Source of the DNA: Enterococcus faecium
Lineage (GTDB): Bacteria; Bacillota; Bacilli; Lactobacillales; Enterococcaceae
Direction of reading: 5' to 3'
Assembly: GCF_029023785.1 (NCBI RefSeq)
Contig: NZ_CP118955.1
Location: 1,548,501-1,612,500, forward strand
Length of the DNA: 64,000 bases
A program made the position numbers and the translations under genes. The notes beneath the pieces were generated by a model that did not search any database, was not told the origin of the DNA, and saw only the letters and a list, made by a program, of their open reading frames with translations. Positions 1 to 64,000 of this stretch are shown piece after piece; within the stretch, counting starts at the first letter, position 1, and each line of letters opens with the position of its first letter.

Positions 1-571
1 TCATCACAGATAAATAACCAGTTTCCCTTGAAATTTCAAAAGGCTCGTCCACTTCGATACCGATATAAATAATCGTTTGATAATCTCTTTCTAAGGCATA
101 TTGCGTTGCTTTTGCTGTACCATATTCATTATCGCTGTCTACATAATCATATCCTTCAGAATTTTCCCCAAACAAGACAACTGGTTTTTCCAAACGGTCG
201 ATCCAATCGAAGTCTTTTTTTCTGACACCTGTGATGATGTATCCATCACAAGAACCGACGTCGAAGGCATCATTTGTAACTAATTGGAGAGAATAATGCG
301 CTTTACCGATCCGTTTAGCGATTCCCATCAGCAAATTCATGTAATAGGGCTCAGTTGTGTCGATTTCTTCCAGTATAAATAATTTGATGATCTGCGACCG
401 ATTCGTGACAAGTGCTTTTGCAGCAATATTTGGACGGTAATCCAGTTCAGCCATTGCTGAGAAAACTAACTCTTTCAATTCGTCAGTCACCTGTTCCGGA
501 TGATTGATGACTCGAGAGACCGTCATTTTTGAAACATTGGCACGTTTTGCAACATCTGCTAAAGTGGGCAT
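1..571 (-). CDS. LacI/GalR-family transcriptional regulator, C-terminus cut by window edge
   Basis: Only the first 190 residues are present; the frame runs off the left edge. The start is ATG at 571, preceded by an AGGAAGA ribosome binding site. Residues 3-22 form the LacI helix-turn-helix (LADVAKRANVSKMTVSRVIN), followed by the usual hinge segment with DYRPN at about 45-50, then a periplasmic-binding-protein-like sensor domain that begins near residue 60 (SQIIKLFILEE). Members of this family bind operators as dimers and respond to sugars. The ligand cannot be told because the sensor domain is incomplete and the target operon lies outside the window. An extended -10 promoter lies just upstream. 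Confidence 0.88.
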   Translation of the reverse strand, partial: MPTLADVAKRANVSKMTVSRVINHPEQVTDELKELVFSAMAELDYRPNIAAKALVTNRSQIIKLFILEEIDTTEPYYMNLLMGIAKRIGKAHYSLQLVTNDAFDVGSCDGYIITGVRKKDFDWIDRLEKPVVLFGENSEGYDYVDSDNEYGTAKATQYALERDYQTIIYIGIEVDEPFEISRETGYLSVM

Positions 572-610
572 GCTCTCTTCCTTTCTAACATGTTGTCATT
601 CTTACTATCA

Positions 611-619
611 ATTATACCA
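611..619 (-). promoter_or_regulatory. Extended -10 promoter of the LacI-type gene
   Basis: On the minus strand the sequence TGGTATAAT gives a perfect TATAAT with an upstream TG element, about 40 bp before the ATG at 571. The -35 region is weak, which fits an extended -10 promoter. Confidence 0.5.
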
Positions 620-651
620 AATTTTCCTAACAGAGTTTATTATAGCCCAAA

Positions 652-697
652 ATAAAAAACGGAAAATCCTCTATCGTCATGAGTGATTTTCCGTTTC
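652..697 (-). terminator. Rho-independent terminator after the hydrolase gene
   Basis: On the minus strand, arms AAACGGAAAATC and GGATTTTCCGTTTTTT enclose a loop of about 15 nt and end in a T-run. It lies directly downstream of the stop codon at 700. Confidence 0.8.
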
Positions 698-699
698 AA

Positions 700-1464
700 T
701 TATTTATACTTTTTTATCAAATTTTTTGCTAAAAAAGTGGAAGCTTCTTCCATTAGTGGTATTTGTACCATATGTCGCTGTGTTTTTGAGGAACGAAAAA
801 CAATTTCTTTTCCGTAAGACTTATGCCGATTTTTTTCTACAAATCGTTCCGTTTGTATATAAGGGATTTTTTCGTCAGCTTGTCCATGCCAAAAGAACAG
901 AGGACGTCCAGCTAACTTTTCCGGCTGCAATGACAAATCATAGCTCTTAACCCATGAAATCAAATCAAAATAGTCTTTTGGTACGACATAATTATATTCC
1001 GATGCGCGCCTTACGATTTCTTTTCCATATTCCAAAGGTGCAGGGGAACCCATCAAACACACGCCCGCTACTATATGAGGATGTTTAGCCAACAAGGCGC
1101 ATGTTGTCATTCCCCCCATCGAAACCCCGCCAACTGCAAGCTGATCATGTAGAAGACCTCTTTTTTCTAAATGCTTGATAAGTGTGTCAAATTCAAACAG
1201 ATTTCCGTAGATACTATCCCAAAATGTATAGGATGGAATAGAAGAAACCGGCTGTTTGCGCTCCCCATGATTCATCGCATCTGGCAGGATCACACGAATG
1301 CCCTGCTGCGCAATTTTTCTTCCTTGCGTCAAAACTAACTCCTTACTTGTCTGCCATCCGTGATAATAGATGACAACGGGAATACGTTCCTCTCTTAATT
1401 CTTTCAGAACAACTTCTAACACTGGAATATGATGGACAGAACGTTTCAATATAATTGGATTCAA
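700..1464 (-). CDS. Alpha/beta hydrolase, YitV-like esterase
   Basis: The protein has 254 residues. An alpha/beta-hydrolase fold is indicated by the oxyanion HGW at about 35-37, the nucleophile elbow GVSMGG with Ser115, a likely acid Asp197 in HGQADE, and His231 in RHMV. This resembles the YitV/DUF-type cytosolic esterases of Firmicutes; the substrate is unknown. The start is a TTG at 1464, with AGGTGAG spaced 6-7 nt upstream. It begins 3 nt after the stop of the membrane-protein gene at 1468, so the two are probably cotranscribed. There is no signal peptide. The fold call is firm and the physiological role is not. Confidence 0.8.
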   Translation of the reverse strand: MNPIILKRSVHHIPVLEVVLKELREERIPVVIYYHGWQTSKELVLTQGRKIAQQGIRVILPDAMNHGERKQPVSSIPSYTFWDSIYGNLFEFDTLIKHLEKRGLLHDQLAVGGVSMGGMTTCALLAKHPHIVAGVCLMGSPAPLEYGKEIVRRASEYNYVVPKDYFDLISWVKSYDLSLQPEKLAGRPLFFWHGQADEKIPYIQTERFVEKNRHKSYGKEIVFRSSKTQRHMVQIPLMEEASTFLAKNLIKKYK

Positions 1465-1467
1465 TTG

Positions 1468-1857
1468 TTACTCACCTATTTTCATTAAATTTCCTGATCG
1501 CCATAGCAACCATGCTCCAACAGTTGTCTGGAACAGGTTCAGTGTACCAAATAATATAAATGCAGGACTGAATGGCTCGGGAAATAAGCACAGAGAACAA
1601 AGTCCCACCACTCCTAATGCTAGCGAAAGGAGTGGATAAATAGAAAAATTCAAAAAACTGGCAACGCTACCGAAAATATTACCAATAAACAGTATCAAAA
1701 AGAAAAAAACGCTTAAAATTAAACCATCTGTCAGCGACATCTGAAAAACAATGTTCTCTACCTCAATTGGCTGTTGAATCGAATAGACACCTAAGTATAT
1801 ACTGAGAAGGAGACTTAGCACGTGGCTGGCACAAAACACACGATTGACCGTTTTCAT
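1468..1857 (-). CDS. Small hydrophobic membrane protein, unknown function
   Basis: The protein has 129 residues. ATG at 1857 is chosen because AGGTGA lies 5 nt before it; a GTG nine bases upstream is closer to that site and less likely. About four hydrophobic segments can be seen (roughly residues 5-23, 43-62, 65-88 and 97-117), so it is probably an integral membrane protein. I recognise no family motif. It sits directly upstream of the esterase-like gene with a 3-nt gap, which suggests one transcript, but no functional link can be read from the sequence. Confidence 0.65.
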   Translation of the reverse strand: MKTVNRVFCASHVLSLLLSIYLGVYSIQQPIEVENIVFQMSLTDGLILSVFFFLILFIGNIFGSVASFLNFSIYPLLSLALGVVGLCSLCLFPEPFSPAFILFGTLNLFQTTVGAWLLWRSGNLMKIGE

Positions 1858-1991
1858 TTTAATCACCTAACCTATCTTTATAATTCTATTATAATCATTT
1901 TATCATTTTTTTGTATGTATAAAGTTTCAATTTTTCTTCACTTACGATTTTTTTTGATATTGTTGTTATATAAATGAAAGGAGTTTTACAA

Positions 1992-2534
1992 ATGATTGAT
2001 CCAAAAATGTTGGGGATGATCTTCCTCATTAATTTTGCTTATATCACTCTGAACACGTTACGTTTCATGTTGACAATGAAAGGCTATCGACTGATTGCTC
2101 CACTTGTCAGTATGGTCGAGATCACGATTTATATCGTCGGCTTATCCCTTGTTTTAGATCGTTTAGATAATCCACTGAATTTATTTGTCTATGCGTTAGG
2201 TTACGCAGTAGGTATCAGTGTCGGAATTTTGATTGAAGACAAATTGGCATTAGGATACATCATGGTCACAACGATTTTGCCAGCAAATAGCGCAGAAGAT
2301 AAAAGTTTGCCGGGTATACTGAGAGAACACGGTTATGGTGTGACACAGACTTCTGCAATGGGGCTGGAAGGTGAGCGGCTAGTTCTCGAAATACTTTCTC
2401 CTAGAAAAAGCGAACGTGAACTGTATCGCCTGATCAAAGAAATCGAAGAGCGTGCTTTTATCATTTCTTATGAGCCAAAATATATTTCAGGTGGTTTCTG
2501 GACTAAAAAAGTGAGAAAACGACAAGGAAAATAA
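1992..2534 (+). CDS. UPF0316 / DUF2179-type membrane protein
   Basis: The 180-residue protein has an N-terminal membrane region (three hydrophobic stretches within residues 1-80) followed by a soluble C-terminal domain of about 75 residues resembling DUF2179. That domain has a ferredoxin-like fold and is also found in YitT proteins such as the one at 42457. An ATG lies 18 bases upstream, but the AAAGGAG ribosome site falls inside that extension, so 1992 is the real start. The family (UPF0316, YebE-type) is conserved in Firmicutes and its function is not established. It is one of few plus-strand genes here and stands alone between its own terminator and the divergent gene at 1857. Confidence 0.78.
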   Translation: MIDPKMLGMIFLINFAYITLNTLRFMLTMKGYRLIAPLVSMVEITIYIVGLSLVLDRLDNPLNLFVYALGYAVGISVGILIEDKLALGYIMVTTILPANSAEDKSLPGILREHGYGVTQTSAMGLEGERLVLEILSPRKSERELYRLIKEIEERAFIISYEPKYISGGFWTKKVRKRQGK

Positions 2535-2547
2535 CTCACAAACTTAA

Positions 2548-2595
2548 AAACTGTCTAATATCTAAATTAAATTTTAAATGTTAGACAGTTTTTAT
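2548..2595 (+). terminator. Terminator after the UPF0316 gene
   Basis: Inverted arms AAAAACTGTCTAATAT and ATGTTAGACAGTTTTT with an AT-rich loop and a terminal T-run; A-runs on the other side could make it bidirectional. Confidence 0.8.
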
Positions 2596-2681
2596 TTATT
2601 ATTTTGATTAAAAAACATCGACATATACTCATCAATTTGTTATTATACTTTATATACTTATCAATTTAATTTGGAGATATT

Positions 2682-3314
2682 ATGGAAATTCAACGTAGAA
2701 CCACTAATTTTTTACATTTAGGCTCTTTTTTTGCAACTTTGACGATCTTATTTTTTCTATGTTATTCATACCTTAAGACCTCACATGCGCCTTCTAGTGC
2801 ATTAGGCTGGTTGCTTTTGGATCATTCTGATATCACAGAAGCCGAAGAAAATCCGTTTTTTTTGATTTTTTCTTCTCTTTGCGGCTTACTGTTTTCTGTT
2901 TATTTCGGTGCCTATTTTTTTCATCGACATCCTGGTACGTTAAACGAAGCTTCAAGCGTATTGATTGCATTTAAAACGTTTTCTTTTTTAGCAATTCTTT
3001 TTTATTCGTTTAATCACAATACGCTTTTCTTCTTTATCATGAATGGTTTAGTCGTGATTTTATCCATTTTTACTTATTTTATTTTTTCACTCATTTTTAG
3101 CCAATTGAAATGTCCGCTCTTCTTTCGATTAGTTCCTGTCACCTGTTTTATTTACAGCTTGTTTTCCTTTTTTGTCCTTGCTTTAATGCCACTGACCAAC
3201 CCTTCGACGATCCAAGTCGCAGGAAATCTGTTGGATATGCTCTTCATCGTCAGTCTAGGTGTATTTATGTGGCAAAGAAAAAACAAACAAAATAAAAAGC
3301 ATTTTGAAGCCTGA
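2682..3314 (+). CDS. Polytopic membrane protein, unknown function
   Basis: The protein has 210 residues and about six hydrophobic segments (approximately residues 13-31, 60-81, 92-109, 112-137, 147-170 and 180-198). It is very rich in Phe, Leu and Ile, and ends in a Lys/Asn-rich cytoplasmic tail. ATG at 2682 follows GGAGA at 4 nt spacing. I do not recognise the family. It is a single-gene unit bounded by terminators, with no neighbour that suggests a role. The extreme T-richness of the coding strand reflects the membrane composition rather than clear evidence of transfer. Confidence 0.6.
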   Translation: MEIQRRTTNFLHLGSFFATLTILFFLCYSYLKTSHAPSSALGWLLLDHSDITEAEENPFFLIFSSLCGLLFSVYFGAYFFHRHPGTLNEASSVLIAFKTFSFLAILFYSFNHNTLFFFIMNGLVVILSIFTYFIFSLIFSQLKCPLFFRLVPVTCFIYSLFSFFVLALMPLTNPSTIQVAGNLLDMLFIVSLGVFMWQRKNKQNKKHFEA

Positions 3315-3343
3315 CTATTACGACTTCATAAATGCTTTTTTAG
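3294..3343 (+). terminator. Terminator overlapping the end of the membrane-protein gene
   Basis: Arms AAAAGCATTTTGAAG and CTTCATAAATGCTTTTTT form a hairpin with a T-run. The left arm overlaps the last codons of the upstream gene. Confidence 0.75.
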
Positions 3344-3447
3344 TTTTAAACACTTCAATCTAAAAGAATAACCCAAGATTGGATAAATTATTAATGACTC
3401 GCCATTCGTTTCTTAGTGATTCTGGATTATCAAATGGACTTCCTAAT

Positions 3448-3700
3448 CTAATCAGCTAGTTCTTCCCATAAAATGCCATACTTGACTGAATCATAATATT
3501 GATTATTTAAAAATCTAACTTTTCTTATCACTACTTCCTTTGTCATTCCACATTTCTCACCATTTTTTTGCATTCCTTTGTTTCCAGACCATGTAGTGAA
3601 TCTAATAGGTGGTAGATAGGCAAAATACTCAAATAATTCTTTTAACCATAAAGGAAGAGAAAGGCTCCTCCTGCAAGAGTCAGTATAATTTTTGCTTACT
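3448..3700 (-). pseudogene. Remnant of a GNAT (RimJ/RimL-like) acetyltransferase
   Basis: On the minus strand a frame with no start codon or N-terminal half ends at TAG (3448-3450). It translates to the C-terminal part of a GNAT enzyme: WLKELFEYFAYLPPI, then WSGNKGMQKNGEKCGM, then IRKVRFLNNQYYDSVKYGI. In intact relatives the N..GM...E..GM segment is the acetyl-CoA binding helix region and the rest forms the last strands. Everything upstream of about residue 100 is missing, so this is a decayed gene. After the stop another frame stays open for about 30 codons (to about 3360) with no recognised homology. The rest of 3315-3706 holds nothing else I can name. Confidence 0.65.
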
Positions 3701-3706
3701 GCTCTC

Positions 3707-4600
3707 TTAGGTTTTACTCACTAAAACTGTTCCATATTCTTTGATATAAGAAAATGCATGCGGTATAAATTTCTTGCTCAGCTCAGAAAAGATTTGTCGT
3801 TTAAGAAAGGCCATTTCCTCCATTGTCAATGAAGGATCCAATGTTGGTAATTCAATCTCAAAATTGTTTTTTTCGACAATAGGTAATTCTAATGTGAATG
3901 ATTCTTCTTCCTTTATAGTATTCGTCACAAGTAGAGACTGATGGAAAATACTAGGCCGGCGATTTTTATATTTATTCTTACGTATCCTGTCAACGATAAC
4001 TTCTATTTGATCAAAAAAGTACGATTCATTTACGTCTCCAATAAGTTCGGCTAATTCTTTGAATGCCTTCGTTACAGGAAGCTGATTCTTCTGTACAAAA
4101 AAGTAATTAGCCAAAGTAAGCGGGAAGTGTTCTATAGAGGAAAGTGTGATAAAACGGTACTTCTCATTTCCTGCAGTTGTCCTCAGCAATTCTGTCTCTC
4201 GGCTGTTTCTTACTCCATAAAAATACGCTTCTTTCCGTTCATCTTCGAAACAATACGCCCAAATAACTTCTCCCATCGCTAATTTTTGTTCATCAACAGA
4301 GAGTCTCTTCAATTGTTCAGCTATGGTTTCAGCAGCCGAAGTGGCTTGTTGCAAGTAATCTTTAGGATCAAATATTGGAAAGTTCAAATGATATCTTCGT
4401 TCTTCCCTCTTGATTAATCCTGCATCGATCAATAAATCAAGAAAATGGGAAAATTTATTTTGCGAAAATTCTTTTTTCAATTCTCTTAGAATCGTTTCTT
4501 GTTCTCGATGTTCATATAGATAATCGGTCAATGAAGAAAAAAGCGGATCATCGGTCAGTTTTTGATAAAAGTTTTCCTTATTTTTTGAATAATAGTTCAT
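3707..4600 (-). CDS. DUF1803-like hypothetical protein
   Basis: The protein has 297 residues, is soluble and is rich in Glu, Lys and Phe. Residues 12-50 (KLTDDPLFSSLTDYLYEH..) resemble the start of streptococcal and enterococcal DUF1803 proteins, with a helical and possibly winged-helix-like N-terminus (ILRELKKEF...LIDAGLIKREERRYHL). No catalytic motif is evident. ATG at 4600 has only a weak AAGAGAA ribosome site. It is a single-gene unit: the pyrophosphatase gene lies downstream past a terminator and the acetyltransferase remnant lies on its 3' side. The family call is tentative and the function is unknown. Confidence 0.6.
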   Translation of the reverse strand: MNYYSKNKENFYQKLTDDPLFSSLTDYLYEHREQETILRELKKEFSQNKFSHFLDLLIDAGLIKREERRYHLNFPIFDPKDYLQQATSAAETIAEQLKRLSVDEQKLAMGEVIWAYCFEDERKEAYFYGVRNSRETELLRTTAGNEKYRFITLSSIEHFPLTLANYFFVQKNQLPVTKAFKELAELIGDVNESYFFDQIEVIVDRIRKNKYKNRRPSIFHQSLLVTNTIKEEESFTLELPIVEKNNFEIELPTLDPSLTMEEMAFLKRQIFSELSKKFIPHAFSYIKEYGTVLVSKT

Positions 4601-4651
4601 ATATGTTCTCTTTTCTATCCGTTTTATTTTACTTAAAAGGCTTTTACGTAA

Positions 4652-4702
4652 AAAGGAGGAAGAACAAGAGTCATAATTGACTGTTATTCTCCTCCATTTC
4701 TT
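4652..4702. terminator. Hairpin terminator between ppaC and the DUF1803-like gene
   Basis: On the minus strand, arms GGAGGAGAATAACAGTCA and TGACTCTTGTTCTTCCTCC are followed by TTTTT. It lies between the ppaC stop (4782) and the start at 4600, so it most likely ends the ppaC transcript. Confidence 0.7.
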
Positions 4703-4781
4703 CGGCCTTTAGTATGTTCTATGTTTCTTTTTATATCAATCGCTTATCCATTCATTTTGAATGCTTCATACTACCATTTGA

Positions 4782-5708
4782 TTAGCTAAATACAGCCGTC
4801 AATTGAGGTACGACTTGTTTTTTACGTGAAACGACACCTTTAAGCAAAGCACGGTTGTTGGTCAAAGTTGTTTGGAAAGCTTCTTCTACTTTTTCTTTTC
4901 CTTTACCAGCAACAAGTAATTCTGAATCACTGTCTAAGATGTTTGTGACAACTAATACGAACAGATCGTAGCCATTTGCTTTCATTTCATCTTCCATTGC
5001 TGCTTCTAGCTCTGCTTGTCGATCCATCACTTCATTAAGGTCCACTGTATTGACTTGAGCGATACGAACGTTGGAACTGCCCATTGGGAAACTTTTTGCA
5101 TCCAAATCAAGAAGAACCGCAGCTGATTTATCACTTAGATTTGTTCCTGCTTTCAACATTTCAAGTCCATAAGTGTTTAGATCGACTTCAGCGATTGCTG
5201 CAAGTTCTTTTGCAGCTGCTTCATCTTCAGGCGTACATGTTGGTGATTTGAACAACAATGTATCTGAAATGATAGCTGAGAGCATGATTCCTGCGATTTC
5301 TTTAGGAATTGTTACTTGGTTTTCTTTATATAGTTTTAAAATAATCGTACTTGTACATCCAACTGGTTCTGCACGATAGTACAATGGATTAGCTGTTTCA
5401 AAGTTTGCAATACGATGGTGGTCTACTACAGCTAAAATATTTACTTCGCTGATATCTGAAATACTTTGTTGGAATTCATTATGATCCACAAGCATGACAT
5501 CTGCATTTTCTGCTTTAGCTGACTCTACTACTCGTGGTGCAGATAGCTGAAAGTGGTCTAATGCGTATTGTGTTTCTTCATTAGGTGTACCTAGAGCAAC
5601 TGCTTCTGTTTCTTTACCTAATTCATTTTGCAAGTGTGAAAACGCAATGGCTGCCCCGATTGCATCTGTATCTGGATTTTGGTGACCAAAAACTAAAATT
5701 TTTGACAT
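4782..5708 (-). CDS. ppaC: Manganese-dependent inorganic pyrophosphatase (family II)
   Basis: The 308-residue length is typical of family II pyrophosphatases, which hydrolyse PPi to drive biosynthesis. The DHH-phosphoesterase motifs are all present: [10 protein letters not shown] near residue 9, the VDHN segment near 75, and VDHHR near 97 with PVGCTST a little later; these hold the Mn ions. The C-terminal DHHA2 domain carries VVSRKKQV near the end, whose Arg and Lys bind substrate. ATG at 5708 is preceded by AAAGGAG; a 20-residue upstream extension has no ribosome site and is discounted. It is the gene after pflA but is separated from it by a strong terminator. Confidence 0.96.
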
Positions 5709-5748
5709 GTCATTCGCTCCTTTGTGATTTCTCCTATTTAATAATAGC

Positions 5749-5785
5749 AAAAAAACGGAAAGAAGCAATACTTATCTTCTTTCCG
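5749..5785 (-). terminator. Terminator after pflA
   Basis: On the minus strand, CGGAAAGAAG and CTTCTTTCCG enclose a 10-nt loop and are followed by seven T residues. It ends the pfl transcript just before ppaC. Confidence 0.9.
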
Positions 5786-5792
5786 ATGCGAC

Positions 5793-6554
5793 CTATCGCG
5801 TTAAATATTTTGTATACTCTTCTGTATGAAGCAATCGTTTAGCATTTTCGACACGTTCTTTTGTAGGTGGTTCGATCCCTTCTAATGGATATTTCAAACC
5901 AAGTGTTTCCCACTTGTATTTTCCCATCGTATGATAAGGAAGAATCTCTACTCTGTCTACATTTGACAAGGTTTGAATAAAGTTGTCTAGTCGGATCAAA
6001 TATTCATCATAATCACTTCGCTCAGGAACTAGTACATGGCGAATCCAAACCGGTTTGTTGATTTTTGACAAATATTGAGCCATTTCTAAAATATTTTCAT
6101 TGTCCCAATGCGTTAGTTTTTTATGCTCTTCATTATCGATGTGTTTGATGTCAAATAACAGTAAATCTGTATACTTCATCAATTCTTGAAAACGTGAAAA
6201 GAAAGGTTCTTCATACGTAAAAGGTTTTCCGCATGTATCCAATGTAGTATGCATCTTCCGCTCTTTTGCTTTTTTAAATAGTTCGATCAAAAAATCGATC
6301 TGCAATAGAGGTTCTCCACCACTAACAGTAATACCACCTTTATCTCCCCAGTAAGGTCTGAAGCGTTCTGCTTTATCTAAAAGTTCATCTGCTGTGTATT
6401 CTTTCCCTCCGCCAATATTCCAAGTATCTGGATTGTGACAAAATTGGCAACGCATGCGGCATCCTTGCATAAACACGACAAAGCGCAGTCCAGGTCCGTC
6501 TACTGAACCGAAAGTTTCGATAGAATGAACATAGCCGATTGTTTTTTCTTCCAT
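5793..6554 (-). CDS. pflA: Pyruvate formate-lyase activating enzyme (radical SAM)
   Basis: The 253-residue protein is a glycyl-radical activase. Its radical-SAM cluster motif is C32-x3-C36-x2-C39 (CRMRCQFC), with the SAM-binding GGEP motif (VSGGEPLL) near residue 80. It uses SAM and a 4Fe-4S cluster to install the radical on PflB. The length matches the family. It lies downstream of pflB with a 243-nt spacer containing hairpins, which is unusually long for a translationally linked pair. Expression is presumably driven mostly from the pflB promoter. The enzyme works in anaerobic cytosol. Confidence 0.97.
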   Translation of the reverse strand: MEEKTIGYVHSIETFGSVDGPGLRFVVFMQGCRMRCQFCHNPDTWNIGGGKEYTADELLDKAERFRPYWGDKGGITVSGGEPLLQIDFLIELFKKAKERKMHTTLDTCGKPFTYEEPFFSRFQELMKYTDLLLFDIKHIDNEEHKKLTHWDNENILEMAQYLSKINKPVWIRHVLVPERSDYDEYLIRLDNFIQTLSNVDRVEILPYHTMGKYKWETLGLKYPLEGIEPPTKERVENAKRLLHTEEYTKYLTR

Positions 6555-6603
6555 TTAAGTTCACATCTTTTCTTTGATTTCATTTTAAGTACAAGTTAGC
6601 TGT

Positions 6604-6698
6604 CGAAGCGAAGCTTTCTGAACAAAATTTTTCGCAATTGCCGCTTCGTTATGTGTAAAATTTACAGGGACGGAACATACAAGTCCTGCCCCTGTAAA
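6604..6698 (-). repeat. Two inverted repeats in the pflB-pflA spacer
   Basis: The first pairs TTTACAGGG (6661-6669) with CCCTGTAAA (6690-6698). The second pairs CGAAGCG (6604-6610) with CGCTTCG (6642-6648). Neither has a strong T-run on the transcribed strand, so they look like processing or partial-attenuation hairpins rather than full terminators. Confidence 0.5.
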
Positions 6699-6797
6699 TC
6701 GTTTCTTTCAAATAAGCATACTGATTATTCGATTTTGATGCGATGGCTATTCAACGTCCTTTCGACGCTAAGTCGAAAAACTTTTTTCACGAACTTT

Positions 6798-9029
6798 TTA
6801 CATTCTGTCGTGTGAAGTTCTCATCAAGACATCTAATTGTTGTTCTCTTGTCAAGTCACGGAATTTAACTGCATAACCAGATACCCGGATCGTCAAGTTC
6901 GGATATTTCATTGGATTTTCCATTGCATCACGCAATAAATCATTACTGAATACATTGACATTCAAATGATAAGCTCCTTTTGAGAAGTATCCATCTAAGA
7001 CATTACGCAAGTTTTCGATTCTTGTATCTTGTTCTTTTCCAAGACCTGAAGGATTGATTGTTTGGGTATTTGAAATTCCATCCAATGCACAGCCGTAATT
7101 CATTTTAGCTGTTGAGTTCAGGCTAGCTAATAACCCACTTTGTTCCGCATTGTAACTTGGATTTGCTCCTGGCGCAAGTGGTTTTCCAGCTTCACGGCCA
7201 TCAGGAGTATTTCCTGTATTTTTACCGTAAACAACATTTGAAGTAATCGTCAATAATGAAGTTGTTGGTTTTGAGTTGCGGTAAGTTTTATGACGTTTGA
7301 TTTGTCCCATGAAGTATTCCAAGATCCATGAAACTAATTCATCTGCACGGTCATCATCATTTCCGTATTTAGGGAAGTCGCCATCCACTTCAAAATCAAC
7401 TGCTATTCCTTTTTCATTACGGATTGCTTTTACTTTTGCATATTTGATCGCTGACAAGCTGTCTGCCGCATGAGAGATCCCAGCAATACCTGTAGCAAAT
7501 GTGCGTTGCAAGTCAGAATCCATCAAAGCCAGCTGAGCTGCTTCATAAGAATATTTATCATGCATATAATGAATGATGTTCAACGTATTGACATATAGTT
7601 CTGCTAACCAATCCATCATATTCATGAAGTTATGTTTCACTTCTTCAAAGTCTAGTATTTCTGATGTGATTGGACGATATTCTGGTCCAACTTGGGCGCC
7701 AGTCACTTCATCGACTCCGCCATTGATGGCATATAATAGTGTTTTAGCCAAGTTAGCACGAGCGCCAAAGAATTGCATGTCTTTTCCGACAACTGTTCCT
7801 GATACACAGCAAGCAATCGCACAATCATCAGAACCCCATTGTTCACGAAGCTGATTATCATTTTCGAATTGAATCGAAGAACTTTCGATAGCGATTCTGC
7901 TAGCATATGTTCTGAATCCTTCTGGAAGGTGTTCAGAATACAAAACAGTCAAGTTTGGTTCTGGTGAAGGTCCCATATTTGTTAATGTATGAAGCAGACG
8001 GAAATCATTCTTTGTAACTAATGAACGACCATCTAATCCCATACCTGCAATGGATAAAGTAGCCCAGATAGGGAATCCTGAGAATAATTGGTTATATTCA
8101 GGTGTACGCGCGAATTTGACCATACGTAATTTCATTACTAAGTGGTCGATCAATTCTTGTGCTTCTTTTTCTGTGATTACTCCATTATCCAAATCACGTT
8201 GGATATAGATATCAAGGAATGCTGAGATACGTCCGATTGACATCGCAGCACCATTTTGTGATTTGATTGCTGCTAAATATCCGAAGTATAGCCATTGGAC
8301 AGCTTCTTTTGCATTTGCAGCTGGTTTAGAAATATCATAGCCATATTTCGCAGCCATTTCTTTCATTTGCGCTAATGCACGATATTGTTCAGTGATTTCT
8401 TCACGTAAACGAATCACTTCTTCACTCATTGTATGATAACCAGTCATATCATGATCTTTTTTCTTTTGTTCCATCAAATAGTCGATTCCATACAATGCCA
8501 CACGACGATAGTCACCGATGATACGTCCGCGACCGTAAGCGTCTGGAAGCCCTGTAATGATTTTGTTTTTACGAGCAGCACGCATTTCAGCAGTATAAGC
8601 GTCAAATACACCTTGATTATGTGTTTTGCGCCAGTCAGTGAAAATATGTGTCAATTCATCGTTTGGTGTATAGCCATTGCTTTTTAGCGCATTGTTAGCC
8701 ATATTGATTCCGCCGAACGGCATGAATGCTTGTTTCAAAGGTTTGTCTGTCTGTAGACCGACGATTTTTTCCAAATCTTTATCCAAATAGCCTGCATCGT
8801 GTGAAGTAATAGTTGATACGATTTCTGTGTCCATATCATAGACACCGTTACGCTCGAATTGGATATCATTTAACTTTTGCAATTCATCCCATAATTTTTC
8901 TGTTGCTTCTGTTGGGCCTTCCAAAAAGCTGTCATCACCGCGATATTCAGTGTAGTTATTTTGAATAAAGTCTCTAGTGTCTACGCCTTCTTTCCATTTG
9001 GTACCTTTAAATCCATTCCATTGCTCCAT
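6798..9029 (-). CDS. pflB: Formate C-acetyltransferase (pyruvate formate-lyase)
   Basis: The 743-residue enzyme converts pyruvate and CoA to acetyl-CoA and formate in anaerobic fermentation. The adjacent active-site cysteines are in CAIACCVSG at about residue 400. The glycyl-radical loop near the C-terminus is RVSGYAVKF with Gly718. Length and end motif match the family exactly. ATG at 9029 follows TAGGAGG. A strong promoter lies about 50-75 bp upstream, and candidate Rex and CcpA sites lie farther up, which fits control by NADH/NAD+ ratio and carbon source. Its activator PflA is the next gene. Confidence 0.98.
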
Positions 9030-9078
9030 TGTATGGACCTCCTAAATTTCTGTTTTATGTAACAGTTTTTACGTGATT

Positions 9079-9106
9079 AGTATAACACAGCACCCTATCT
9101 TTGCAA
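9079..9106 (-). promoter_or_regulatory. Promoter of pflB
   Basis: On the minus strand, -35 TTGCAA (9101-9106) and -10 TATACT (9079-9084) are 16 bp apart, with the ATG about 50 bp downstream. Confidence 0.7.
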
Positions 9107-9189
9107 GGGTTTTCTTGTTTTTTATTTAACAATTTTTATGTTTTATTTACATATATTTAAATCAACGTTGACATACCAACATTTAAGCA

Positions 9190-9207
9190 TTGTGAACACT
9201 TTCATCT
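9190..9207. promoter_or_regulatory. Candidate Rex operator upstream of pflB
   Basis: TTGTGAACACTTTCATCT matches the Rex consensus TTGTGAA-N4-TTCACAA at 11 of 14 defined bases: the left half is perfect and the right half degenerate. It lies about 85 bp upstream of the -35 box. Confidence 0.45.
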
Positions 9208-9211
9208 TTTT

Positions 9212-9226
9212 TTGCAAACGTATAAG
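9212..9226. promoter_or_regulatory. Candidate cre (CcpA) site upstream of pflB
   Basis: TTGCAAACGTATAAG matches the cre consensus WTGNAANCGNWNNCW except at the last two defined bases. It sits next to the Rex-like box. Confidence 0.35.
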
Positions 9227-9246
9227 GATTTATTAAAAATGAATGA

Positions 9247-9288
9247 AAAAGAGACGCCACCTGTATTAATACAGATGGCGTCTCTTCA
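9247..9288. terminator. Terminator between parC and pflB, possibly bidirectional
   Basis: GAGACGCCACCTGTATT pairs with AATACAGATGGCGTCTC in a near-perfect stem. On the minus strand it ends in TTTTTC and follows the parC stop at 9306. Confidence 0.85.
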
Positions 9289-9305
9289 TTAAAATACTAC
9301 AACAG

Positions 9306-11756
9306 TTACGACTCGATGAAAATCTCAGGAGCATCGATAACTTCGATGACTTCTCCACCTTTTTTCTCATCCATCGCAAATGATCCATTCGATGTTCGAT
9401 CACCTATAGGGAAATCAGTTGGGTCAATCGTTAACTGCTGCCCTTTTTGATTCATCAAGGTTATTTCTTTTGATCTTCCTTCCGACATATAGATAATACG
9501 GTGCGGATTTTTTTTCAGCTCACGCATGACCGTCACTCCCCGCTTCGCACGTGAAGTTTGGCTGATTTCTTGAGCAAGCATGCGTTTAACAGCTCCTCGC
9601 TGAGTAACGATTACGATCGGCGTATCACCTTCTGCTAACACAAGCAGCCCGTTGATAATCCTATCTCCATCTTTCAAATTCATAGACTTCACTCCAGCTG
9701 CCTTTGCTCCAACAACGGGAACATCTGTTAAAGGATAGCGCAAACCCATTCCTTGATGCGTTACTAAGAAAACATCTAAGCCTGGCTGATCTTCTTTCAG
9801 ATACACAGCAATCAGTTCATCTTCTTCCGCCTTTAGCTTCATACAGCTGAGCGGACGGCTCTTATAGGTGCGCCATGGTTCGAACTCTGTCATTCGTGTT
9901 TGCTTGATCAATCCATTCTTGCTGATGAATACAAATGTTTTCTCTGCTTGAATTTTTTGATATGGGAAAACAGCTAAAATCGATTCGTCTACAGACAGAT
10001 TGGAGATTGTTTGAGAAATGTGCTCACCAGCATCTTTCCATTTCAAATCGGGTAGTTCATGGACAGGGCGGTAGATCACATTTGCTTTATTTGTGATCAG
10101 AAGAACATGGTCCAATGTACTCAATTCACCTGAGTATAGCAAGTAGTCGCCTTCTCGCATCCCGATTTCTTCTGGTTTGGAAGCACTATAAGAACGAAGG
10201 CTTGTTCGCTTCACATAGCCTTCTCGCGTCACACTGACAATTACGTCTTCTTGTGCCACTAAGACTTGCGTATCAATTTTGATTTCTTCGATTTCGTCTT
10301 CGATTGTCGTTAGACGAGCGGAAGAATAATTTTTTTTCACTTCTCGCAATTCTTTTTTCATAACAGAGAAAAGCTCTTTGTCATTTGAAAGGATTTTATT
10401 CAACTCTGTGATTTGCGCAATCAAGCTTTCGGATTCCTTTTGAAGCTCTGTGATATCCGTGTTCGTCAAACGGTATAATTGCAATGTGACAATTGCTTCT
10501 GCTTGTTCTTCTGTAAATTGAAAGACGTCGACTAAATTCTTTTTGGCGTCTTTTTTGTCTTTACTTTCACGAATCGTTGCGATTACTTCATCCAGAATCG
10601 ATAAAGCTTTCATCAATCCTTCTACGATATGCTGTCTTTTTTGAGCTTTGGCTAAATCGAATTGACTACGTTTTGTTATGACTTGCTTTCGATGCTCGAT
10701 ATAACTTCTTAAAATGTCTTTCAGTCCAACTTGATGCGGAGTCATATGGTCGATAGCGACCATATTGAAATTGTAATTGATCTGTAGCTCAGTGTTTTTG
10801 AACAAATAATTCAAAATTCCTTGAGCATTGGCGTCTTTTTTCAATTCGACGACAATTTGCAGACCTGTTCTATCACTTTCATCTCGTACTTCAGCTATTC
10901 CATCGATTTTCTTATTCAAACGGATCTCATCCATTTTTTTCACCAAGGTCGCTTTATTTACTTCATATGGGATTTCTGTGATCACGATTTGCTGTTTATT
11001 ACCCTTCATTGCCTCTATCTTTGTTTTCGAACGAAGAATAACTTTTCCTCGCCCTGTTTCATAAGCTTTTTTGATTTCATCTTTTCCTTGCAAGATCCCT
11101 CCTGTTGGAAAGTCAGGTCCAGGAATATATTCCATCAATTTTTCAAGGCTCGCTTGTGGATGATCGATCATATAGATTGTGCCATCGATCACTTCAGCTA
11201 AGTTATGAGTCGGGATTTCTGTTGCATATCCAGCAGATATACCTGTCGATCCATTGACGAGAAGGTTTGGGTATCGAGCTGGAAGGACTGTTGGTTCTTT
11301 TTCTGTATCATCAAAATTCCACACGAGATCGACTGTTTCTTTTTCGATATCTGCTAGCATCTCTCCACTTAACTTGGATAATCTGGCTTCAGTATAACGC
11401 ATCGCAGCAGGTGGATCACCGTCCATACTCCCGTTATTCCCGTGCATTTCGATCAGTACTTCCCGCAACTTCCAGTCTTGGCTCATGCGGACCATCGCTT
11501 CATAAATACTGCTGTCACCATGAGGATGATAATTCCCCATGATATTTCCGACAGATTTTGCTGATTTACGGAATCCTTTGTCATACGTATTGCCATCTTT
11601 GTTCATGGCAAATAATATCCGGCGTTGCACTGGCTTCAATCCATCACGGATATCAGGCAGTGCACGTTCTTGGATAATATATTTGGAATAACGTCCGAAG
11701 CGGTCACCCATCACTTCTTCTAAAGTTAATTCTTGTACTTCTTGTCGATTTTCCAT
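9306..11756 (-). CDS. parC: DNA topoisomerase IV subunit A
   Basis: The 816-residue protein decatenates daughter chromosomes together with ParE. The N-terminal breakage-reunion domain has catalytic Tyr121 in AAMRYTEAR. The quinolone-determining region reads HPHGDSSIYE: Ser82 and Glu86 correspond to the positions usually called Ser80 and Glu84, and both are the sensitive-type residues. A coiled-coil tower follows, then a C-terminal beta-propeller from about residue 500. It is ParC rather than GyrA because it directly follows parE (11-nt gap) and lacks a clear GyrA box. ATG at 11756 follows GGAGGT. Confidence 0.97.
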   Translation of the reverse strand: MENRQEVQELTLEEVMGDRFGRYSKYIIQERALPDIRDGLKPVQRRILFAMNKDGNTYDKGFRKSAKSVGNIMGNYHPHGDSSIYEAMVRMSQDWKLREVLIEMHGNNGSMDGDPPAAMRYTEARLSKLSGEMLADIEKETVDLVWNFDDTEKEPTVLPARYPNLLVNGSTGISAGYATEIPTHNLAEVIDGTIYMIDHPQASLEKLMEYIPGPDFPTGGILQGKDEIKKAYETGRGKVILRSKTKIEAMKGNKQQIVITEIPYEVNKATLVKKMDEIRLNKKIDGIAEVRDESDRTGLQIVVELKKDANAQGILNYLFKNTELQINYNFNMVAIDHMTPHQVGLKDILRSYIEHRKQVITKRSQFDLAKAQKRQHIVEGLMKALSILDEVIATIRESKDKKDAKKNLVDVFQFTEEQAEAIVTLQLYRLTNTDITELQKESESLIAQITELNKILSNDKELFSVMKKELREVKKNYSSARLTTIEDEIEEIKIDTQVLVAQEDVIVSVTREGYVKRTSLRSYSASKPEEIGMREGDYLLYSGELSTLDHVLLITNKANVIYRPVHELPDLKWKDAGEHISQTISNLSVDESILAVFPYQKIQAEKTFVFISKNGLIKQTRMTEFEPWRTYKSRPLSCMKLKAEEDELIAVYLKEDQPGLDVFLVTHQGMGLRYPLTDVPVVGAKAAGVKSMNLKDGDRIINGLLVLAEGDTPIVIVTQRGAVKRMLAQEISQTSRAKRGVTVMRELKKNPHRIIYMSEGRSKEITLMNQKGQQLTIDPTDFPIGDRTSNGSFAMDEKKGGEVIEVIDAPEIFIES

Positions 11757-11767
11757 CAGGTGACCTC

Positions 11768-13867
<2,100 letters not shown>

Positions 13868-13882
13868 CTAGAAAAGGTCGTG

Positions 13883-13950
13883 AAAAAAAAGAGGGTAGAC
13901 GAGAAATCAATTTTAATTATCTCCTAACCGCTTTTTCGACATTCCCCTCT
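13883..13950 (-). terminator. Terminator after the CoA-binding protein gene
   Basis: On the minus strand AGAGGGGAATGTCGA is partly paired with ..TCTCGTCTACCCTCT, followed by TTTTTTTC. It lies between the stop at 13979 and parE. Confidence 0.6.
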
Positions 13951-13978
13951 ATCGATCATCTCTTCTTTGTGGTCATTT

Positions 13979-14413
13979 TTATTTTTGGTTTTCTTTCAAC
14001 TTACCAAGTTCAATCTTAATACAACGATCCATTACGATATCTGTACGTCCTGCTTTTCTTAGCATCTCAGCTGCTTCTTTGTTTTCAATCCCTAATTGTG
14101 CCCAGAACACTTTAGCATCAGTTTTCAAAAAATCATCTGCTATTTCAGGTAAAAATTCACTCCGTCTAAATACATCTACGATATCGATTGGATCATCGAT
14201 TTCTGTCAAATTCGCATAGACTTTCTCGCCTAGAATTTCTTCACCAGCCAATAATGGATTTACTGGTATGATTTTATATCCATTGTCTTGCAATACCTGT
14301 GCAACCATGTAACTTGTTCGTTCTGGTTTATTGCTCAAGCCTACGACGGCAATATTTTTTGCTTCTTCCAAATAGTTGAAAATCGTTTCTTGTGTTGGAT
14401 TTTTTACAGACAT
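13979..14413 (-). CDS. CoA-binding domain protein (YccU-like)
   Basis: The protein has 144 residues and one CoA-binding Rossmann domain, the fold of the succinyl-CoA synthetase alpha-subunit N-terminus: IAVVGLSNKPERTSY near residue 23, then IIPVNP, DIVDVFRRSE and VFWAQLGIEN. No catalytic residues are known for this YccU/YneT family and its role is unsettled. ATG at 14413 follows AAGGGGTGG; a GTG nine bases upstream would overlap that site. It is a single gene between terminators, divergent from plsY. Confidence 0.85.
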   Translation of the reverse strand: MSVKNPTQETIFNYLEEAKNIAVVGLSNKPERTSYMVAQVLQDNGYKIIPVNPLLAGEEILGEKVYANLTEIDDPIDIVDVFRRSEFLPEIADDFLKTDAKVFWAQLGIENKEAAEMLRKAGRTDIVMDRCIKIELGKLKENQK

Positions 14414-14539
14414 TTCTGCCACCCCTTGCTTTTCTTTTTATTCCATCTATTATACTTGTATCTTTCATTTTTTCAATTGTTCCTGTTACCTATTCATGCT
14501 AAAATAAAGGATAGTTTTCAACTTGAAAGAGGGTAAAAA

Positions 14540-15178
14540 ATGAAATTGATCTTATTACTTATTTTAGCATATCTTTTAGGTTCTATTCCTTCCGGTGTCT
14601 GGATTGGCAAATTGTTTTTCAAAAAAGATATCCGACAACACGGGAGCGGTAATACTGGAACGACCAATACATTTCGTGTATTAGGCAAAACAGCCGGGAT
14701 TGTTGTCCTGCTTATGGATATTTTAAAAGGTACATTGGCTACTTGTTTGCCGATGATCTTCCACCTTTCTGGGATTAACCCTCTTTGGTTTGGGGTATGC
14801 GCCATTCTTGGCCATACATTTCCGATTTTTGCTGGGTTCAAAGGAGGAAAAGCTGTTGCGACAAGTGCAGGAATGCTTTTAGGATTTAATCCTGTATTTT
14901 TTGTTTATTCTTGTATCATCTTTATCGTTAGTTTATTTTGTACAAGTATGGTGAGTTTGAGCAGTATGATCAGTGCAGTATTGATCACTTTATCTACGAT
15001 CGTCCTTCCTTATGTAGCTCCTGTGATTTTGGCTAAGCCCAATTGGTTACTGACGATCATTGCCTTTTTAGTTTCTTCCTTTATCTTTTATCGGCATAAA
15101 GACAATATCAAGCGTATCAGAAACCATACTGAAAGTCGAATCCCGTTTGGTTTGAATAGCAGCAAGAAAAAATCCTGA
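14540..15178 (+). CDS. plsY: Acyl-phosphate:glycerol-3-phosphate acyltransferase
   Basis: The 212-residue integral membrane enzyme transfers an acyl chain from acyl-phosphate to glycerol-3-phosphate in the first step of phospholipid synthesis. The three conserved loop motifs can be seen: [11 protein letters not shown] near residue 14, [16 protein letters not shown] near 36 and [19 protein letters not shown] near 95. There are five to seven membrane segments. ATG at 14540 follows GAAAGAGGGT. In many Firmicutes plsY is divergent from parE/parC, as it is here with one small gene between them. Confidence 0.96.
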
Positions 15179-15200
15179 TACTTTTTCATTCCAAAGAGAT

Positions 15201-15309
15201 AAAACGGGAGTGTGACAAATCGATGTCACACTCCCTTATTACTTACAGGATAGCTTTTTTACACACCTTGGTAAACGGTGTTCCCTGCTAACTTCTCGGT
15301 CACAACCTC
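15201..15309. repeat. Intergenic hairpin repeat, copy 1, with terminator
   Basis: GGGAGTGTGACA (15206-15217) and TGTCACACTCCC (15225-15236) form a strong hairpin that can terminate plsY or the convergent epimerase gene. The flanking DNA also matches 39922-40033: both contain TGTCACAxTCCCTTATT, then TAAACGGTGT, then CACAxCCTC in the same order. It is therefore a dispersed element rather than an isolated terminator. Confidence 0.65.
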
Positions 15310-16185
15310 TTACTTCACTGTGATGGAATATTTTGTCTTGAAGATTTCATGGGCACCTAGTTGATTGATCCCTACTTTTTCCATCAAGTTTCCACTACTG
15401 TTCACCGTGTCAGCGATTCCGCACCACGGTTCGATACAAACGAAAGGCGCTTCTTTTGGATAAGGAGACCAGATCCCTACATAAGGCATATCTTTATAGC
15501 TTAAAGTTACGCTATGGGAAGATTTTTCACTTCGAATGGCGTACGCATTTAGACCCCTTGTTTCAAAAACCAAGGCATCTTGCTCAAAAAGTTCACGATT
15601 CAAAGCCAGATTCGTATTTGTCTGACCTAACGTCTTTTGATCCATATCGATGAATGGGCCTTTCAATGGTAGGCGTAATCTTGATTTCAATGGAGAAAAT
15701 GCCAGATAGAAATCTTCAAATGACAATCCTTCTTCAAGAGGTACATTGAAAGCAGGATGTCCACCGATAGAAAAGAACATTTCTTTTTCACCGGTATTTG
15801 CCACTTGATAATGAACCGTGATGCCGTCTCCTCCTAATTCATAGCTGATCACTAATTCAAAATCAAATGGATACTTTTCTAATGTCTCCGGCGTACTCCT
15901 TAAGATGAAACTAGCCATTTCTTGTCCATGTTCAATGACTTCAAAATCCATATCCCGAGCAAATCCGTGTTGCCCCATTTGATATGTTTTCCCTTGATAA
16001 ACATACTGATCATCTTTTAAACGTCCAACAAAAGGGAATAAAACCGGTGCATGTCTGCCCCAATACGCTGGATCACCTTGCCAGATATACTCTAAACCAT
16101 GTTCTTTTGATTTCAGACTGATCAATTCCGCACCGTGTTCAGCGATTTCGGCGATCAGCTGGTCATTTTGAATAATAACAGTCAT
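15310..16185 (-). CDS. Aldose 1-epimerase family protein (LacX-like)
   Basis: The 291-residue protein has the galactose-mutarotase beta-sandwich pattern: QHGFARD near 77 (catalytic His), GGHPAFN near 148 (second His) and a C-terminal FVCIEPWCG containing the likely catalytic Glu. It is closer to the LacX branch than to GalM. It interconverts alpha and beta anomers of a hexose or sugar phosphate; the substrate cannot be assigned. The second of two nearby ATGs (16185) is chosen because GGAGG lies 7 nt before it and only about 1 nt before the first. It is not part of a sugar operon here. Confidence 0.85.
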   Translation of the reverse strand: MTVIIQNDQLIAEIAEHGAELISLKSKEHGLEYIWQGDPAYWGRHAPVLFPFVGRLKDDQYVYQGKTYQMGQHGFARDMDFEVIEHGQEMASFILRSTPETLEKYPFDFELVISYELGGDGITVHYQVANTGEKEMFFSIGGHPAFNVPLEEGLSFEDFYLAFSPLKSRLRLPLKGPFIDMDQKTLGQTNTNLALNRELFEQDALVFETRGLNAYAIRSEKSSHSVTLSYKDMPYVGIWSPYPKEAPFVCIEPWCGIADTVNSSGNLMEKVGINQLGAHEIFKTKYSITVK

Positions 16186-16214
16186 TGCCATTCCTCCAAC
16201 TTCGACTTACTTTT

Positions 16215-16260
16215 TAAAATGGGAAGGCTGGAACAAACATTTCTATCTGCCCCAGTCCCC
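16215..16260 (-). terminator. Terminator after codY
   Basis: On the minus strand GGGGACTGGGGCAG and TTCCAGCCTTCCC form an imperfect stem, followed by ATTTT. It lies just after the codY stop. Confidence 0.55.
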
Positions 16261-16266
16261 TTACTT

Positions 16267-17058
16267 CTAATAACTGTGTTTTGCTAACTCGTCTTTAAAA
16301 CGGGAATTCAATACTTTTAAATAAGTTCCCTTCATGCCTAACGAACGAGATTCAATGATTCCAGCTGATTCCAATTTTCGTAAAGCATTGACGATCACAG
16401 AACGAGTGATGCCGATACTATCGGCAATATTAGAAGCAGTCAGACGACCTTCATCTCCATCCAATGCTTCAAAGATAGCTTGTACAGCCTTCAATTCGCT
16501 ATAAGATAATGTGTTGATTGCCATTTGGACAGCCGTTGCACTCCGTACATCTGCTTCGATGCTTCGAGACTTCTGATAAAGGATCTGCATACCGACAACC
16601 GTAGCTCCATATTCTGCTAAGACTAGATCGTCATCTGCAAACGATTGTTCCATACGAGATAAGATAATCGTACCCAAACGTTCGCCAGCTCCAAAGATCG
16701 GAACGACAGTCGTCAGACCAAATGGATATTTCTCTCTTGACTCTACCGGAAATGCAGTAATATCACTAGTAATTGGGATATTAGCTTCAGTTTTCATCAA
16801 CTGTGCCACTGTATCAGTATAAGATTCAGGAAATTGTTTCTCAACAAACATTGTTTTGATTCGTTCATTGTTCACATCGTGACGTTCATTATAACCTAGT
16901 AATACTCCGTCACTTCCTATGATATAGGTGTTGCTGTCAAGAATACCACCTAGTGTGACAGCCATTTTATCGTAAGGCAAATCTGCTTGCATGTCAAAAG
17001 TATTCTTTTGCTGCAAAAGTGTGTTTATCTTGCGGGTTTTCGTTAGCAAGTCTGTCAT
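16267..17058 (-). CDS. codY: GTP- and branched-chain-amino-acid-sensing repressor CodY
   Basis: The 263-residue global regulator of nutrient response has an N-terminal GAF domain (residues 1-150, with effector-pocket region YNERHDVNNERIK and FPESYT) and a C-terminal winged helix-turn-helix (ASNIADSIGITRSVIVNALRKLE). The DNA-recognition helix is identical in pattern to other CodY proteins. It ends the xerC-hslV-hslU-codY operon, the order known in Bacillus. A CodY-like box is visible near the operon promoter, which would allow autoregulation. Confidence 0.98.
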   Translation of the reverse strand: MTDLLTKTRKINTLLQQKNTFDMQADLPYDKMAVTLGGILDSNTYIIGSDGVLLGYNERHDVNNERIKTMFVEKQFPESYTDTVAQLMKTEANIPITSDITAFPVESREKYPFGLTTVVPIFGAGERLGTIILSRMEQSFADDDLVLAEYGATVVGMQILYQKSRSIEADVRSATAVQMAINTLSYSELKAVQAIFEALDGDEGRLTASNIADSIGITRSVIVNALRKLESAGIIESRSLGMKGTYLKVLNSRFKDELAKHSY

Positions 17059-17075
17059 TGTCGTCCTCCGATTTT

Positions 17076-18476
17076 TTATAAAATATAGCGACTTAAATCT
17101 TCATTTGCCGCAATTGAGCCAAGTTTGTCATCCACATATGCTTCTGTGATCGTTATTTCTCCCATTTGCATATCTGGTGCTTCAAATAATAGATCTTCTA
17201 GTAGTTTTTCCAAAATGGTATGCAGTCTGCGTGCGCCGATATTATCTGTGTCACGGTTGACATCGAAAGCGATTTGAGCGATCCGTTCAATTGCTTCTTT
17301 TGTAAACGTAACTGACACATTTTCTGTACCGATCAACGCGACGTATTGTTTTACTAAAGCATTATTTGGTTCGGTCAGAATCTTCACAAAATCTTCAGCT
17401 GTCAAATCATCTAATTCTACCCGTATCGGGAAGCGTCCTTGAAGTTCTGGAATTAGATCACTTGGTTTAGACAAATGGAAAGCTCCTGAAGCAATGAATA
17501 GGACGTGATCTGTTTGGATGATCCCGTATTTTGTGTTTACTTGTGAACCTTCGACAATTGGCAATATGTCTCTTTGGACGCCTTCTCTGGATACTTCTCC
17601 AGATTGCTGTGATTTAGAAGTGATCTTATCGATTTCATCGATAAAAATAATTCCACTTTCTTCCGCTAATTTGATTGCCTCACTATGGATATCAGCATCC
17701 TTGACTAATTTTGCTGATTCTTCCTTGATCAATAACTCTAAAGCTTCTTTGACTGTTACCGTCCGTTCCACTTTTTTCTTCGGTGTCAAAGCACCTAGAG
17801 TTTCATTTAGGTCGATCCCCATTTGCTCCAATCCATTGTTCATCATTGGTGCAGGTTTCTTTTGGTCTTCAACTTCAATGGTTACTTCACGACTATCCAG
17901 TAAACCCTTTTGTAGTTGTTCCAAGACTGTACGGCGATTGATTCGAATATCTTCTGTCACTTCTTCTTGCGGTTCAGCGGTATTTTGCTGGCTAGCATTA
18001 AAAAGATTCATCATTTGTTCAAATTGATTAGTGGATTGTTTCTGTTCTTTTTTGATACCAGGTACCAAGATTTTTACCAAACGTTTTTCTGCATTTTTTT
18101 TAGCACTTGTGTATACACGGCTGTACTGCTCTTTTTCTACGATTTGGATCGCATTTTCTACTAAATCCCGAACCATTGATTCTACATCTCTTCCGACATA
18201 ACCGACTTCAGTAAATTTTGTTGCTTCGACTTTGACAAATGGTGCATTGACGATTTTTGCCAAACGTCGTGCGATTTCTGTTTTACCGACCCCTGTAGGT
18301 CCGATCATCAGCATATTTTTTGGTGTAATATCTTGTTGCATTTTTTCATCTAACTGCAAACGGCGATAGCGGTTACGCAAAGCAACGGCAACAGATTTTT
18401 TTGCTGCGTGCTGTCCTACGATATATTCATCTAATTCACTTACGATTTGTCTTGGTGTTTGTTTTAATTCATACAT
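17076..18476 (-). CDS. hslU: HslU (ClpY) ATPase subunit of the HslVU protease
   Basis: The 466-residue AAA+ unfoldase has Walker [10 protein letters not shown] near residue 55, the pore loop [14 protein letters not shown] near 83, an I-domain from about 105 to 240, Walker B IIFIDEID near 275, sensor-2 GARRLHT near 415, and a C-terminal LSRYIL tail that docks in HslV. It forms a hexamer that feeds proteins to HslV. ATG at 18476 is preceded by AGAGGTGAG. Stop-to-start gaps of 13-17 nt to hslV and codY show one operon. Confidence 0.97.
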
Positions 18477-18489
18477 ATCTACTCACCTC

Positions 18490-19038
18490 TTACAGTTCTT
18501 CTACGATAATATTATGATTAGTAAAGATACAGATATCTGCGGCAATATTTAACGCATTTTCTGCAATTTCTTTCGCACTCATGTCGTTTTGAGCATAGTT
18601 TTTCATTGCTCGGGCTGCAGCCAACGCAAAATTCCCTCCTGATCCGATAGCTAAGATACCATCATCTGGTGTGATAACTTCTCCTGTACCTGAAACAAGA
18701 AGCATTTCTTTATCATTCATTACGATCAGCATCGCTTCAAGTTTTTGCATAGATTGCTGTGTCCGCCATTCTTGAGCTAATTCGACAGCTGCGCGTTGTA
18801 GATTCCCGTTATATTCGTTTAGTTTGCCTTCAAATTTTTCTTCTAAAGTAAACGCATCTGCAACACTTCCGGCGAAACCTACAACAACTTCTCCATTGTA
18901 GATACGTCGTACTTTCTTTGCAGTGCCTTTCATGACAACAGATTCACCCATTGTTACTTGGCCATCTCCAGCCATAGCAAATTTCCCGTCTTTTTCGACG
19001 GCACAGATAGTGGTTGAATGAAATGGTGATTCGACCAT
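18490..19038 (-). CDS. hslV: HslV (ClpQ) peptidase subunit
   Basis: The 182-residue threonine peptidase of the proteasome family has the core [44 protein letters not shown] and [13 protein letters not shown]. In Gram-negative HslV the mature chain starts at the TT pair, but here Thr9-Thr10 follow an eight-residue extension, as in other Firmicutes. ATG at 19038 has a strong AGGAGG 8 nt upstream, so the extension is real. It works with HslU encoded by the next gene. Confidence 0.96.
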
Positions 19039-19074
19039 GTTTGTTTCCTCCTAAATTTGTTCTTTTCCTTATTT

Positions 19075-19980
19075 TTACGCTCTTGGATGGAAAGAACGAT
19101 AGTTTTTTTGTAAACTTTCTTTTGTTACATGGGCATAGATCTGGGTAGTCGATAAATTGGCATGTCCTAGCAATTCTTGGACTGTCCGCAAATCTGCCCC
19201 ATTATTTAATAAATGAGTAGCAAATGTATGGCGCAGCATGTGAGGATGGATATCACTATCCAAACTGCTTTTTTTGATCATTTGATTCAAGACATATTCA
19301 ATTCCAGTAGGCGTGATTGGTTTTCCATGATGATTCACAAAAACGATATCATGCTCTTCGTGATATTTTGTCATCAATACCTGGCGGCCTTCCCTGAAAT
19401 ATTCTTGCAGAGCATCTTGAGCAAAAGAACCTAGAGGAGCATATCTCTCTTTGTTCCCTTTACCATGGATCAACATGACCTCTGAATCAAAATCAATGTC
19501 TGATACCGACAAACTGCTACACTCACTTAAACGGATGCCTGACCCGTAAAGGACTTCCAGTAAAGCGCGGTTCCTCAAATCCAAAGGACTATCTCCTGCT
19601 ACGCTGTCAAAAAGTGCTTGCATTTCATTTTCATAAAAAAAACGTGGCAGTCTCAAATTTTTCTTTTTGAGATGAACGTAAGAAAATGGATTTTCTTTTA
19701 TCACTTCTTCTTTGAGAAGATACTGATAAAACGAACGTAGGCTGGCTATCTTGCGACTGATAGAATTTCTGCTATAGCTAGGACGATGATCAGCTAATGC
19801 ACTCAAATAGACACGAACCGTAAAATATTCCGCCTTCAGCAGATCAGCGTCTCCAGATTCCTCCAAAAAATGTTTGAAATGGAGAATGTCTTCTTCATAT
19901 GCTTCTTTCGTTTTTTCTGAATATCCTCTTTCGACAATCAAATAACGCAAAAATTTTTGTTCCCACGTGGCTTCTGTCAT
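19075..19980 (-). CDS. xerC: Tyrosine recombinase XerC
   Basis: The 301-residue site-specific recombinase resolves chromosome dimers at dif with XerD, which is encoded at 61909. The SAM-like core-binding domain (residues 1-100) is followed by the catalytic domain with Arg in GSGIRLSE, HxxR in HPHMLRHTFATH, the second His in LGHANLSTTQ and nucleophile Tyr in IYAHVT. ATG at 19980 follows AAGGTGA; an upstream in-frame extension of 13 codons lacks a ribosome site. It is first in the xerC-hslVU-codY operon, the codV position of Bacillus, which decides XerC over XerD. Confidence 0.94.
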   Translation of the reverse strand: MTEATWEQKFLRYLIVERGYSEKTKEAYEEDILHFKHFLEESGDADLLKAEYFTVRVYLSALADHRPSYSRNSISRKIASLRSFYQYLLKEEVIKENPFSYVHLKKKNLRLPRFFYENEMQALFDSVAGDSPLDLRNRALLEVLYGSGIRLSECSSLSVSDIDFDSEVMLIHGKGNKERYAPLGSFAQDALQEYFREGRQVLMTKYHEEHDIVFVNHHGKPITPTGIEYVLNQMIKKSSLDSDIHPHMLRHTFATHLLNNGADLRTVQELLGHANLSTTQIYAHVTKESLQKNYRSFHPRA

Positions 19981-20009
19981 TTTCTCACCTTCCTTTTGTC
20001 CCAGAGAAT

Positions 20010-20038
20010 AATTTAGCACAGCGTTTATAAAAAGACAA
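20010..20038 (-). promoter_or_regulatory. Probable promoter of the xerC-hslVU-codY operon
   Basis: On the minus strand, -35 TTGTCT (20033-20038) and -10 TAAATT (20010-20015) are spaced 17 bp apart, about 30 bp before the xerC start. Confidence 0.5.
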
Positions 20039-20041
20039 ATA

Positions 20042-20056
20042 AATTGTCAGAATTTA
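20042..20056. promoter_or_regulatory. CodY-box-like sequence at the codY operon promoter
   Basis: AATTGTCAGAATTTA matches the CodY box AATTTTCWGAAAATT at 11 of 15 positions and lies directly upstream of the -35 element. The AT-rich surroundings make chance matches possible. Confidence 0.3.
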
Positions 20057-20131
20057 ACCAATATTTCTAAGTTTGTTCACAATTGGCGCAATTCCTCACA
20101 TTTTGTTTGAGAAATTCTTAAGAAAAACGCA

Positions 20132-20165
20132 AGAAAAAGAGCGAGACTATCCGTCTCACCCTCTT
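20132..20165 (-). terminator. Terminator after trmFO
   Basis: On the minus strand GAGGGTGAGAC and GTCTCGCTC enclose a 5-nt loop and are followed by TTTTTC. It separates trmFO from the xerC operon. Confidence 0.88.
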
Positions 20166-20177
20166 CATGGAGTTTCC

Positions 20178-21503
20178 TTACTCATTTGGGATTGCAGTTT
20201 TTTCTAATTCTGTTTTTATTGCCTCATTAGCTTTTAAAGCTCGTTGTGCAATTGCTTCATATCTTGCTTTTTTGTCTCGAATGCGCTCTGGCAGTTCAGG
20301 AAACAGACCATAGTTGGCATTCATCGGTTGGAAATGTTTTCCTTCCGCATGAGTAATGTAGTAAGCCATACTTCCAATAGCTGTTTCTTGTGGAAACTCG
20401 ACTGGTTCCATTTCTTTTGCTAAGCGTGCGGCGTTGATTCCAGCAAGTAGTCCGCTCGCTGCACTTTCAACATAGCCTTCTACACCAGTCATCTGACCTG
20501 CAAAGAACAGATCTTCGCGTTTCGTTGATTGGTAAGTCGGTTTCAGCAATTCTGGCGAATTCATAAAGCTGTTTCGGTGCATCACACCATAGCGAACGAA
20601 TTCAGCATTTTCTAACCCAGGAATCATCCGGAAAACACGTTTTTGCTCGCCCCATTTCAAGTGAGTCTGAAAGCCCACGATGTTGTATAAAGAAGCTGCA
20701 GCATTGTCTTGACGCAGCTGGATAACAGCATAAGGACGTTTGCCAGTTTTAGGATCTTCCAATCCAACTGGTTTCATAGGTCCGAAAAGCATCGTTTTGA
20801 ATCCTCGCTGTGCCATTACTTCAATTGGCATACATCCTTCAAAATATTTTTCTTTCTCAAAAGATTTAAGTTCTGCCACTTCGGCATTGATTAGTGCCTC
20901 ATGGAAAGCTTTGAATTCCTCTTCTGTCATCGGACAGTTCAAGTAAGCTGCTTCTCCTTTGTCATAGCGGGACTTCAAATATACTTTATCCATATCGATC
21001 GTAGCTTTGTCTACGATTGGTGCAGCTGCATCATAGAAATAAAAACCATCTGAACCATTGAATGCTTTGATGCTTTCTGCTAATGGATGAGAAGTCAAAG
21101 GTCCTGTTGCTACTACGGTGATTCCTTCCGGTATTTCAGTAATTTCTTCGTTTATCACTGTTACTAATGGATGCTCTTTGACTTTTCGGGTAATTGTTTC
21201 AGAAAAAGAATCGCGGTCAACAGCTAAGGCACCACCAGCTGGCACTGCTGTTTCATCTGCCGAAGTGATTACTACCGAATTCAATCGGCGCATTTCTTCT
21301 TTCAATAACCCTACTGCATTAGCCAAACTGTTTCCTCTTAATGAATTGGAACATACTAGTTCAGCAAAATTACTTGTGTGATGCGCCTCAGTCGATTTGA
21401 CTGGACGCATTTCATATAAACGGACAGGGACTCCTGCTTGTGCGATCTGCCAAGCAGCTTCACTTCCGGCAAGCCCTGCTCCAACAACATTTACCATTTT
21501 CAA
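20178..21503 (-). CDS. trmFO: Methylenetetrahydrofolate-tRNA uracil-54 methyltransferase
   Basis: The 441-residue FAD- and folate-dependent enzyme makes ribothymidine 54 in the T-loop of tRNAs. The FAD-binding [15 protein letters not shown] is at the N-terminus, followed by [14 protein letters not shown] and the conserved [25 protein letters not shown], whose Cys is catalytic. ATG at 21497 (MVNVVG) would be 13 nt from the ribosome site, whereas TTG at 21503 is 7 nt from AGAGGT, so TTG is preferred. It follows topA with a short gap, the order found widely in Firmicutes. Confidence 0.95.
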
Positions 21504-21522
21504 TGAAAGAACCTCTTTTCTA

Positions 21523-23601
21523 TTATTTTTGGATGTCTTCTTCGTAATCTCCATTTACACAGACTACTTGTTTACCGCCTTTGACTTTCTTCTCGACCAG
21601 ATATCCGTCACATTTTGGACAATTTCTGCCCACTGGTTTATCCCAAGAAGTGAATTCACATTCTGGGAAACGGGAACAACCATAGAATAGTCTGTTTTTC
21701 TTAGATTTTCGTTCAATGACTTGTCCTTCATGACATACTGGGCAAGTCACACCGATTTCTTTTACGATTGGTTTCGTATTCCGACAATCAGGAAAATTAC
21801 TGCAAGCATAAAACTTCCCATATTTCCCTAATTTTATCACCATCGGATGTCCACAGACATCACAATCGAATCCTGCTGGTTCATCTTTGATTTGAATTTT
21901 TTCGATTTTTTCTTCCGCATTCGTCAGTTCTTTTTCAAACGGTTTATAGAAACGATCAACCACTTTGACCCACGCTTCCGTGCCTTCTTCAATTTTATCC
22001 AAATCTCCTTCCATTTCTGCTGTGAAATGGATATCGACGATTTGAGGGAAGAATTCACAGATTAATGAATTGACAATTTCTCCTAGTTCAGTCGGCTCAA
22101 ATCTTTTTTGTGTCAATTTTACATAGTAGCGTCTTTGGATCGTATCAAGTGTTGGTGCATAAGTGGAAGGTCGCCCTACCCCGTTTTCTTCTAGTGCACG
22201 AATCAACGTAGCCTCACTAAAACGTGCTGGTGGTTGAGTAAAATGTTGTTTTGGTTCAATATCAACAGATTGGACTACATCGCCTTCTTCAAGTTCTGGA
22301 AGAATATTTTCTTTCTCTTCTTTGCCGTCATCTCTACCTTCCACATACACTTGCATGAATCCTTTGAATTTGATTTTTGAACCGTTCGCAATGAAGATGA
22401 CACCATTTTGTTCTAATGTCACTTTCATTGTATCTAAAATAGCTGGTGTCATCTGACTAGCCACAAAACGTGACCAGATCAATGTATAAAGTTTCAATTG
22501 ATCTTTATCTAAATATTGTTTGAGTTCATCTGGTGTACGAAGCACACTCGTTGGACGCACAGCTTCATGGGCATCTTGTGCGCCTTGAGCATTTTTGATC
22601 TTTCGGTGATCATGTCTAGAAAATTCTTTTCCATACGTATCTTCAATAAATGCTGCGGCCTCTGCTTTTGCTGTATCGGCAATCCGGGTAGAATCAGTAC
22701 GCATGTATGTAATCAAGCCGACTGTTCCTTGTTTACCCAAAGTGATTCCTTCATATAATTGCTGTGCTACCATCATGGTTTTTCTTGTTCGAAAGTTTAA
22801 CTTACGGGCAGCTTCTTGTTGCAGGCTACTTGTAGTGAAAGGATTCGCAGGGTTTCTTTTGCGCTCTTTCTTTTCTACTTTTTTAACTTCGAAGTCTGTT
22901 CCATCAATTCTAGCAGTGACTTCTTTTACACTTTGTGCATCTGGTAATTTCTTTTTCTTACCGTCGATTCCCCAGAAATTTGCTTTGAATTTCTTGCGAG
23001 CTTTTTTAAAATTACCGTCGATGCTCCAATATTCTTCTGGAACAAATTCTCGGATCTCTTTTTCACGGTCAATAATAATTTTTAAAGCGACAGATTGGAC
23101 ACGTCCTGCACTTAACCCTTTCTTGACCTTACGCCAGAGAATAGGACTGATCGAATAACCAACGATTCTGTCTAAGGTACGACGAGCTTGCTGTGCATCT
23201 ACTAAATCTACATCGATCGTTCTTGGTTCCTTAAAAGCTGCTTTGACTGCGTCTTTTGTGATTTCATTGAAGACCACCCGATTTTTTTCTTTCAGATCCA
23301 ACCCAAGTAGGTACGCTAAATGCCAAGCAATCGCTTCTCCTTCTCTATCCGGGTCACTTGCCAAGTAAACTTTTTGAGCTTTTTTTGCTGCGGCTTTCAG
23401 GCTTTTGATGACATCGCCTTTTCCGCGTATAGAAATATAATGGGGTTCATAATTGTTTTCAAAATCGATACCCATTTTACTTTTCGGTAAATCTCTTATA
23501 TGGCCAACACTGGCCATTACTTTATAGTTTCGTCCAAGATATTTCTCAATTGTCTTGGCTTTTGCAGGTGATTCTACAATCACTAAATATTTATACGCCA
23601 T
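21523..23601 (-). CDS. topA: DNA topoisomerase I
   Basis: The 692-residue type IA topoisomerase relaxes negative supercoils. The N-terminal TOPRIM domain has [17 protein letters not shown] and [15 protein letters not shown]; the catalytic Tyr is in [12 protein letters not shown] near residue 300. The C-terminus carries three zinc-ribbon-type modules: CDVC...CSNFPDC, CPVC...CSRFPEC, and CPKC...C, of which the last shows only three Cys. ATG at 23601 is chosen by homology of [22 protein letters not shown] is 11 nt upstream. It lies between dprA and trmFO. Confidence 0.97.
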
Positions 23602-23722
23602 TACTGAATGGACTCCTTTCCATTGTCGTGTTCCTACTATTAAAAGAGGATTCATACAAATCGTAGCTAATCATATCCATTCAGAAAACGTTTGTCAAGA
23701 AAAGCAAATGAAAAGTATGGTG

Positions 23723-24583
23723 TTATTCTTTAAATTCTGCCAAGATATCTTCACCCGAAACCGTGCAAACTGCACCGTCTTGGATCAAATGATGACATCC
23801 GGTAGAATGTTCTGTTAAAATATTTCCTGGAACAGAAAAAACTGTTCTTCCAAGATCCAATGCTTGCTGTGCTGTTATCAGAGAGCCGCTTTTTTTCTTG
23901 GCTTCAAAGACACATGTTACTTTAGACAAAGCTGCGATAATCCGATTTCTCATTGGAAAACAATGCTTTTTCGGGCCGGATTGAGGAGGATATTCACTCA
24001 AAAGAAGATGATCATTTGCAATCACCTCTTGCAAGTCACGATTTTCAGCAGGATAGACTTGCTCTATCCCTGTTCCAATGACTGCGATTGTCCGTCCACC
24101 ATGAGAGATTGCTGCTTGGTGACCGTATGTATCTATCCCTTTCGCGCAGCCACTGACGATCACATATCCAGCTTCTATCACTGGTTTTAGTAAATAATAA
24201 ACTGTTTTTTTGGCTAAAGCAGAAGTGTGTCTTCCACCAACAACGCTTAACATGTTACAAGAAAGTAAAGATAGATCACCATTATAAAACAGTACAATTG
24301 GCGGATAGGTCAAGTGAAGCAGCTGAGGGGGATATTTGGGATCAAAGCAAGTGATAAACGACTGTTTCGATTGGATTTTGCCCCAGTTAGCGTGAATTTC
24401 CTGCCAACTTTTGCGAAACAGCTCCCGATGTTTGGTTATTTTACCTATCTTAATGATGTCTTCAAATCCGATTTCTTTATAAGGATACTGCATCATCCAG
24501 TTAGCAAGTGCCCATTTTCCTTGACTACTGATTCCTTTTGTATAAGCAAGTTTCAATAAATTTTCTTCTATTTGATACATCAT
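23723..24583 (-). CDS. dprA: DNA-processing protein DprA
   Basis: The 286-residue protein protects incoming single-stranded DNA and loads RecA during transformation. The Rossmann-like core is visible: SVVGGRHTS, SGCAKGIDTYGHQAA (usually SGxARGID, here Lys), GTGIEQVYPAEN, LSEYPPQSGP, FPMRNRIIAALS and VPGN. There is no C-terminal winged helix; the protein ends soon after the core, as in many Firmicutes. It belongs to the rnhB-dprA-topA-trmFO run. Presence does not prove that the organism is competent. Confidence 0.94.
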   Translation of the reverse strand: MMYQIEENLLKLAYTKGISSQGKWALANWMMQYPYKEIGFEDIIKIGKITKHRELFRKSWQEIHANWGKIQSKQSFITCFDPKYPPQLLHLTYPPIVLFYNGDLSLLSCNMLSVVGGRHTSALAKKTVYYLLKPVIEAGYVIVSGCAKGIDTYGHQAAISHGGRTIAVIGTGIEQVYPAENRDLQEVIANDHLLLSEYPPQSGPKKHCFPMRNRIIAALSKVTCVFEAKKKSGSLITAQQALDLGRTVFSVPGNILTEHSTGCHHLIQDGAVCTVSGEDILAEFKE

Positions 24584-24635
24584 AAAACCGCCTTTCGTCT
24601 CTCTTTCTAATAAGATACGTAAAAGCGGCTGTTTT

Positions 24636-25403
24636 TTATTGTAAATATTTTTTTACAGGTGCAAAACTTTTACGATGGATTGGCGTAATTCCTTGTCGTT
24701 CAAGTCCTTCTAAGTGTTCCTTTGTTCCATAACCTGCATTATGCGAGAAACCATATCCAGGATAAAGCACGTCATATTCTTTCATCAATTGGTCTCGATA
24801 TACTTTAGCAATGATACTTGCAGCAGCAATCGACACAGATCGTGCATCCCCTTTGATTATTTTTTCCTGCTGAATAGGCAAATCCAAGGTCATCGCATCG
24901 ATCAACAAATAGCTTGGTACAATGGACAATTTTTCTACTGCTTGGATCATCGCTAATTTACTTGCTTCATAAATATTCACATCATCGATTGTCTGTTGAT
25001 CAACGATCCCGATCCCGATTGCCAGGGCTTTTTCTTGAACTTGTTGATAAAGAAGTTCTCGCTTTTTCTCTGATAATTGTTTGGAGTCATTCAGCCCTAA
25101 TATGATCTCATTTTTCGGCAAGATAACTGCAGCTGCCACGACAGGTCCAGCTAATGGTCCTCTTCCTACTTCATCAATGCCGGCAATCCATTGGTGACCT
25201 TGTGCGTACCCTTGCTTTTCAAAGCAAAACATTTCTTCATATTTTTCCTTAATTAATGCTTCCTTTTTCAATCGTCGTTCAAAAGAAGCCAGTGCTTGCT
25301 GCACGCCTTTGCGTGGATCATTTCTTAATGATTCTAGTGTAGGATCATCTATTCTCTGTATGCTTTTCAATCGTTCTTTGATACTTTGGATGGATTCAGT
25401 CAT
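24636..25403 (-). CDS. rnhB: Ribonuclease HII
   Basis: The 255-residue enzyme nicks at ribonucleotides in DNA and removes RNA from hybrids. After a 70-residue helical N-terminal extension, typical of Firmicutes RNase HII, comes the catalytic [19 protein letters not shown] (Asp77, Glu78), then [13 protein letters not shown] and the closing [11 protein letters not shown] at 25403 overlaps the end of rbgA by 8 nt, with GGAG about 10 nt upstream; GTG at 25406 is an alternative. The overlap indicates translational coupling with rbgA. Confidence 0.95.
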
Positions 25404-26256
25404 CACTTTTTTGCTCCATTTCTTCGCAACGATCCAGTGTGTATCGTCCAAGTTTTCCTTGACGAATATCATGCACGACTAATTCGCTGCCACGATCATA
25501 GTCTTCTTTATACCCACGTTTTGCTGTAATATCCATCAGTAATTCCGGTGCCAATTTTTCTTCTTGCTCGATTGATAAACCATAACGATCGCTGATTCTT
25601 CCTGAATAATATCGGGCAAAAAAGTCTAATCCGTAAATCGCTAAATCATCTAAATGGACAAGCTGGTCTTTGATCGCGCCTGTCAGCGCTAGTTTTTTGC
25701 CGATTTCTTCATCTTCAAATTTGGGCCATAAAATCCCTGGTGTGTCTAACAATTCCAACTCATTACCTAAACGAAGCCACTGCTGACCTTTTGTTACGCC
25801 AGGCTTATTTCCTGTCTGTGCAATTTTCTTGCCTACTAGTCGATTCATCAACGTAGATTTCCCAACATTTGGAATACCTAAGACCATTGCCCGAATAGCG
25901 CGAGGCTTGATCCCCCGAGCAGCATCTCTTGCCCGTTTTTCTTTCAATGCTTCTTTAGCCGCAGGTACTAGACCTTTAATTCCTTTACTTTCTTGTGCCG
26001 TGATAGCTAATGCAAGATGGCCTTGTTTACGAAAATATTCTTGCCACAGCTTTGTCTGTTGTGGATCTGCCAGATCCGCTTTATTCAATAAAACAAGGCG
26101 AGGTTTTTGCTGAATGATCTGATCTAGCATTGGATTACGAGAAGATAAAGGTAATCGTGCGTCTACCAATTCAAATACGATGTCCACATATTTCATTTTT
26201 TCAGAAACTTCTCGTCGGGCTTTTGCCATATGTCCCGGAAACCATTGGATGGTCAT
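25396..26256 (-). CDS. rbgA: Ribosome biogenesis GTPase RbgA (YlqF)
   Basis: The 286-residue circularly permuted GTPase acts in late 50S assembly. The G motifs appear in permuted order: G4 NKAD at 58-61, G1 GIPNVGKS at 127-134, G3 DTPG at 171-174, followed by a C-terminal RNA-binding helical region. The N-terminal [15 protein letters not shown] is diagnostic. ATG at 26256 follows GGAGAGAACA; a 21-codon upstream extension is unlikely. It starts the minus-strand run that continues through rnhB to codY. Confidence 0.96.
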
Positions 26257-26515
26257 TGTTCTCTCCATTCCTTTCATACCGGAATATTCCCCGGCTTTAC
26301 TTGTTTTTTTCTTTTTCAATATAAATTCACTTTTTTATTATAAAGAAATTCCATCTATTAGTTAAGTGAAAGTGAACCAGTCCTCATTCTATCACATCTT
26401 CACTTTTTTGATGATGCAAATTTTTATTTTGGTTTCTATATATGAATCTAAATTTTTGACAGCGTTTCCTAAATAAGAGATGATAGACGAACAAAACAGA
26501 AAGGAGACGAAACAA

Positions 26516-26914
26516 ATGAATAGTATGGTTTTTGTTAATTTTCCTGTTGCTGATGTCAATCGTTCCGTTGCTTTTTATGAAAAGCTGGGTTTTAAAAAAA
26601 ATGAAGAATTTTCTACTGAAGAAGCTGGTTCAATGGTATGGGATGACACTTTTTGGGTAATGCTTCTCTCTCATGATTTTTATAAAAAATTTATAAAAGA
26701 TAAAGAAATAGCTGATAATAAAAAAACAAGTGGTGCTTTGATTTCGTTTAGTGTTGAAAACGCGGATGAAGTAAAAAAATTTGCTCAAATTGCAAAAGAA
26801 AATGGTGGTACTTTCCACGAAGTAGATATGGGAATGCCTGAAGAAGAAATGTTTTCATTAGAAGTCCAAGATCTAGACGGAAATACATTAGAACCCGTAT
26901 GGATGAAGATGTAA
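26516..26914 (+). CDS. VOC (glyoxalase/bleomycin-resistance fold) protein
   Basis: The 132-residue protein has the paired beta-alpha-beta-beta-beta modules of the VOC superfamily: FVNFPVADVNRSVAFYEKLGF at the start and LEVQDLDGNTLEPVWM at the end. The metal ligands of true glyoxalase I are not all evident, so the reaction is unknown; many such proteins belong to the PhnB-like or antibiotic-binding branches. ATG at 26516 follows AAAGGAGA. A possible promoter TTGACA-17-GATGAT lies at 26456-26484. It is a single-gene unit with its own terminator. Confidence 0.82.
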   Translation: MNSMVFVNFPVADVNRSVAFYEKLGFKKNEEFSTEEAGSMVWDDTFWVMLLSHDFYKKFIKDKEIADNKKTSGALISFSVENADEVKKFAQIAKENGGTFHEVDMGMPEEEMFSLEVQDLDGNTLEPVWMKM

Positions 26915-26953
26915 GCAGATAACTAATCTGACGTTTTTTATAACAAAAAAACA

Positions 26954-26998
26954 AAGGCGGATGATACGATAAGTATTCTCCGCCTCTATTTTTTTTAT
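26954..26998 (+). terminator. Terminator after the VOC gene
   Basis: AGGCGGA and TCTCCGCCT enclose a loop of about 15 nt, followed by TATTTTTTTT. Confidence 0.8.
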
Positions 26999-27074
26999 TC
27001 GTACAATCTCTTTTTTACAGTTTATAAAAGCAGTCTTCTCACCCTTTTTTTAATTGTTAGATGCCAGTGTATGT

Positions 27075-27108
27075 AAATCACCAATGTGTCATGACACATT
27101 GGTGATTT
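27075..27108. promoter_or_regulatory. 34-bp perfect palindrome, probable operator of the folT-like gene
   Basis: The half-site AAATCACCAATGTGTCA is followed directly by its exact reverse complement. The centre contains a TGTC-AT-GACA core. A -35-like ATGACA (27091-27096) lies inside it, and a -10-like TATCCT (27114-27119) follows at 17 bp. Bound protein would block the promoter. No T-run follows, so a terminator is unlikely. Confidence 0.6.
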
Positions 27109-27477
27109 TATGGTATCCTTTTATTATTAACTGACAAAGGAGAGAATATTTTGAACACTTTGATTGCAAAAGACGTTTTTAGATTGCCCGAAATGAATGC
27201 AAGATTGTTGTCAACCTCTGCTCTTTTATTAGCCCTTGATGTCATCTTATACAAGATAGCGATTGGTCCTGCTTATTTTCAAATCACATTCGGATTTTTA
27301 AGTATGGCGCTTATGGGTTATCTATATGGACCGATCTGGGCTGGTTTGCTTGAAATGTTGTCGAACACTTTAAATTTCACGATATTTGGTTCAGGAACGT
27401 TTCAAGCTGCTTTTCTTATCACGGCTTTCCTTGGTGGATTTATTAATGGCTTATTTTTATATCTATTATTTGTCAAA

Positions 27478-28431
27478 TTAAGCGAGACAAAACTTTCCAT
27501 TTACGTAACTCAAAAAAACTTCTAATGGTGTTTGGTAATTTAGTGATTTTCTAGGGATATGGTTTCTTTTGGACGCAACGGATGAGATGAATCCTTGATT
27601 GACTTGGTTGAATTCCATTTCTTTTGGTAGTCCATCTTTTCGGAGGAGTCCGTTTGAATGTTCATTTAATCCCCGTTGGGAAGGCGTTCCTGGGTCTGCG
27701 AAATAAATATCAATATCATTCGTATTACTAATACTTTTCCAATTAGAGAATTCTTTTCCACAATCAAAGGTAATTGATTTGAAAAGATTTTTGGGTACGG
27801 ATTGAAGCCATTCATTAATCGAATTTTCAATATCAACTGCCTTACGGCCTTCTGGTTTCAAGGCGATAATGGCTTTTGAAAGTCGCTCAACGAGTGTGAT
27901 GACGGCACTTTTATGGTGGATGCCGACAATCGTATCACCCTCTAAATGTCCAAATTCTTCTTCGAAAACGACATAATCTTTTTTACGTTCAGAAATATTT
28001 CTTTTGAATGCCTGTTTTCCACGTTTTTCCTTATAACCATTTGGTTTTCGTTTTCCTTGCATCGGTAAATGTAAAACATTGAATTCTCCCGTCTTAAACC
28101 GGCGATAGAGGGTACTTACTGAACAAGAGAAGGTTCGCTCTGCACGGCCAATAATGACGTCTGGGGTCCAACCTTCAGTTGATCTTTTTTCAATGTATTC
28201 TTTTTCCTCAGCAGGAAAAATGATTTCGGTTCTCCCACAACGTCGCTTATTTTCTTTGTATTGTTCAAAGTATTCAAGTGCTGTTCCACCACATTTGAGA
28301 AAGTTATAGACATTGTAAATTGTTTGGCGTCCACGTTTAAGCTGCTTCGCAACGATAGCAACCGGAGTTTCTTGATGAAAATATGCTTCTATCATTACAA
28401 GCTCGTTTGGTGTAAGATGGGTATAAGTCAT
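27478..28431 (-). CDS. IS30-family transposase
   Basis: The 317-residue protein has an N-terminal helix-turn-helix region (LTPNELVMIEAYF, VAIVAKQLKRGRQTIYNVYNF) and a second one near 90-110 (WTPDVIIGRAERTFSCSVSTLYRRF). The DDE catalytic core follows: Asp in FGHLEGDTIVG, Asp in SITFDCGKEFSNW, and Glu in LNEHSNGLLRKDG. Length is normal and no frameshift is seen, so the element may still be active. The stop codon TAA is formed by the terminal inverted repeat. AAGGAGA lies upstream of ATG 28431. Confidence 0.93.
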   Translation of the reverse strand: MTYTHLTPNELVMIEAYFHQETPVAIVAKQLKRGRQTIYNVYNFLKCGGTALEYFEQYKENKRRCGRTEIIFPAEEKEYIEKRSTEGWTPDVIIGRAERTFSCSVSTLYRRFKTGEFNVLHLPMQGKRKPNGYKEKRGKQAFKRNISERKKDYVVFEEEFGHLEGDTIVGIHHKSAVITLVERLSKAIIALKPEGRKAVDIENSINEWLQSVPKNLFKSITFDCGKEFSNWKSISNTNDIDIYFADPGTPSQRGLNEHSNGLLRKDGLPKEMEFNQVNQGFISSVASKRNHIPRKSLNYQTPLEVFLSYVNGKFCLA

Positions 28432-28513
28432 TTATGTTCACTCTCCTTGTATGCTTTAGCGGGTATTACAATTTGAGTGTAACATAAATGGCTTTTTTAT
28501 TTGTCTCGCTTAA
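27478..28513 (-). mobile_element. IS30-family insertion sequence, about 1.04 kb (IS6770-like)
   Basis: The ends are inverted repeats: TTAAGCGAGACAAA at 27478 and its complement ending at 28513, with further imperfect matching inward (CCATTTAYGT). One transposase gene fills the element and its stop codon lies in the left terminal repeat. The subgroup name is from memory of the transposase and is not certain. Duplicated target bases cannot be fixed: shorter boundaries give a 2-bp TA or AT duplication, but those joins do not restore the folT frame. Confidence 0.85.
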
Positions 28514-28797
28514 TTATACAAACGGCGATCATAAAAAGATAAACCTGCCTTCCGTCATCGCTGCCCAATTATTGATTATGATCCCAGTCAGCCTTTTTAT
28601 CAATTCTTGGCTGATGTCTGTTTTGTTTGGTGCAGATTTCAAAGTAATTTTTCTAGGTAGATTCATCAGGAATATGATCCAAATCCCTATTCAAATAATG
28701 GTTGTTTATTCATTTATCAAAACTTTAGAGGCTAGAAAAGTGTTTAAACGAGCTGTTTGATTTTACGTACTAAGGTAGTAAACTGATTTTGGATTAA

Positions 28798-28843
28798 ACA
28801 ATAAAGCGTGCAGTCTCAACAGACTGCACGCTTTATTGTTTCT
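28798..28843. terminator. Bidirectional terminator between the folT remnant and lepB
   Basis: ACAATAAAGCGTGCAGTCT and AGACTGCACGCTTTATTGT form a perfect stem with a CAAC loop, with T-runs possible on both strands. Confidence 0.88.
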
Positions 28844-29394
28844 CACTGGATCCATTTTATTTCATCAAGTGGATAATAGACAAATCTTGCTTTACCTAGA
28901 ATATCAGTTTTATTGATCGTGCCAAACGAACGACTATCTTTTGAAACTCTTCGATTATCTCCAAGTACAAAATAATTATCTTCCGGAAGCTTGGATTGTC
29001 CCGTTAGCTCTTGTAGTGTAAAGTCCGTCGTATAGGATGCATTTGCATGATCTGATTTCAGGTTTTTAGTTAGATAAGGTTCCTTAACTACTTTCCCATT
29101 GATCTTCAATTGATCATTTTGGTAGCTGACATTTTCTCCTGGAAGACCGATTACTCGTTTGATATAAATCGTGCCATCTGCTAATTGAAAAACAACAATA
29201 TCAAATCGTCTGATCTCCGAAAATTTTTCCATCACAACCATATCACCTTGCTTCAACACGTTTTCCATTGAATTGCCTTCCACTGGTACCGGGATGAATA
29301 AAAATCCCCGCAACATGAACGCAAGGAATACAGAAACAAGTAAGTATTTGAATACAAGCCAGAAGCGATTAATATAGCGTTGTTTTTTTGTCAA
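28843..29394 (-). CDS. lepB: Type I signal peptidase
   Basis: The 183-residue membrane serine protease removes signal peptides of exported proteins. One N-terminal membrane anchor (residues 12-32) precedes box B with nucleophile Ser42 (VEGNSMENVL), box D with general-base Lys79 (TIYIKRVIGLPGE), and box E VLGDNRRVSKDSRSFG. Size and single anchor are typical of the Gram-positive SipS-like group. It is alone between the bidirectional terminator and a 150-nt AT-rich upstream region. Confidence 0.96.
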   Translation of the reverse strand: MTKKQRYINRFWLVFKYLLVSVFLAFMLRGFLFIPVPVEGNSMENVLKQGDMVVMEKFSEIRRFDIVVFQLADGTIYIKRVIGLPGENVSYQNDQLKINGKVVKEPYLTKNLKSDHANASYTTDFTLQELTGQSKLPEDNYFVLGDNRRVSKDSRSFGTINKTDILGKARFVYYPLDEIKWIQ

Positions 29395-29545
29395 TCTCTA
29401 TCAATCCATCCCTCTTTTTTTCATTCTTTCTTTATTATAAGAAAAATATCAAAAAAATGCGACTAGATAGCTGAAATAAAAATAATTCTTTCAATTAGGC
29501 TATTGGACAAAAAACTTTTTTGATCATAAAGTACAAAACTATCTC

Positions 29546-29773
29546 TTATATGTCATGATTATTTTCTAAATATTTTTCCCATGCTTCGTCAAAGATATCC
29601 ATGGACGGCAAATAGTCGACATTCAGTTCCAGATAATTAGAAATTTCTTCGTAGCTAGAGCTGTGCTTAGGAAATTGGATGTCTTTACCGGCTTCTGTAG
29701 CGAAAACAGATAAAGCATCATGTGTGCCACCGCCTCGCAGTGTCATTAAATAATGAAAAAAGCTTCGATTCAC
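29546..29773 (-). CDS. yozE: YozE-family protein (UPF0346)
   Basis: The 75-residue protein has the signature [34 protein letters not shown] and FDEAWEKYL of the YozE/UPF0346 family, which has a small SAM-like helical fold and no assigned role. The start is GTG at 29773, 8 nt after GGAGG. It overlaps the msrA stop as GTGA, so it is translationally coupled to msrA. Confidence 0.88.
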
Positions 29774-30288
29774 CCTTCGTTCCTCCAATTTTCTTCGATA
29801 AAGGCAGCCCGGCGTGCATGGTTTCTTTTAAAATTTTCAGGATGCTTTTTATAATACTCTTGATGGTCTTCTTCTGCTAGATAAAATGGTTGGGCTGGTT
29901 CGATTTTTGTAACGATTGGCTGTTCGAAACGTCCACTTTCAGCTAACTGTTTCTTACTTTTTTCAGCAATGATCCGCTGTTCTTCTGTCAAATAAAAGAT
30001 CACCGGGCGATAATTGTCACCGCGATCCTCGAATTGTCCGAAAGCGTCAGTTGGATCAGTTTGCTGCCAGTAAAGTTCTACTAATTGTTCATATGAAATC
30101 AATGTTGGATCATAGATAATCTCCACTGCTTCTGTATGTCCAGTCGTTTGGCTTTTTACTTGTTCATAAGTCGGATCTGGTACATGCCCTCCAGTATATC
30201 CTGACATCACTGTATGGATACCAGGAAGCGTGTCGAAAGGCTGGATCATACACCAGAAGCAGCCTCCTGCAAATATTGCTCGTTCCAT
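29770..30288 (-). CDS. msrA: Peptide methionine-(S)-S-oxide reductase
   Basis: The 172-residue repair enzyme reduces methionine-S-sulfoxide in proteins. Catalytic Cys10 lies in FAGGCFWCM, with the conserved [23 protein letters not shown] and [21 protein letters not shown]. It is a stand-alone MsrA with no fused MsrB domain. ATG at 30288 follows GAGGGGG. It belongs to the ypmR-ypmS-msrA-yozE string, close to the Bacillus order, and is probably read from a promoter ahead of ypmR. Confidence 0.96.
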
Positions 30289-30307
30289 TATGATTCCCCC
30301 TCTAATA

Positions 30308-31021
30308 CTACTCATCCGATGATTTTTTATTTTCTTTTGTCTTGCTTTCAGTACTGCTGGTGCTAGTTTTGTTGGTATTTGAGTTGTTTGAAGCATCAGA
30401 GGTATCTTTTGGCAAATATAGACTAAACCGAATGTCATCATTTACTAAGTCGATTTTATCTGCTTTAATATACATCCCGTTTTGCATTCGGAATTGATCC
30501 AACCTAAGCATGATAGTCAGATCATCTGTATTGACTTCGATCCAATCTGGTAATTTATAGTTTCTCTTGATCATATTCATCACATCTTTGATTGGCAAAC
30601 TCAATGTTCCGATAGAAAGACTTCTAGCTTTTAGTTGGACATTTCCGTTTTCCATCACATACGGATCAAAATATAAATAGAAATCGATAGGAAAACCTAG
30701 TACTTCGAAAGTACCATTGAGTAGTGCTTCATTTTCCAAATAAAATTTATATTCAATATCACTATCTTTTTGATACTCACTAAGGAAAAAGCTGATGATT
30801 TGATTGACTTTTTCTTTATTTGAATTGATCGTTAAGACAGGATCTCCTTGTCTTTCCGTAAGAGCTGGTATTTCTGGGAGTTCTGGTTCCCGATTAGCAA
30901 AAATACGGCTGCCTAAAAATACGGTCGAACCAAGTACTACCCCAAGAAGGATAAGGAAGGCGAATTTCCAGTAATTTGTTTTCTTTGTTTTGTTTGAAGA
31001 TACGTCAGATCTTGTTTTCAT
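30308..31021 (-). CDS. ypmS: YpmS family membrane-anchored protein (DUF2140)
   Basis: The 237-residue protein has a cytoplasmic N-terminus, a single membrane segment at about 20-40, and an extracellular domain. The domain carries the DUF2140 pattern [45 protein letters not shown] and [24 protein letters not shown]. It ends in a Ser/Thr/Asn/Lys-rich low-complexity tail. The function is unknown; the family is linked with the lipase-like YpmR encoded 2 nt upstream, which suggests a joint envelope role. Confidence 0.88.
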
Positions 31022-31023
31022 GT

Positions 31024-31920
31024 TTATTGATCATCCTCCTTCTCTAACCATTGGTTTTGTGTCTCGATCAGCTGATCTCTCACTGCATTTGCCATCAATT
31101 GATAACCTAAATTATTTGGATGGAAATGATCTTCTTCATAGAGCACATTATTTTTGATGCCATTTAGATTTTCTGTCGTGCTAGTTGTTTGATCTGTTCC
31201 TTCTTCTGTGACACCTACTTCCTGATTCAATCCTTGATAAAGCAAATCATTGATTGGGATAAAGTAGCAGTTCGGCATTTTTTTTGTCACCGTTTCTGTT
31301 CCTTTGTTCCAATTGTTAACAATTGTCTGCATGTCAGTGATCTCAGGAAAGTTCAAATAAAATGGATTGTAGATGCCTAAAATGTAAATAGGTGCGGTTT
31401 TATTGAGGGATCGAAATTCTTCCAATAGTTCTGTGACATTTTCCTGATAGTTTTTCAGTGGCTTTTTAAAGGAATTGACCGTTAACCCGAATAAATTATT
31501 TTGGATAACTTTCATCAAATCATTACCGCCAACAGTCAGTGTGATAAAATCAGCTGTTTTGATATTGTTTCGAATTTCTTCTTTTGTTTTTACTCGCTTT
31601 AAGATCTGGTCACTTCGTTCACCATTTACACCATAGTTTTCTGTTTCAACCGCGGTCAAATTATAACGGTCTTTTAGATCATTTGCGACAAGGGGAACGA
31701 ATCCTCCTTGCTTGGTTTGATCTCCTACTCCTTCAGTCAGCGAATCTCCGATAGCTATGTAGTGAAGTTTTTCTTTTTTATTTGGATCTTCTCTCACAGT
31801 AGTTACTGGTTTCATTAGTGGGCCAGCTTTCGGTATAGAAGCAGCTAAACCTGCATAGATGATGATCGCAATTAATAATGGGAACAAAACGAGGATCAAA
31901 TGTCGTTTCGTTAATTTCAT
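31024..31920 (-). CDS. ypmR: SGNH/GDSL hydrolase YpmR
   Basis: The 298-residue secreted or membrane-anchored esterase has an N-terminal hydrophobic segment (residues 8-28), block I IAIGDSLTEG with the nucleophile Ser, block III GGNDL, and the catalytic Asp-His in DHFHPNNLGY. It is a lipase or acylesterase-like enzyme facing the outside, with unknown substrate. It is first in the ypmR-ypmS-msrA-yozE cluster. ATG at 31920 follows AGAGGTG. Confidence 0.92.
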   Translation of the reverse strand: MKLTKRHLILVLFPLLIAIIIYAGLAASIPKAGPLMKPVTTVREDPNKKEKLHYIAIGDSLTEGVGDQTKQGGFVPLVANDLKDRYNLTAVETENYGVNGERSDQILKRVKTKEEIRNNIKTADFITLTVGGNDLMKVIQNNLFGLTVNSFKKPLKNYQENVTELLEEFRSLNKTAPIYILGIYNPFYLNFPEITDMQTIVNNWNKGTETVTKKMPNCYFIPINDLLYQGLNQEVGVTEEGTDQTTSTTENLNGIKNNVLYEEDHFHPNNLGYQLMANAVRDQLIETQNQWLEKEDDQ

Positions 31921-32023
31921 TTTTTCACCTCTTGTATTCGATTGGTTCTAATGTTATCAAAAATTTTATCAAAAAGGTAGTCTTTATGAAAAAAGAAAAC
32001 AATTATTTTCCTAATTTTATAAA

Positions 32024-32075
32024 GAAAAAGAGAATAAGCTGCAAGCCTTTCAGGCTGAGGGCTTATCCTCTTTTC
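32024..32075. terminator. Terminator after the DegV gene
   Basis: AAAAAGAGAATAAGC (32026-32040) pairs with GCTTATCCTCTTTT (32060-32073). On the minus strand it directly follows the stop at 32078. Confidence 0.82.
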
Positions 32076-32077
32076 GA

Positions 32078-32920
32078 CTAATCTACATAATACATGATTG
32101 CAAACGCGTCTTTACCAGTATGCGTAGCGATAACCGGATTCGTATGCAGTACAGGGATATGCATGTCCGGGAATAATTCTTGCAAACCCTCTTTGAATTC
32201 TTGCGCCAATTCTTTTGCATCCGCATGTGAAATACCGATTTGTCGCACATTTGGCAATTCTTTCAGTTCATTTTTCAAATTATTAAACCATTTATCGAAC
32301 GTTTTCTTTCCTCGCCCCTTAGTTACAGGGATTAATTCAGAATGGGCGAAATTCATCACCACGCGTATGTTCAAAACACTAGACAGCAAACCAGTTGTTC
32401 GGCTGATTCTTCCACCTTTTACCAAGTTATCTAGTGTGGATATTCCGATGTATAATTTTGTATTGTCTTGTACTTTTTTGACTTCTTCAAGGATTTTCTC
32501 TACTGTTTTACCTTCTTTTGCTAATTCAGCTGCTCGAATTACCTGAAAAGATAATCCTTGGTCAGTGGTATCACTGTCGATAACCGTTACTTTCGTTTTT
32601 GTTAGATTACTGGCTTGTCTTGCTGCTTCTACTGTTCCACTCAAGCCTTTTGTCATATGGATCGAAATCACTTCACTGCCGTCTTCTCCTAGCTCATCAT
32701 ACATCGAGATGAATTCTCCAATTGGTGGTTGGCTTGTTTTGGGCAGATTTTTTGCTTTCGCCATCATTTCCATAAATCTTTCGCCGTCTAGTTGGTCATC
32801 ATCGGGATATACTGTTCCGTCGATCATGATGGATAGCGGCATGACACGAATGCCTAAAGCATCGCGTACATTTTTTTCCATCGTACATGAAGAATCTGTT
32901 ACGATTTTTACATTTGTCAT
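32078..32920 (-). CDS. DegV-family fatty-acid-binding protein
   Basis: The 280-residue protein has the two-domain EDD fold: VKIVTDSSCTM at the N-terminus, KTSQPPIGEFISMYDEL near 65, HMTKGLSGT near 92 and VIDSDTTDQGL near 118, ending in VIATHTGKDAFAIMYY. Proteins of this family bind a fatty acid; FakB-type members present it to the FakA kinase. No fakA is in the window, so a FakB role is inference. ATG at 32920 follows AAAGAGAGAG; an upstream TTG would add nine residues. Confidence 0.9.
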   Translation of the reverse strand: MTNVKIVTDSSCTMEKNVRDALGIRVMPLSIMIDGTVYPDDDQLDGERFMEMMAKAKNLPKTSQPPIGEFISMYDELGEDGSEVISIHMTKGLSGTVEAARQASNLTKTKVTVIDSDTTDQGLSFQVIRAAELAKEGKTVEKILEEVKKVQDNTKLYIGISTLDNLVKGGRISRTTGLLSSVLNIRVVMNFAHSELIPVTKGRGKKTFDKWFNNLKNELKELPNVRQIGISHADAKELAQEFKEGLQELFPDMHIPVLHTNPVIATHTGKDAFAIMYYVD

Positions 32921-33051
32921 TATTTTCTCTCTCTCTTTCTTTAACAAGATGCCTTATTCATGTTAAACTACATGTAAGACAATTTCTATTTTTAGTATAA
33001 CAGACAAATAATGATTTTTCATTAATTACACCTAGTAAAGGAGCCGTTTTC

Positions 33052-33705
33052 ATGGAAAAAACGAAATTTAATCGAACGTATGAAATATTAAATGAAGTGT
33101 TTAATGCAGTCACCCATGGAATTGGGACTGGATTGAGTATCGCGGGACTAGTGGTTCTTTTAGTAAAAGGTGCCCACTTGCATTCCTCCCTCCATATTGT
33201 CTCTTATGCTATCTATGGATCGATGATGATTCTTTTATTTTTAACGTCTACTTTGTTTCATTCATTGATTTTTACAAAAGCAAAAAAGGTGTTCCAAGTA
33301 TTCGATCATAGTTCGATTTTTCTTTTGATTGCAGGAAGTTATACTCCTTTTTGTTTGCTGAGTATCCGAGGATGGCTAGGTTGGACTTTATTTGTATTAA
33401 TCTGGTTGTTTGCGATTCTTGGCATTATATATAAAGCGTTGACGTTGCATAAACGGGAGAGAGTATCAAAAGTATCTACGATCATCTATATTTTTATGGG
33501 GTGGCTCTGTGTCGTGGCTGCTGTTCCTCTTTATCACTCTCTTGGAATGACTGGTGTTATTTTGATGGTAGCAGGCGGGCTTTCTTACACGATAGGCGCA
33601 TTCTTTTATAGCTTGAATTCTATCCGCTATATGCATGTTGTTTGGCATTTGTTTGTTATGTTAGGTGCAGGTTTTATGTACTTCTCTGTTTTATTCTTTA
33701 CTTAA
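33052..33705 (+). CDS. trhA: TrhA/hemolysin III family membrane protein (YplQ-like)
   Basis: The 217-residue protein has seven predicted membrane segments and the PAQR-like signatures: EVFNAVTHGIGTGLSIAG near 14, FHSLIF near 68, FDHSSIFLLIAGSYTPF near 85, and YMHVVWHLFVMLGAG near the C-terminus. The Ser, His and Asp residues resemble the metal site of PAQR hydrolases. The name hemolysin III is historical; the group affects membrane energetics or fluidity. It is divergent from the DegV gene and ends at a terminator shared with DHFR. Confidence 0.93.
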   Translation: MEKTKFNRTYEILNEVFNAVTHGIGTGLSIAGLVVLLVKGAHLHSSLHIVSYAIYGSMMILLFLTSTLFHSLIFTKAKKVFQVFDHSSIFLLIAGSYTPFCLLSIRGWLGWTLFVLIWLFAILGIIYKALTLHKRERVSKVSTIIYIFMGWLCVVAAVPLYHSLGMTGVILMVAGGLSYTIGAFFYSLNSIRYMHVVWHLFVMLGAGFMYFSVLFFT

Positions 33706-33711
33706 TAAAAA

Positions 33712-33770
33712 AAATAAAGCTATGGATGGGACAGCTCTAAATAACAGCTAGTCTATCCATAGCTTTTTTA
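33712..33770. terminator. Bidirectional terminator between trhA and dihydrofolate reductase
   Basis: AAAGCTATGGAT and ATCCATAGCTTT enclose about 26 nt, with A-run and T-run flanks serving the two convergent genes. Confidence 0.85.
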
Positions 33771-34295
33771 TATCGTCAATTCGCCTGTCCCGCTTTTTAC
33801 AGGATTCTCATTACGCTGATACGTTTCAAATTGATGCGGATAACGATTTTTTTCATCCATTTCTCCTTGACTAGTATTGATCAGTGACCAATCAGACCAG
33901 TCAACAGGTGGAAAATAAGCATCTCCATCGAATACATGATGGATGACTGTACGGTATAATATCGTACAAAATGGCAGAAATTCTTGATAAACAGCTGACC
34001 CTCCAGCGATGAAAAAGATACCGTCTGTTTCTTTTTCCAGAGCAAGCACGTCTTCCACACTATGCATGACATGCACGCCTTCTGCTTTATAGGAAGAATC
34101 TCTCGTCAAAACAATCGTCTGACGATTCGGCAACGGACGGCTACCCATCCCTTCGAATGTTTTTCGTCCCATCACTAGTGTATTTGCTTCTGTCATTTGT
34201 TTGAAGAATTTCAGATCATTTGGCAAACGCCAAGGAAGACGGTCTTCTTTTCCAATCAATCCGTTTTCATCCTGTGCCCAAATTGCAGCTAACAT
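33768..34295 (-). CDS. folA: Dihydrofolate reductase
   Basis: The 175-residue enzyme reduces dihydrofolate with NADPH. It has AAIWAQDENGLIGKEDRLPWRLPNDLKFFK (the acid is Asp27), the VMGRKTFEGMG segment, and FIAGGSAVYQEF, the NADPH-binding GG motif. It is the chromosomal type and not an acquired trimethoprim-resistance gene, judging from its place 19 nt after thyA. ATG at 34295 follows AAAGGATGAG. It recycles the dihydrofolate made by ThyA. Confidence 0.96.
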   Translation of the reverse strand: MLAAIWAQDENGLIGKEDRLPWRLPNDLKFFKQMTEANTLVMGRKTFEGMGSRPLPNRQTIVLTRDSSYKAEGVHVMHSVEDVLALEKETDGIFFIAGGSAVYQEFLPFCTILYRTVIHHVFDGDAYFPPVDWSDWSLINTSQGEMDEKNRYPHQFETYQRNENPVKSGTGELTI

Positions 34296-34314
34296 TTTCT
34301 CATCCTTTCTGATT

Positions 34315-35262
34315 CTAAACAGCGATAGGAGCTTTGATCGCCGGATGTGGGTCATATCCTTCTAATTGGATATCTTCCATCTCAAAATCAAATACTGACT
34401 GCTTTTCCTGATTCAAAACTAAAGTCGGAAATGCGCGTATTTCTCGGCTCAATTGTTCTTTCATTTGTTCGATATGATTGATATAAAGATGAGCATCTCC
34501 TAATGTGTGAACAAATTCGCCAACCGCTAAACCTGTTTCATGTGCAATTAGGTGAGTCAGCAACGCATAACTTGCAATGTTGAACGGAACGCCTAGAAAC
34601 ACATCCCCACTGCGTTGATACAATTGGCAGCTTAGCCGTCCCTCTTGAACATAAAATTGAAACATCGTATGACAAGGAGGCAAAGCCATGCTAGGAACAT
34701 CTTCCGGATTCCATGCAGAAACGATCAATCTTCTAGAATCAGGAGTCTTTTTGATTGCTTCGATCACTTGTTTGATTTGATCGATAAAGCCACCGTCTTT
34801 TGTTTCCCAGTGACGCCATTGATAGCCGTAGATGTGTCCAAGATCGCCGTATGTTTCAGCAAAGGAATCATCGGTTAGGATCTTCTCGCAAAAAAGCTTG
34901 CTCTGCTTTTTATATTCTTCATTGAATTCAGGATCTGTCAAACATCTATGGCCAAAATCAGTCATATCTGGTCCATTATAGTCTGGACTTTTGATGTAGC
35001 GTTCAAATGCCCATTCATCCCAAATATGGTTTTTATTTTGTAATAGATAGCGGATATTCGTATCTCCTTTTAAAAACCAAAGCAATTCGCTTTTGATCAA
35101 TCCAAAAGGTACTCGTTTCGTTGTTAACAAAGGAAACCCTTTTTGCAGATCAAACCGCATTTGGTATCCGAATAAGCTTAATGTGCCTGTGCCTGTTCTG
35201 TCTTCTTTACGATGCCCTTCTTCCAACAATTTTCTTCCTAAGTCAAGATACGCTTGTTCCAT
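34315..35262 (-). CDS. thyA: Thymidylate synthase
   Basis: The 315-residue enzyme methylates dUMP with methylenetetrahydrofolate. It has [12 protein letters not shown] near 21, catalytic Cys197 in [12 protein letters not shown], the phosphate-binding CQLYQRSGD, and GDAHLYINH near 255. It carries the roughly 50-residue insertion (about 90-140) that is also seen in Lactobacillus casei-type enzymes. ATG at 35262 lies 9 nt from the ABC-F gene stop, so ABC-F, thyA and DHFR probably form one transcript. Confidence 0.97.
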
Positions 35263-35273
35263 CCTTTTTCCTC

Positions 35274-37160
35274 CTAATCTTCTACCCATTCACTCAAGTA
35301 TTCCCACCGTGCCATTTTTTCTTCAAGTTGTGCTTCTGTTTCAGATACGTCGTTTTGCAATTCTTGTAATCGAGTGAAATTATCTCCTTGATGATTCATC
35401 TCTTCTTGGAGCAATGAGATTTTTTCTTCAAGTTCTGCAATCTCATCTTCAATCGTTTCCCATTCTTTTTGTTCCATGTAAGATAATTTCTTCTTTTCAG
35501 CAGGTTCCTTGCTCTGTATTTTTGGTTTCGCTTTTTCAGCAGGCTGCTGGGTCTCTTTTTGCTTCAGTAAATAACTGGACATGTTTCCGTAATAAAGTTC
35601 TTGTTTTCCGTTTCCTTGGAATACTAATAACTTATCTGCTACCTTGTCCAAGAAATAACGGTCATGGGAAACAGTGATCACAGCACCTGGAAAACTTCTA
35701 AAATAATCTTCCAAAATCGTCAATGTTGCTATGTCCAAATCATTGGTCGGTTCATCCAATAATAAAACATTAGGTTGCTGAATCAGCAGTTTCAACAAAA
35801 ATAACCGGCGTTTTTCTCCGCCTGAAAGTTTGCCTATCAGTGTCCCATGCATAAATCTTGGAAATAAAAATCGTTCAAGTAATTCTGCTACTCCGATTTG
35901 ACTGCCATCTGCTGTTTTTGCTTCTTCAGCAGCTTCTTGTAAGTAAGCAATCATCCGTTTATCTGGTGCCATTTCTTCATTTTCTTGTGTATAATACGCA
36001 AGATGAACCGTTTCACCGATAGACATTGTACCGCTATCCAGGGGAATTCTGCCAGCTAGAATATTAAGCAATGTCGATTTTCCCGCACCATTTTTACCAG
36101 TAATACCTAGTCTTTCCCGAGATTGAATCAGTAAATCTAAATGTTCTAGCAGTGTTTGGTCATTTATACGGTAACTGCCATCTTTGATTTCCAGTACTTT
36201 TTTCCCTAAACGTTGTGTCGCTAGGTTCAGCTCTAAATCATCTTCTTGGTTTACTTGGTACAAGTTCTCCTTTAGATCTTCGAAACGGTTGATCCGTGCT
36301 TGCTGCTTGGTGCCACGTGCCTGTACGCCAGCCCTCATCCAAGCTAATTCCTGTTTATAAAGCCGCTTGCGCTTTTCTTCTTGTTCTACTTCTACACGAT
36401 CACGTTCTGCTTTTTCTAAGACGTAAGCTTCATAATTTCCTTTATACTCGTATAATTTTCCAAATGAAAGTTCGAAGATTCGGTTTGCTACTCTATCTAG
36501 AAAATAACGATCGTGGGTAACCATCAATAGTGCGCCACGGTATTGTTTCAAATAGTTTTCCAACCACTCGATCGCTTCATAATCTAAATGGTTTGTTGGT
36601 TCGTCTAGTAATAGTAAATCGGGTTCATCAATCAACACTTGCGCCAGACTAACTCGTTTTTTCTGACCACCTGATAAAGTACTGATTTTTTTATCTAATT
36701 CACTGATTCCTAATTTTTGCAAAATAATCTTTGCGTTGGTATCTGTAGTCCAAGCATCTTCTTTATTCATTTGTTCTTCTGCTTTAGCATAACGTTTTTG
36801 CACATCAGGGTCTTCTCCGTTTTCCCCTAGTTCGATCAATGCTTCCTCATATGCTCGAACAGTTTGGATCAAGGGGCTGTTTCCTTGAAAGACTGCTTGG
36901 AGAACAGTTAATTCATCGGAAAATTCAGCTGCTTGAGAAAGATAACCAATACGGTAATCAGTTGGATAAAACACTGTTTGCCGATCACCGTCGCTGCTAT
37001 CGATACCGGCAATAATATTTAAGAGACTTGTTTTACCCGTCCCGTTCGTCCCAATCAACCCGATACGGTCTTTTTCGTGGACCAAAAAAGAAATCTGGTC
37101 AAACAAATCTTTTTCACCATAAGTTTTTTTGAGGTCAGTTACTTTTAATTCTTTCAACAT
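35274..37160 (-). CDS. ABC-F ATPase (Uup/YfmR-like)
   Basis: The 628-residue protein has two ATP-binding cassettes without membrane domains. NBD1 carries [11 protein letters not shown] near 37, LSGGQKKRV near 150 and [12 protein letters not shown]; the linker is rich in basic residues; NBD2 carries [12 protein letters not shown] near 353, [11 protein letters not shown] and [13 protein letters not shown]-terminal coiled coil (about 555-625) follows, as in Uup/YfmR. Such factors act on the ribosome and resolve stalls. The long tail and position beside thyA argue against an acquired antibiotic-resistance ABC-F. Confidence 0.92.
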
Positions 37161-37242
37161 GTTCCCTCCTTATCTTGGATATTGTATCATAAAAATAGTG
37201 AACTTCAGGAAAATTTTTTTGGTATTTGTTCTTTTTGTGTTC

Positions 37243-37277
37243 TCAAAAAAAGAACAGGACCGATTCGATCCTGTTCT
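37243..37277 (-). terminator. Terminator after the CPA1 antiporter gene
   Basis: On the minus strand AGAACAGGATC and GGTCCTGTTCT enclose a short loop, followed by TTTTTTT. Confidence 0.85.
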
Positions 37278-37319
37278 GATATGTTTTGTTTTTTATAAAA
37301 CTTGAAAATTTTTACCTTT

Positions 37320-39398
37320 TTATTTTATTGGACTCGTTTTTTTTGACTTTGCTCGAAACGCAAATCGGAAAGAAAAGTTATCAGATGGTTTGTTCATAGT
37401 ATAAGATTCTAACAAATTGATATTCCTGCGATAGCTGTTCGCAGAAAACGTCGTGATTTTTTCAGCAACTTCGTATTCATCAATGATTTTTCTTTCAAGA
37501 TAATAACCTCTTAGCATTTTTTTCGTAAACAGACTATCTTGCTGGATCATCCACGAAGAAATCAAATTCCCCGAGTTCATTTTTATTCCTTCAAGTTTGC
37601 GTTGCTGGATAAAAAATTGAACCATCGTTTCATCATAAATATCAGTCAAGTTATCTAAACTTTCAATAATCAACTGAGTATTTTTTTGATATGTCTCTCT
37701 GATTTCTTGGATATCTTCATCACTAATAAATGTCTGACGATCAGCATATCTTCTTTGCCAAAACATTTTCGGATGGAGAACGATTCGCATTAACCTACGG
37801 ACAACAATGAACCAAAAGCCGATAAAAGACAAAATCTGGCTTGTGATAGAATGTTCGAATCGAGAAAGAAAACGGGAGTAAAAACGATAACCATTAGAAG
37901 AAAGCTTGCCCGAACGATAACTTTCATCCAATCCATCCCGTTCGATCGACAAAATCAGTGCTTGTATTTCTTGTACTTCTTGCTTTTCATCATCGGTTAA
38001 ATCTTCCAAGTACAGATCACGTATCCGTTCTTGATAATTTTCTATCACTGCTTCAGTGGCTAAAAATTCTTTTGTATTACGATCAATTTCCTTTATTTCT
38101 TTTCGCAAAACTTCAACGACCTCTTCTAAAATCATCAAAGCATTCAAATCCGTGCTTTCCGCTTCCTCTGTTTCCGTCAGCATAGGCAAGACAATGATCC
38201 CTATGACCAAAGTCACTAAGATGACACCCGCCGTCAGAAACAAAAGCAAAGACCGCTGGTAAAACATCATATTATTGATTGAAAATGGCAAAATAAAAAT
38301 CGTAGCCAAACTGACTGTTCCCTTTACACCGCCAAATGTTAAGATCAAGATCTCGTTCAACTGTTTTTTGAACTTTTTACTGCCATCTTTGAATACATAA
38401 AAAAGACTGATAGAAATGAATCTGATCACAAAAAGCATGACAGAGATTAATACGATAATCGCTAATAAAAGACCGTTTGGATATAAACCGTCTCCCCATA
38501 CTGGCGAGAACACTTGCGTCAATTCGATTCCTAAAAATATAAATACTAATGCATTCAGTGTAAAAGCAATAGTTGTCCATGTACTGTGGGACAAGCTCGA
38601 CAATTCTGCATCAAACACAGAGATTTTCCTAAAACCAGAAGCTTGGAGAATACCTGCTGCCACTGCAGCAATGATTCCAGATACATCAAATGCCTCTGCC
38701 AATACATAGGCTAGAAAAGGAAGCAAAAGTTCGATCAGCAGATACCCTGTGACATCTTGTGCTGATGCTTTTTCGATCAAATGAATTATTTTTTGTTTGA
38801 ACCAGACAAGCAAAAAGCCGATCAAAGCTCCCCCAATACTAGAAACTACTAGACTCATCCCCGCGTTTACTGCTGAAAAAGATCCGGTGATCAGCGCACC
38901 AAGAGCAAACTGGAAGGCAGTAACACCAGATGCATCATTCAAAAGACCTTCTCCTTCCAAAATATGCATCGCCTTTTTAGGGATATTCACTCGTCCAGAA
39001 AGAGAACTGACTGCTACCGCATCTGTCGGACCTAACGCTGCTCCAAAAGCAAAGCAGGCAGCAAGTGGGACACTTGGCAACAGGAATGATAACGTCGCAC
39101 CTACCCCGACAAGGGTCAAAATGACTCCTCCAAATGCCAAGAACAAAATTGTCCCGAAATTTTTGAGAATCGAAGAAATATCTGCTTTTTCTCCTTCTCT
39201 AAATAACAATGGTGCAATAATCATAACTAAGAACAATTCAGGTTCAAAATCGATTGATTGTCCCCACTCTGTCAGACCTAATACCACTCCAAGGAAAATT
39301 TGGATCAGTGGAGCTGGAATCATTGGCAAAATGCGGCTAGCTATGTTCGATAAGGTGATCGTTACTGCAAATACAATAACTAACTCAGCAAATTCCAT
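37320..39398 (-). CDS. Na+/H+ antiporter, CPA1 family (NhaK-like)
   Basis: The 692-residue protein has about 12 membrane segments in residues 1-410 and a long cytoplasmic tail of roughly 280 residues rich in charged helices. CPA1 motifs are APLLFREGEKAD near 62, GAALGPTDAVAVSSL near 125 and EGEGLLNDASGV near 147, whose Asn-Asp pair carries the transport site. It exchanges cytosolic Na+ or K+ for protons. The large tail is typical of the NhaK/YvgP group and may be regulatory. A small coiled-coil gene lies 12 nt upstream in the same direction. Confidence 0.93.
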   Translation of the reverse strand: MEFAELVIVFAVTITLSNIASRILPMIPAPLIQIFLGVVLGLTEWGQSIDFEPELFLVMIIAPLLFREGEKADISSILKNFGTILFLAFGGVILTLVGVGATLSFLLPSVPLAACFAFGAALGPTDAVAVSSLSGRVNIPKKAMHILEGEGLLNDASGVTAFQFALGALITGSFSAVNAGMSLVVSSIGGALIGFLLVWFKQKIIHLIEKASAQDVTGYLLIELLLPFLAYVLAEAFDVSGIIAAVAAGILQASGFRKISVFDAELSSLSHSTWTTIAFTLNALVFIFLGIELTQVFSPVWGDGLYPNGLLLAIIVLISVMLFVIRFISISLFYVFKDGSKKFKKQLNEILILTFGGVKGTVSLATIFILPFSINNMMFYQRSLLLFLTAGVILVTLVIGIIVLPMLTETEEAESTDLNALMILEEVVEVLRKEIKEIDRNTKEFLATEAVIENYQERIRDLYLEDLTDDEKQEVQEIQALILSIERDGLDESYRSGKLSSNGYRFYSRFLSRFEHSITSQILSFIGFWFIVVRRLMRIVLHPKMFWQRRYADRQTFISDEDIQEIRETYQKNTQLIIESLDNLTDIYDETMVQFFIQQRKLEGIKMNSGNLISSWMIQQDSLFTKKMLRGYYLERKIIDEYEVAEKITTFSANSYRRNINLLESYTMNKPSDNFSFRFAFRAKSKKTSPIK

Positions 39399-39410
39399 CG
39401 TCCATCCCCT

Positions 39411-39686
39411 TTATTTTTTATTTTGTGTAAGCATTTTTAAAAATTGTTCTTTTTTCTTTAAAATTTTGGTTTCGACTACTTCAACCTGTGTTTGGTTCCC
39501 CTCTAATTCACACTGTACACGTTTTGACTCCAAACGAAGCAGATCATGTTTCAGACGTTCCAACTGACGATACATCAATATATTTCTTTTACGCAACTTA
39601 CAAAGTATTTGACGGCGGTCATCCATCGAAAGGGCGCCATAGCGATCATGCAACAGTTTTTTTTGTTGTTCAAAACTCTCTCTCAT
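39411..39686 (-). CDS. Small coiled-coil protein ahead of the antiporter gene
   Basis: The 91-residue, strongly charged and helical protein (residues 27-86 form heptad-like repeats such as LERLKHDLLRLESKRVQCEL) has no membrane segment or recognised domain. ATG at 39686 is 12 nt before the antiporter start relative to its stop, so the pair is almost certainly cotranscribed. It may interact with the antiporter's cytoplasmic tail, but that is inference only. I do not recognise the family. Confidence 0.6.
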   Translation of the reverse strand: MRESFEQQKKLLHDRYGALSMDDRRQILCKLRKRNILMYRQLERLKHDLLRLESKRVQCELEGNQTQVEVVETKILKKKEQFLKMLTQNKK

Positions 39687-39921
39687 TTTCCAGATCTCCT
39701 ATACACAAACTTCCATCATTATAGCAAAGTTCTTTTTGGATGAAAAATATTTCATTGTTTCATCGTTTATTGCTAGTTAGAAATTTCCATAAATTTTTCA
39801 ACGCCTCATTTTATTCCAAATAGTATCAGATATCAAGTAAAACTTAAGAAAGATAAAAGTTTCTGACAAAAGGATGTTTACTTTCCCATTCCTGCCTTTC
39901 TTGTTCTTTTATCACAACAAA

Positions 39922-40033
39922 AAAATGGGGCTGCGACAAAAATCTTGTCACAGTCCCTTATTCTGAATAAACGGTGTGGAAGAGACAGCCTATCAGTAGT
40001 AATAAGACACATCTCTTTCACAGCCTCATTTTT
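39922..40033. repeat. Intergenic hairpin repeat, copy 2, with terminator
   Basis: On the minus strand GGGACTGTGACA and TGTCGCAGCCCC form a hairpin followed by ATTTTTTT; a second hairpin (GTGAAAGAGA with TCTCTTCCAC) precedes it. Blocks and order match 15201-15309. The rest of 39687-40047 holds only AT-rich DNA with the upstream region of the 91-residue gene. Confidence 0.65.
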
Positions 40034-40047
40034 GCGTAAAAATCGAT

Positions 40048-40503
40048 TTATTCGAAAAATTCCCCGTATACATCTTCTACACGTTGATCTGGATTGATCA
40101 CGATATACAAGTTACCTGTTTTTTCGCTGATTTTTGTTGATTGATATTGATTGTCTAATCCTTCTGTTCCTTTATCTAGATATGGGAAGTACACAAGATC
40201 AGGTGTGCCATTTCGGTAAAGGATTTCCATTCGCTCGATATCTTCGTATTTCAATGCGCGATTAAACATGCCCATTTCCAGTCCGCCTAGGTTGATATCA
40301 TGTGTCGCAACTGCGTCTCCTTCATGGAAGATTTCGATTTTAAATCCAGCACACGGATGGATTTCAACAAATTCACTGCCATTGATTCGTCCAAAACTTG
40401 TTGTGATTTGTTTGATCCAAAGATCGCCGATATGACGGCGGTTGATCGTCCAGGTTTCTCCATTTCTAAAATAAAATTTTAGCGCTGTCATTTCTTTACT
40501 CAT
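40048..40503 (-). CDS. Hypothetical protein, unknown family
   Basis: The 151-residue soluble protein has no membrane segment. The pattern is beta-rich (ALKFYFRNGETWTINRRHIGDLWIKQI, GFKIEIFHEGDAVATHDINLG, MEILYRNGTPDLVYFPY), suggesting two similar beta units: FRNGETW and YRNGTPD may be internal repeats. No catalytic motif is visible. ATG at 40503 follows AAGGAG. It stands alone, ending in the hairpin repeat. I do not recognise it. Confidence 0.7.
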   Translation of the reverse strand: MSKEMTALKFYFRNGETWTINRRHIGDLWIKQITTSFGRINGSEFVEIHPCAGFKIEIFHEGDAVATHDINLGGLEMGMFNRALKYEDIERMEILYRNGTPDLVYFPYLDKGTEGLDNQYQSTKISEKTGNLYIVINPDQRVEDVYGEFFE

Positions 40504-40656
40504 TAAAAAGACTCCTTTATGATGTAATTTATTCTTGTACTACCTCAGTTTAGCACAAATTTATGTAAGTGGTCACATCTTATGTTTTTTCTTCTAATGA
40601 CGTATCTGCCCACTTTAAGTAGCCAACAAAGCTGAGCAGATACAGTCTAGTGTTTT

Positions 40657-41865
40657 TTAAATCAATTTTTCTTTCGATAAAAAATCCAAAACCTGTTTTT
40701 TATCATTTTTTATTCTTTGTTCTACGACGGCTTTTTCAGCTAATTGCAAAGCTTCACTAACCCACTTACCAGTTTTTTTTCCAGTTTCTTCTAGCAAGAT
40801 TTTACCATCTACTGCTAATTCGCTTAATGACTTGATAGGTAAACGATCATAGGATTCTCCTACGGCATCCATCTGAGGTGTTTCGTCAAAATAGATCATC
40901 AATTCTTCTACTTGCAGTGCATGTTTTTTGCCTAAGAAGTACAATTCGAATGGTTCCAAAGCTCCAGTTTCTCGTTGTCGTAGTCCTTGGACAAGTGCTT
41001 GAACGTCTTTAATCATTTGGTTAGAACACTTCCACGATTTCAAAAAGGAACGAATCTCATTTTCTTTTAGATCCAGTTGGCTGATCAATAATGCCCATGC
41101 TTGGCTCTCTTCTTTCAATGGGACGGATGGTAATTCAGCAAAACGTAAAAGTGCTTCGCCTTCTTCTTTCAAACCGGGACAGCAAATGTAGCACTCTGTT
41201 TCAATAAATGCATGGATTCCCGCGGCCCGTTCATTTCCCAAGAGCATCTTGATGAATTCCACATTTATACGTTCTACAGATATTTTACCTAATAGCTCGT
41301 GGTTTTCTTTGATGGCGTAGAAGGTTTCTTCCTCTAATTTGAACCCTAGTTGACTGACAAAACGCAACCCGCGCATCATTCGTAAGGCATCTTCATGGAA
41401 CCGCTCATGAGGATTGCCTACAGCTCGCAAGATCTGTTCTTCTAGATCTTGCAGACCATCGAACAAATCGATGATTTCTCCATCTTCTTTCAAAGCAAAC
41501 GCATTGATCGTAAAATCTCTTCTTTTCAAATCTTCTGCCAACGAACGAACGAATTCGACATGATCTGGTCTACGGTAGTCCTGATAAGTTGATTCCGTCC
41601 GAAATGTGGTGATCTCATATTGTTCATCATTTTCTAATACCAACACAGTTCCATGTTCGATCCCAATATCTATCGTTTTTGGAAAAAGCTGTTTGATTTC
41701 TTCTGGAAATGCGCTTGTTGCGATATCCACATCATGGATTGGCTGGTTCAGCAAGATATCACGAACACTTCCACCTACAAAATAAGCTTCATATCCTGCA
41801 TTCTCTAATTTTTTCAGAACTGGAATTGCCTTTTGGTATTCCAGAGGTAATTGTTTTAATTTCAT
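40657..41865 (-). CDS. cca: CCA-adding tRNA nucleotidyltransferase
   Basis: The 402-residue class II enzyme adds or repairs the 3' CCA of tRNAs without a template. The head has AYFVGGSVRDILL and the metal-binding DVDIATSA; the neck has RRDFTINAFAL, the basic ERFHEDALRMMRGLRFVSQLG, and the flexible ERINVEF loop region. ATG at 41865 follows AAAGGTTGG; a 23-codon upstream extension is unlikely. It follows the MazG-like gene, as cca follows ypjD within a conserved Firmicutes cluster. Confidence 0.95.
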   Translation of the reverse strand: MKLKQLPLEYQKAIPVLKKLENAGYEAYFVGGSVRDILLNQPIHDVDIATSAFPEEIKQLFPKTIDIGIEHGTVLVLENDEQYEITTFRTESTYQDYRRPDHVEFVRSLAEDLKRRDFTINAFALKEDGEIIDLFDGLQDLEEQILRAVGNPHERFHEDALRMMRGLRFVSQLGFKLEEETFYAIKENHELLGKISVERINVEFIKMLLGNERAAGIHAFIETECYICCPGLKEEGEALLRFAELPSVPLKEESQAWALLISQLDLKENEIRSFLKSWKCSNQMIKDVQALVQGLRQRETGALEPFELYFLGKKHALQVEELMIYFDETPQMDAVGESYDRLPIKSLSELAVDGKILLEETGKKTGKWVSEALQLAEKAVVEQRIKNDKKQVLDFLSKEKLI

Positions 41866-41976
41866 TTTTCCAACCTTTCCTGCGTGTTTCTTGTCCTGAG
41901 ATAAAGACTCAGTTGCATGGTGACTGTTTGACAAGTCCGTTTCAGAGTCTTCAAGGCCAGGACCACTTCATCTTGT

Positions 41977-42309
41977 TTACTCGTCCTTACGCTCAAAGCG
42001 ATTATGGTCTCTTTGATTGAATTTTTCCATGTTTTTTTCAAAAACTTCAGTTAAGTCGATATTCAATGAATTAGCCATGATCATCGTAACGAATAAAACA
42101 TCACCAAGTTCTTCTGCTACCGAGTTAACTGGTTCAGAAGCCTTTTTGCTTTTTTCTCCATAAGTGTGGTTGACTTCTCTTGCCAATTCACCTACTTCTT
42201 CAGTTAATCGAGCCATCTGAGCTAATGGAGAGAAATACCCCACCTTGAATTGCTGGATATATTCATCCACTTCCTGCTGCATACTGTATAAAGAACGCTT
42301 TTTATCCAT
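41977..42309 (-). CDS. MazG-like nucleotide pyrophosphohydrolase (YpjD)
   Basis: The 110-residue all-alpha NTP-PPase has the metal-binding EExxE motif in LTEEVGELAREVN near 36 and ExxD in AEELGDVLFVTMIMAN near 65. It hydrolyses nucleoside triphosphates to monophosphates, probably non-canonical ones. The length matches the single-domain YpjD group, which lies near cca in Bacillus; here the methylglyoxal and bacillithiol genes of that cluster are absent. It is divergent from the YitT-like gene. Confidence 0.9.
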   Translation of the reverse strand: MDKKRSLYSMQQEVDEYIQQFKVGYFSPLAQMARLTEEVGELAREVNHTYGEKSKKASEPVNSVAEELGDVLFVTMIMANSLNIDLTEVFEKNMEKFNQRDHNRFERKDE

Positions 42310-42456
42310 CTTTTTCCCTCCAAAACTATCTTACCAAAACTTTAACGCAAATCCTAGATAAGAGCAATTGAGAAAATCGAATTTCCATGCTACATTTAGG
42401 AAGGAATTTCTAAATGGAAATTCTGTGAAAATACATAATTGAAAGCTGGAATTCAT

Positions 42457-43332
42457 ATGGTCAAACGAAAAACAGTAAAAGAAGTTCTTTTTATCATTAT
42501 AGGAACAAGTATTTATGCATTTGGTCTTGTTTACTTGAACATCGCTAATCATTTAGCAGAAGGGGGAGTCTCAGGGATCACCTTGATCTTAAGAGCTTTA
42601 TTTGGTATTGATCCAGCTTATACGACTTTATTAATCAACATCCCATTGATTTTACTAGGAGGAAAGATCCTCGGTAAACGTTCCTTGGCCTATACTGTTC
42701 TAGGTACACTTTCTTTGTCATTCTTTTTATGGATCTGGCAAAGGGTTCCACTAGAAATCAATTTACAGCATGATCTACTGATCGTTTCTCTACTTGCGGG
42801 TTTAGTTGCAGGTGTAGGAAGCGGGATCGTCTACCGCATGGGTGGAACAACAGGCGGCAGTGATATTATCGCTCGGATTTTAGAACAAAATTACGGCATC
42901 ACTATGGGGCGTTCCCTATTGGCATTTGATATCATCGTCTTACTTGCTTCATTAACCTATATCGACTTGAAACGTATGATGTATACGTTGATTGTTTCGT
43001 ATGTTTTCAGTCGTGTGATTGATTCGATCTTAGATGGCGGATATTCTGCAAAAGGTCTACTTGTCGTCTCCAACAAAAGCGAAGAGATTGCACCACTACT
43101 GATGACCGGTCTGCAAAGAGGTGTGACTTTCCTTTCTGGAGAAGGCGCATTCTCTGGTAATTCAAAAAAAATCATCTATATGGTCGTTAGCTCTAGTGAA
43201 TTAACTGAAGCTAAGAGGATCGTCCACGAGATTGACGAAAAAGCTTTCCTTTCAATCATCAATGTGCATGAAGTGGAAGGGCAAGGCTTTACTTATTTGA
43301 AGCCACAGACAAGATTACTGAAAAAACTATAA
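42457..43332 (+). CDS. YitT-family membrane protein (DUF161/DUF2179)
   Basis: The 291-residue protein has about five to six membrane segments (to about residue 190) with the family signatures NIANHLAEGGVSGITLI and YRMGGTTGGSDIIARILE, then a cytoplasmic DUF2179 domain (GVTFLSGEGAFSGNSKKIIYMVVSSSE..). The function of YitT proteins is not established. ATG at 42457 is chosen over an in-frame TTG 18 bases upstream. The same C-terminal domain type occurs in the protein at 1992. Confidence 0.9.
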   Translation: MVKRKTVKEVLFIIIGTSIYAFGLVYLNIANHLAEGGVSGITLILRALFGIDPAYTTLLINIPLILLGGKILGKRSLAYTVLGTLSLSFFLWIWQRVPLEINLQHDLLIVSLLAGLVAGVGSGIVYRMGGTTGGSDIIARILEQNYGITMGRSLLAFDIIVLLASLTYIDLKRMMYTLIVSYVFSRVIDSILDGGYSAKGLLVVSNKSEEIAPLLMTGLQRGVTFLSGEGAFSGNSKKIIYMVVSSSELTEAKRIVHEIDEKAFLSIINVHEVEGQGFTYLKPQTRLLKKL

Positions 43333-43334
43333 GA

Positions 43335-43397
43335 AAAAAGACAAAGATAGGCTATGAGGAAAGATTCCACATCCAGCTGACCTTTGTCTTTTTTAGT
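43335..43397. terminator. Bidirectional terminator between the YitT gene and ypiB
   Basis: AAAAAAGACAAAG and CTTTGTCTTTTTT flank a 38-nt loop region, serving the convergent genes. Confidence 0.8.
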
Positions 43398-43413
43398 ACT
43401 ATACTATTTTTAA

Positions 43414-45260
<1,847 letters not shown>

Positions 45261-45261
45261 T

Positions 45262-46308
45262 TCAATTCCCTCTTATCTCACTGACGATTTGTTGAAATAC
45301 CGTCATTGTTCTCAATAATTCTTTTTCGTTTGGATGTTGGTATCCGTCTATTATACCTATTTTTTCTAAAACAAGTATTTTTTTGCTTTTTTCTGCCAAA
45401 AAAAGAACTTTTTCCAAATACTCCATCTTTGAAATCTGTTCCAGCCAGTGGATTGGATAGCCAAGCAAGTCCAGCCACACAAAAAAGTTTTTTAGTTGGA
45501 AATCAAAAGGATATGCTTGGAGATTCCACACGAAATGAAACATCATTCCTAAAAATTTTTTCATACTAGCAGAAAGTAGATGGCCATTTTCGGTCAGATA
45601 AAAAGCTTGTTCAAACAGTTTACCATAATTTGACAGGTTTTCTGCCTCTAATTGATAAAAATAGATCATTTCTTCGATCATCCCGGCAAACGGCCGAGTC
45701 GTTAATTGCTTTTTATTTGGATAGTTTTTATACAGATTTTGCAAAAAACGATGATCACAAATCATTCCGCAACAGATAAAAGTCAAAAAGTCAATCTGCT
45801 TTCCGTCCACCTGCCGCTCGCTGATTGTTTGATCATAAACGATGCGTTCTGGCAGATTGATGGTTTGCAGCACTACACGATTTGGTAGCTGCAAAATCGT
45901 CCGCTGCGGTGTTAATGCTCGGCTTAGAGAACGGATCGATACAGGGATCATCCATAGTGATGAATCAAGGGTTGTATGTTTTTGAAAAAAACCTGCCAGA
46001 TCCATGATCCCTTCATTTCCAAATCCGATGATAAACATGGATTGATTTTCGGGATAGCGTTTGACGAAATCAAGCAGGTTCTTTAATTCTGTTAAATGAT
46101 TGCATTGAGTGTTGGCACAAATATACCAGTCATTGTTTGCTTGATTTGCAAATAACGGGTTGATCTTATCTGCAAACAAATCATAATAGCGCTGATTCGT
46201 TAAAAATAAGATTGGCTGATCAATGGAAAGTTCTCTTAGCTGACTGACTAGCGTTTCTCCGTAAAACACTTTCGTCAACGCATCTTCTACTTGATAATCA
46301 AGTTCCAT
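45262..46308 (-). CDS. Degenerate 3-dehydroquinate synthase (AroB)-like protein
   Basis: The 348-residue length is that of AroB, and the fold can be traced: MFIIGFGNEGIMDLAGFF replaces the GGGVIGDLAGF motif; IPVSIRSLSRALTPQRTIL takes the place of PTTLLAQVDSSVGGKT; and ENLSNYGKLFEQAF takes the place of LNFGHTFGHAIE, with both zinc-binding His changed (to Lys and Gln). The catalytic Glu region (usually AEVIK) reads FICCGMI. The protein should not make dehydroquinate. The intact frame, good ribosome site (GGAGGG, 7 nt before ATG 46308) and coupling to ypiA suggest it is still used, perhaps as a structural or regulatory protein. Confidence 0.6.
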   Translation of the reverse strand: MELDYQVEDALTKVFYGETLVSQLRELSIDQPILFLTNQRYYDLFADKINPLFANQANNDWYICANTQCNHLTELKNLLDFVKRYPENQSMFIIGFGNEGIMDLAGFFQKHTTLDSSLWMIPVSIRSLSRALTPQRTILQLPNRVVLQTINLPERIVYDQTISERQVDGKQIDFLTFICCGMICDHRFLQNLYKNYPNKKQLTTRPFAGMIEEMIYFYQLEAENLSNYGKLFEQAFYLTENGHLLSASMKKFLGMMFHFVWNLQAYPFDFQLKNFFVWLDLLGYPIHWLEQISKMEYLEKVLFLAEKSKKILVLEKIGIIDGYQHPNEKELLRTMTVFQQIVSEIRGN

Positions 46309-46497
46309 ACGCATCCCTCCTCTTCTTATTTTTATTTTACCATTAGTAAGCAAATTCTAGAAAAGATAAGAGCAAAGCTCACCTCATAACTTGGAAATAA
46401 ATAAAAATTAAATAAAATACATGTGTTTTCTATGTATGACATACGGATTCGGAATCTCTGTCTCTTATTTATTCCTTTTCTGCTAGGAAATAAAAAG

Positions 46498-46536
46498 AAA
46501 AGCACTTGTAGCCCTAGAGCCACAAGCGCTTTTTCA
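46498..46536 (-). terminator. Terminator after the HU gene
   Basis: On the minus strand AAAAAGCGCTTGTGG pairs with CTACAAGTGCTTTTC, giving a hairpin with a T-run directly after the stop at 46543. Confidence 0.8.
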
Positions 46537-46542
46537 ACTGTC

Positions 46543-46818
46543 TTATTTAACAGCGTCTTTTAATGCTTTACCTGGTTTGAATGCAGGTACTTTGCTAGCT
46601 GGAATTTCGATTTCTTCACCAGTTTGTGGGTTACGACCTTTGCGAGCTGCGCGTTCGCGAACTTCAAAGTTACCAAAACCGATTAATTGAACTTTTTCGC
46701 CGTTAGCTAAAGCATCTTGAATAGTTGAAAATACAGCATCTACTGCTGCAGTTGCATCTTTTTTAGTTAAATCAGTAGCTGAAGCAACTTTTTCGATTAA
46801 TTCTGCTTTGTTTGCCAT
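46543..46818 (-). CDS. hup: HU family DNA-binding protein
   Basis: The 91-residue histone-like protein bends and compacts DNA. It has [13 protein letters not shown] at the start, the helical dimer core, and the DNA-wrapping arm [39 protein letters not shown] with Pro at its tip. ATG at 46818 follows GGAGGTGA. It is a single-gene unit with its own promoter region (46819-47060) and terminator, as expected for a highly expressed gene. Confidence 0.98.
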
Positions 46819-47060
46819 GGATAGATTCACCTCCTCCACAAGAGATATGATAGAAATATCATTTAGTTAAAACTTTCTGAGTGGTCCAGAAGTTTAAAAA
46901 GAAATATTGATTAACTTCAATATTCTGTTATCACGATATCATATGAACCGCTTAATAGCAAGGTTTTTACCAATTTTCACATGCTTTTTTTAGTCATAGA
47001 AACGTAACAAACGAAACTGTCTTTTTCTTTTGAAAAAAAAACGTCGATATGGTAAAATGC

Positions 47061-48371
47061 CTATTTTCTCCTACGAGGGATAATTCGGATGGACGTCCCT
47101 TCAAAAGTAAATGCTTTTCTGATTTGATTTTCTAAGAAACGTTCATAAGAAAAATGCATCAATTCCTCTTCATTGACAAAAACGACAAATGTAGGTGGTT
47201 TGACAGCGACTTGTGTAGCATAAAAAATCTTCAGGCGTTTTCCTTTATCTGTTGGTGTTGGATTGATTGCTACAGCATCCATAATGATATCATTCAACAC
47301 AGCCGAAGAGATACGAAGATTCTGGTTCATACTTACTTGTTCGATCATTTCAGGCAGACGTTCCAACCGTTGTTTAGTCACTGCAGAAACAAAAACGATT
47401 GGAGCGTAATCAAGATACCGGAATTCATCACGAATCTCTTGTTCGAAATCACGCATTGTATTGGTTTCTTTCTTTACAAGATCCCATTTATTCACGACGA
47501 TAATAATTCCACGACCAGCTTCATGGGCGTAACCCGCTACTCGCTTGTCTTGTTCCCGAATCCCTTCTTCAGCATTCAGTACCATCAAAACGATATCAGA
47601 ACGGTCAATGGCACGCATTGCACGCATCACGCTGTATTTTTCAGTATTTTCGTATACTTTTCCGCGTTTACGCATACCAGCTGTATCTATCATTAAGAAT
47701 TTCTGACCACTTTCAGAAACGAAGTGGGTGTCGATTGCGTCTCGGGTCGTTCCTTCAATATCCGAAACAATTACACGTTCTTCTCCTAAAATCGCATTGA
47801 TCAAAGAGGATTTACCAACATTTGGGCGACCAATCAAACTAAACTTAATCGTGTCGTCGTCCTCTTCTTCAGTCTCTTCAGAGAAATACTTCACTGCTTC
47901 ATCTAAAATATCACCAATCCCTAGTCCATGGCTTCCTGAAATAGGATAAGGATCGCCTAGCCCTAAGGAATAAAATTCATAGATATCGTTTCTCATTTCT
48001 GGATTATCTACTTTATTGACTGCTAAAATCACTGGTTTATTACTTCTGTATAAAATTTTCGCAACCATCTCATCTGCGTCTGTCACGCCTTCGCGTCCGC
48101 TGACTACACAAATGATTACATCTGCTTCTTCAATCGCGATTTCTGCTTGATGCTTGATCTGATCCATAAAAGGTTCATCGCCAAGATCAATTCCGCCTGT
48201 GTCGATCACGCTGAATTCTCGACCTAACCATTCACCTTTTGCATAAATACGATCACGAGTTACTCCAGGAGTATCTTCGACAATCGAGATACGCTCACCA
48301 GCGATGCGGTTAAAAATCGTAGACTTACCGACGTTCGGGCGGCCAACGATTGCAATTGTTGGATTTGCCAT
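47061..48371 (-). CDS. der: Ribosome assembly GTPase Der (EngA)
   Basis: The 436-residue protein has two tandem GTPase domains ([12 protein letters not shown] near 9 and [12 protein letters not shown] near 182, with [20 protein letters not shown] and NKWD) and a C-terminal KH-like domain (FATQ-like [19 protein letters not shown]). It is essential for 50S assembly. ATG at 48371 follows AGGAGG. It lies between the S1 protein gene and hup; gpsA, found here in Bacillus, is missing. Confidence 0.98.
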
Positions 48372-48495
48372 ATTATTTCCTCCTCACAAGTTTCCAATCT
48401 CACTTAGTTTAACGAATGCATTGCCAACTTTCAAGCATAGATTGTCAATTAAACGAAGTATTTTTATTCCTTATTGAAATACTAATCGCTTTTCA

Positions 48496-48536
48496 AAAGA
48501 AAAACTGAGACAAAAGCAGCTGCTTTCATCTCAGTC
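48496..48536 (-). terminator. Terminator after the S1-domain protein gene
   Basis: On the minus strand ACTGAGATGAAAGCAG and CTGCTTTTGTCTCAGT form a nearly perfect stem, followed by TTTTTC. Confidence 0.9.
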
Positions 48537-48552
48537 ACAGATACAAAATCAA

Positions 48553-49764
48553 TTATTTTTCAGAATCATCGGTTGCTTTTTCTTCTACTTCTTCTTTCAA
48601 CGCATCACCTAAAATGTCTCCCATAGTAAATCCAGTATTTTCTTCTGGTAATTCATAAGACTCAACATTTTTTGGTTCTTCTTCTGAAGCTGGTTTTTCT
48701 TCTAAAGCTTTGATACTCAATGCAATACGATGTTCTTCTGGATGGATCTCTAATACTTTCACTTTCACTTCGTCACCTTCATGAAGCACTTCATGTGGTG
48801 TCGCAATATGTTTATGTGAAATTTGAGAGATATGGACTAGCCCTTCTACTCCAGGGAACACTTCAACAAAGGCACCGAAGCTTGTCAAACGTTTAACTGT
48901 TCCGTCTAATACTGTGCCAACTGGAGCTTTTGTATCGATTTCTGACCAAGGTCCAGGCTGTGTGTCTTTGATTGACAAGGAAACACGTTCTTGTTCAGGA
49001 TTGATAGACAACACTTTGACATTTACATCATCATTGACAGCCAATACATCACTTGGTTTTGCTACATGACTATGTGAAATCTCTGAGACATGGACTAGAC
49101 CGTCAAATGCGCCAAAATCAGTAAGACGTGCAACACGTCCACTGAGAACATCTCCCTCATGGATAGTTGAAAGAATTTCTTTTTTCTTTTCTTCTCTTTC
49201 GTTTTCCACTACCGCTTTATGCGATAAGATCAAACGATTTTCTGATGGTTCGATTTCGATGATTTTAAAGCTCAATGTTTTGCCTTTATAGTCTGAAAAG
49301 TCTGCAACAAAATGATCTTCCACCATTGATGCAGGGACAAAACCACGTACACCGACGTCAACGACTAAACCGCCTTTGACAACATTTGTAACAGGTGCTT
49401 CGATGACCTTGCCCTCTTGGAAATCTCTTTCGATATCTTCCCAAACTTTTTTAGCATCTAAACGGCGTTTTGAAAGTAGGTAGCTGCCGTTTTCTTTATC
49501 TTTGCCGATCGTACTGATAACGACTAAATCTAATACATCACCGACTTTTACTACTTCGCTGATATCTTCTACCGGCAAAGTTGATAATTCTTTTGCCGGA
49601 ACGACTCCTTCAACTCCAGCCCCTTCGATTCCGACAATCACTTGTTTGTCTTCAATGACTAAAACTTCGCCCTTAACAACATCGCCAACTTTTACTTCTT
49701 GTACGCTTTTCATTGCGTCTTCCATTGACTGGTTGTTCTCTTGATTTTGATCAAATTCTGTCAT
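48553..49764 (-). CDS. rpsA: S1 RNA-binding domain protein (30S protein S1-like, YpfD)
   Basis: The 403-residue protein has four S1 domains: KVGDVVKGEVLVIEDKQVIVGI, EAPVTNVVKGGLVVDVGVRGFVPAS, GDVLSGRVARLTDFGAFDGLVHVSEISHSH and GTVLDGTVKRLTSFGAFVEVFPGVEGLVHISQISHKH. In Gram-positives the S1 homologue has four rather than six domains and its ribosomal role is debated. ATG at 49764 follows AGGAGG; the upstream in-frame extension is not needed. It follows cmk, the order conserved in most bacteria. Confidence 0.93.
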   Translation of the reverse strand: MTEFDQNQENNQSMEDAMKSVQEVKVGDVVKGEVLVIEDKQVIVGIEGAGVEGVVPAKELSTLPVEDISEVVKVGDVLDLVVISTIGKDKENGSYLLSKRRLDAKKVWEDIERDFQEGKVIEAPVTNVVKGGLVVDVGVRGFVPASMVEDHFVADFSDYKGKTLSFKIIEIEPSENRLILSHKAVVENEREEKKKEILSTIHEGDVLSGRVARLTDFGAFDGLVHVSEISHSHVAKPSDVLAVNDDVNVKVLSINPEQERVSLSIKDTQPGPWSEIDTKAPVGTVLDGTVKRLTSFGAFVEVFPGVEGLVHISQISHKHIATPHEVLHEGDEVKVKVLEIHPEEHRIALSIKALEEKPASEEEPKNVESYELPEENTGFTMGDILGDALKEEVEEKATDDSEK

Positions 49765-49898
49765 AACACTTGTCCTCCTAACCAACATTCTGCCGTAAGT
49801 ACGGTACTGTTTTTAGTTTAATTGATTATTCAAAAAAAATAAAGCGATTTCGTTCGTTTTCCTTGAAAAAACAATTGTTTTTCATTTTTTTTCTTAAT

Positions 49899-50579
49899 TT
49901 AAAAAAGAAGATAACCTTTTTTCAAAACAACAGCTTTTATTGCTGCAACGACTTCTGGAATCGATTTGCCAGTCGTATCGATACGAACAGCATCCTCTGC
50001 TTGCTTCAGCGGAGAGACGTCCCTTGTTGAATCATAATGGTCTCTTTCCTGTATCTCTTTCGTCAGTGTTTCAAGATCAGTCGGAATTCCTTTTTCTTGG
50101 TTCTCTTTGAAACGTCTTTCTGCACGCTCACTTACGCTTGCTACTAAAAAGATTTTCACTTCTGCATTCGGTAATACAGCTGTCCCGATGTCTCTTCCGT
50201 CCATGACAACGCCACCGCGTTCCCCTATTTTTCGTTGGATAGCAACTAATTCTTCTCTGACTTTTCCATGTGCAGAGACTTCAGAAACAGCTTTTGTGAC
50301 ATCTGGTTGACGGATTTCTAAAGTCACATCTTTTGATGCTATGAATACATGCTGTCCATCTTCTTGTTGCGAAAAAGAGATAGGATACTTTTTGATCAGC
50401 GAAACTAGCCCTTCTTCATCTGAAAAAGATACATTGTTCGTAATAGCTAAATAAGTTACTGCGCGATACATGGCACCGGTATCTGTATAAATATAATTCA
50501 ATTCTTTTGCTAATATCTTGGCAACGGTACTTTTCCCAGATGAAGCAGGCCCGTCGATTGCAATACTGATTTGTGTCAT
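49899..50579 (-). CDS. cmk: Cytidylate kinase
   Basis: The 226-residue NMP kinase phosphorylates CMP and dCMP. It has the P-loop [14 protein letters not shown] near 7, GAMYRAVTY near 36, the CMP-binding MDGRDIGT near 100, and [10 protein letters not shown] and [16 protein letters not shown] in the lid region. ATG at 50579 follows AAGGAG. It stands between the LysM protein gene and the S1 protein gene. Confidence 0.97.
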
Positions 50580-50600
50580 GATATAACTCCTTTTTCTCAG

Positions 50601-50623
50601 AAAAAAAGCCGCAAAGCGCGGCT
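50601..50623 (-). terminator. Short terminator between the LysM gene and cmk
   Basis: On the minus strand AGCCGCGCTTTGCGGCT is a five-base GC stem with a short loop, followed by TTTTTT. It lies after the stop at 50628. Confidence 0.78.
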
Positions 50624-50627
50624 ATTA

Positions 50628-51263
50628 TTATTTAATTCTTAATTCTTGACCAGGGTAAAGCATAAAGTTGTTTGGATCTAAGCCATTCAATTCAAACAAT
50701 TGATCAGTGGTGATCCCTGCACGCTCAGCCACTTGTTTTGGACCTTCGCCTGCTTGAACAGTCGTTGTTGAACCGGCTGCAGCTGATGAAGAAGGTGTTG
50801 TTTCTGCTGCATTGCTGCTTGAATCCCCTGCTTGATAAGTTGCCTCACTTGAGGAAGTCGGTGTTGTCTCTGCTGCAATACTGCTTTCTGACGTTACACC
50901 TGTATCTTGAGACACAGTAGATTCTTCCGCGATTGTACTAGATTCTACTGTTGAAGTCTCAGTTGACTCCTCTTTTGTTGTACTTGTAGAACTTTCTACT
51001 ACTGATGTCGAAGTTTCAGAAGAAGTTGCTGCTGTTGCATTGTTGCTTGATCCATTTCTGATCCAGAAATAAGCACCTGCTGGAATAGCGATACATAAGA
51101 CCAGTAAAATCAAAAATAGCGAAAGAAATAATGTATTTCCTTTCTTTTGTTGTCTCTGAGAACTTCTTGATGAAACTTCATCATCTGTATCGTAGATTGG
51201 TTGTTCCCATGGTTCTTGTGTTTCGTTATTTTCTGTAGATTGATGTCTATCTTTTCTGCTCAC
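50628..51263 (-). CDS. Membrane-anchored LysM protein with Ser/Thr-rich stalk
   Basis: The 211-residue protein has a cytoplasmic charged N-terminus, a membrane segment at about 44-66, a low-complexity Ser/Thr/Glu stalk (68-160), and a C-terminal LysM domain (TTTVQAGEGPKQVAERAGITTDQLFELNGLDPNNFMLYPGQELRIK) that binds peptidoglycan. The stalk contains a tandem-like repeat of AAETTP-SSS. The Bacillus counterpart is YpbE, next to recQ as here. It has no catalytic domain, so it likely tethers or senses the wall. ATG at 51263 follows AGGAGGT. Confidence 0.85.
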   Translation of the reverse strand: MSRKDRHQSTENNETQEPWEQPIYDTDDEVSSRSSQRQQKKGNTLFLSLFLILLVLCIAIPAGAYFWIRNGSSNNATAATSSETSTSVVESSTSTTKEESTETSTVESSTIAEESTVSQDTGVTSESSIAAETTPTSSSEATYQAGDSSSNAAETTPSSSAAAGSTTTVQAGEGPKQVAERAGITTDQLFELNGLDPNNFMLYPGQELRIK

Positions 51264-51328
51264 TGTTTTACCTCCTAAACTCTATCGTGTGTATTATACC
51301 ATAGGAAAAAGTGTCTTGTCCTAAAAAA

Positions 51329-52718
51329 TCAATGTTCCATGTTTTTTTTAAATAAATTTAGTAAAATCGTTTCCCAATGAAGTTGTTCAGTCTTAGAAAA
51401 AAGCTTCCTCTTTGGCAGAAGTTCTGCTTTTGCTCCATCAATATCACAACAATTCTGCGGCTTTTCGGAGAGTTTTTCGCCAAAATAAGCTAAGATGAAT
51501 TTTCTGCGGCAGTTTTCTTCATTAATATAGCGAAGCATCTGCTGCAGGCGGAATTCTTTTTCTTTTTCCTGACGTTTGAGCCGTTCCACCCAATTTTCTG
51601 GTTTTTCAGACTGCTGGATCAGCTCCATCCATTTTTTTTGCAGCTCATCAAAGGGAGCTTGCTCTGTGGCATATTCCAAATAAAGCTCAAAACTTTGTCG
51701 CTGTTCTCTAGAAAGTTGATTAAAGAAATAATGGATACGTTCATCCCCACTTTGATAAAAAAGAATTGCTGCACTTTCTTCCTGATCTCTGCCTGCTCGA
51801 CCGATTTCTTGTACATAGTTTTCTAGACTGTCTGGCAAATCATAATGGACCACATAACGGATATCAGATTTATCGATCCCCATACCAAATGCATTCGTAG
51901 CAATGAGAAACTGCAGCTGATTTTTTACAAACTGCTGTTGAAGTTGTCTTCTTTGAGCTGCATCAAGACCACCGTGATAGTATCCAACTGTAAAACGTTC
52001 CCTGAATAAATGATACAATCGTTCGACTTCTTTTTTTGTTGCACAATAAATGATTGCCGCTCCTTGTGCTCTTTCCATGAAGTGTTCAAGTTCTTGTTCT
52101 TTTTGCTGCGTTTTCCGAACAAAAAGCGAGATATTTTGCCGATTGACTGATTGTCTGATCTCTTTTGGTGGTCGATCAAATAGTACATGACGTATATCTC
52201 TTGCTACTAAATCTGTTGCTGTCGCCGTTAGTGCCAGTGTGACCGGGTTTCCTAAAAGCTTTCGGATTTTTCCTAACTGTTGATATTCTGGACGGAAATC
52301 AACTCCCCATTGAGACACGCAATGAGCCTCATCTACTACATATAACGCAATATTTTGTTTTTTCAGATGCTCTAAAAGAGAAGGATTAGTCAACATTTCG
52401 GGACTCAAAAACAAAAATTTATATTGCGATAGATGACAGAGGACGTATCTTCTTTCAGATTGCGAAAGTAAACTATTGAAAGCAGCTACTCGTTTCTCCC
52501 CTCGTTTTTGTAATTGCGTCACTTGATCTTCCATTAGAGAAAGCAGCGGTGACACGATGATGACCAGACCTTCCATTAAATACCCCGTCAATTGATAGCA
52601 AAGGCTTTTTCCCGTTCCTGTAGGCAAAATAGCGAGAGTATCTTCTCCATCAAGCAACGCCTGAATAATTTCTTCTTGGCCGGGACGAAATGAATCAAAT
52701 CCAAAATATTTTTTTAAT

Positions 52719-52732
<14 letters not shown>
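51329..52732 (-). CDS. recQ: RecQ-family ATP-dependent DNA helicase (short, RecS-like)
   Basis: The 467-residue superfamily 2 helicase has motif I LPTGTGKSLCYQ, motif II DEAHCVSQWG, motif III TATAT, motif VI QEIGRAGRD, and a Cys cluster region (CRRKF...CCD) that could bind zinc. It lacks the HRDC domain, so it is the short RecS form, next to ypbB and the ferredoxin gene in Bacillus as here. The start at 52732 overlaps the ypbB end by 14 nt, with AAAGGA upstream. Confidence 0.92.
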
Positions 52733-54002
<1,270 letters not shown>

Positions 54003-54046
54003 ATATAAACGAAACTTTAAAAACGTACACTAAGTTCTCTAAACTT

Positions 54047-54099
54047 GAAAATAAGCCGGGATCTGTTTCTCTTGTTCCGTGAAATCCCGACTTATTTTG
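54047..54099. terminator. Bidirectional terminator after fer
   Basis: AAAATAAGCCGGGAT and ATCCCGACTTATTTT enclose 21 nt; on both strands the arms end in AT-rich runs. Confidence 0.75.
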
Positions 54100-54166
54100 A
54101 AAGATTCATTTGCTATCTATAGTTAATTGACTAGTTTTTTCACGGACCCTATAGGACCCATTTATA

Positions 54167-54904
54167 TTATTTCAACTTTTTCAGCCAGTTTTCCAATGTA
54201 TTGACGATCACAGTTTGCTGGTCTGCGTTAGAAATTTCTGCCTCTCCATCTCCTTTTTGCTCACCATAGCTGCCAAAACCTCCATGATTTCCGCCATTGA
54301 TTGATACATACTCTGTTCTTTCCGGTAAATACTGCTTAGCTTCTTGATAAGCTTCCTGATTCAATACTTTATCTTTTGTCGCCGTGATCGATAAAACAGG
54401 AACAGCTGATTCTGTCAATGTTCCTTTTTTGTCGGGATAACTTGCCATGAAGAATACCCCTTTTAAATGTTTGTCTGAATGATTCTTATTGACATAACGA
54501 CTTGCCATTACGCCACCTAATGAATGGCCACCGATCACATAATCGGAATTTGGAAAATCTTCTTTGACCTTATCCGCTTTGTTTCCGCCCATCACTGCTA
54601 GATCAAGTGGCATTTTGACAATAGCGACTGAAAAGCCGTTTTTTGCTAAATCTTGCGCCCAAATACTATAACTTTCTGGCTCTACGAGAGCACCAGGATA
54701 AAAAATAAGTAATGGAGACTTTCCATGATTCTTTTTCTCTCCTTCAAAAAATAAGTAATCTTCTTTGTTTTTTCCTTCTTTTACCAACACTTGCACTTCT
54801 GACGATGGTTCGTACGTATTTTGCTGTATATAGTAATAACCGGCTCCACCGAGTAATCCTAAAATGATGACTAAGCCAATTAGTATTCGTCTAAATATTT
54901 TCAC
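54167..54904 (-). CDS. Membrane-anchored alpha/beta hydrolase
   Basis: The 245-residue protein has an N-terminal anchor (residues 6-28) and an extracellular hydrolase domain: LLIFYPGALVEPESYS as oxyanion region near 66, nucleophile elbow VIGGHSLGGVMAS near 123-133, an acid in TATKDKVL and the final His in GGNHGGFG. It resembles DUF-type hydrolases next to dienelactone hydrolases (YfhR-like); the substrate is unknown. It is a single-gene unit. Confidence 0.86.
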   Translation of the reverse strand: MKIFRRILIGLVIILGLLGGAGYYYIQQNTYEPSSEVQVLVKEGKNKEDYLFFEGEKKNHGKSPLLIFYPGALVEPESYSIWAQDLAKNGFSVAIVKMPLDLAVMGGNKADKVKEDFPNSDYVIGGHSLGGVMASRYVNKNHSDKHLKGVFFMASYPDKKGTLTESAVPVLSITATKDKVLNQEAYQEAKQYLPERTEYVSINGGNHGGFGSYGEQKGDGEAEISNADQQTVIVNTLENWLKKLK

Positions 54905-55004
54905 TTTCTCCCACCTTTTCTATCTGAGTGACCCCTTTTTCTTAATCAAGTATGATTATACCTTAAAAAAAATAAGAGAGAAATGCAAACTTTCCAGCAT
55001 CAAA

Positions 55005-55044
55005 TAAAAAAAGACGGAATATCCATTTGAATATCCGCCCTTTT
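55005..55044 (-). terminator. Terminator after pepV
   Basis: On the minus strand GGCGGATATTC and GGATATTCCGTC flank a 4-nt loop, followed by TTTTTTT. Confidence 0.8.
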
Positions 55045-55057
55045 TGTATGTTTATTT

Positions 55058-56398
55058 TTATTTAGCACATAAACGATACACAGCTTCTGCATAAATTTCC
55101 ATTGCTTTATACATACTACTTAATTCCCATCGTTCATTCGCCTGGTGCATAAAGTCAGGAGTATCAGGGAACATCGCACCGAATGCCACACACTGGTTCA
55201 TCGTACGAGCAAAAGTAGCGCCGCCTGATACAAACGGTTCAGTCATGTCTCCAGTAATATCGCGATATGTCCCCAATAGATTTTTCACTAACTCACTGTC
55301 TAGTGGCACGTATAATGAATCAAGGAAGTCAAATTCTTCATAAGTCAACCCATATTTTTCTGCTGTTTTAGTTAATTTAGCTACTAAATCATCTTTCTTG
55401 AATGTAACAGGGATTCTCATATCTACACCGATTTTTGTTTGTTCTGGTGTGATTTCCAAACTTGCAAAGTTCATCGTTAGCTCGCCGGATTGTTCATCTT
55501 CTGTTTTGCCCACGACAGCTTCACCAGTTGCATTTTCTTGAACTAATTTTCCTAAGAAATTGATTGGGCCAAAATCAAATACTTCTGAAAGAGCAATTGC
55601 CAGACGAGAAATAGCATTCACTCCTTGTGCTGCATCTTTCGCGTGGATACTTTTACCAAGAACGACGATGCCTTCACCTTGTTCTTCGAAATCGAATTCG
55701 TGTTTTTTCAATGCTTCTTTTACTTCAGAAAGCTTTTCTCCAGAGTAAGGAGCTGCATCAGGAACAACATTCAACGCTCCTCCAGCTTTTACAGAAAACT
55801 CGTTCGTTCCTGGTCCTGTCAAGTAAGCTTGCAATAAGCCTTTTTCTGCATAAATTAAAGGAAATTCAGCATCTGGCGCAAATCCTTGCGTAATTCCTTC
55901 TTCTTTTTCGTTATATTTTTCTAAACAACGCCATAAATTTTCTTCATCTGTACCAAAGATAAAACGAATACGTGTCTTGAATTCCACGCCAGCATCAATC
56001 AAAGCTTTGACGGCATACATTGCCGCAATAGAAGGACCTTTGTCATCTTGGGATCCGCGACCAACTAACCAGCCGTCTTTTATAGTTGGATCGAATGGTT
56101 TTGTTTCCCAATTATTTTCGTCCCCTGCTGGAACAACGTCCATATGACACAAGATACCGAATAATTCATCTCCAGAGCCAATCTCTGAATAACCGTAATA
56201 GCCTTCTGGATCTTTAAATGTTCTAAATCCTAGCTTTTCACTGATTTCCAATACTTTATCCAAAGCTTCAATCACTTTTTTACCGAAGGGATGTCCTTGT
56301 CCTGAATCTGCTTCATCTAGTACGGAAGGAATTCGGATCAATTCGCTCAATGATTCTAATGCTTGTTCATGATGTTGTTCTGTCACAAATTTTTTCAT
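55058..56398 (-). CDS. pepV: Dipeptidase PepV (M20 family)
   Basis: The 446-residue zinc dipeptidase has His85 and Asp87 in ILCHMDVVPAGD, the bridging Asp in GRGSQDDKGP, the catalytic Glu pair in FGTDEENLW, a lid domain inserted between, and the last His ligand region FMHQANERWE near 425. It cleaves a range of dipeptides inside the cell. ATG at 56398 follows AGGAGG. It lies downstream of a YfcC transporter gene, past a weak hairpin, so the two may share a transcript. Confidence 0.94.
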   Translation of the reverse strand: MKKFVTEQHHEQALESLSELIRIPSVLDEADSGQGHPFGKKVIEALDKVLEISEKLGFRTFKDPEGYYGYSEIGSGDELFGILCHMDVVPAGDENNWETKPFDPTIKDGWLVGRGSQDDKGPSIAAMYAVKALIDAGVEFKTRIRFIFGTDEENLWRCLEKYNEKEEGITQGFAPDAEFPLIYAEKGLLQAYLTGPGTNEFSVKAGGALNVVPDAAPYSGEKLSEVKEALKKHEFDFEEQGEGIVVLGKSIHAKDAAQGVNAISRLAIALSEVFDFGPINFLGKLVQENATGEAVVGKTEDEQSGELTMNFASLEITPEQTKIGVDMRIPVTFKKDDLVAKLTKTAEKYGLTYEEFDFLDSLYVPLDSELVKNLLGTYRDITGDMTEPFVSGGATFARTMNQCVAFGAMFPDTPDFMHQANERWELSSMYKAMEIYAEAVYRLCAK

Positions 56399-56423
56399 GA
56401 TATTATCCTCCTAATATGTTAAA

Positions 56424-56456
56424 AAGGGTCATGTCAAATTCCTCCGACACAACCTC
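56424..56456 (-). terminator. Weak hairpin between the YfcC gene and pepV
   Basis: On the minus strand GGTTGTGTC pairs with GACATGACC except at the two central bases, followed by CTTTTT. It could partly separate pepV from the transporter gene. Nothing else stands out in 56399-56634. Confidence 0.5.
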
Positions 56457-56634
56457 TTCTTCTCAAATAATGACGTTTTAAGCCTGCTCCATCAGCAAGC
56501 AGAATGTTCTTAACAAATGATGAAAGAAAAAACACTCACTGAATGGAGCTATTGACTTGTCCACGTGCTTATCGATAGCCGTTTATCGGTTTCTTCATTC
56601 TTATGATAGACCTTGTACCTGTATTTGTCTAGGT

Positions 56635-58158
56635 TTAGAACATTGCTGCTACACCTAGGATCACACAGATGGCTACAAATAATATCGCAATTAATTTACC
56701 GGTAAATTTCCACCACACTGAAACATCGAAACGAGCAATTGCTACAGCACCCATTACGATAGCAGATGTTGGTGTAATTAAGTTTACTAAACCAGATGCA
56801 GATTGATAAGCAGTGATTACTAAATCCTTACCGACGCCGGCAAATTCACCCATAGGTCCCATGATTCCCATTGTTGCAGCAGCTAAGCCGGAAGTTGAAG
56901 GAATCAAGAATGACATAGGGATATAGAAAATAAATGTAATAATGATGAATACACTTGAAGATAATGAACTTAATCCTTGTTCGCCCCAATGTAAGATGGT
57001 GTCTGTGATTAATCCATTGTTCATAACCACTTGGATACCACGAGCAACAGCTACTACGATTGCTACACCGATCAAATCAGAAGCACCAGCTAAAAATTCA
57101 GAGACAAATTCAGACTCTTTCATGCCATAAGTGATTGCTACTACGATGGACATTACTAAGAATAACATAGTAATTTCTGGGAAGTACCAGTCACCTAATG
57201 GAAGCATGCTTTTACCTAGAACCGTACCTAGTACCGGAAGGTTTGTTAACCAGTTTGTCAATGATTCAAAAATCGTGAAATTCGCATTCAAGGTTGTCCA
57301 AGGAATCAAACTGATGATCATGATACCAAAAGTAATAAAGAACAATACATTAACATGTTTTTGTTTTTTCGTGATTACTTCTTGACGACCGATTGCTTCA
57401 ATATCGAAATGCTTCATATCTTCTTTACGTTGGTTGTATACTAATGATTTTGTTGGATCTTTTTCGATCTTTGATGCATAACGATACACATATACAATAG
57501 AAATAGCTAACAAAATAACGAACATCAAGAATCGAAGACCAATACCTTCACCCATCGAAATCCCAACAGCTTGTGAAGCTACGCCTGTTGCAAAAGGATT
57601 TACCGTTGAAGCTAGACAGCCTACTTGAGACCCTACTAATACGATTGCTACAGCTACTACTGTATCAAAGCCTACAGCCATCATGACTGGGATCAGTAAA
57701 GCATAGAATGGAATCGTTTCTTCTGCCATTCCGTAAGTAGAGCCGCCTAATGCAAATAACAGCATCAATACTGGAATAAGCATTTTTTCTTTTCCTTTGA
57801 ATTTCTTCACAACTGAAGCAATCCCGGCATCTAGTGCCCCTGTTTTGTTGATAATACCTAAAAATCCACCAACAACCAAAATGAAGAAAGAGATTGGGAT
57901 TGCAGCAGGTGTTTCTTTAGTTAGCTCCCCCGCTGGTACACCTAGCATCCCATTGATTGGCGCCATGAAAATATCCCACAGCCCTTGAGGATTTTGTTGT
58001 ACTCGTTCATATGATCCAGCGACGATGTTGCCTGCATCGTCTACACTATAGTGCCCAGCTGGTATAAACCAAGTAAGTACAGCGATTACTGCAATAATAA
58101 TAAATAAGACCGTATACGCTGAAGGCATTTGAAATTTTTTCTTTTTTGTTTGTTCCAT
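56635..58158 (-). CDS. YfcC-family integral membrane transporter
   Basis: The 507-residue protein has 12 or more membrane segments and the family signatures WFIPAGHYS near 30, FILVVGGFLGIINKTGALD near 95, GGSTYGMAEETIPFYALLIPVM near 140 and IPSTSGLAAATMGIMGPMG near 420. YfcC/ion-transporter superfamily members are thought to move basic amino acids or C4-dicarboxylates; the substrate is not known. Its place before pepV hints at peptide or amino acid uptake. ATG at 58158 follows AAGGAAGAAGAAG. Confidence 0.88.
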   Translation of the reverse strand: MEQTKKKKFQMPSAYTVLFIIIAVIAVLTWFIPAGHYSVDDAGNIVAGSYERVQQNPQGLWDIFMAPINGMLGVPAGELTKETPAAIPISFFILVVGGFLGIINKTGALDAGIASVVKKFKGKEKMLIPVLMLLFALGGSTYGMAEETIPFYALLIPVMMAVGFDTVVAVAIVLVGSQVGCLASTVNPFATGVASQAVGISMGEGIGLRFLMFVILLAISIVYVYRYASKIEKDPTKSLVYNQRKEDMKHFDIEAIGRQEVITKKQKHVNVLFFITFGIMIISLIPWTTLNANFTIFESLTNWLTNLPVLGTVLGKSMLPLGDWYFPEITMLFLVMSIVVAITYGMKESEFVSEFLAGASDLIGVAIVVAVARGIQVVMNNGLITDTILHWGEQGLSSLSSSVFIIITFIFYIPMSFLIPSTSGLAAATMGIMGPMGEFAGVGKDLVITAYQSASGLVNLITPTSAIVMGAVAIARFDVSVWWKFTGKLIAILFVAICVILGVAAMF

Positions 58159-58456
58159 CTTCTTCTTCCTTTCTTTTCCGTTAGAGACAACAATTTTGGC
58201 TCTAATGTTATTTTATCAAAAAGAGTATCAGAACAAAAATAATAACACGCATTTTGTAAAACTTTTGTTCAAAAAGTTCGTTTTTCCCTATTCCCTCCTC
58301 TTTTTTCAGGTTTTTAAAGCTTTCTTCTTTTTCATTGTAGCGTTTCCTTTTTTTTATAAACAAACATTTTCGTCTTTTAAAAGGAGAAGAATTTCACATT
58401 TGCAAAGAATTGATTGATTTTTATGCATAAATCAAAAAAATACTCAAAACAAACAA

Positions 58457-58471
58457 ATAAAACGTTTACAT
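58457..58471. promoter_or_regulatory. Weak cre-like site upstream of the YfcC gene
   Basis: On the minus strand ATGTAAACGTTTTAT matches the cre consensus WTGNAANCGNWNNCW except for one base. It is about 300 bp upstream of the start. The rest of 58159-58535 is AT-rich and shows no gene; a possible -35/-10 pair lies near 58230-58260. Confidence 0.3.
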
Positions 58472-58496
58472 TATTGCATGTCTTGTATTTTTTTCC

Positions 58497-58530
58497 AAAA
58501 AAAAAGACCAAGAAATTTCTTGATCTTTTT
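58497..58530 (-). terminator. Terminator after ribU
   Basis: On the minus strand AAAGATCAAGAAATTTCTTGGTCTTT is a short-loop hairpin, followed by TTTTTT. Confidence 0.85.
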
Positions 58531-58535
58531 GATAT

Positions 58536-59147
58536 TTATTTGACTGCTGTATGACGTTGTTCGAACTGATGTTGTTTTCGACTTAACCATGGAAGAAGTT
58601 GCGCATGCAGCACTAAAAAGACAGCACTCACGATGAATCCTTTGATCAAGTTGAAAGGAACGATCCCAATCAGTACATAGTTTGCTAAAGACATGCCCAG
58701 CATCTGTGTTGCGTTCAGCCCTAAAAACATTAAGTAAAGAGGCGTAATAACGAAATAATTTGCGATACTCATAAAAATAGTTAGAGCGATGGTTCCTGTA
58801 ATGACACCTAAAAATTTGTTTCTTCCTTTATGCTGTTTCTTTACACTAAAGAAATAATAAATCGGGAATGTAAAGATCGTTGTTGATAAGAAACTAGCAG
58901 TGTCTCCTACCAAATTATCCGGAGAAAAACCTGTAGTCAGCAGATGTAATACTGAACGCAAGAACGCTGTTGCAACTCCGGCCGCTGGACCGAATAAGAA
59001 CATGCTGATCAATACCGGGATATCACTAAAATCGATCTTCAAAAAACTAAAAGCCGGCATGATCGGAAAAGCAAAATACTGTAAAACTAATGCGATCGCA
59101 GCAAACATCGCTACTGCAACCATTTTCTGTACACGGGTGTTCTTCAT
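58536..59147 (-). CDS. ribU: Riboflavin ECF transporter S component RibU
   Basis: The 203-residue membrane protein has six segments and typical RibU features: MVAVAMFAAIALVLQYF at the N-terminus, FLKIDFSDIPVLISMFLFGP near 35 (riboflavin-binding loop), RSVLHLL near 64, TASFLSTTIFTFPIYYFF near 83 and the last segments. It binds riboflavin and docks on the shared EcfAAT energising module. An FMN riboswitch lies in its leader, which confirms the substrate. ATG at 59147 follows AGGAGG. Confidence 0.95.
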   Translation of the reverse strand: MKNTRVQKMVAVAMFAAIALVLQYFAFPIMPAFSFLKIDFSDIPVLISMFLFGPAAGVATAFLRSVLHLLTTGFSPDNLVGDTASFLSTTIFTFPIYYFFSVKKQHKGRNKFLGVITGTIALTIFMSIANYFVITPLYLMFLGLNATQMLGMSLANYVLIGIVPFNLIKGFIVSAVFLVLHAQLLPWLSRKQHQFEQRHTAVK

Positions 59148-59204
59148 TTGAAATCCTCCTGTTAGGACTCCTCTTCAGCGAACTTTTTGACGTTTCTCTC
59201 CAAA

Positions 59205-59238
59205 TGAAAAAACTCTATTTTCCAGGGAAAATAGAGTT
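59205..59238 (-). terminator. FMN riboswitch-controlled terminator (attenuator) of ribU
   Basis: On the minus strand AACTCTATTTTCCCTGG pairs with GGAAAATAGAGTT, followed by TTTTTC. It lies between the riboswitch and the ribU start, as expected for transcription attenuation. A competing pairing AGAGCTTATTTGACG with TGATCAAATAACTCT lies just upstream. Confidence 0.85.
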
Positions 59239-59275
59239 AGAGTTATTTGATCAAGCGTCGTCAAATAAGCTCTAT

Positions 59276-59394
59276 CTTCTTTATCCAGACTATACTGTCG
59301 GTATCGGAATTTCACCGATTCAGCTATTTTTTTGCAAAATAGGTCGTGGACTATAACCACCGGTCGGGAATTTCACCCTGCCCCTGAAGACGAA
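59276..59394 (-). ncRNA. FMN riboswitch (RFN element)
   Basis: On the minus strand the conserved blocks appear in order: CTTCAGGGGCAGGGTGAAA, TTCCCGACCGGTGGTTATAG, TCCACGACC, TCGGTGAAATTCCGATACCGAC and AGTATAGTCTGGAT. This is the FMN-binding aptamer. When FMN is plentiful it should favour the terminator downstream and shut off ribU. Confidence 0.96.
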
Positions 59395-59476
59395 CCTTAT
59401 ATAATTTTTGTTTACATATTCATTATACATATCTATTCAAAAAACGCAACATCTAACACTTATAAAAAGTAAGTGT

Positions 59477-60193
59477 TCATTTTGAGTGGTTCAGCAAACT
59501 GCTGACTTCTTTTTTGTTCAGTTCACGGTAATCCCCAGGACGTAGGCCTTGTAAAGTCAGATCTCCGTATTTTTCACGTTTTAGTTTTTGCACAGGAAGA
59601 CCAACTGCTTGAAGCATATTTTTCACTTGATGATTACGTCCTTCGTGGATCGTCAATTCCACGATACTGTGGTTTGTCTTAGGATCCACTGATAAAATTT
59701 GGAATTTAGCTGGAGATGTTTTTCGTCCTTCGATCTTTATTCCTTTTGTCAAAGGTGCAAGCATCGATTTTGTAGCGATCCCTTTTACCTTTGCAACGTA
59801 AACTTTATCCACTTCATGTTTTGGATGTGTCAGGCGCTGAGCAAAATCTCCATCATTTGTCAGTAGCAAGATCCCCGAAGTATCGTAATCCAGTCGACCT
59901 ACAGGATAGATACGTTCTTTTACCATCGGCAAAAGATCCGTAACAACTTTTCTTCCTTTGTCATCTGCAACAGCAGAAATAACTCCTTTAGGTTTGTACA
60001 ATAAATAGTAACCGTATTCTTCTTGATAAATTGGGACTTCATCCACTTCCACAGTGTCATGTTTCCCAACTTTTATCCCTAATTCCCTTACAACTTGTCC
60101 GTTTACTTTTACACGTCCTGCAAGGATGAATTCTTCTGCTTTTCGACGAGAAGTGATGCCAGCGTGGGCAATTACTTTCTGCAATCTCTCCAT
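59477..60193 (-). CDS. rluB: 23S rRNA pseudouridine synthase RluB
   Basis: The 238-residue enzyme modifies U2605 (E. coli numbering). An S4-like domain (RLQKVIAHAGITSRRKAEEFILAGRVKVNG) opens the protein, followed by the RsuA-type catalytic motif PVGRLDYDTSGILLLTNDG with the catalytic Asp, then EGRNHQVKNMLQAVG. It is RluB by position after scpAB, as in Bacillus. ATG at 60193 is 5 nt downstream of scpB. Confidence 0.94.
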   Translation of the reverse strand: MERLQKVIAHAGITSRRKAEEFILAGRVKVNGQVVRELGIKVGKHDTVEVDEVPIYQEEYGYYLLYKPKGVISAVADDKGRKVVTDLLPMVKERIYPVGRLDYDTSGILLLTNDGDFAQRLTHPKHEVDKVYVAKVKGIATKSMLAPLTKGIKIEGRKTSPAKFQILSVDPKTNHSIVELTIHEGRNHQVKNMLQAVGLPVQKLKREKYGDLTLQGLRPGDYRELNKKEVSSLLNHSK

Positions 60194-60198
60194 TACAA

Positions 60199-60768
60199 TT
60201 ATTCTCCTTTATTCATTCCATCAAAGAATAGATCTGGTGACACGTCTTCTTCAAGTGAAATTTCCATTTCTTGTGTATCAGGCAGTTCTTCTAATGATTT
60301 CAAACCAAAATAATCTAAGAAGTAGCCAGTTGTTCCATATAATATCGGCCGACCTGGTCCTTCTACTCTACCTTTTTCTTCAATCAGTTTATGGGCAGCT
60401 AGACGCTGTACCGCTCCTGAAACCTGAACTCCTCGAATCTGCTCGATTTCAGCTCTTGTGATTGGCTGTTTATAAGCGATGATTGCTAAGGTTTCGACGG
60501 CGGCTTGAGATAATGTGTTTGATGTCCCTTGCGCATATCGCTTAAGTAAGGGAGCCAGCTCTTTTTTAGTCGTTAATACATAATGGCTTTCCGTTTCAAA
60601 AATATGCAAAGCTGAGTGCGAGTTTTGAGTGTAAGATTCTTTTAATTCTTTCACTAAACTTGTGACTTCTGCTTCGCTGAGATTTAACAGTCCGCTTAAT
60701 TCTTCATTACTGATCCCTTCCTCGCCAACAATAAAAAGAAGGGCTTCAAGTTCACTTAATTTCGTCAT
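60199..60768 (-). CDS. scpB: Segregation and condensation protein B
   Basis: The 189-residue protein has two winged-helix domains: SELEALLFIVGEEGISNEELSGLLNLSEAEV at the start and QPITRAEIEQIRGVQVSGAVQRLAAHKLIEEKGRVEGPGRPILYGTT near 100-150. It pairs with ScpA to form the kleisin complex that loads on SMC for chromosome compaction. It overlaps scpA by 17 nt. The Glu/Asp-rich tail is usual. Confidence 0.96.
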   Translation of the reverse strand: MTKLSELEALLFIVGEEGISNEELSGLLNLSEAEVTSLVKELKESYTQNSHSALHIFETESHYVLTTKKELAPLLKRYAQGTSNTLSQAAVETLAIIAYKQPITRAEIEQIRGVQVSGAVQRLAAHKLIEEKGRVEGPGRPILYGTTGYFLDYFGLKSLEELPDTQEMEISLEEDVSPDLFFDGMNKGE

Positions 60769-61522
60769 GTTCGGTATCTCCTACTGCTGGATAAAGCATA
60801 ATTGATTCATAGTTTTCTTTTTGTTGCGCAATGATCTGCCCTTTTTTCATCAATTCTAGCAAAGCCATAAAAGTAGTGACAACTTCACTTTTAGAAGGTG
60901 ACTCAAAAAAAGAATCGAAAGTACAGCCATGCGCATTTCTTTTTATACGCTCTTCGATAAATACCATTCGTTCTTCGATCGTTGTGTCATCGGGCGTGAT
61001 CGTTTTTTCCACTTTTTGAGAAAATTTCTTACGTTCTAAGATTTTCTGCATGGCACGGATCAAATCGATTTTTTTGACTTGTCCTCGCTTCAACGGCTTT
61101 TCAGCATCCGCTAACCCATCGATGTTCATAGGTTCTTTTGTGTAATAAAGACTTCGTTCCTCTGCTTTTTCTGTCAGTCTTTCAGCTGCATATTTATATT
61201 TACGGTATTCTAAAAGCTGAGTGACCAATTCTTCTCGAGGATCTTCTTCCCATAATTCTTCATCGTCTGTGACGAATTCTTGGACAGGAAGCAATGTCTT
61301 GCTTTTGATTGCCATCAATGTAGCAGCCATCACTAAGTATTCTCCTGCAACAGCTAGCTCTAGTGTTTTCATTGTATGGATATAATTCATATATTGCTCC
61401 GTGATCGTAGCGATCGGTATATCATATATATCGATTTCCATTTGCTGAATCAGATGAAGCAGCAGATCGAGAGGACCCTCGAATACATCTAATTTAATAT
61501 TGATCTCCGTCAACTCATTCAC
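60752..61522 (-). CDS. scpA: Segregation and condensation protein A
   Basis: The 256-residue kleisin has LDVFEGPLDLLLHLIQQMEIDIYDIPIATITEQYM at the N-terminus (binds SMC neck) and a C-terminal winged helix (CTFDSFFESPSKSEVVTTFMALLELMKKGQI). The start is GTG at 61522, overlapping the ribT stop as GTGA; there is no strong ribosome site, so translational coupling is likely. A TTG nine bases further in is a possible alternative. The order ribT-scpA-scpB matches Bacillus. Confidence 0.93.
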   Translation of the reverse strand: MNELTEINIKLDVFEGPLDLLLHLIQQMEIDIYDIPIATITEQYMNYIHTMKTLELAVAGEYLVMAATLMAIKSKTLLPVQEFVTDDEELWEEDPREELVTQLLEYRKYKYAAERLTEKAEERSLYYTKEPMNIDGLADAEKPLKRGQVKKIDLIRAMQKILERKKFSQKVEKTITPDDTTIEERMVFIEERIKRNAHGCTFDSFFESPSKSEVVTTFMALLELMKKGQIIAQQKENYESIMLYPAVGDTEHDEIK

Positions 61523-61890
61523 TCTTTCTTCTTTTTCTTTGCTAGCCATTTTCCAATGTAAGGCTCTGTGATTTCAGTTGCACGGATGGAGACATCCGGG
61601 TACTTTTCCTGTAATTCATCTAACATTTGAAAGCCCATATTCTCACCGCGATAAGACGGATTCAAAGAAATGTCATGGATGATCAGCTGATCGTTCGTTG
61701 CCCAGTAAATACCAATAATCCCTTGAATGTTGGTTGAACCTTCTGGCGTAAAGAAAAAAAGTTCATAATCGTCTTCAGATTCGTACGTATCAATCTCCTT
61801 CAACAAAGAAGTTTTACCTGTCAGTTTCTTATGGAAACTCAATAGTCCCATAGCAATTTTACGGTTTTCTTTCCGGTAATGTGTTAACAT
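61519..61890 (-). CDS. ribT: RibT-like GNAT acetyltransferase
   Basis: The 123-residue protein is a compact GNAT enzyme: the acetyl-CoA binding IHDISLNPSYRGENMGFQMLDEL near 75 contains the RGxGxG-like loop (here RGENMG), and SIRATEITEPYIGKWL closes it. In Bacillus RibT is the last gene of the riboflavin operon; here the riboflavin biosynthesis genes are absent but ribT keeps its place before scpA. Its substrate is unknown. Confidence 0.82.
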   Translation of the reverse strand: MLTHYRKENRKIAMGLLSFHKKLTGKTSLLKEIDTYESEDDYELFFFTPEGSTNIQGIIGIYWATNDQLIIHDISLNPSYRGENMGFQMLDELQEKYPDVSIRATEITEPYIGKWLAKKKKKE

Positions 61891-61908
61891 CTTCTCACCT
61901 TCCTATGA

Positions 61909-62796
61909 CTAAGCCCTTGGAAAATGCTGCTTATAAACATCCGTCATTCTTTTCTTCGTGATATGTGTATAAATCTGAGTCGTAGAGATATCCGCGTGAC
62001 CTAACAATTCCTGTACTGTCCGCAAATCAGCTCCATTTTCTAGCAGATGTGTGGCAAAGCTATGCCGCAGCGTATGTGGTGTTACTTCTTTGTAAATCCC
62101 AGCCTCTCGTACTAACTGCTTCAGATTTTTCCAGATTCCTTGCCGAGAAAGACCTTTCCCATGATTATTGACAAATACATGCATTTCAGATGCGTCCTTT
62201 ACAAGTAATGGACGTGCTTCGTCTAAGTAGCGTTCCAGCCATTGGATCGCATAATCACCTAAAGGAATGATCCGCTCTTTATCTCCTTTTCCAACTGTCT
62301 GTACCAGTCCAAGAGAAAGATGAAGATCTCCCAATTTCAATCCAATCAATTCACTGACGCGCATCCCAGTAGCATACATGACTTCCAAGATTGCACGATC
62401 TCTTATCCCTAACGTTTTTGTCGTATCAGGTGCTTCAATCAGCTTTTCTACTTCTGTCAGAGTCAATGTACTTGGTAATTTCTGTGCTTTCTTCGGCGTA
62501 TCGATATGTTGCATCGGATCATGATCAGTGATACGCTCTTGCCGTAAAAACTGATGGAATCTTCTGAGACTTGAGATCATCCGAGTAACAGTTGCTGTCG
62601 CTTTTTTTTCTTCATGCAACTTCTCCAGAAAACGGATGACTAAAAAGCGATCGACATCCTGCCATGAAGCAATTTTCTGCTCCTGTAGAAAATGCAAGTA
62701 CTGTTCCAAATCACGTTCATAGCTTTGTCGTGTATTGGCGGACAATCCCCGTTCAATATTCAAGTAGTGGAGATAATCGTTGATTTGCTCTTTCAT
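61909..62796 (-). CDS. xerD: Tyrosine recombinase XerD
   Basis: The 295-residue partner of XerC has the core-binding domain (residues 1-100) and the catalytic RHRHY set: Arg in ATGMRVSELIG, HTLRHSFATHLL with His and Arg, the second His in LGHADISTTQ, and nucleophile Tyr in IYTHIT. ATG at 62796 follows GAGGGGG. Its place after fur and before ribT-scpAB matches the Bacillus ripX locus, which decides XerD over XerC. Confidence 0.94.
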   Translation of the reverse strand: MKEQINDYLHYLNIERGLSANTRQSYERDLEQYLHFLQEQKIASWQDVDRFLVIRFLEKLHEEKKATATVTRMISSLRRFHQFLRQERITDHDPMQHIDTPKKAQKLPSTLTLTEVEKLIEAPDTTKTLGIRDRAILEVMYATGMRVSELIGLKLGDLHLSLGLVQTVGKGDKERIIPLGDYAIQWLERYLDEARPLLVKDASEMHVFVNNHGKGLSRQGIWKNLKQLVREAGIYKEVTPHTLRHSFATHLLENGADLRTVQELLGHADISTTQIYTHITKKRMTDVYKQHFPRA

Positions 62797-62869
62797 AATA
62801 ATCCCCCTCATGCCTCTCTATCATATCAGATACCGCTTCATTCTGATAGTCTTTTTCCATAATCTGAGC

Positions 62870-62900
62870 AAAGAAAAAGCCGTCTAGACACTCAGACGGA
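62870..62900 (-). terminator. Terminator overlapping the 3' end of fur
   Basis: On the minus strand CCGTCT and AGACGG enclose GAGTGTCT, followed by CTTTTTC. The stem includes the last codons of fur. Confidence 0.7.
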
Positions 62901-63365
62901 CTGGTTTCTTTTTTCTTTTTCATAGCATTCCTGACAGATTCCATGGAACGTTAGCCGATGATCTTTTACTAAAAAATGATAACGTTCTTCTACTACTTGC
63001 TCCACTTCAAGTAAAAGATCCTCTTCTACTTCCTCGATCGTGCCGCAGTTCAAGCATAGTAAATGATGATGGAAATGTTTGGCGCCTTCTTTTCTCAAAT
63101 CATAACGGGCTAATCCATCATTAAAACTTACTTTATCGACAATTTTCAATTCTGTCAAGATTTCAAGGGTTCGATAAACAGTAGCAAGTCCAATTTCCGG
63201 ACTCTTTTTTTTCACTAAAAAGAAGATTTCTTCTGCAGATAAATGCTCTTTCTCATTTTCCAAAAGCACAAGCAGAGTAGCTTCTCTTTGCGGTGTCAGC
63301 TTAAACCCCGCTTCATGTAGCTGCTGTTTTGTTTTTTTCATCGCCGAAATAGCATTCATGACCAT
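62892..63365 (-). CDS. fur: Fur family transcriptional regulator
   Basis: The 157-residue protein has a winged-helix domain (KLTPQREATLLVLLENEKEHLSAEEIF, ATVYRTLEILTELKIVDKV) and the Fur metal-binding dimerisation domain FHHHLLCLNCGTIEEVEEDLL, with structural zinc pairs CLNC and CQEC. The Glu-rich segment after the CxxC is that of Fur rather than PerR. It represses iron uptake when iron is plentiful. ATG at 63365 or 63359 is possible. Two Per/Fur-type boxes lie upstream. Confidence 0.9.
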   Translation of the reverse strand: MVMNAISAMKKTKQQLHEAGFKLTPQREATLLVLLENEKEHLSAEEIFFLVKKKSPEIGLATVYRTLEILTELKIVDKVSFNDGLARYDLRKEGAKHFHHHLLCLNCGTIEEVEEDLLLEVEQVVEERYHFLVKDHRLTFHGICQECYEKEKRNQSV

Positions 63366-63383
63366 TTACTCAACCCCAACAAT

Positions 63384-63398
63384 TTATAATAATTACAA
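63384..63398. promoter_or_regulatory. PerR/Fur-type 7-1-7 box 1 upstream of fur
   Basis: TTATAATAATTACAA matches the PerR box TTATAATNATTATAA at all but one position. It is 18 bp upstream of the fur start. Confidence 0.5.
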
Positions 63399-63425
63399 AT
63401 AAAAAAAGATATAACACTATGTTAA

Positions 63426-63440
63426 TTAAAATTATTATAA
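63426..63440. promoter_or_regulatory. PerR/Fur-type 7-1-7 box 2 upstream of fur
   Basis: TTAAAATTATTATAA also differs from TTATAATNATTATAA at one position. Its centre is 42 bp, about four helical turns, from box 1. Confidence 0.45.
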
Positions 63441-63469
63441 GCTAGTTAAGAAAAACATGCAAGGGATTC

Positions 63470-64000
63470 TCAATTAGATTTTTTGACTAGTTTTGTCACA
63501 CCGTTTTCTTGTGTAATCAATCCTTGTTTCAAAAGATTACCTAATGCGCGCTTAAATGCTCCTTTGCTGATACCAAAAGCTTTCATGATTTCTTCTGGAT
63601 CCGATTTATCTGTAAAGTTGATTTGCTGATCTGCAGAACGTTCTAAAATGGTTAAAATCATTTGTGCATCATCTGATATAGCTTCATATGCTCTTGGCTT
63701 CAATGAAAGATTCAGTACACCGTCTGGTCGGACACCAATCACTCGACCTTTTATCTGCTCGCCTAGACGAGGTTCATTATATCGTTCAGAAGGATGGATA
63801 AACCCAAGATAGAAATCTTCCGTTAAAACGTACGTACCTGTTAATTTCAAGCGGTATGCTGTTCCTATCACATCTTTGTTTTTCATTTCTTCTGTTCCAT
63901 ATTTGCTTAAAGATTTGAATATTTTTTCATCTGCTAAACTGCCCCAAATACGGTCTTTTGCATCAACTCTAAGGGAAATCATCAAGCGATCCCCTTTTTT
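63470..64000 (-). CDS. cvfB: CvfB/YitL S1-type RNA-binding regulator, N-terminus cut by window edge
   Basis: The frame continues past the right edge (KKGDRLMISLRVDAKDRIWG at the edge), so only the last 176 residues are here. S1 domains are visible: the end of one, then a GTYVLTEDFYLGFIHPSERYNEPRLGEQIKGRVIGVRPDGVLNLSLKPR unit. A C-terminal winged helix follows (DPEEIMKAFGISKGAFKRALGNLLKQGLI). CvfB affects virulence gene expression in staphylococci. An apparent start at 63985 is internal and not the true start. Confidence 0.88.
   Translation of the reverse strand, partial: KKGDRLMISLRVDAKDRIWGSLADEKIFKSLSKYGTEEMKNKDVIGTAYRLKLTGTYVLTEDFYLGFIHPSERYNEPRLGEQIKGRVIGVRPDGVLNLSLKPRAYEAISDDAQMILTILERSADQQINFTDKSDPEEIMKAFGISKGAFKRALGNLLKQGLITQENGVTKLVKKSN

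What the first reader, a model, noticed from the sequence alone, without database searches (positions are those of the whole stretch)
45262..46308. AroB-fold protein that has lost its catalytic and zinc-binding residues
The length and three diagnostic segments follow 3-dehydroquinate synthase, but the GGG nucleotide loop reads GFGNEG, the PTTLLAQVDSSVGGK segment reads PVSIRSLSRALTPQRT, the AEVIK Glu is absent, and the FGHTFGH pair of His is YGKLFEQ. The frame is intact, has a good ribosome site and is coupled to ypiA. In Bacillus the aromatic operon sits upstream of ypiA, so this looks like a relic of aroB that was kept and reused. A maintained pseudo-enzyme is worth a functional look.
Basis: partly seen in the sequence, partly recalled or inferred. 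Interest (0 to 1): 0.7.

Follow-up and report, generated by a model that had tools for sequence, protein, structure and literature searches.

The report
Dead shikimate enzyme kept by enterococci
An old enzyme gene of aromatic amino-acid synthesis appears to have lost its chemistry in enterococci and some relatives, yet its folded shell is kept under selection in one operon with a gene that controls cell-wall synthesis, which suggests that it was given a new, non-enzymatic job.

Summary

In three Listeria-type genomes the true aroB stands at the same place (HU ... aroB ... YpiA-ReoY), and the AroBx profile scores that AroB at 113-128 bits, the working AroB of AroBx lineages at 17-53. So the native copy was retired in place while an aroB of another lineage does the work. 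AroBx adjoins YpiA in 62 of 62 loci; YpiA's neighbour ReoY is a factor of MurA proteolysis. A non-enzymatic role there is my best, unproven guess (about one in three).

The parts
45262..46308 (-). aroBx: 348-aa protein with the DHQS fold, catalytic residues lost
46315..46321 (-). Shine-Dalgarno of aroBx (AGGAGGG)
   Evidence: read
45268..45274 (-). Shine-Dalgarno of ypiA (AAGAGGG) inside the last codons of aroBx: translational coupling
   Evidence: read
44001..45260 (-). ypiA, TPR protein of 419 aa
   Evidence: TPR_19 E=4.2e-26; the name YpiA is recalled from B. subtilis synteny
43414..44004 (-). reoY (ypiB), 196 aa
   Evidence: NF002965 'ReoY family proteolytic degradation factor', 190 bits, cut-off 182; UPF0302 + IDEAL
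46498..46533 (-). terminator-like hairpin behind HU, parting HU from the aroBx-ypiA-reoY unit
   Evidence: 16 pairs (4 such sites in the 4-kb region against 2.2 expected; no sigma-70-like site was listed between hairpin and start)
46543..46839 (-). HU gene, left edge of the ancestral aro-operon slot (true start probably at an inner ATG)
   Evidence: PF00216

Best explanation
Shown by computation: aroBx is most likely the descendant, in place, of the aroB of the ancestral Bacilli aro operon; it kept the DHQS fold, lost the positions needed for zinc and substrate, and is under purifying selection, while an aroB of another lineage makes dehydroquinate. Inferred: it is a non-enzymatic protein whose two-domain shell, with its own invariant residues (N38, Q39, Y41, Y42, N66, N70, E74, G97, G100, D159, D173, S246, K250 and others), serves as a binding or sensing surface. 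Most likely but weakly supported: its partner is the TPR protein YpiA, with which it is translationally coupled, so that it acts in the YpiA-ReoY module that helps ClpCP degrade MurA, the first enzyme of peptidoglycan synthesis, as a stabilising or ligand-sensing subunit. My odds: dead as a DHQS 0.97; descent from the syntenic aroB 0.9; kept for a function of the protein 0.95; function through YpiA/ReoY 0.35.
For: Fold. Lost chemistry: 10 of 61 near-invariant AroB columns kept by at least half of 38 Enterococcaceae AroBx; the columns of the three zinc ligands keep the AroB residue in 0, 1 and 0 of 38. Selection. Descent: same slot between HU and YpiA as the true aroB in three f7 genomes and five other Bacilli stretches; profile scores; tree; the deepest AroBx, L084, keeps PTT, GG and N at AroB positions and scores 75.8 bits to TIGR01357. 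Module: AroBx-YpiA gap -77 to +22 in 62 of 62 loci, while HU-AroBx exceeds 1 kb in 11 of 44; hairpin behind HU; 80 of 80 AroBx genomes have ReoY; in the genus g6, which lost AroBx, YpiA is less like the Listeria-type one (30.3%, 3 loci, vs 38.0%, range 33.8-40.3, in 49 loci with AroBx), ReoY is not (31.1 vs 31.9). ReoY's role in MurA degradation: PMC7286690 and PMC8959180, passages.
Against: ReoY occurs without AroBx in 148 of 228 genomes, so the module does not need it in general; adjacency is partly inherited from the old operon; the f8 genome G016 lost AroBx without a drop of YpiA (36.8 vs mean 36.1), and f2 loci with and without AroBx are alike (41.3 vs 40.4); the mirror-tree test favoured the control gene Cca (partial 0.64) over ReoY (0.41) and YpiA (0.23). 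The AU test against descent from the working AroB is borderline (p=0.0445), with long branches and skewed composition. Nothing here shows a physical interaction.
Confidence: 0.4

Rival explanations
1. AroBx keeps a ligand site and is a small-molecule sensor or a new enzyme: the old NAD/substrate cleft was rebuilt with new invariant residues (N38, N70, N98, E99, D173, K250) and binds another nucleotide-like or sugar-phosphate ligand.
For: At several positions that are near-invariant in AroB a different residue is near-invariant in AroBx: D44 to N (38 of 38), K77 to N (38 of 38), G105 to N (37), G106 to E (36), G181 to D (38).
Against: Such columns are not significantly commoner than elsewhere (8 of 46 vs 29 of 290, p=0.135); most of these residues are not kept in the f8/f2 members (for example N70 in 46 of 55 and E99 in 42 of 55 over all AroBx).
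Confidence: 0.3
2. AroBx pairs with the working AroB (DHQS is a dimer, recalled) and regulates it.
For: 80 of 80 AroBx genomes have a working aroB.
Against: Nearly every genome of the class has aroB (150 of 151 with a match), so co-occurrence says little; the two belong to distant AroB lineages; the genes are not in one operon here (about 510 kb apart).
Confidence: 0.1
3. The open frame is kept only to carry the ribosome site of ypiA (translational coupling); the protein itself does nothing.
For: The ypiA Shine-Dalgarno lies inside aroBx; AroBx-YpiA spacing is fixed.
Against: The whole protein is under purifying selection and keeps the DHQS fold; YpiA lives without it in many genomes.
Confidence: 0.03
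4. It is an ordinary decaying pseudogene.
For: Two of 67 Enterococcaceae genomes with a match have a broken frame (G104, G242); AroBx changes faster than YpiA and ReoY (mean distances 0.75, 0.38, 0.53); some lineages lack it.
Against: 65 of 67 frames open, dN/dS far below 1, presence in three families of the order.
Confidence: 0.02

Closest known systems
3-dehydroquinate synthase AroB (TIGR01357; structures 1xag, 1xai, 5hvn)
   Different: 13-16% identity; zinc ligands, active-site Lys/Asn/Arg and the Gly loop lost; about nine residues around invariant Arg240 deleted; 16 bits against a cut-off of 305
Other sugar-phosphate cyclases (2-deoxy-scyllo-inosose synthase 2gru, ValA 4p53, desmethyl-4-deoxygadusol synthase 5tpr)
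   Different: These are NAD- and metal-bound enzymes by their entry titles; AroBx lacks the matching residues, and its sequence profile finds DHQS only
Glycerol/iron-type alcohol dehydrogenases (GldA 1jq5)
   Different: Clearly less similar than DHQS
Pseudo-enzymes in general (folds kept, catalysis lost)
   Same: Lost residues with kept fold and selection
   Different: I found no described DHQS pseudo-enzyme in the searches made
YpiA-ReoY module of MurA proteolysis
   Same: One conserved operon with aroBx
   Different: No sequence relation; a functional link of AroBx to it is inference

Membership tests
3-dehydroquinate synthase (AroB, TIGR01357) | score over the curated cut-off of the equivalog model (305 bits) | tested here: not met
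   16 bits
3-dehydroquinate synthase (AroB, TIGR01357) | DHQS fold | tested here: met
3-dehydroquinate synthase (AroB, TIGR01357) | zinc ligands Glu, His, His (recalled; E184, H247, H264 in L095 numbering) | tested here: not met
   AroB residue kept in 0, 1 and 0 of 38 Enterococcaceae AroBx; 1, 0 and 0 of 17 others; window T, K, A
3-dehydroquinate synthase (AroB, TIGR01357) | GGG nucleotide loop and active-site Lys/Asn/Arg (recalled) | tested here: not met
   G105 and G106 0 of 38; K77 0, K142 4, K151 5, N152 0, K187 4, R240 0 (deleted), K322 0, K323 12 of 38
3-dehydroquinate synthase (AroB, TIGR01357) | DHQS activity | not testable with these tools
   needs an assay; the genome has another, full-scoring aroB
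Pseudo-enzyme | homologous to an enzyme, catalytic residues lost, gene intact and selected | tested here: met
Pseudo-enzyme | a non-catalytic function shown by experiment | not testable with these tools
   none available
Pseudogene | frequent disruption and dN/dS near 1 | tested here: not met
   2 of 67 broken; dN/dS 0.03-0.20
YpiA-ReoY-ClpCP module of MurA turnover | constant operon membership | tested here: met
   62 of 62 loci next to YpiA, 80 of 80 AroBx genomes with ReoY
YpiA-ReoY-ClpCP module of MurA turnover | co-evolution with YpiA/ReoY beyond controls | tested here: inconclusive
   Cca, a control, correlates most; YpiA drop after loss of AroBx in g6 but not in G016
YpiA-ReoY-ClpCP module of MurA turnover | physical interaction with YpiA, ReoY, ReoM, ClpC or MurA; effect on MurA half-life | not testable with these tools
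   no complex prediction or experiment here

The most novel reading that the evidence does not exclude
When another aro operon took over dehydroquinate synthesis in the ancestors of these Lactobacillales, the retired aroB became a dedicated non-enzymatic subunit of the YpiA-ReoY-ClpCP machinery that sets MurA levels, possibly sensing a metabolite shared by the two pathways. In the old operon aroA (EPSP synthase), a homologue of MurA (the three aroA proteins tested hit the murA model at E=2e-28 to 3e-32), stands directly before ypiA-reoY, so a link between these two phosphoenolpyruvate-using branches could predate the exaptation.
Probability: 0.18. Interest if true: 0.8.

Novelty: new variant of a known kind. 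Interest (0 to 1): 0.55.

Why it matters
It is a traceable natural case of an enzyme that lost its chemistry but not its fold or its place: the true enzyme still stands at the same site in Listeria-type genomes, less eroded forms survive (L084), and a different lineage of the same enzyme supplies the activity. It points to a conserved protein of unknown function, in enterococci including clinical species, in the operon that holds ReoY, a factor of peptidoglycan control. A simple interaction test would tell whether MurA turnover has a further, lineage-specific partner.

Tried and rejected
Single-sequence searches gave only hints: Pfam nothing but Lipase_2 at E=0.18, PDB five esterase/hydrolase chains at E 1.1-1.7; the hydrolase lead was dropped when profile and fold gave DHQS. 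Mirror-tree co-evolution with YpiA/ReoY was inconclusive, as the control Cca correlated most (31 loci). Enrichment of AroBx conservation at former AroB-invariant columns was not significant. Remains of AroBx in nine HU-YpiA intervals without it and one HU-AroBx interval: best match 6.2 bits, E=0.033, 19 residues, taken as chance. Co-occurrence with the working aroB is uninformative. Literature: no paper found that treats this gene. Searches: 'dehydroquinate synthase' + 'pseudoenzyme' (1 paper, on a protist, listing only), ReoY/YpiA/YpiB, MurAA/IreB/tetratricopeptide/ReoY, locus tags OG1RF_11269-11274, EF1547-EF1549 and EF1551-EF1553, inactive/pseudogene terms (15 of 85 papers listed). These cover open-licence PMC papers only. 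Banla 2018 and Mascari 2023 on E. faecalis are not held, so what they say of the neighbours is unseen.

Limits of my own sets. In one search (alignment re-used) AroB reference ORFs were taken from one strand only: 31 of 59 loci gave an ORF, of which two look wrong (L140, L156), and two of the three syntenic f7 genes are in it twice; hence AroB counts mostly stop at 32 of 34. In the two-strand set (59 loci) L140 is still wrong (0 bits). The tree uses 57 rows that I chose: 14 of 55 AroBx, 13 of 26 working AroB of f1/f2/f8 and 3 of 5 of f3, 9 syntenic (one, L165, with HU but no YpiA in its stretch), 18 others. The AU groups were named after the profile scores and the tree were seen. L014 (frame broken) was left out of the mirror-tree set, but its better piece is in the gap table; L047 (contig-end fragment) was left out of the counts. 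Gap figures take the first possible start codon, so negative gaps can be start choice. In one search the RpsA and Der columns came out empty, because the outgroup stretches do not hold these genes in usable form; the rate comparison rests on YpiA and ReoY alone. Function was not tested by any experiment.

Full report
WHAT IS THERE. The gene lies on the minus strand, 46308-45262, 348 aa, with a strong ribosome site. Upstream is HU with a terminator-like hairpin behind it (46533-46498); downstream, one base after the stop, begins a TPR protein, then ReoY (NF002965, 190 bits, cut-off 182). No Pfam family matches; TIGR01357 aroB gives E=0.0052. A protein search gave 76 relatives, with the profile 102; the organisms that are named in those lists are Enterococcus or Tetragenococcus, and some UniRef names already say '3-dehydroquinate synthase domain-containing'. 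The 46 loci of the named genome collection are likewise from these genera. The window's protein is 97% identical to that of Enterococcus lactis (L046), so the window is probably E. faecium or a near relative (inference).

THE CHEMISTRY IS GONE. Of 61 columns near-invariant in the AroB set, 10 are kept by at least half of 38 Enterococcaceae AroBx; they are G, L, F, P and D. At the three zinc-ligand columns the AroB residue is kept in 0, 1 and 0 of 38; the active-site lysines, Asn152 and the second and third Gly of the loop are changed in most or all, and about nine residues around the invariant Arg240 are deleted. That these are ligands and active-site residues is recalled knowledge of DHQS. 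Some lost positions carry another invariant residue (for example Lys77 to Asn in 38 of 38), but such columns are not significantly commoner than elsewhere (8 of 46 vs 29 of 290, p=0.135).

IT IS NOT DECAYING. NG86 dN/dS is 0.03-0.20 in the nine pairs with dS below 1; of the other nine of 18 pairs one is undefined and eight give 0.05-0.10, with dS too high to trust. This overlaps the range of the neighbours Cca and MazG; AroBx changes faster than YpiA and ReoY. In the sample of 395 genomes of the order, 67 of 71 Enterococcaceae (f1) have a match, of which two are broken (G104, G242); 10 genomes of family f8 and 3 of f2 also have it.

WHERE IT CAME FROM. The 33 further matches are in family f7. 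In the three f7 genomes that I fetched (G007, G062, G085) the match is their only TIGR01357 match and a true AroB (353-372 bits), and it stands between HU and YpiA-ReoY. In L094 the order is chorismate synthase, aroB, hisC, prephenate dehydrogenase, aroA, YpiA, ReoY. The same slot holds a true aroB in five of the 20 other stretches of the class that I fetched (L158, L160, L161, L169, L174; in L161 no ReoY was called); in the other 15 YpiA did not lie within the stretch of about 20 kb. A profile of 55 AroBx scores the three f7 AroB at 113-128 bits, the five HU-YpiA AroB at 61-83, two with HU alone in reach at 96 (L165) and 40 (L159), other AroB of the class at 35-82, the five f3 AroB at 36-40 and the 26 working AroB of f1/f2/f8 genomes at 17-53, the window's own 38 (L140, a wrong frame, is left out). 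In the maximum-likelihood tree AroBx is one clade (100/100) that attaches between two groups of syntenic AroB (93/66), and the working Lactobacillales AroB are another clade (100/100) far from it. Holding AroBx with the working AroB is borderline rejected (p=0.0445); holding it with the f7 AroB is not (p=0.45). Long branches and skewed composition ask for care. L084 of family f2 is the deepest AroBx branch (next fork 83/42) and the least eroded (75.8 bits to TIGR01357). So the native gene lost its function in place while an aroB of another lineage does the work: 80 of 80 AroBx genomes have a TIGR01357 match over the cut-off (23, 57).

THE OPERON. In 62 of 62 loci (45 named, 17 unnamed) AroBx is on the strand of YpiA with a gap of -77 to +22; HU to AroBx ranges from 103 to 4713 in the 44 loci where HU was in reach, and 11 exceed 1 kb. 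In the window the Shine-Dalgarno of ypiA is inside aroBx. Other lineages show other contents of the slot: one f2 genome keeps chorismate synthase and aroA before YpiA (L192), and the three Enterococcaceae genomes of genus g6 have other genes there, ilv genes in the one tested (L178).

HOW IT MAY WORK. MurA is not degraded in Listeria lacking clpC, reoM or reoY, and in B. subtilis MurAA rises at least 12-fold without the reoM or reoY homologue (PMC7286690, passages). ReoY interacts with ReoM, ClpC and ClpP in two-hybrid work (PMC8959180, passages). The E. faecalis ReoY homologue is OG1RF_11272 and was found as an ireK suppressor (PMC7286690 citing Banla 2018, which I could not see). In E. faecalis unphosphorylated IreB sends MurAA to ClpCP (PMC12077105, passages). 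OG1RF_11274 is annotated as a nucleotide pyrophosphohydrolase (PMC11100838, one passage), so by gene order AroBx would be near OG1RF_11270 (inference); no held paper names that tag. A non-enzymatic partner of YpiA is the simplest reading of the operon. For it: where g6 lost AroBx, YpiA alone is less conserved (30.3% vs 38.0% identity to Listeria-type YpiA; ReoY 31.1 vs 31.9). Against it: the f8 genome G016 lost AroBx with no such effect, and f2 loci with and without AroBx do not differ; ReoY lives without AroBx in 148 of 228 genomes; the mirror-tree test favoured a control gene.

VERDICT. Observation confirmed, interpretation supported. It is a maintained DHQS pseudo-enzyme family at the ancestral aroB site; its job is unknown, with a partner role in the YpiA-ReoY module as the leading guess at about one in three.

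Noticed in passing
L192 6099-8673 (unnamed f2 genome G119): Between HU and YpiA stand chorismate synthase and aroA but no aroB: another remnant of the ancestral aro operon.
   Followed up: partly
L177, L178, L179 (unnamed Enterococcaceae genus g6): AroBx is absent; the slot holds two ~561-aa ORFs, a 158-aa ORF, ~335-aa and 418-aa ORFs. In L178 those tested are acetolactate synthase, ilvC and ilvA.
   Followed up: partly
Unnamed genus g5 genomes, for example G252 C1:495252-507466: In 19 of 20 g5 genomes the working aroB lies 8.5 to 11 kb from AroBx on the same contig (G391: other contig), also 8.6 kb in G287, while it is about 510 kb away in the window's genome. The new aro operon may have landed beside the old site.
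   Followed up: no
L083 5098-5503 and L180 2873-3268 (f8): A similar small hydrophobic, glycine-rich ORF (about 80-90 aa) stands behind HU, before AroBx in L083 and directly before YpiA in L180, which suggests a clean deletion of AroBx in the L180 lineage.
   Followed up: no
L014 6001-7060; G242 C1:2941792-2942834: Broken AroBx copies: L014 (titled Enterococcus faecalis 13-SD-W-01) is split into two overlapping ORFs, and G242 has a TAG inside. Described only.
   Followed up: no
L094 10081-11367, L160 10718-12004, L192 7330-8673: The aroA proteins directly before YpiA-ReoY also hit the murA model (E=2e-28 to 3e-32): MurA's homologue sits beside the genes of MurA turnover.
   Followed up: no
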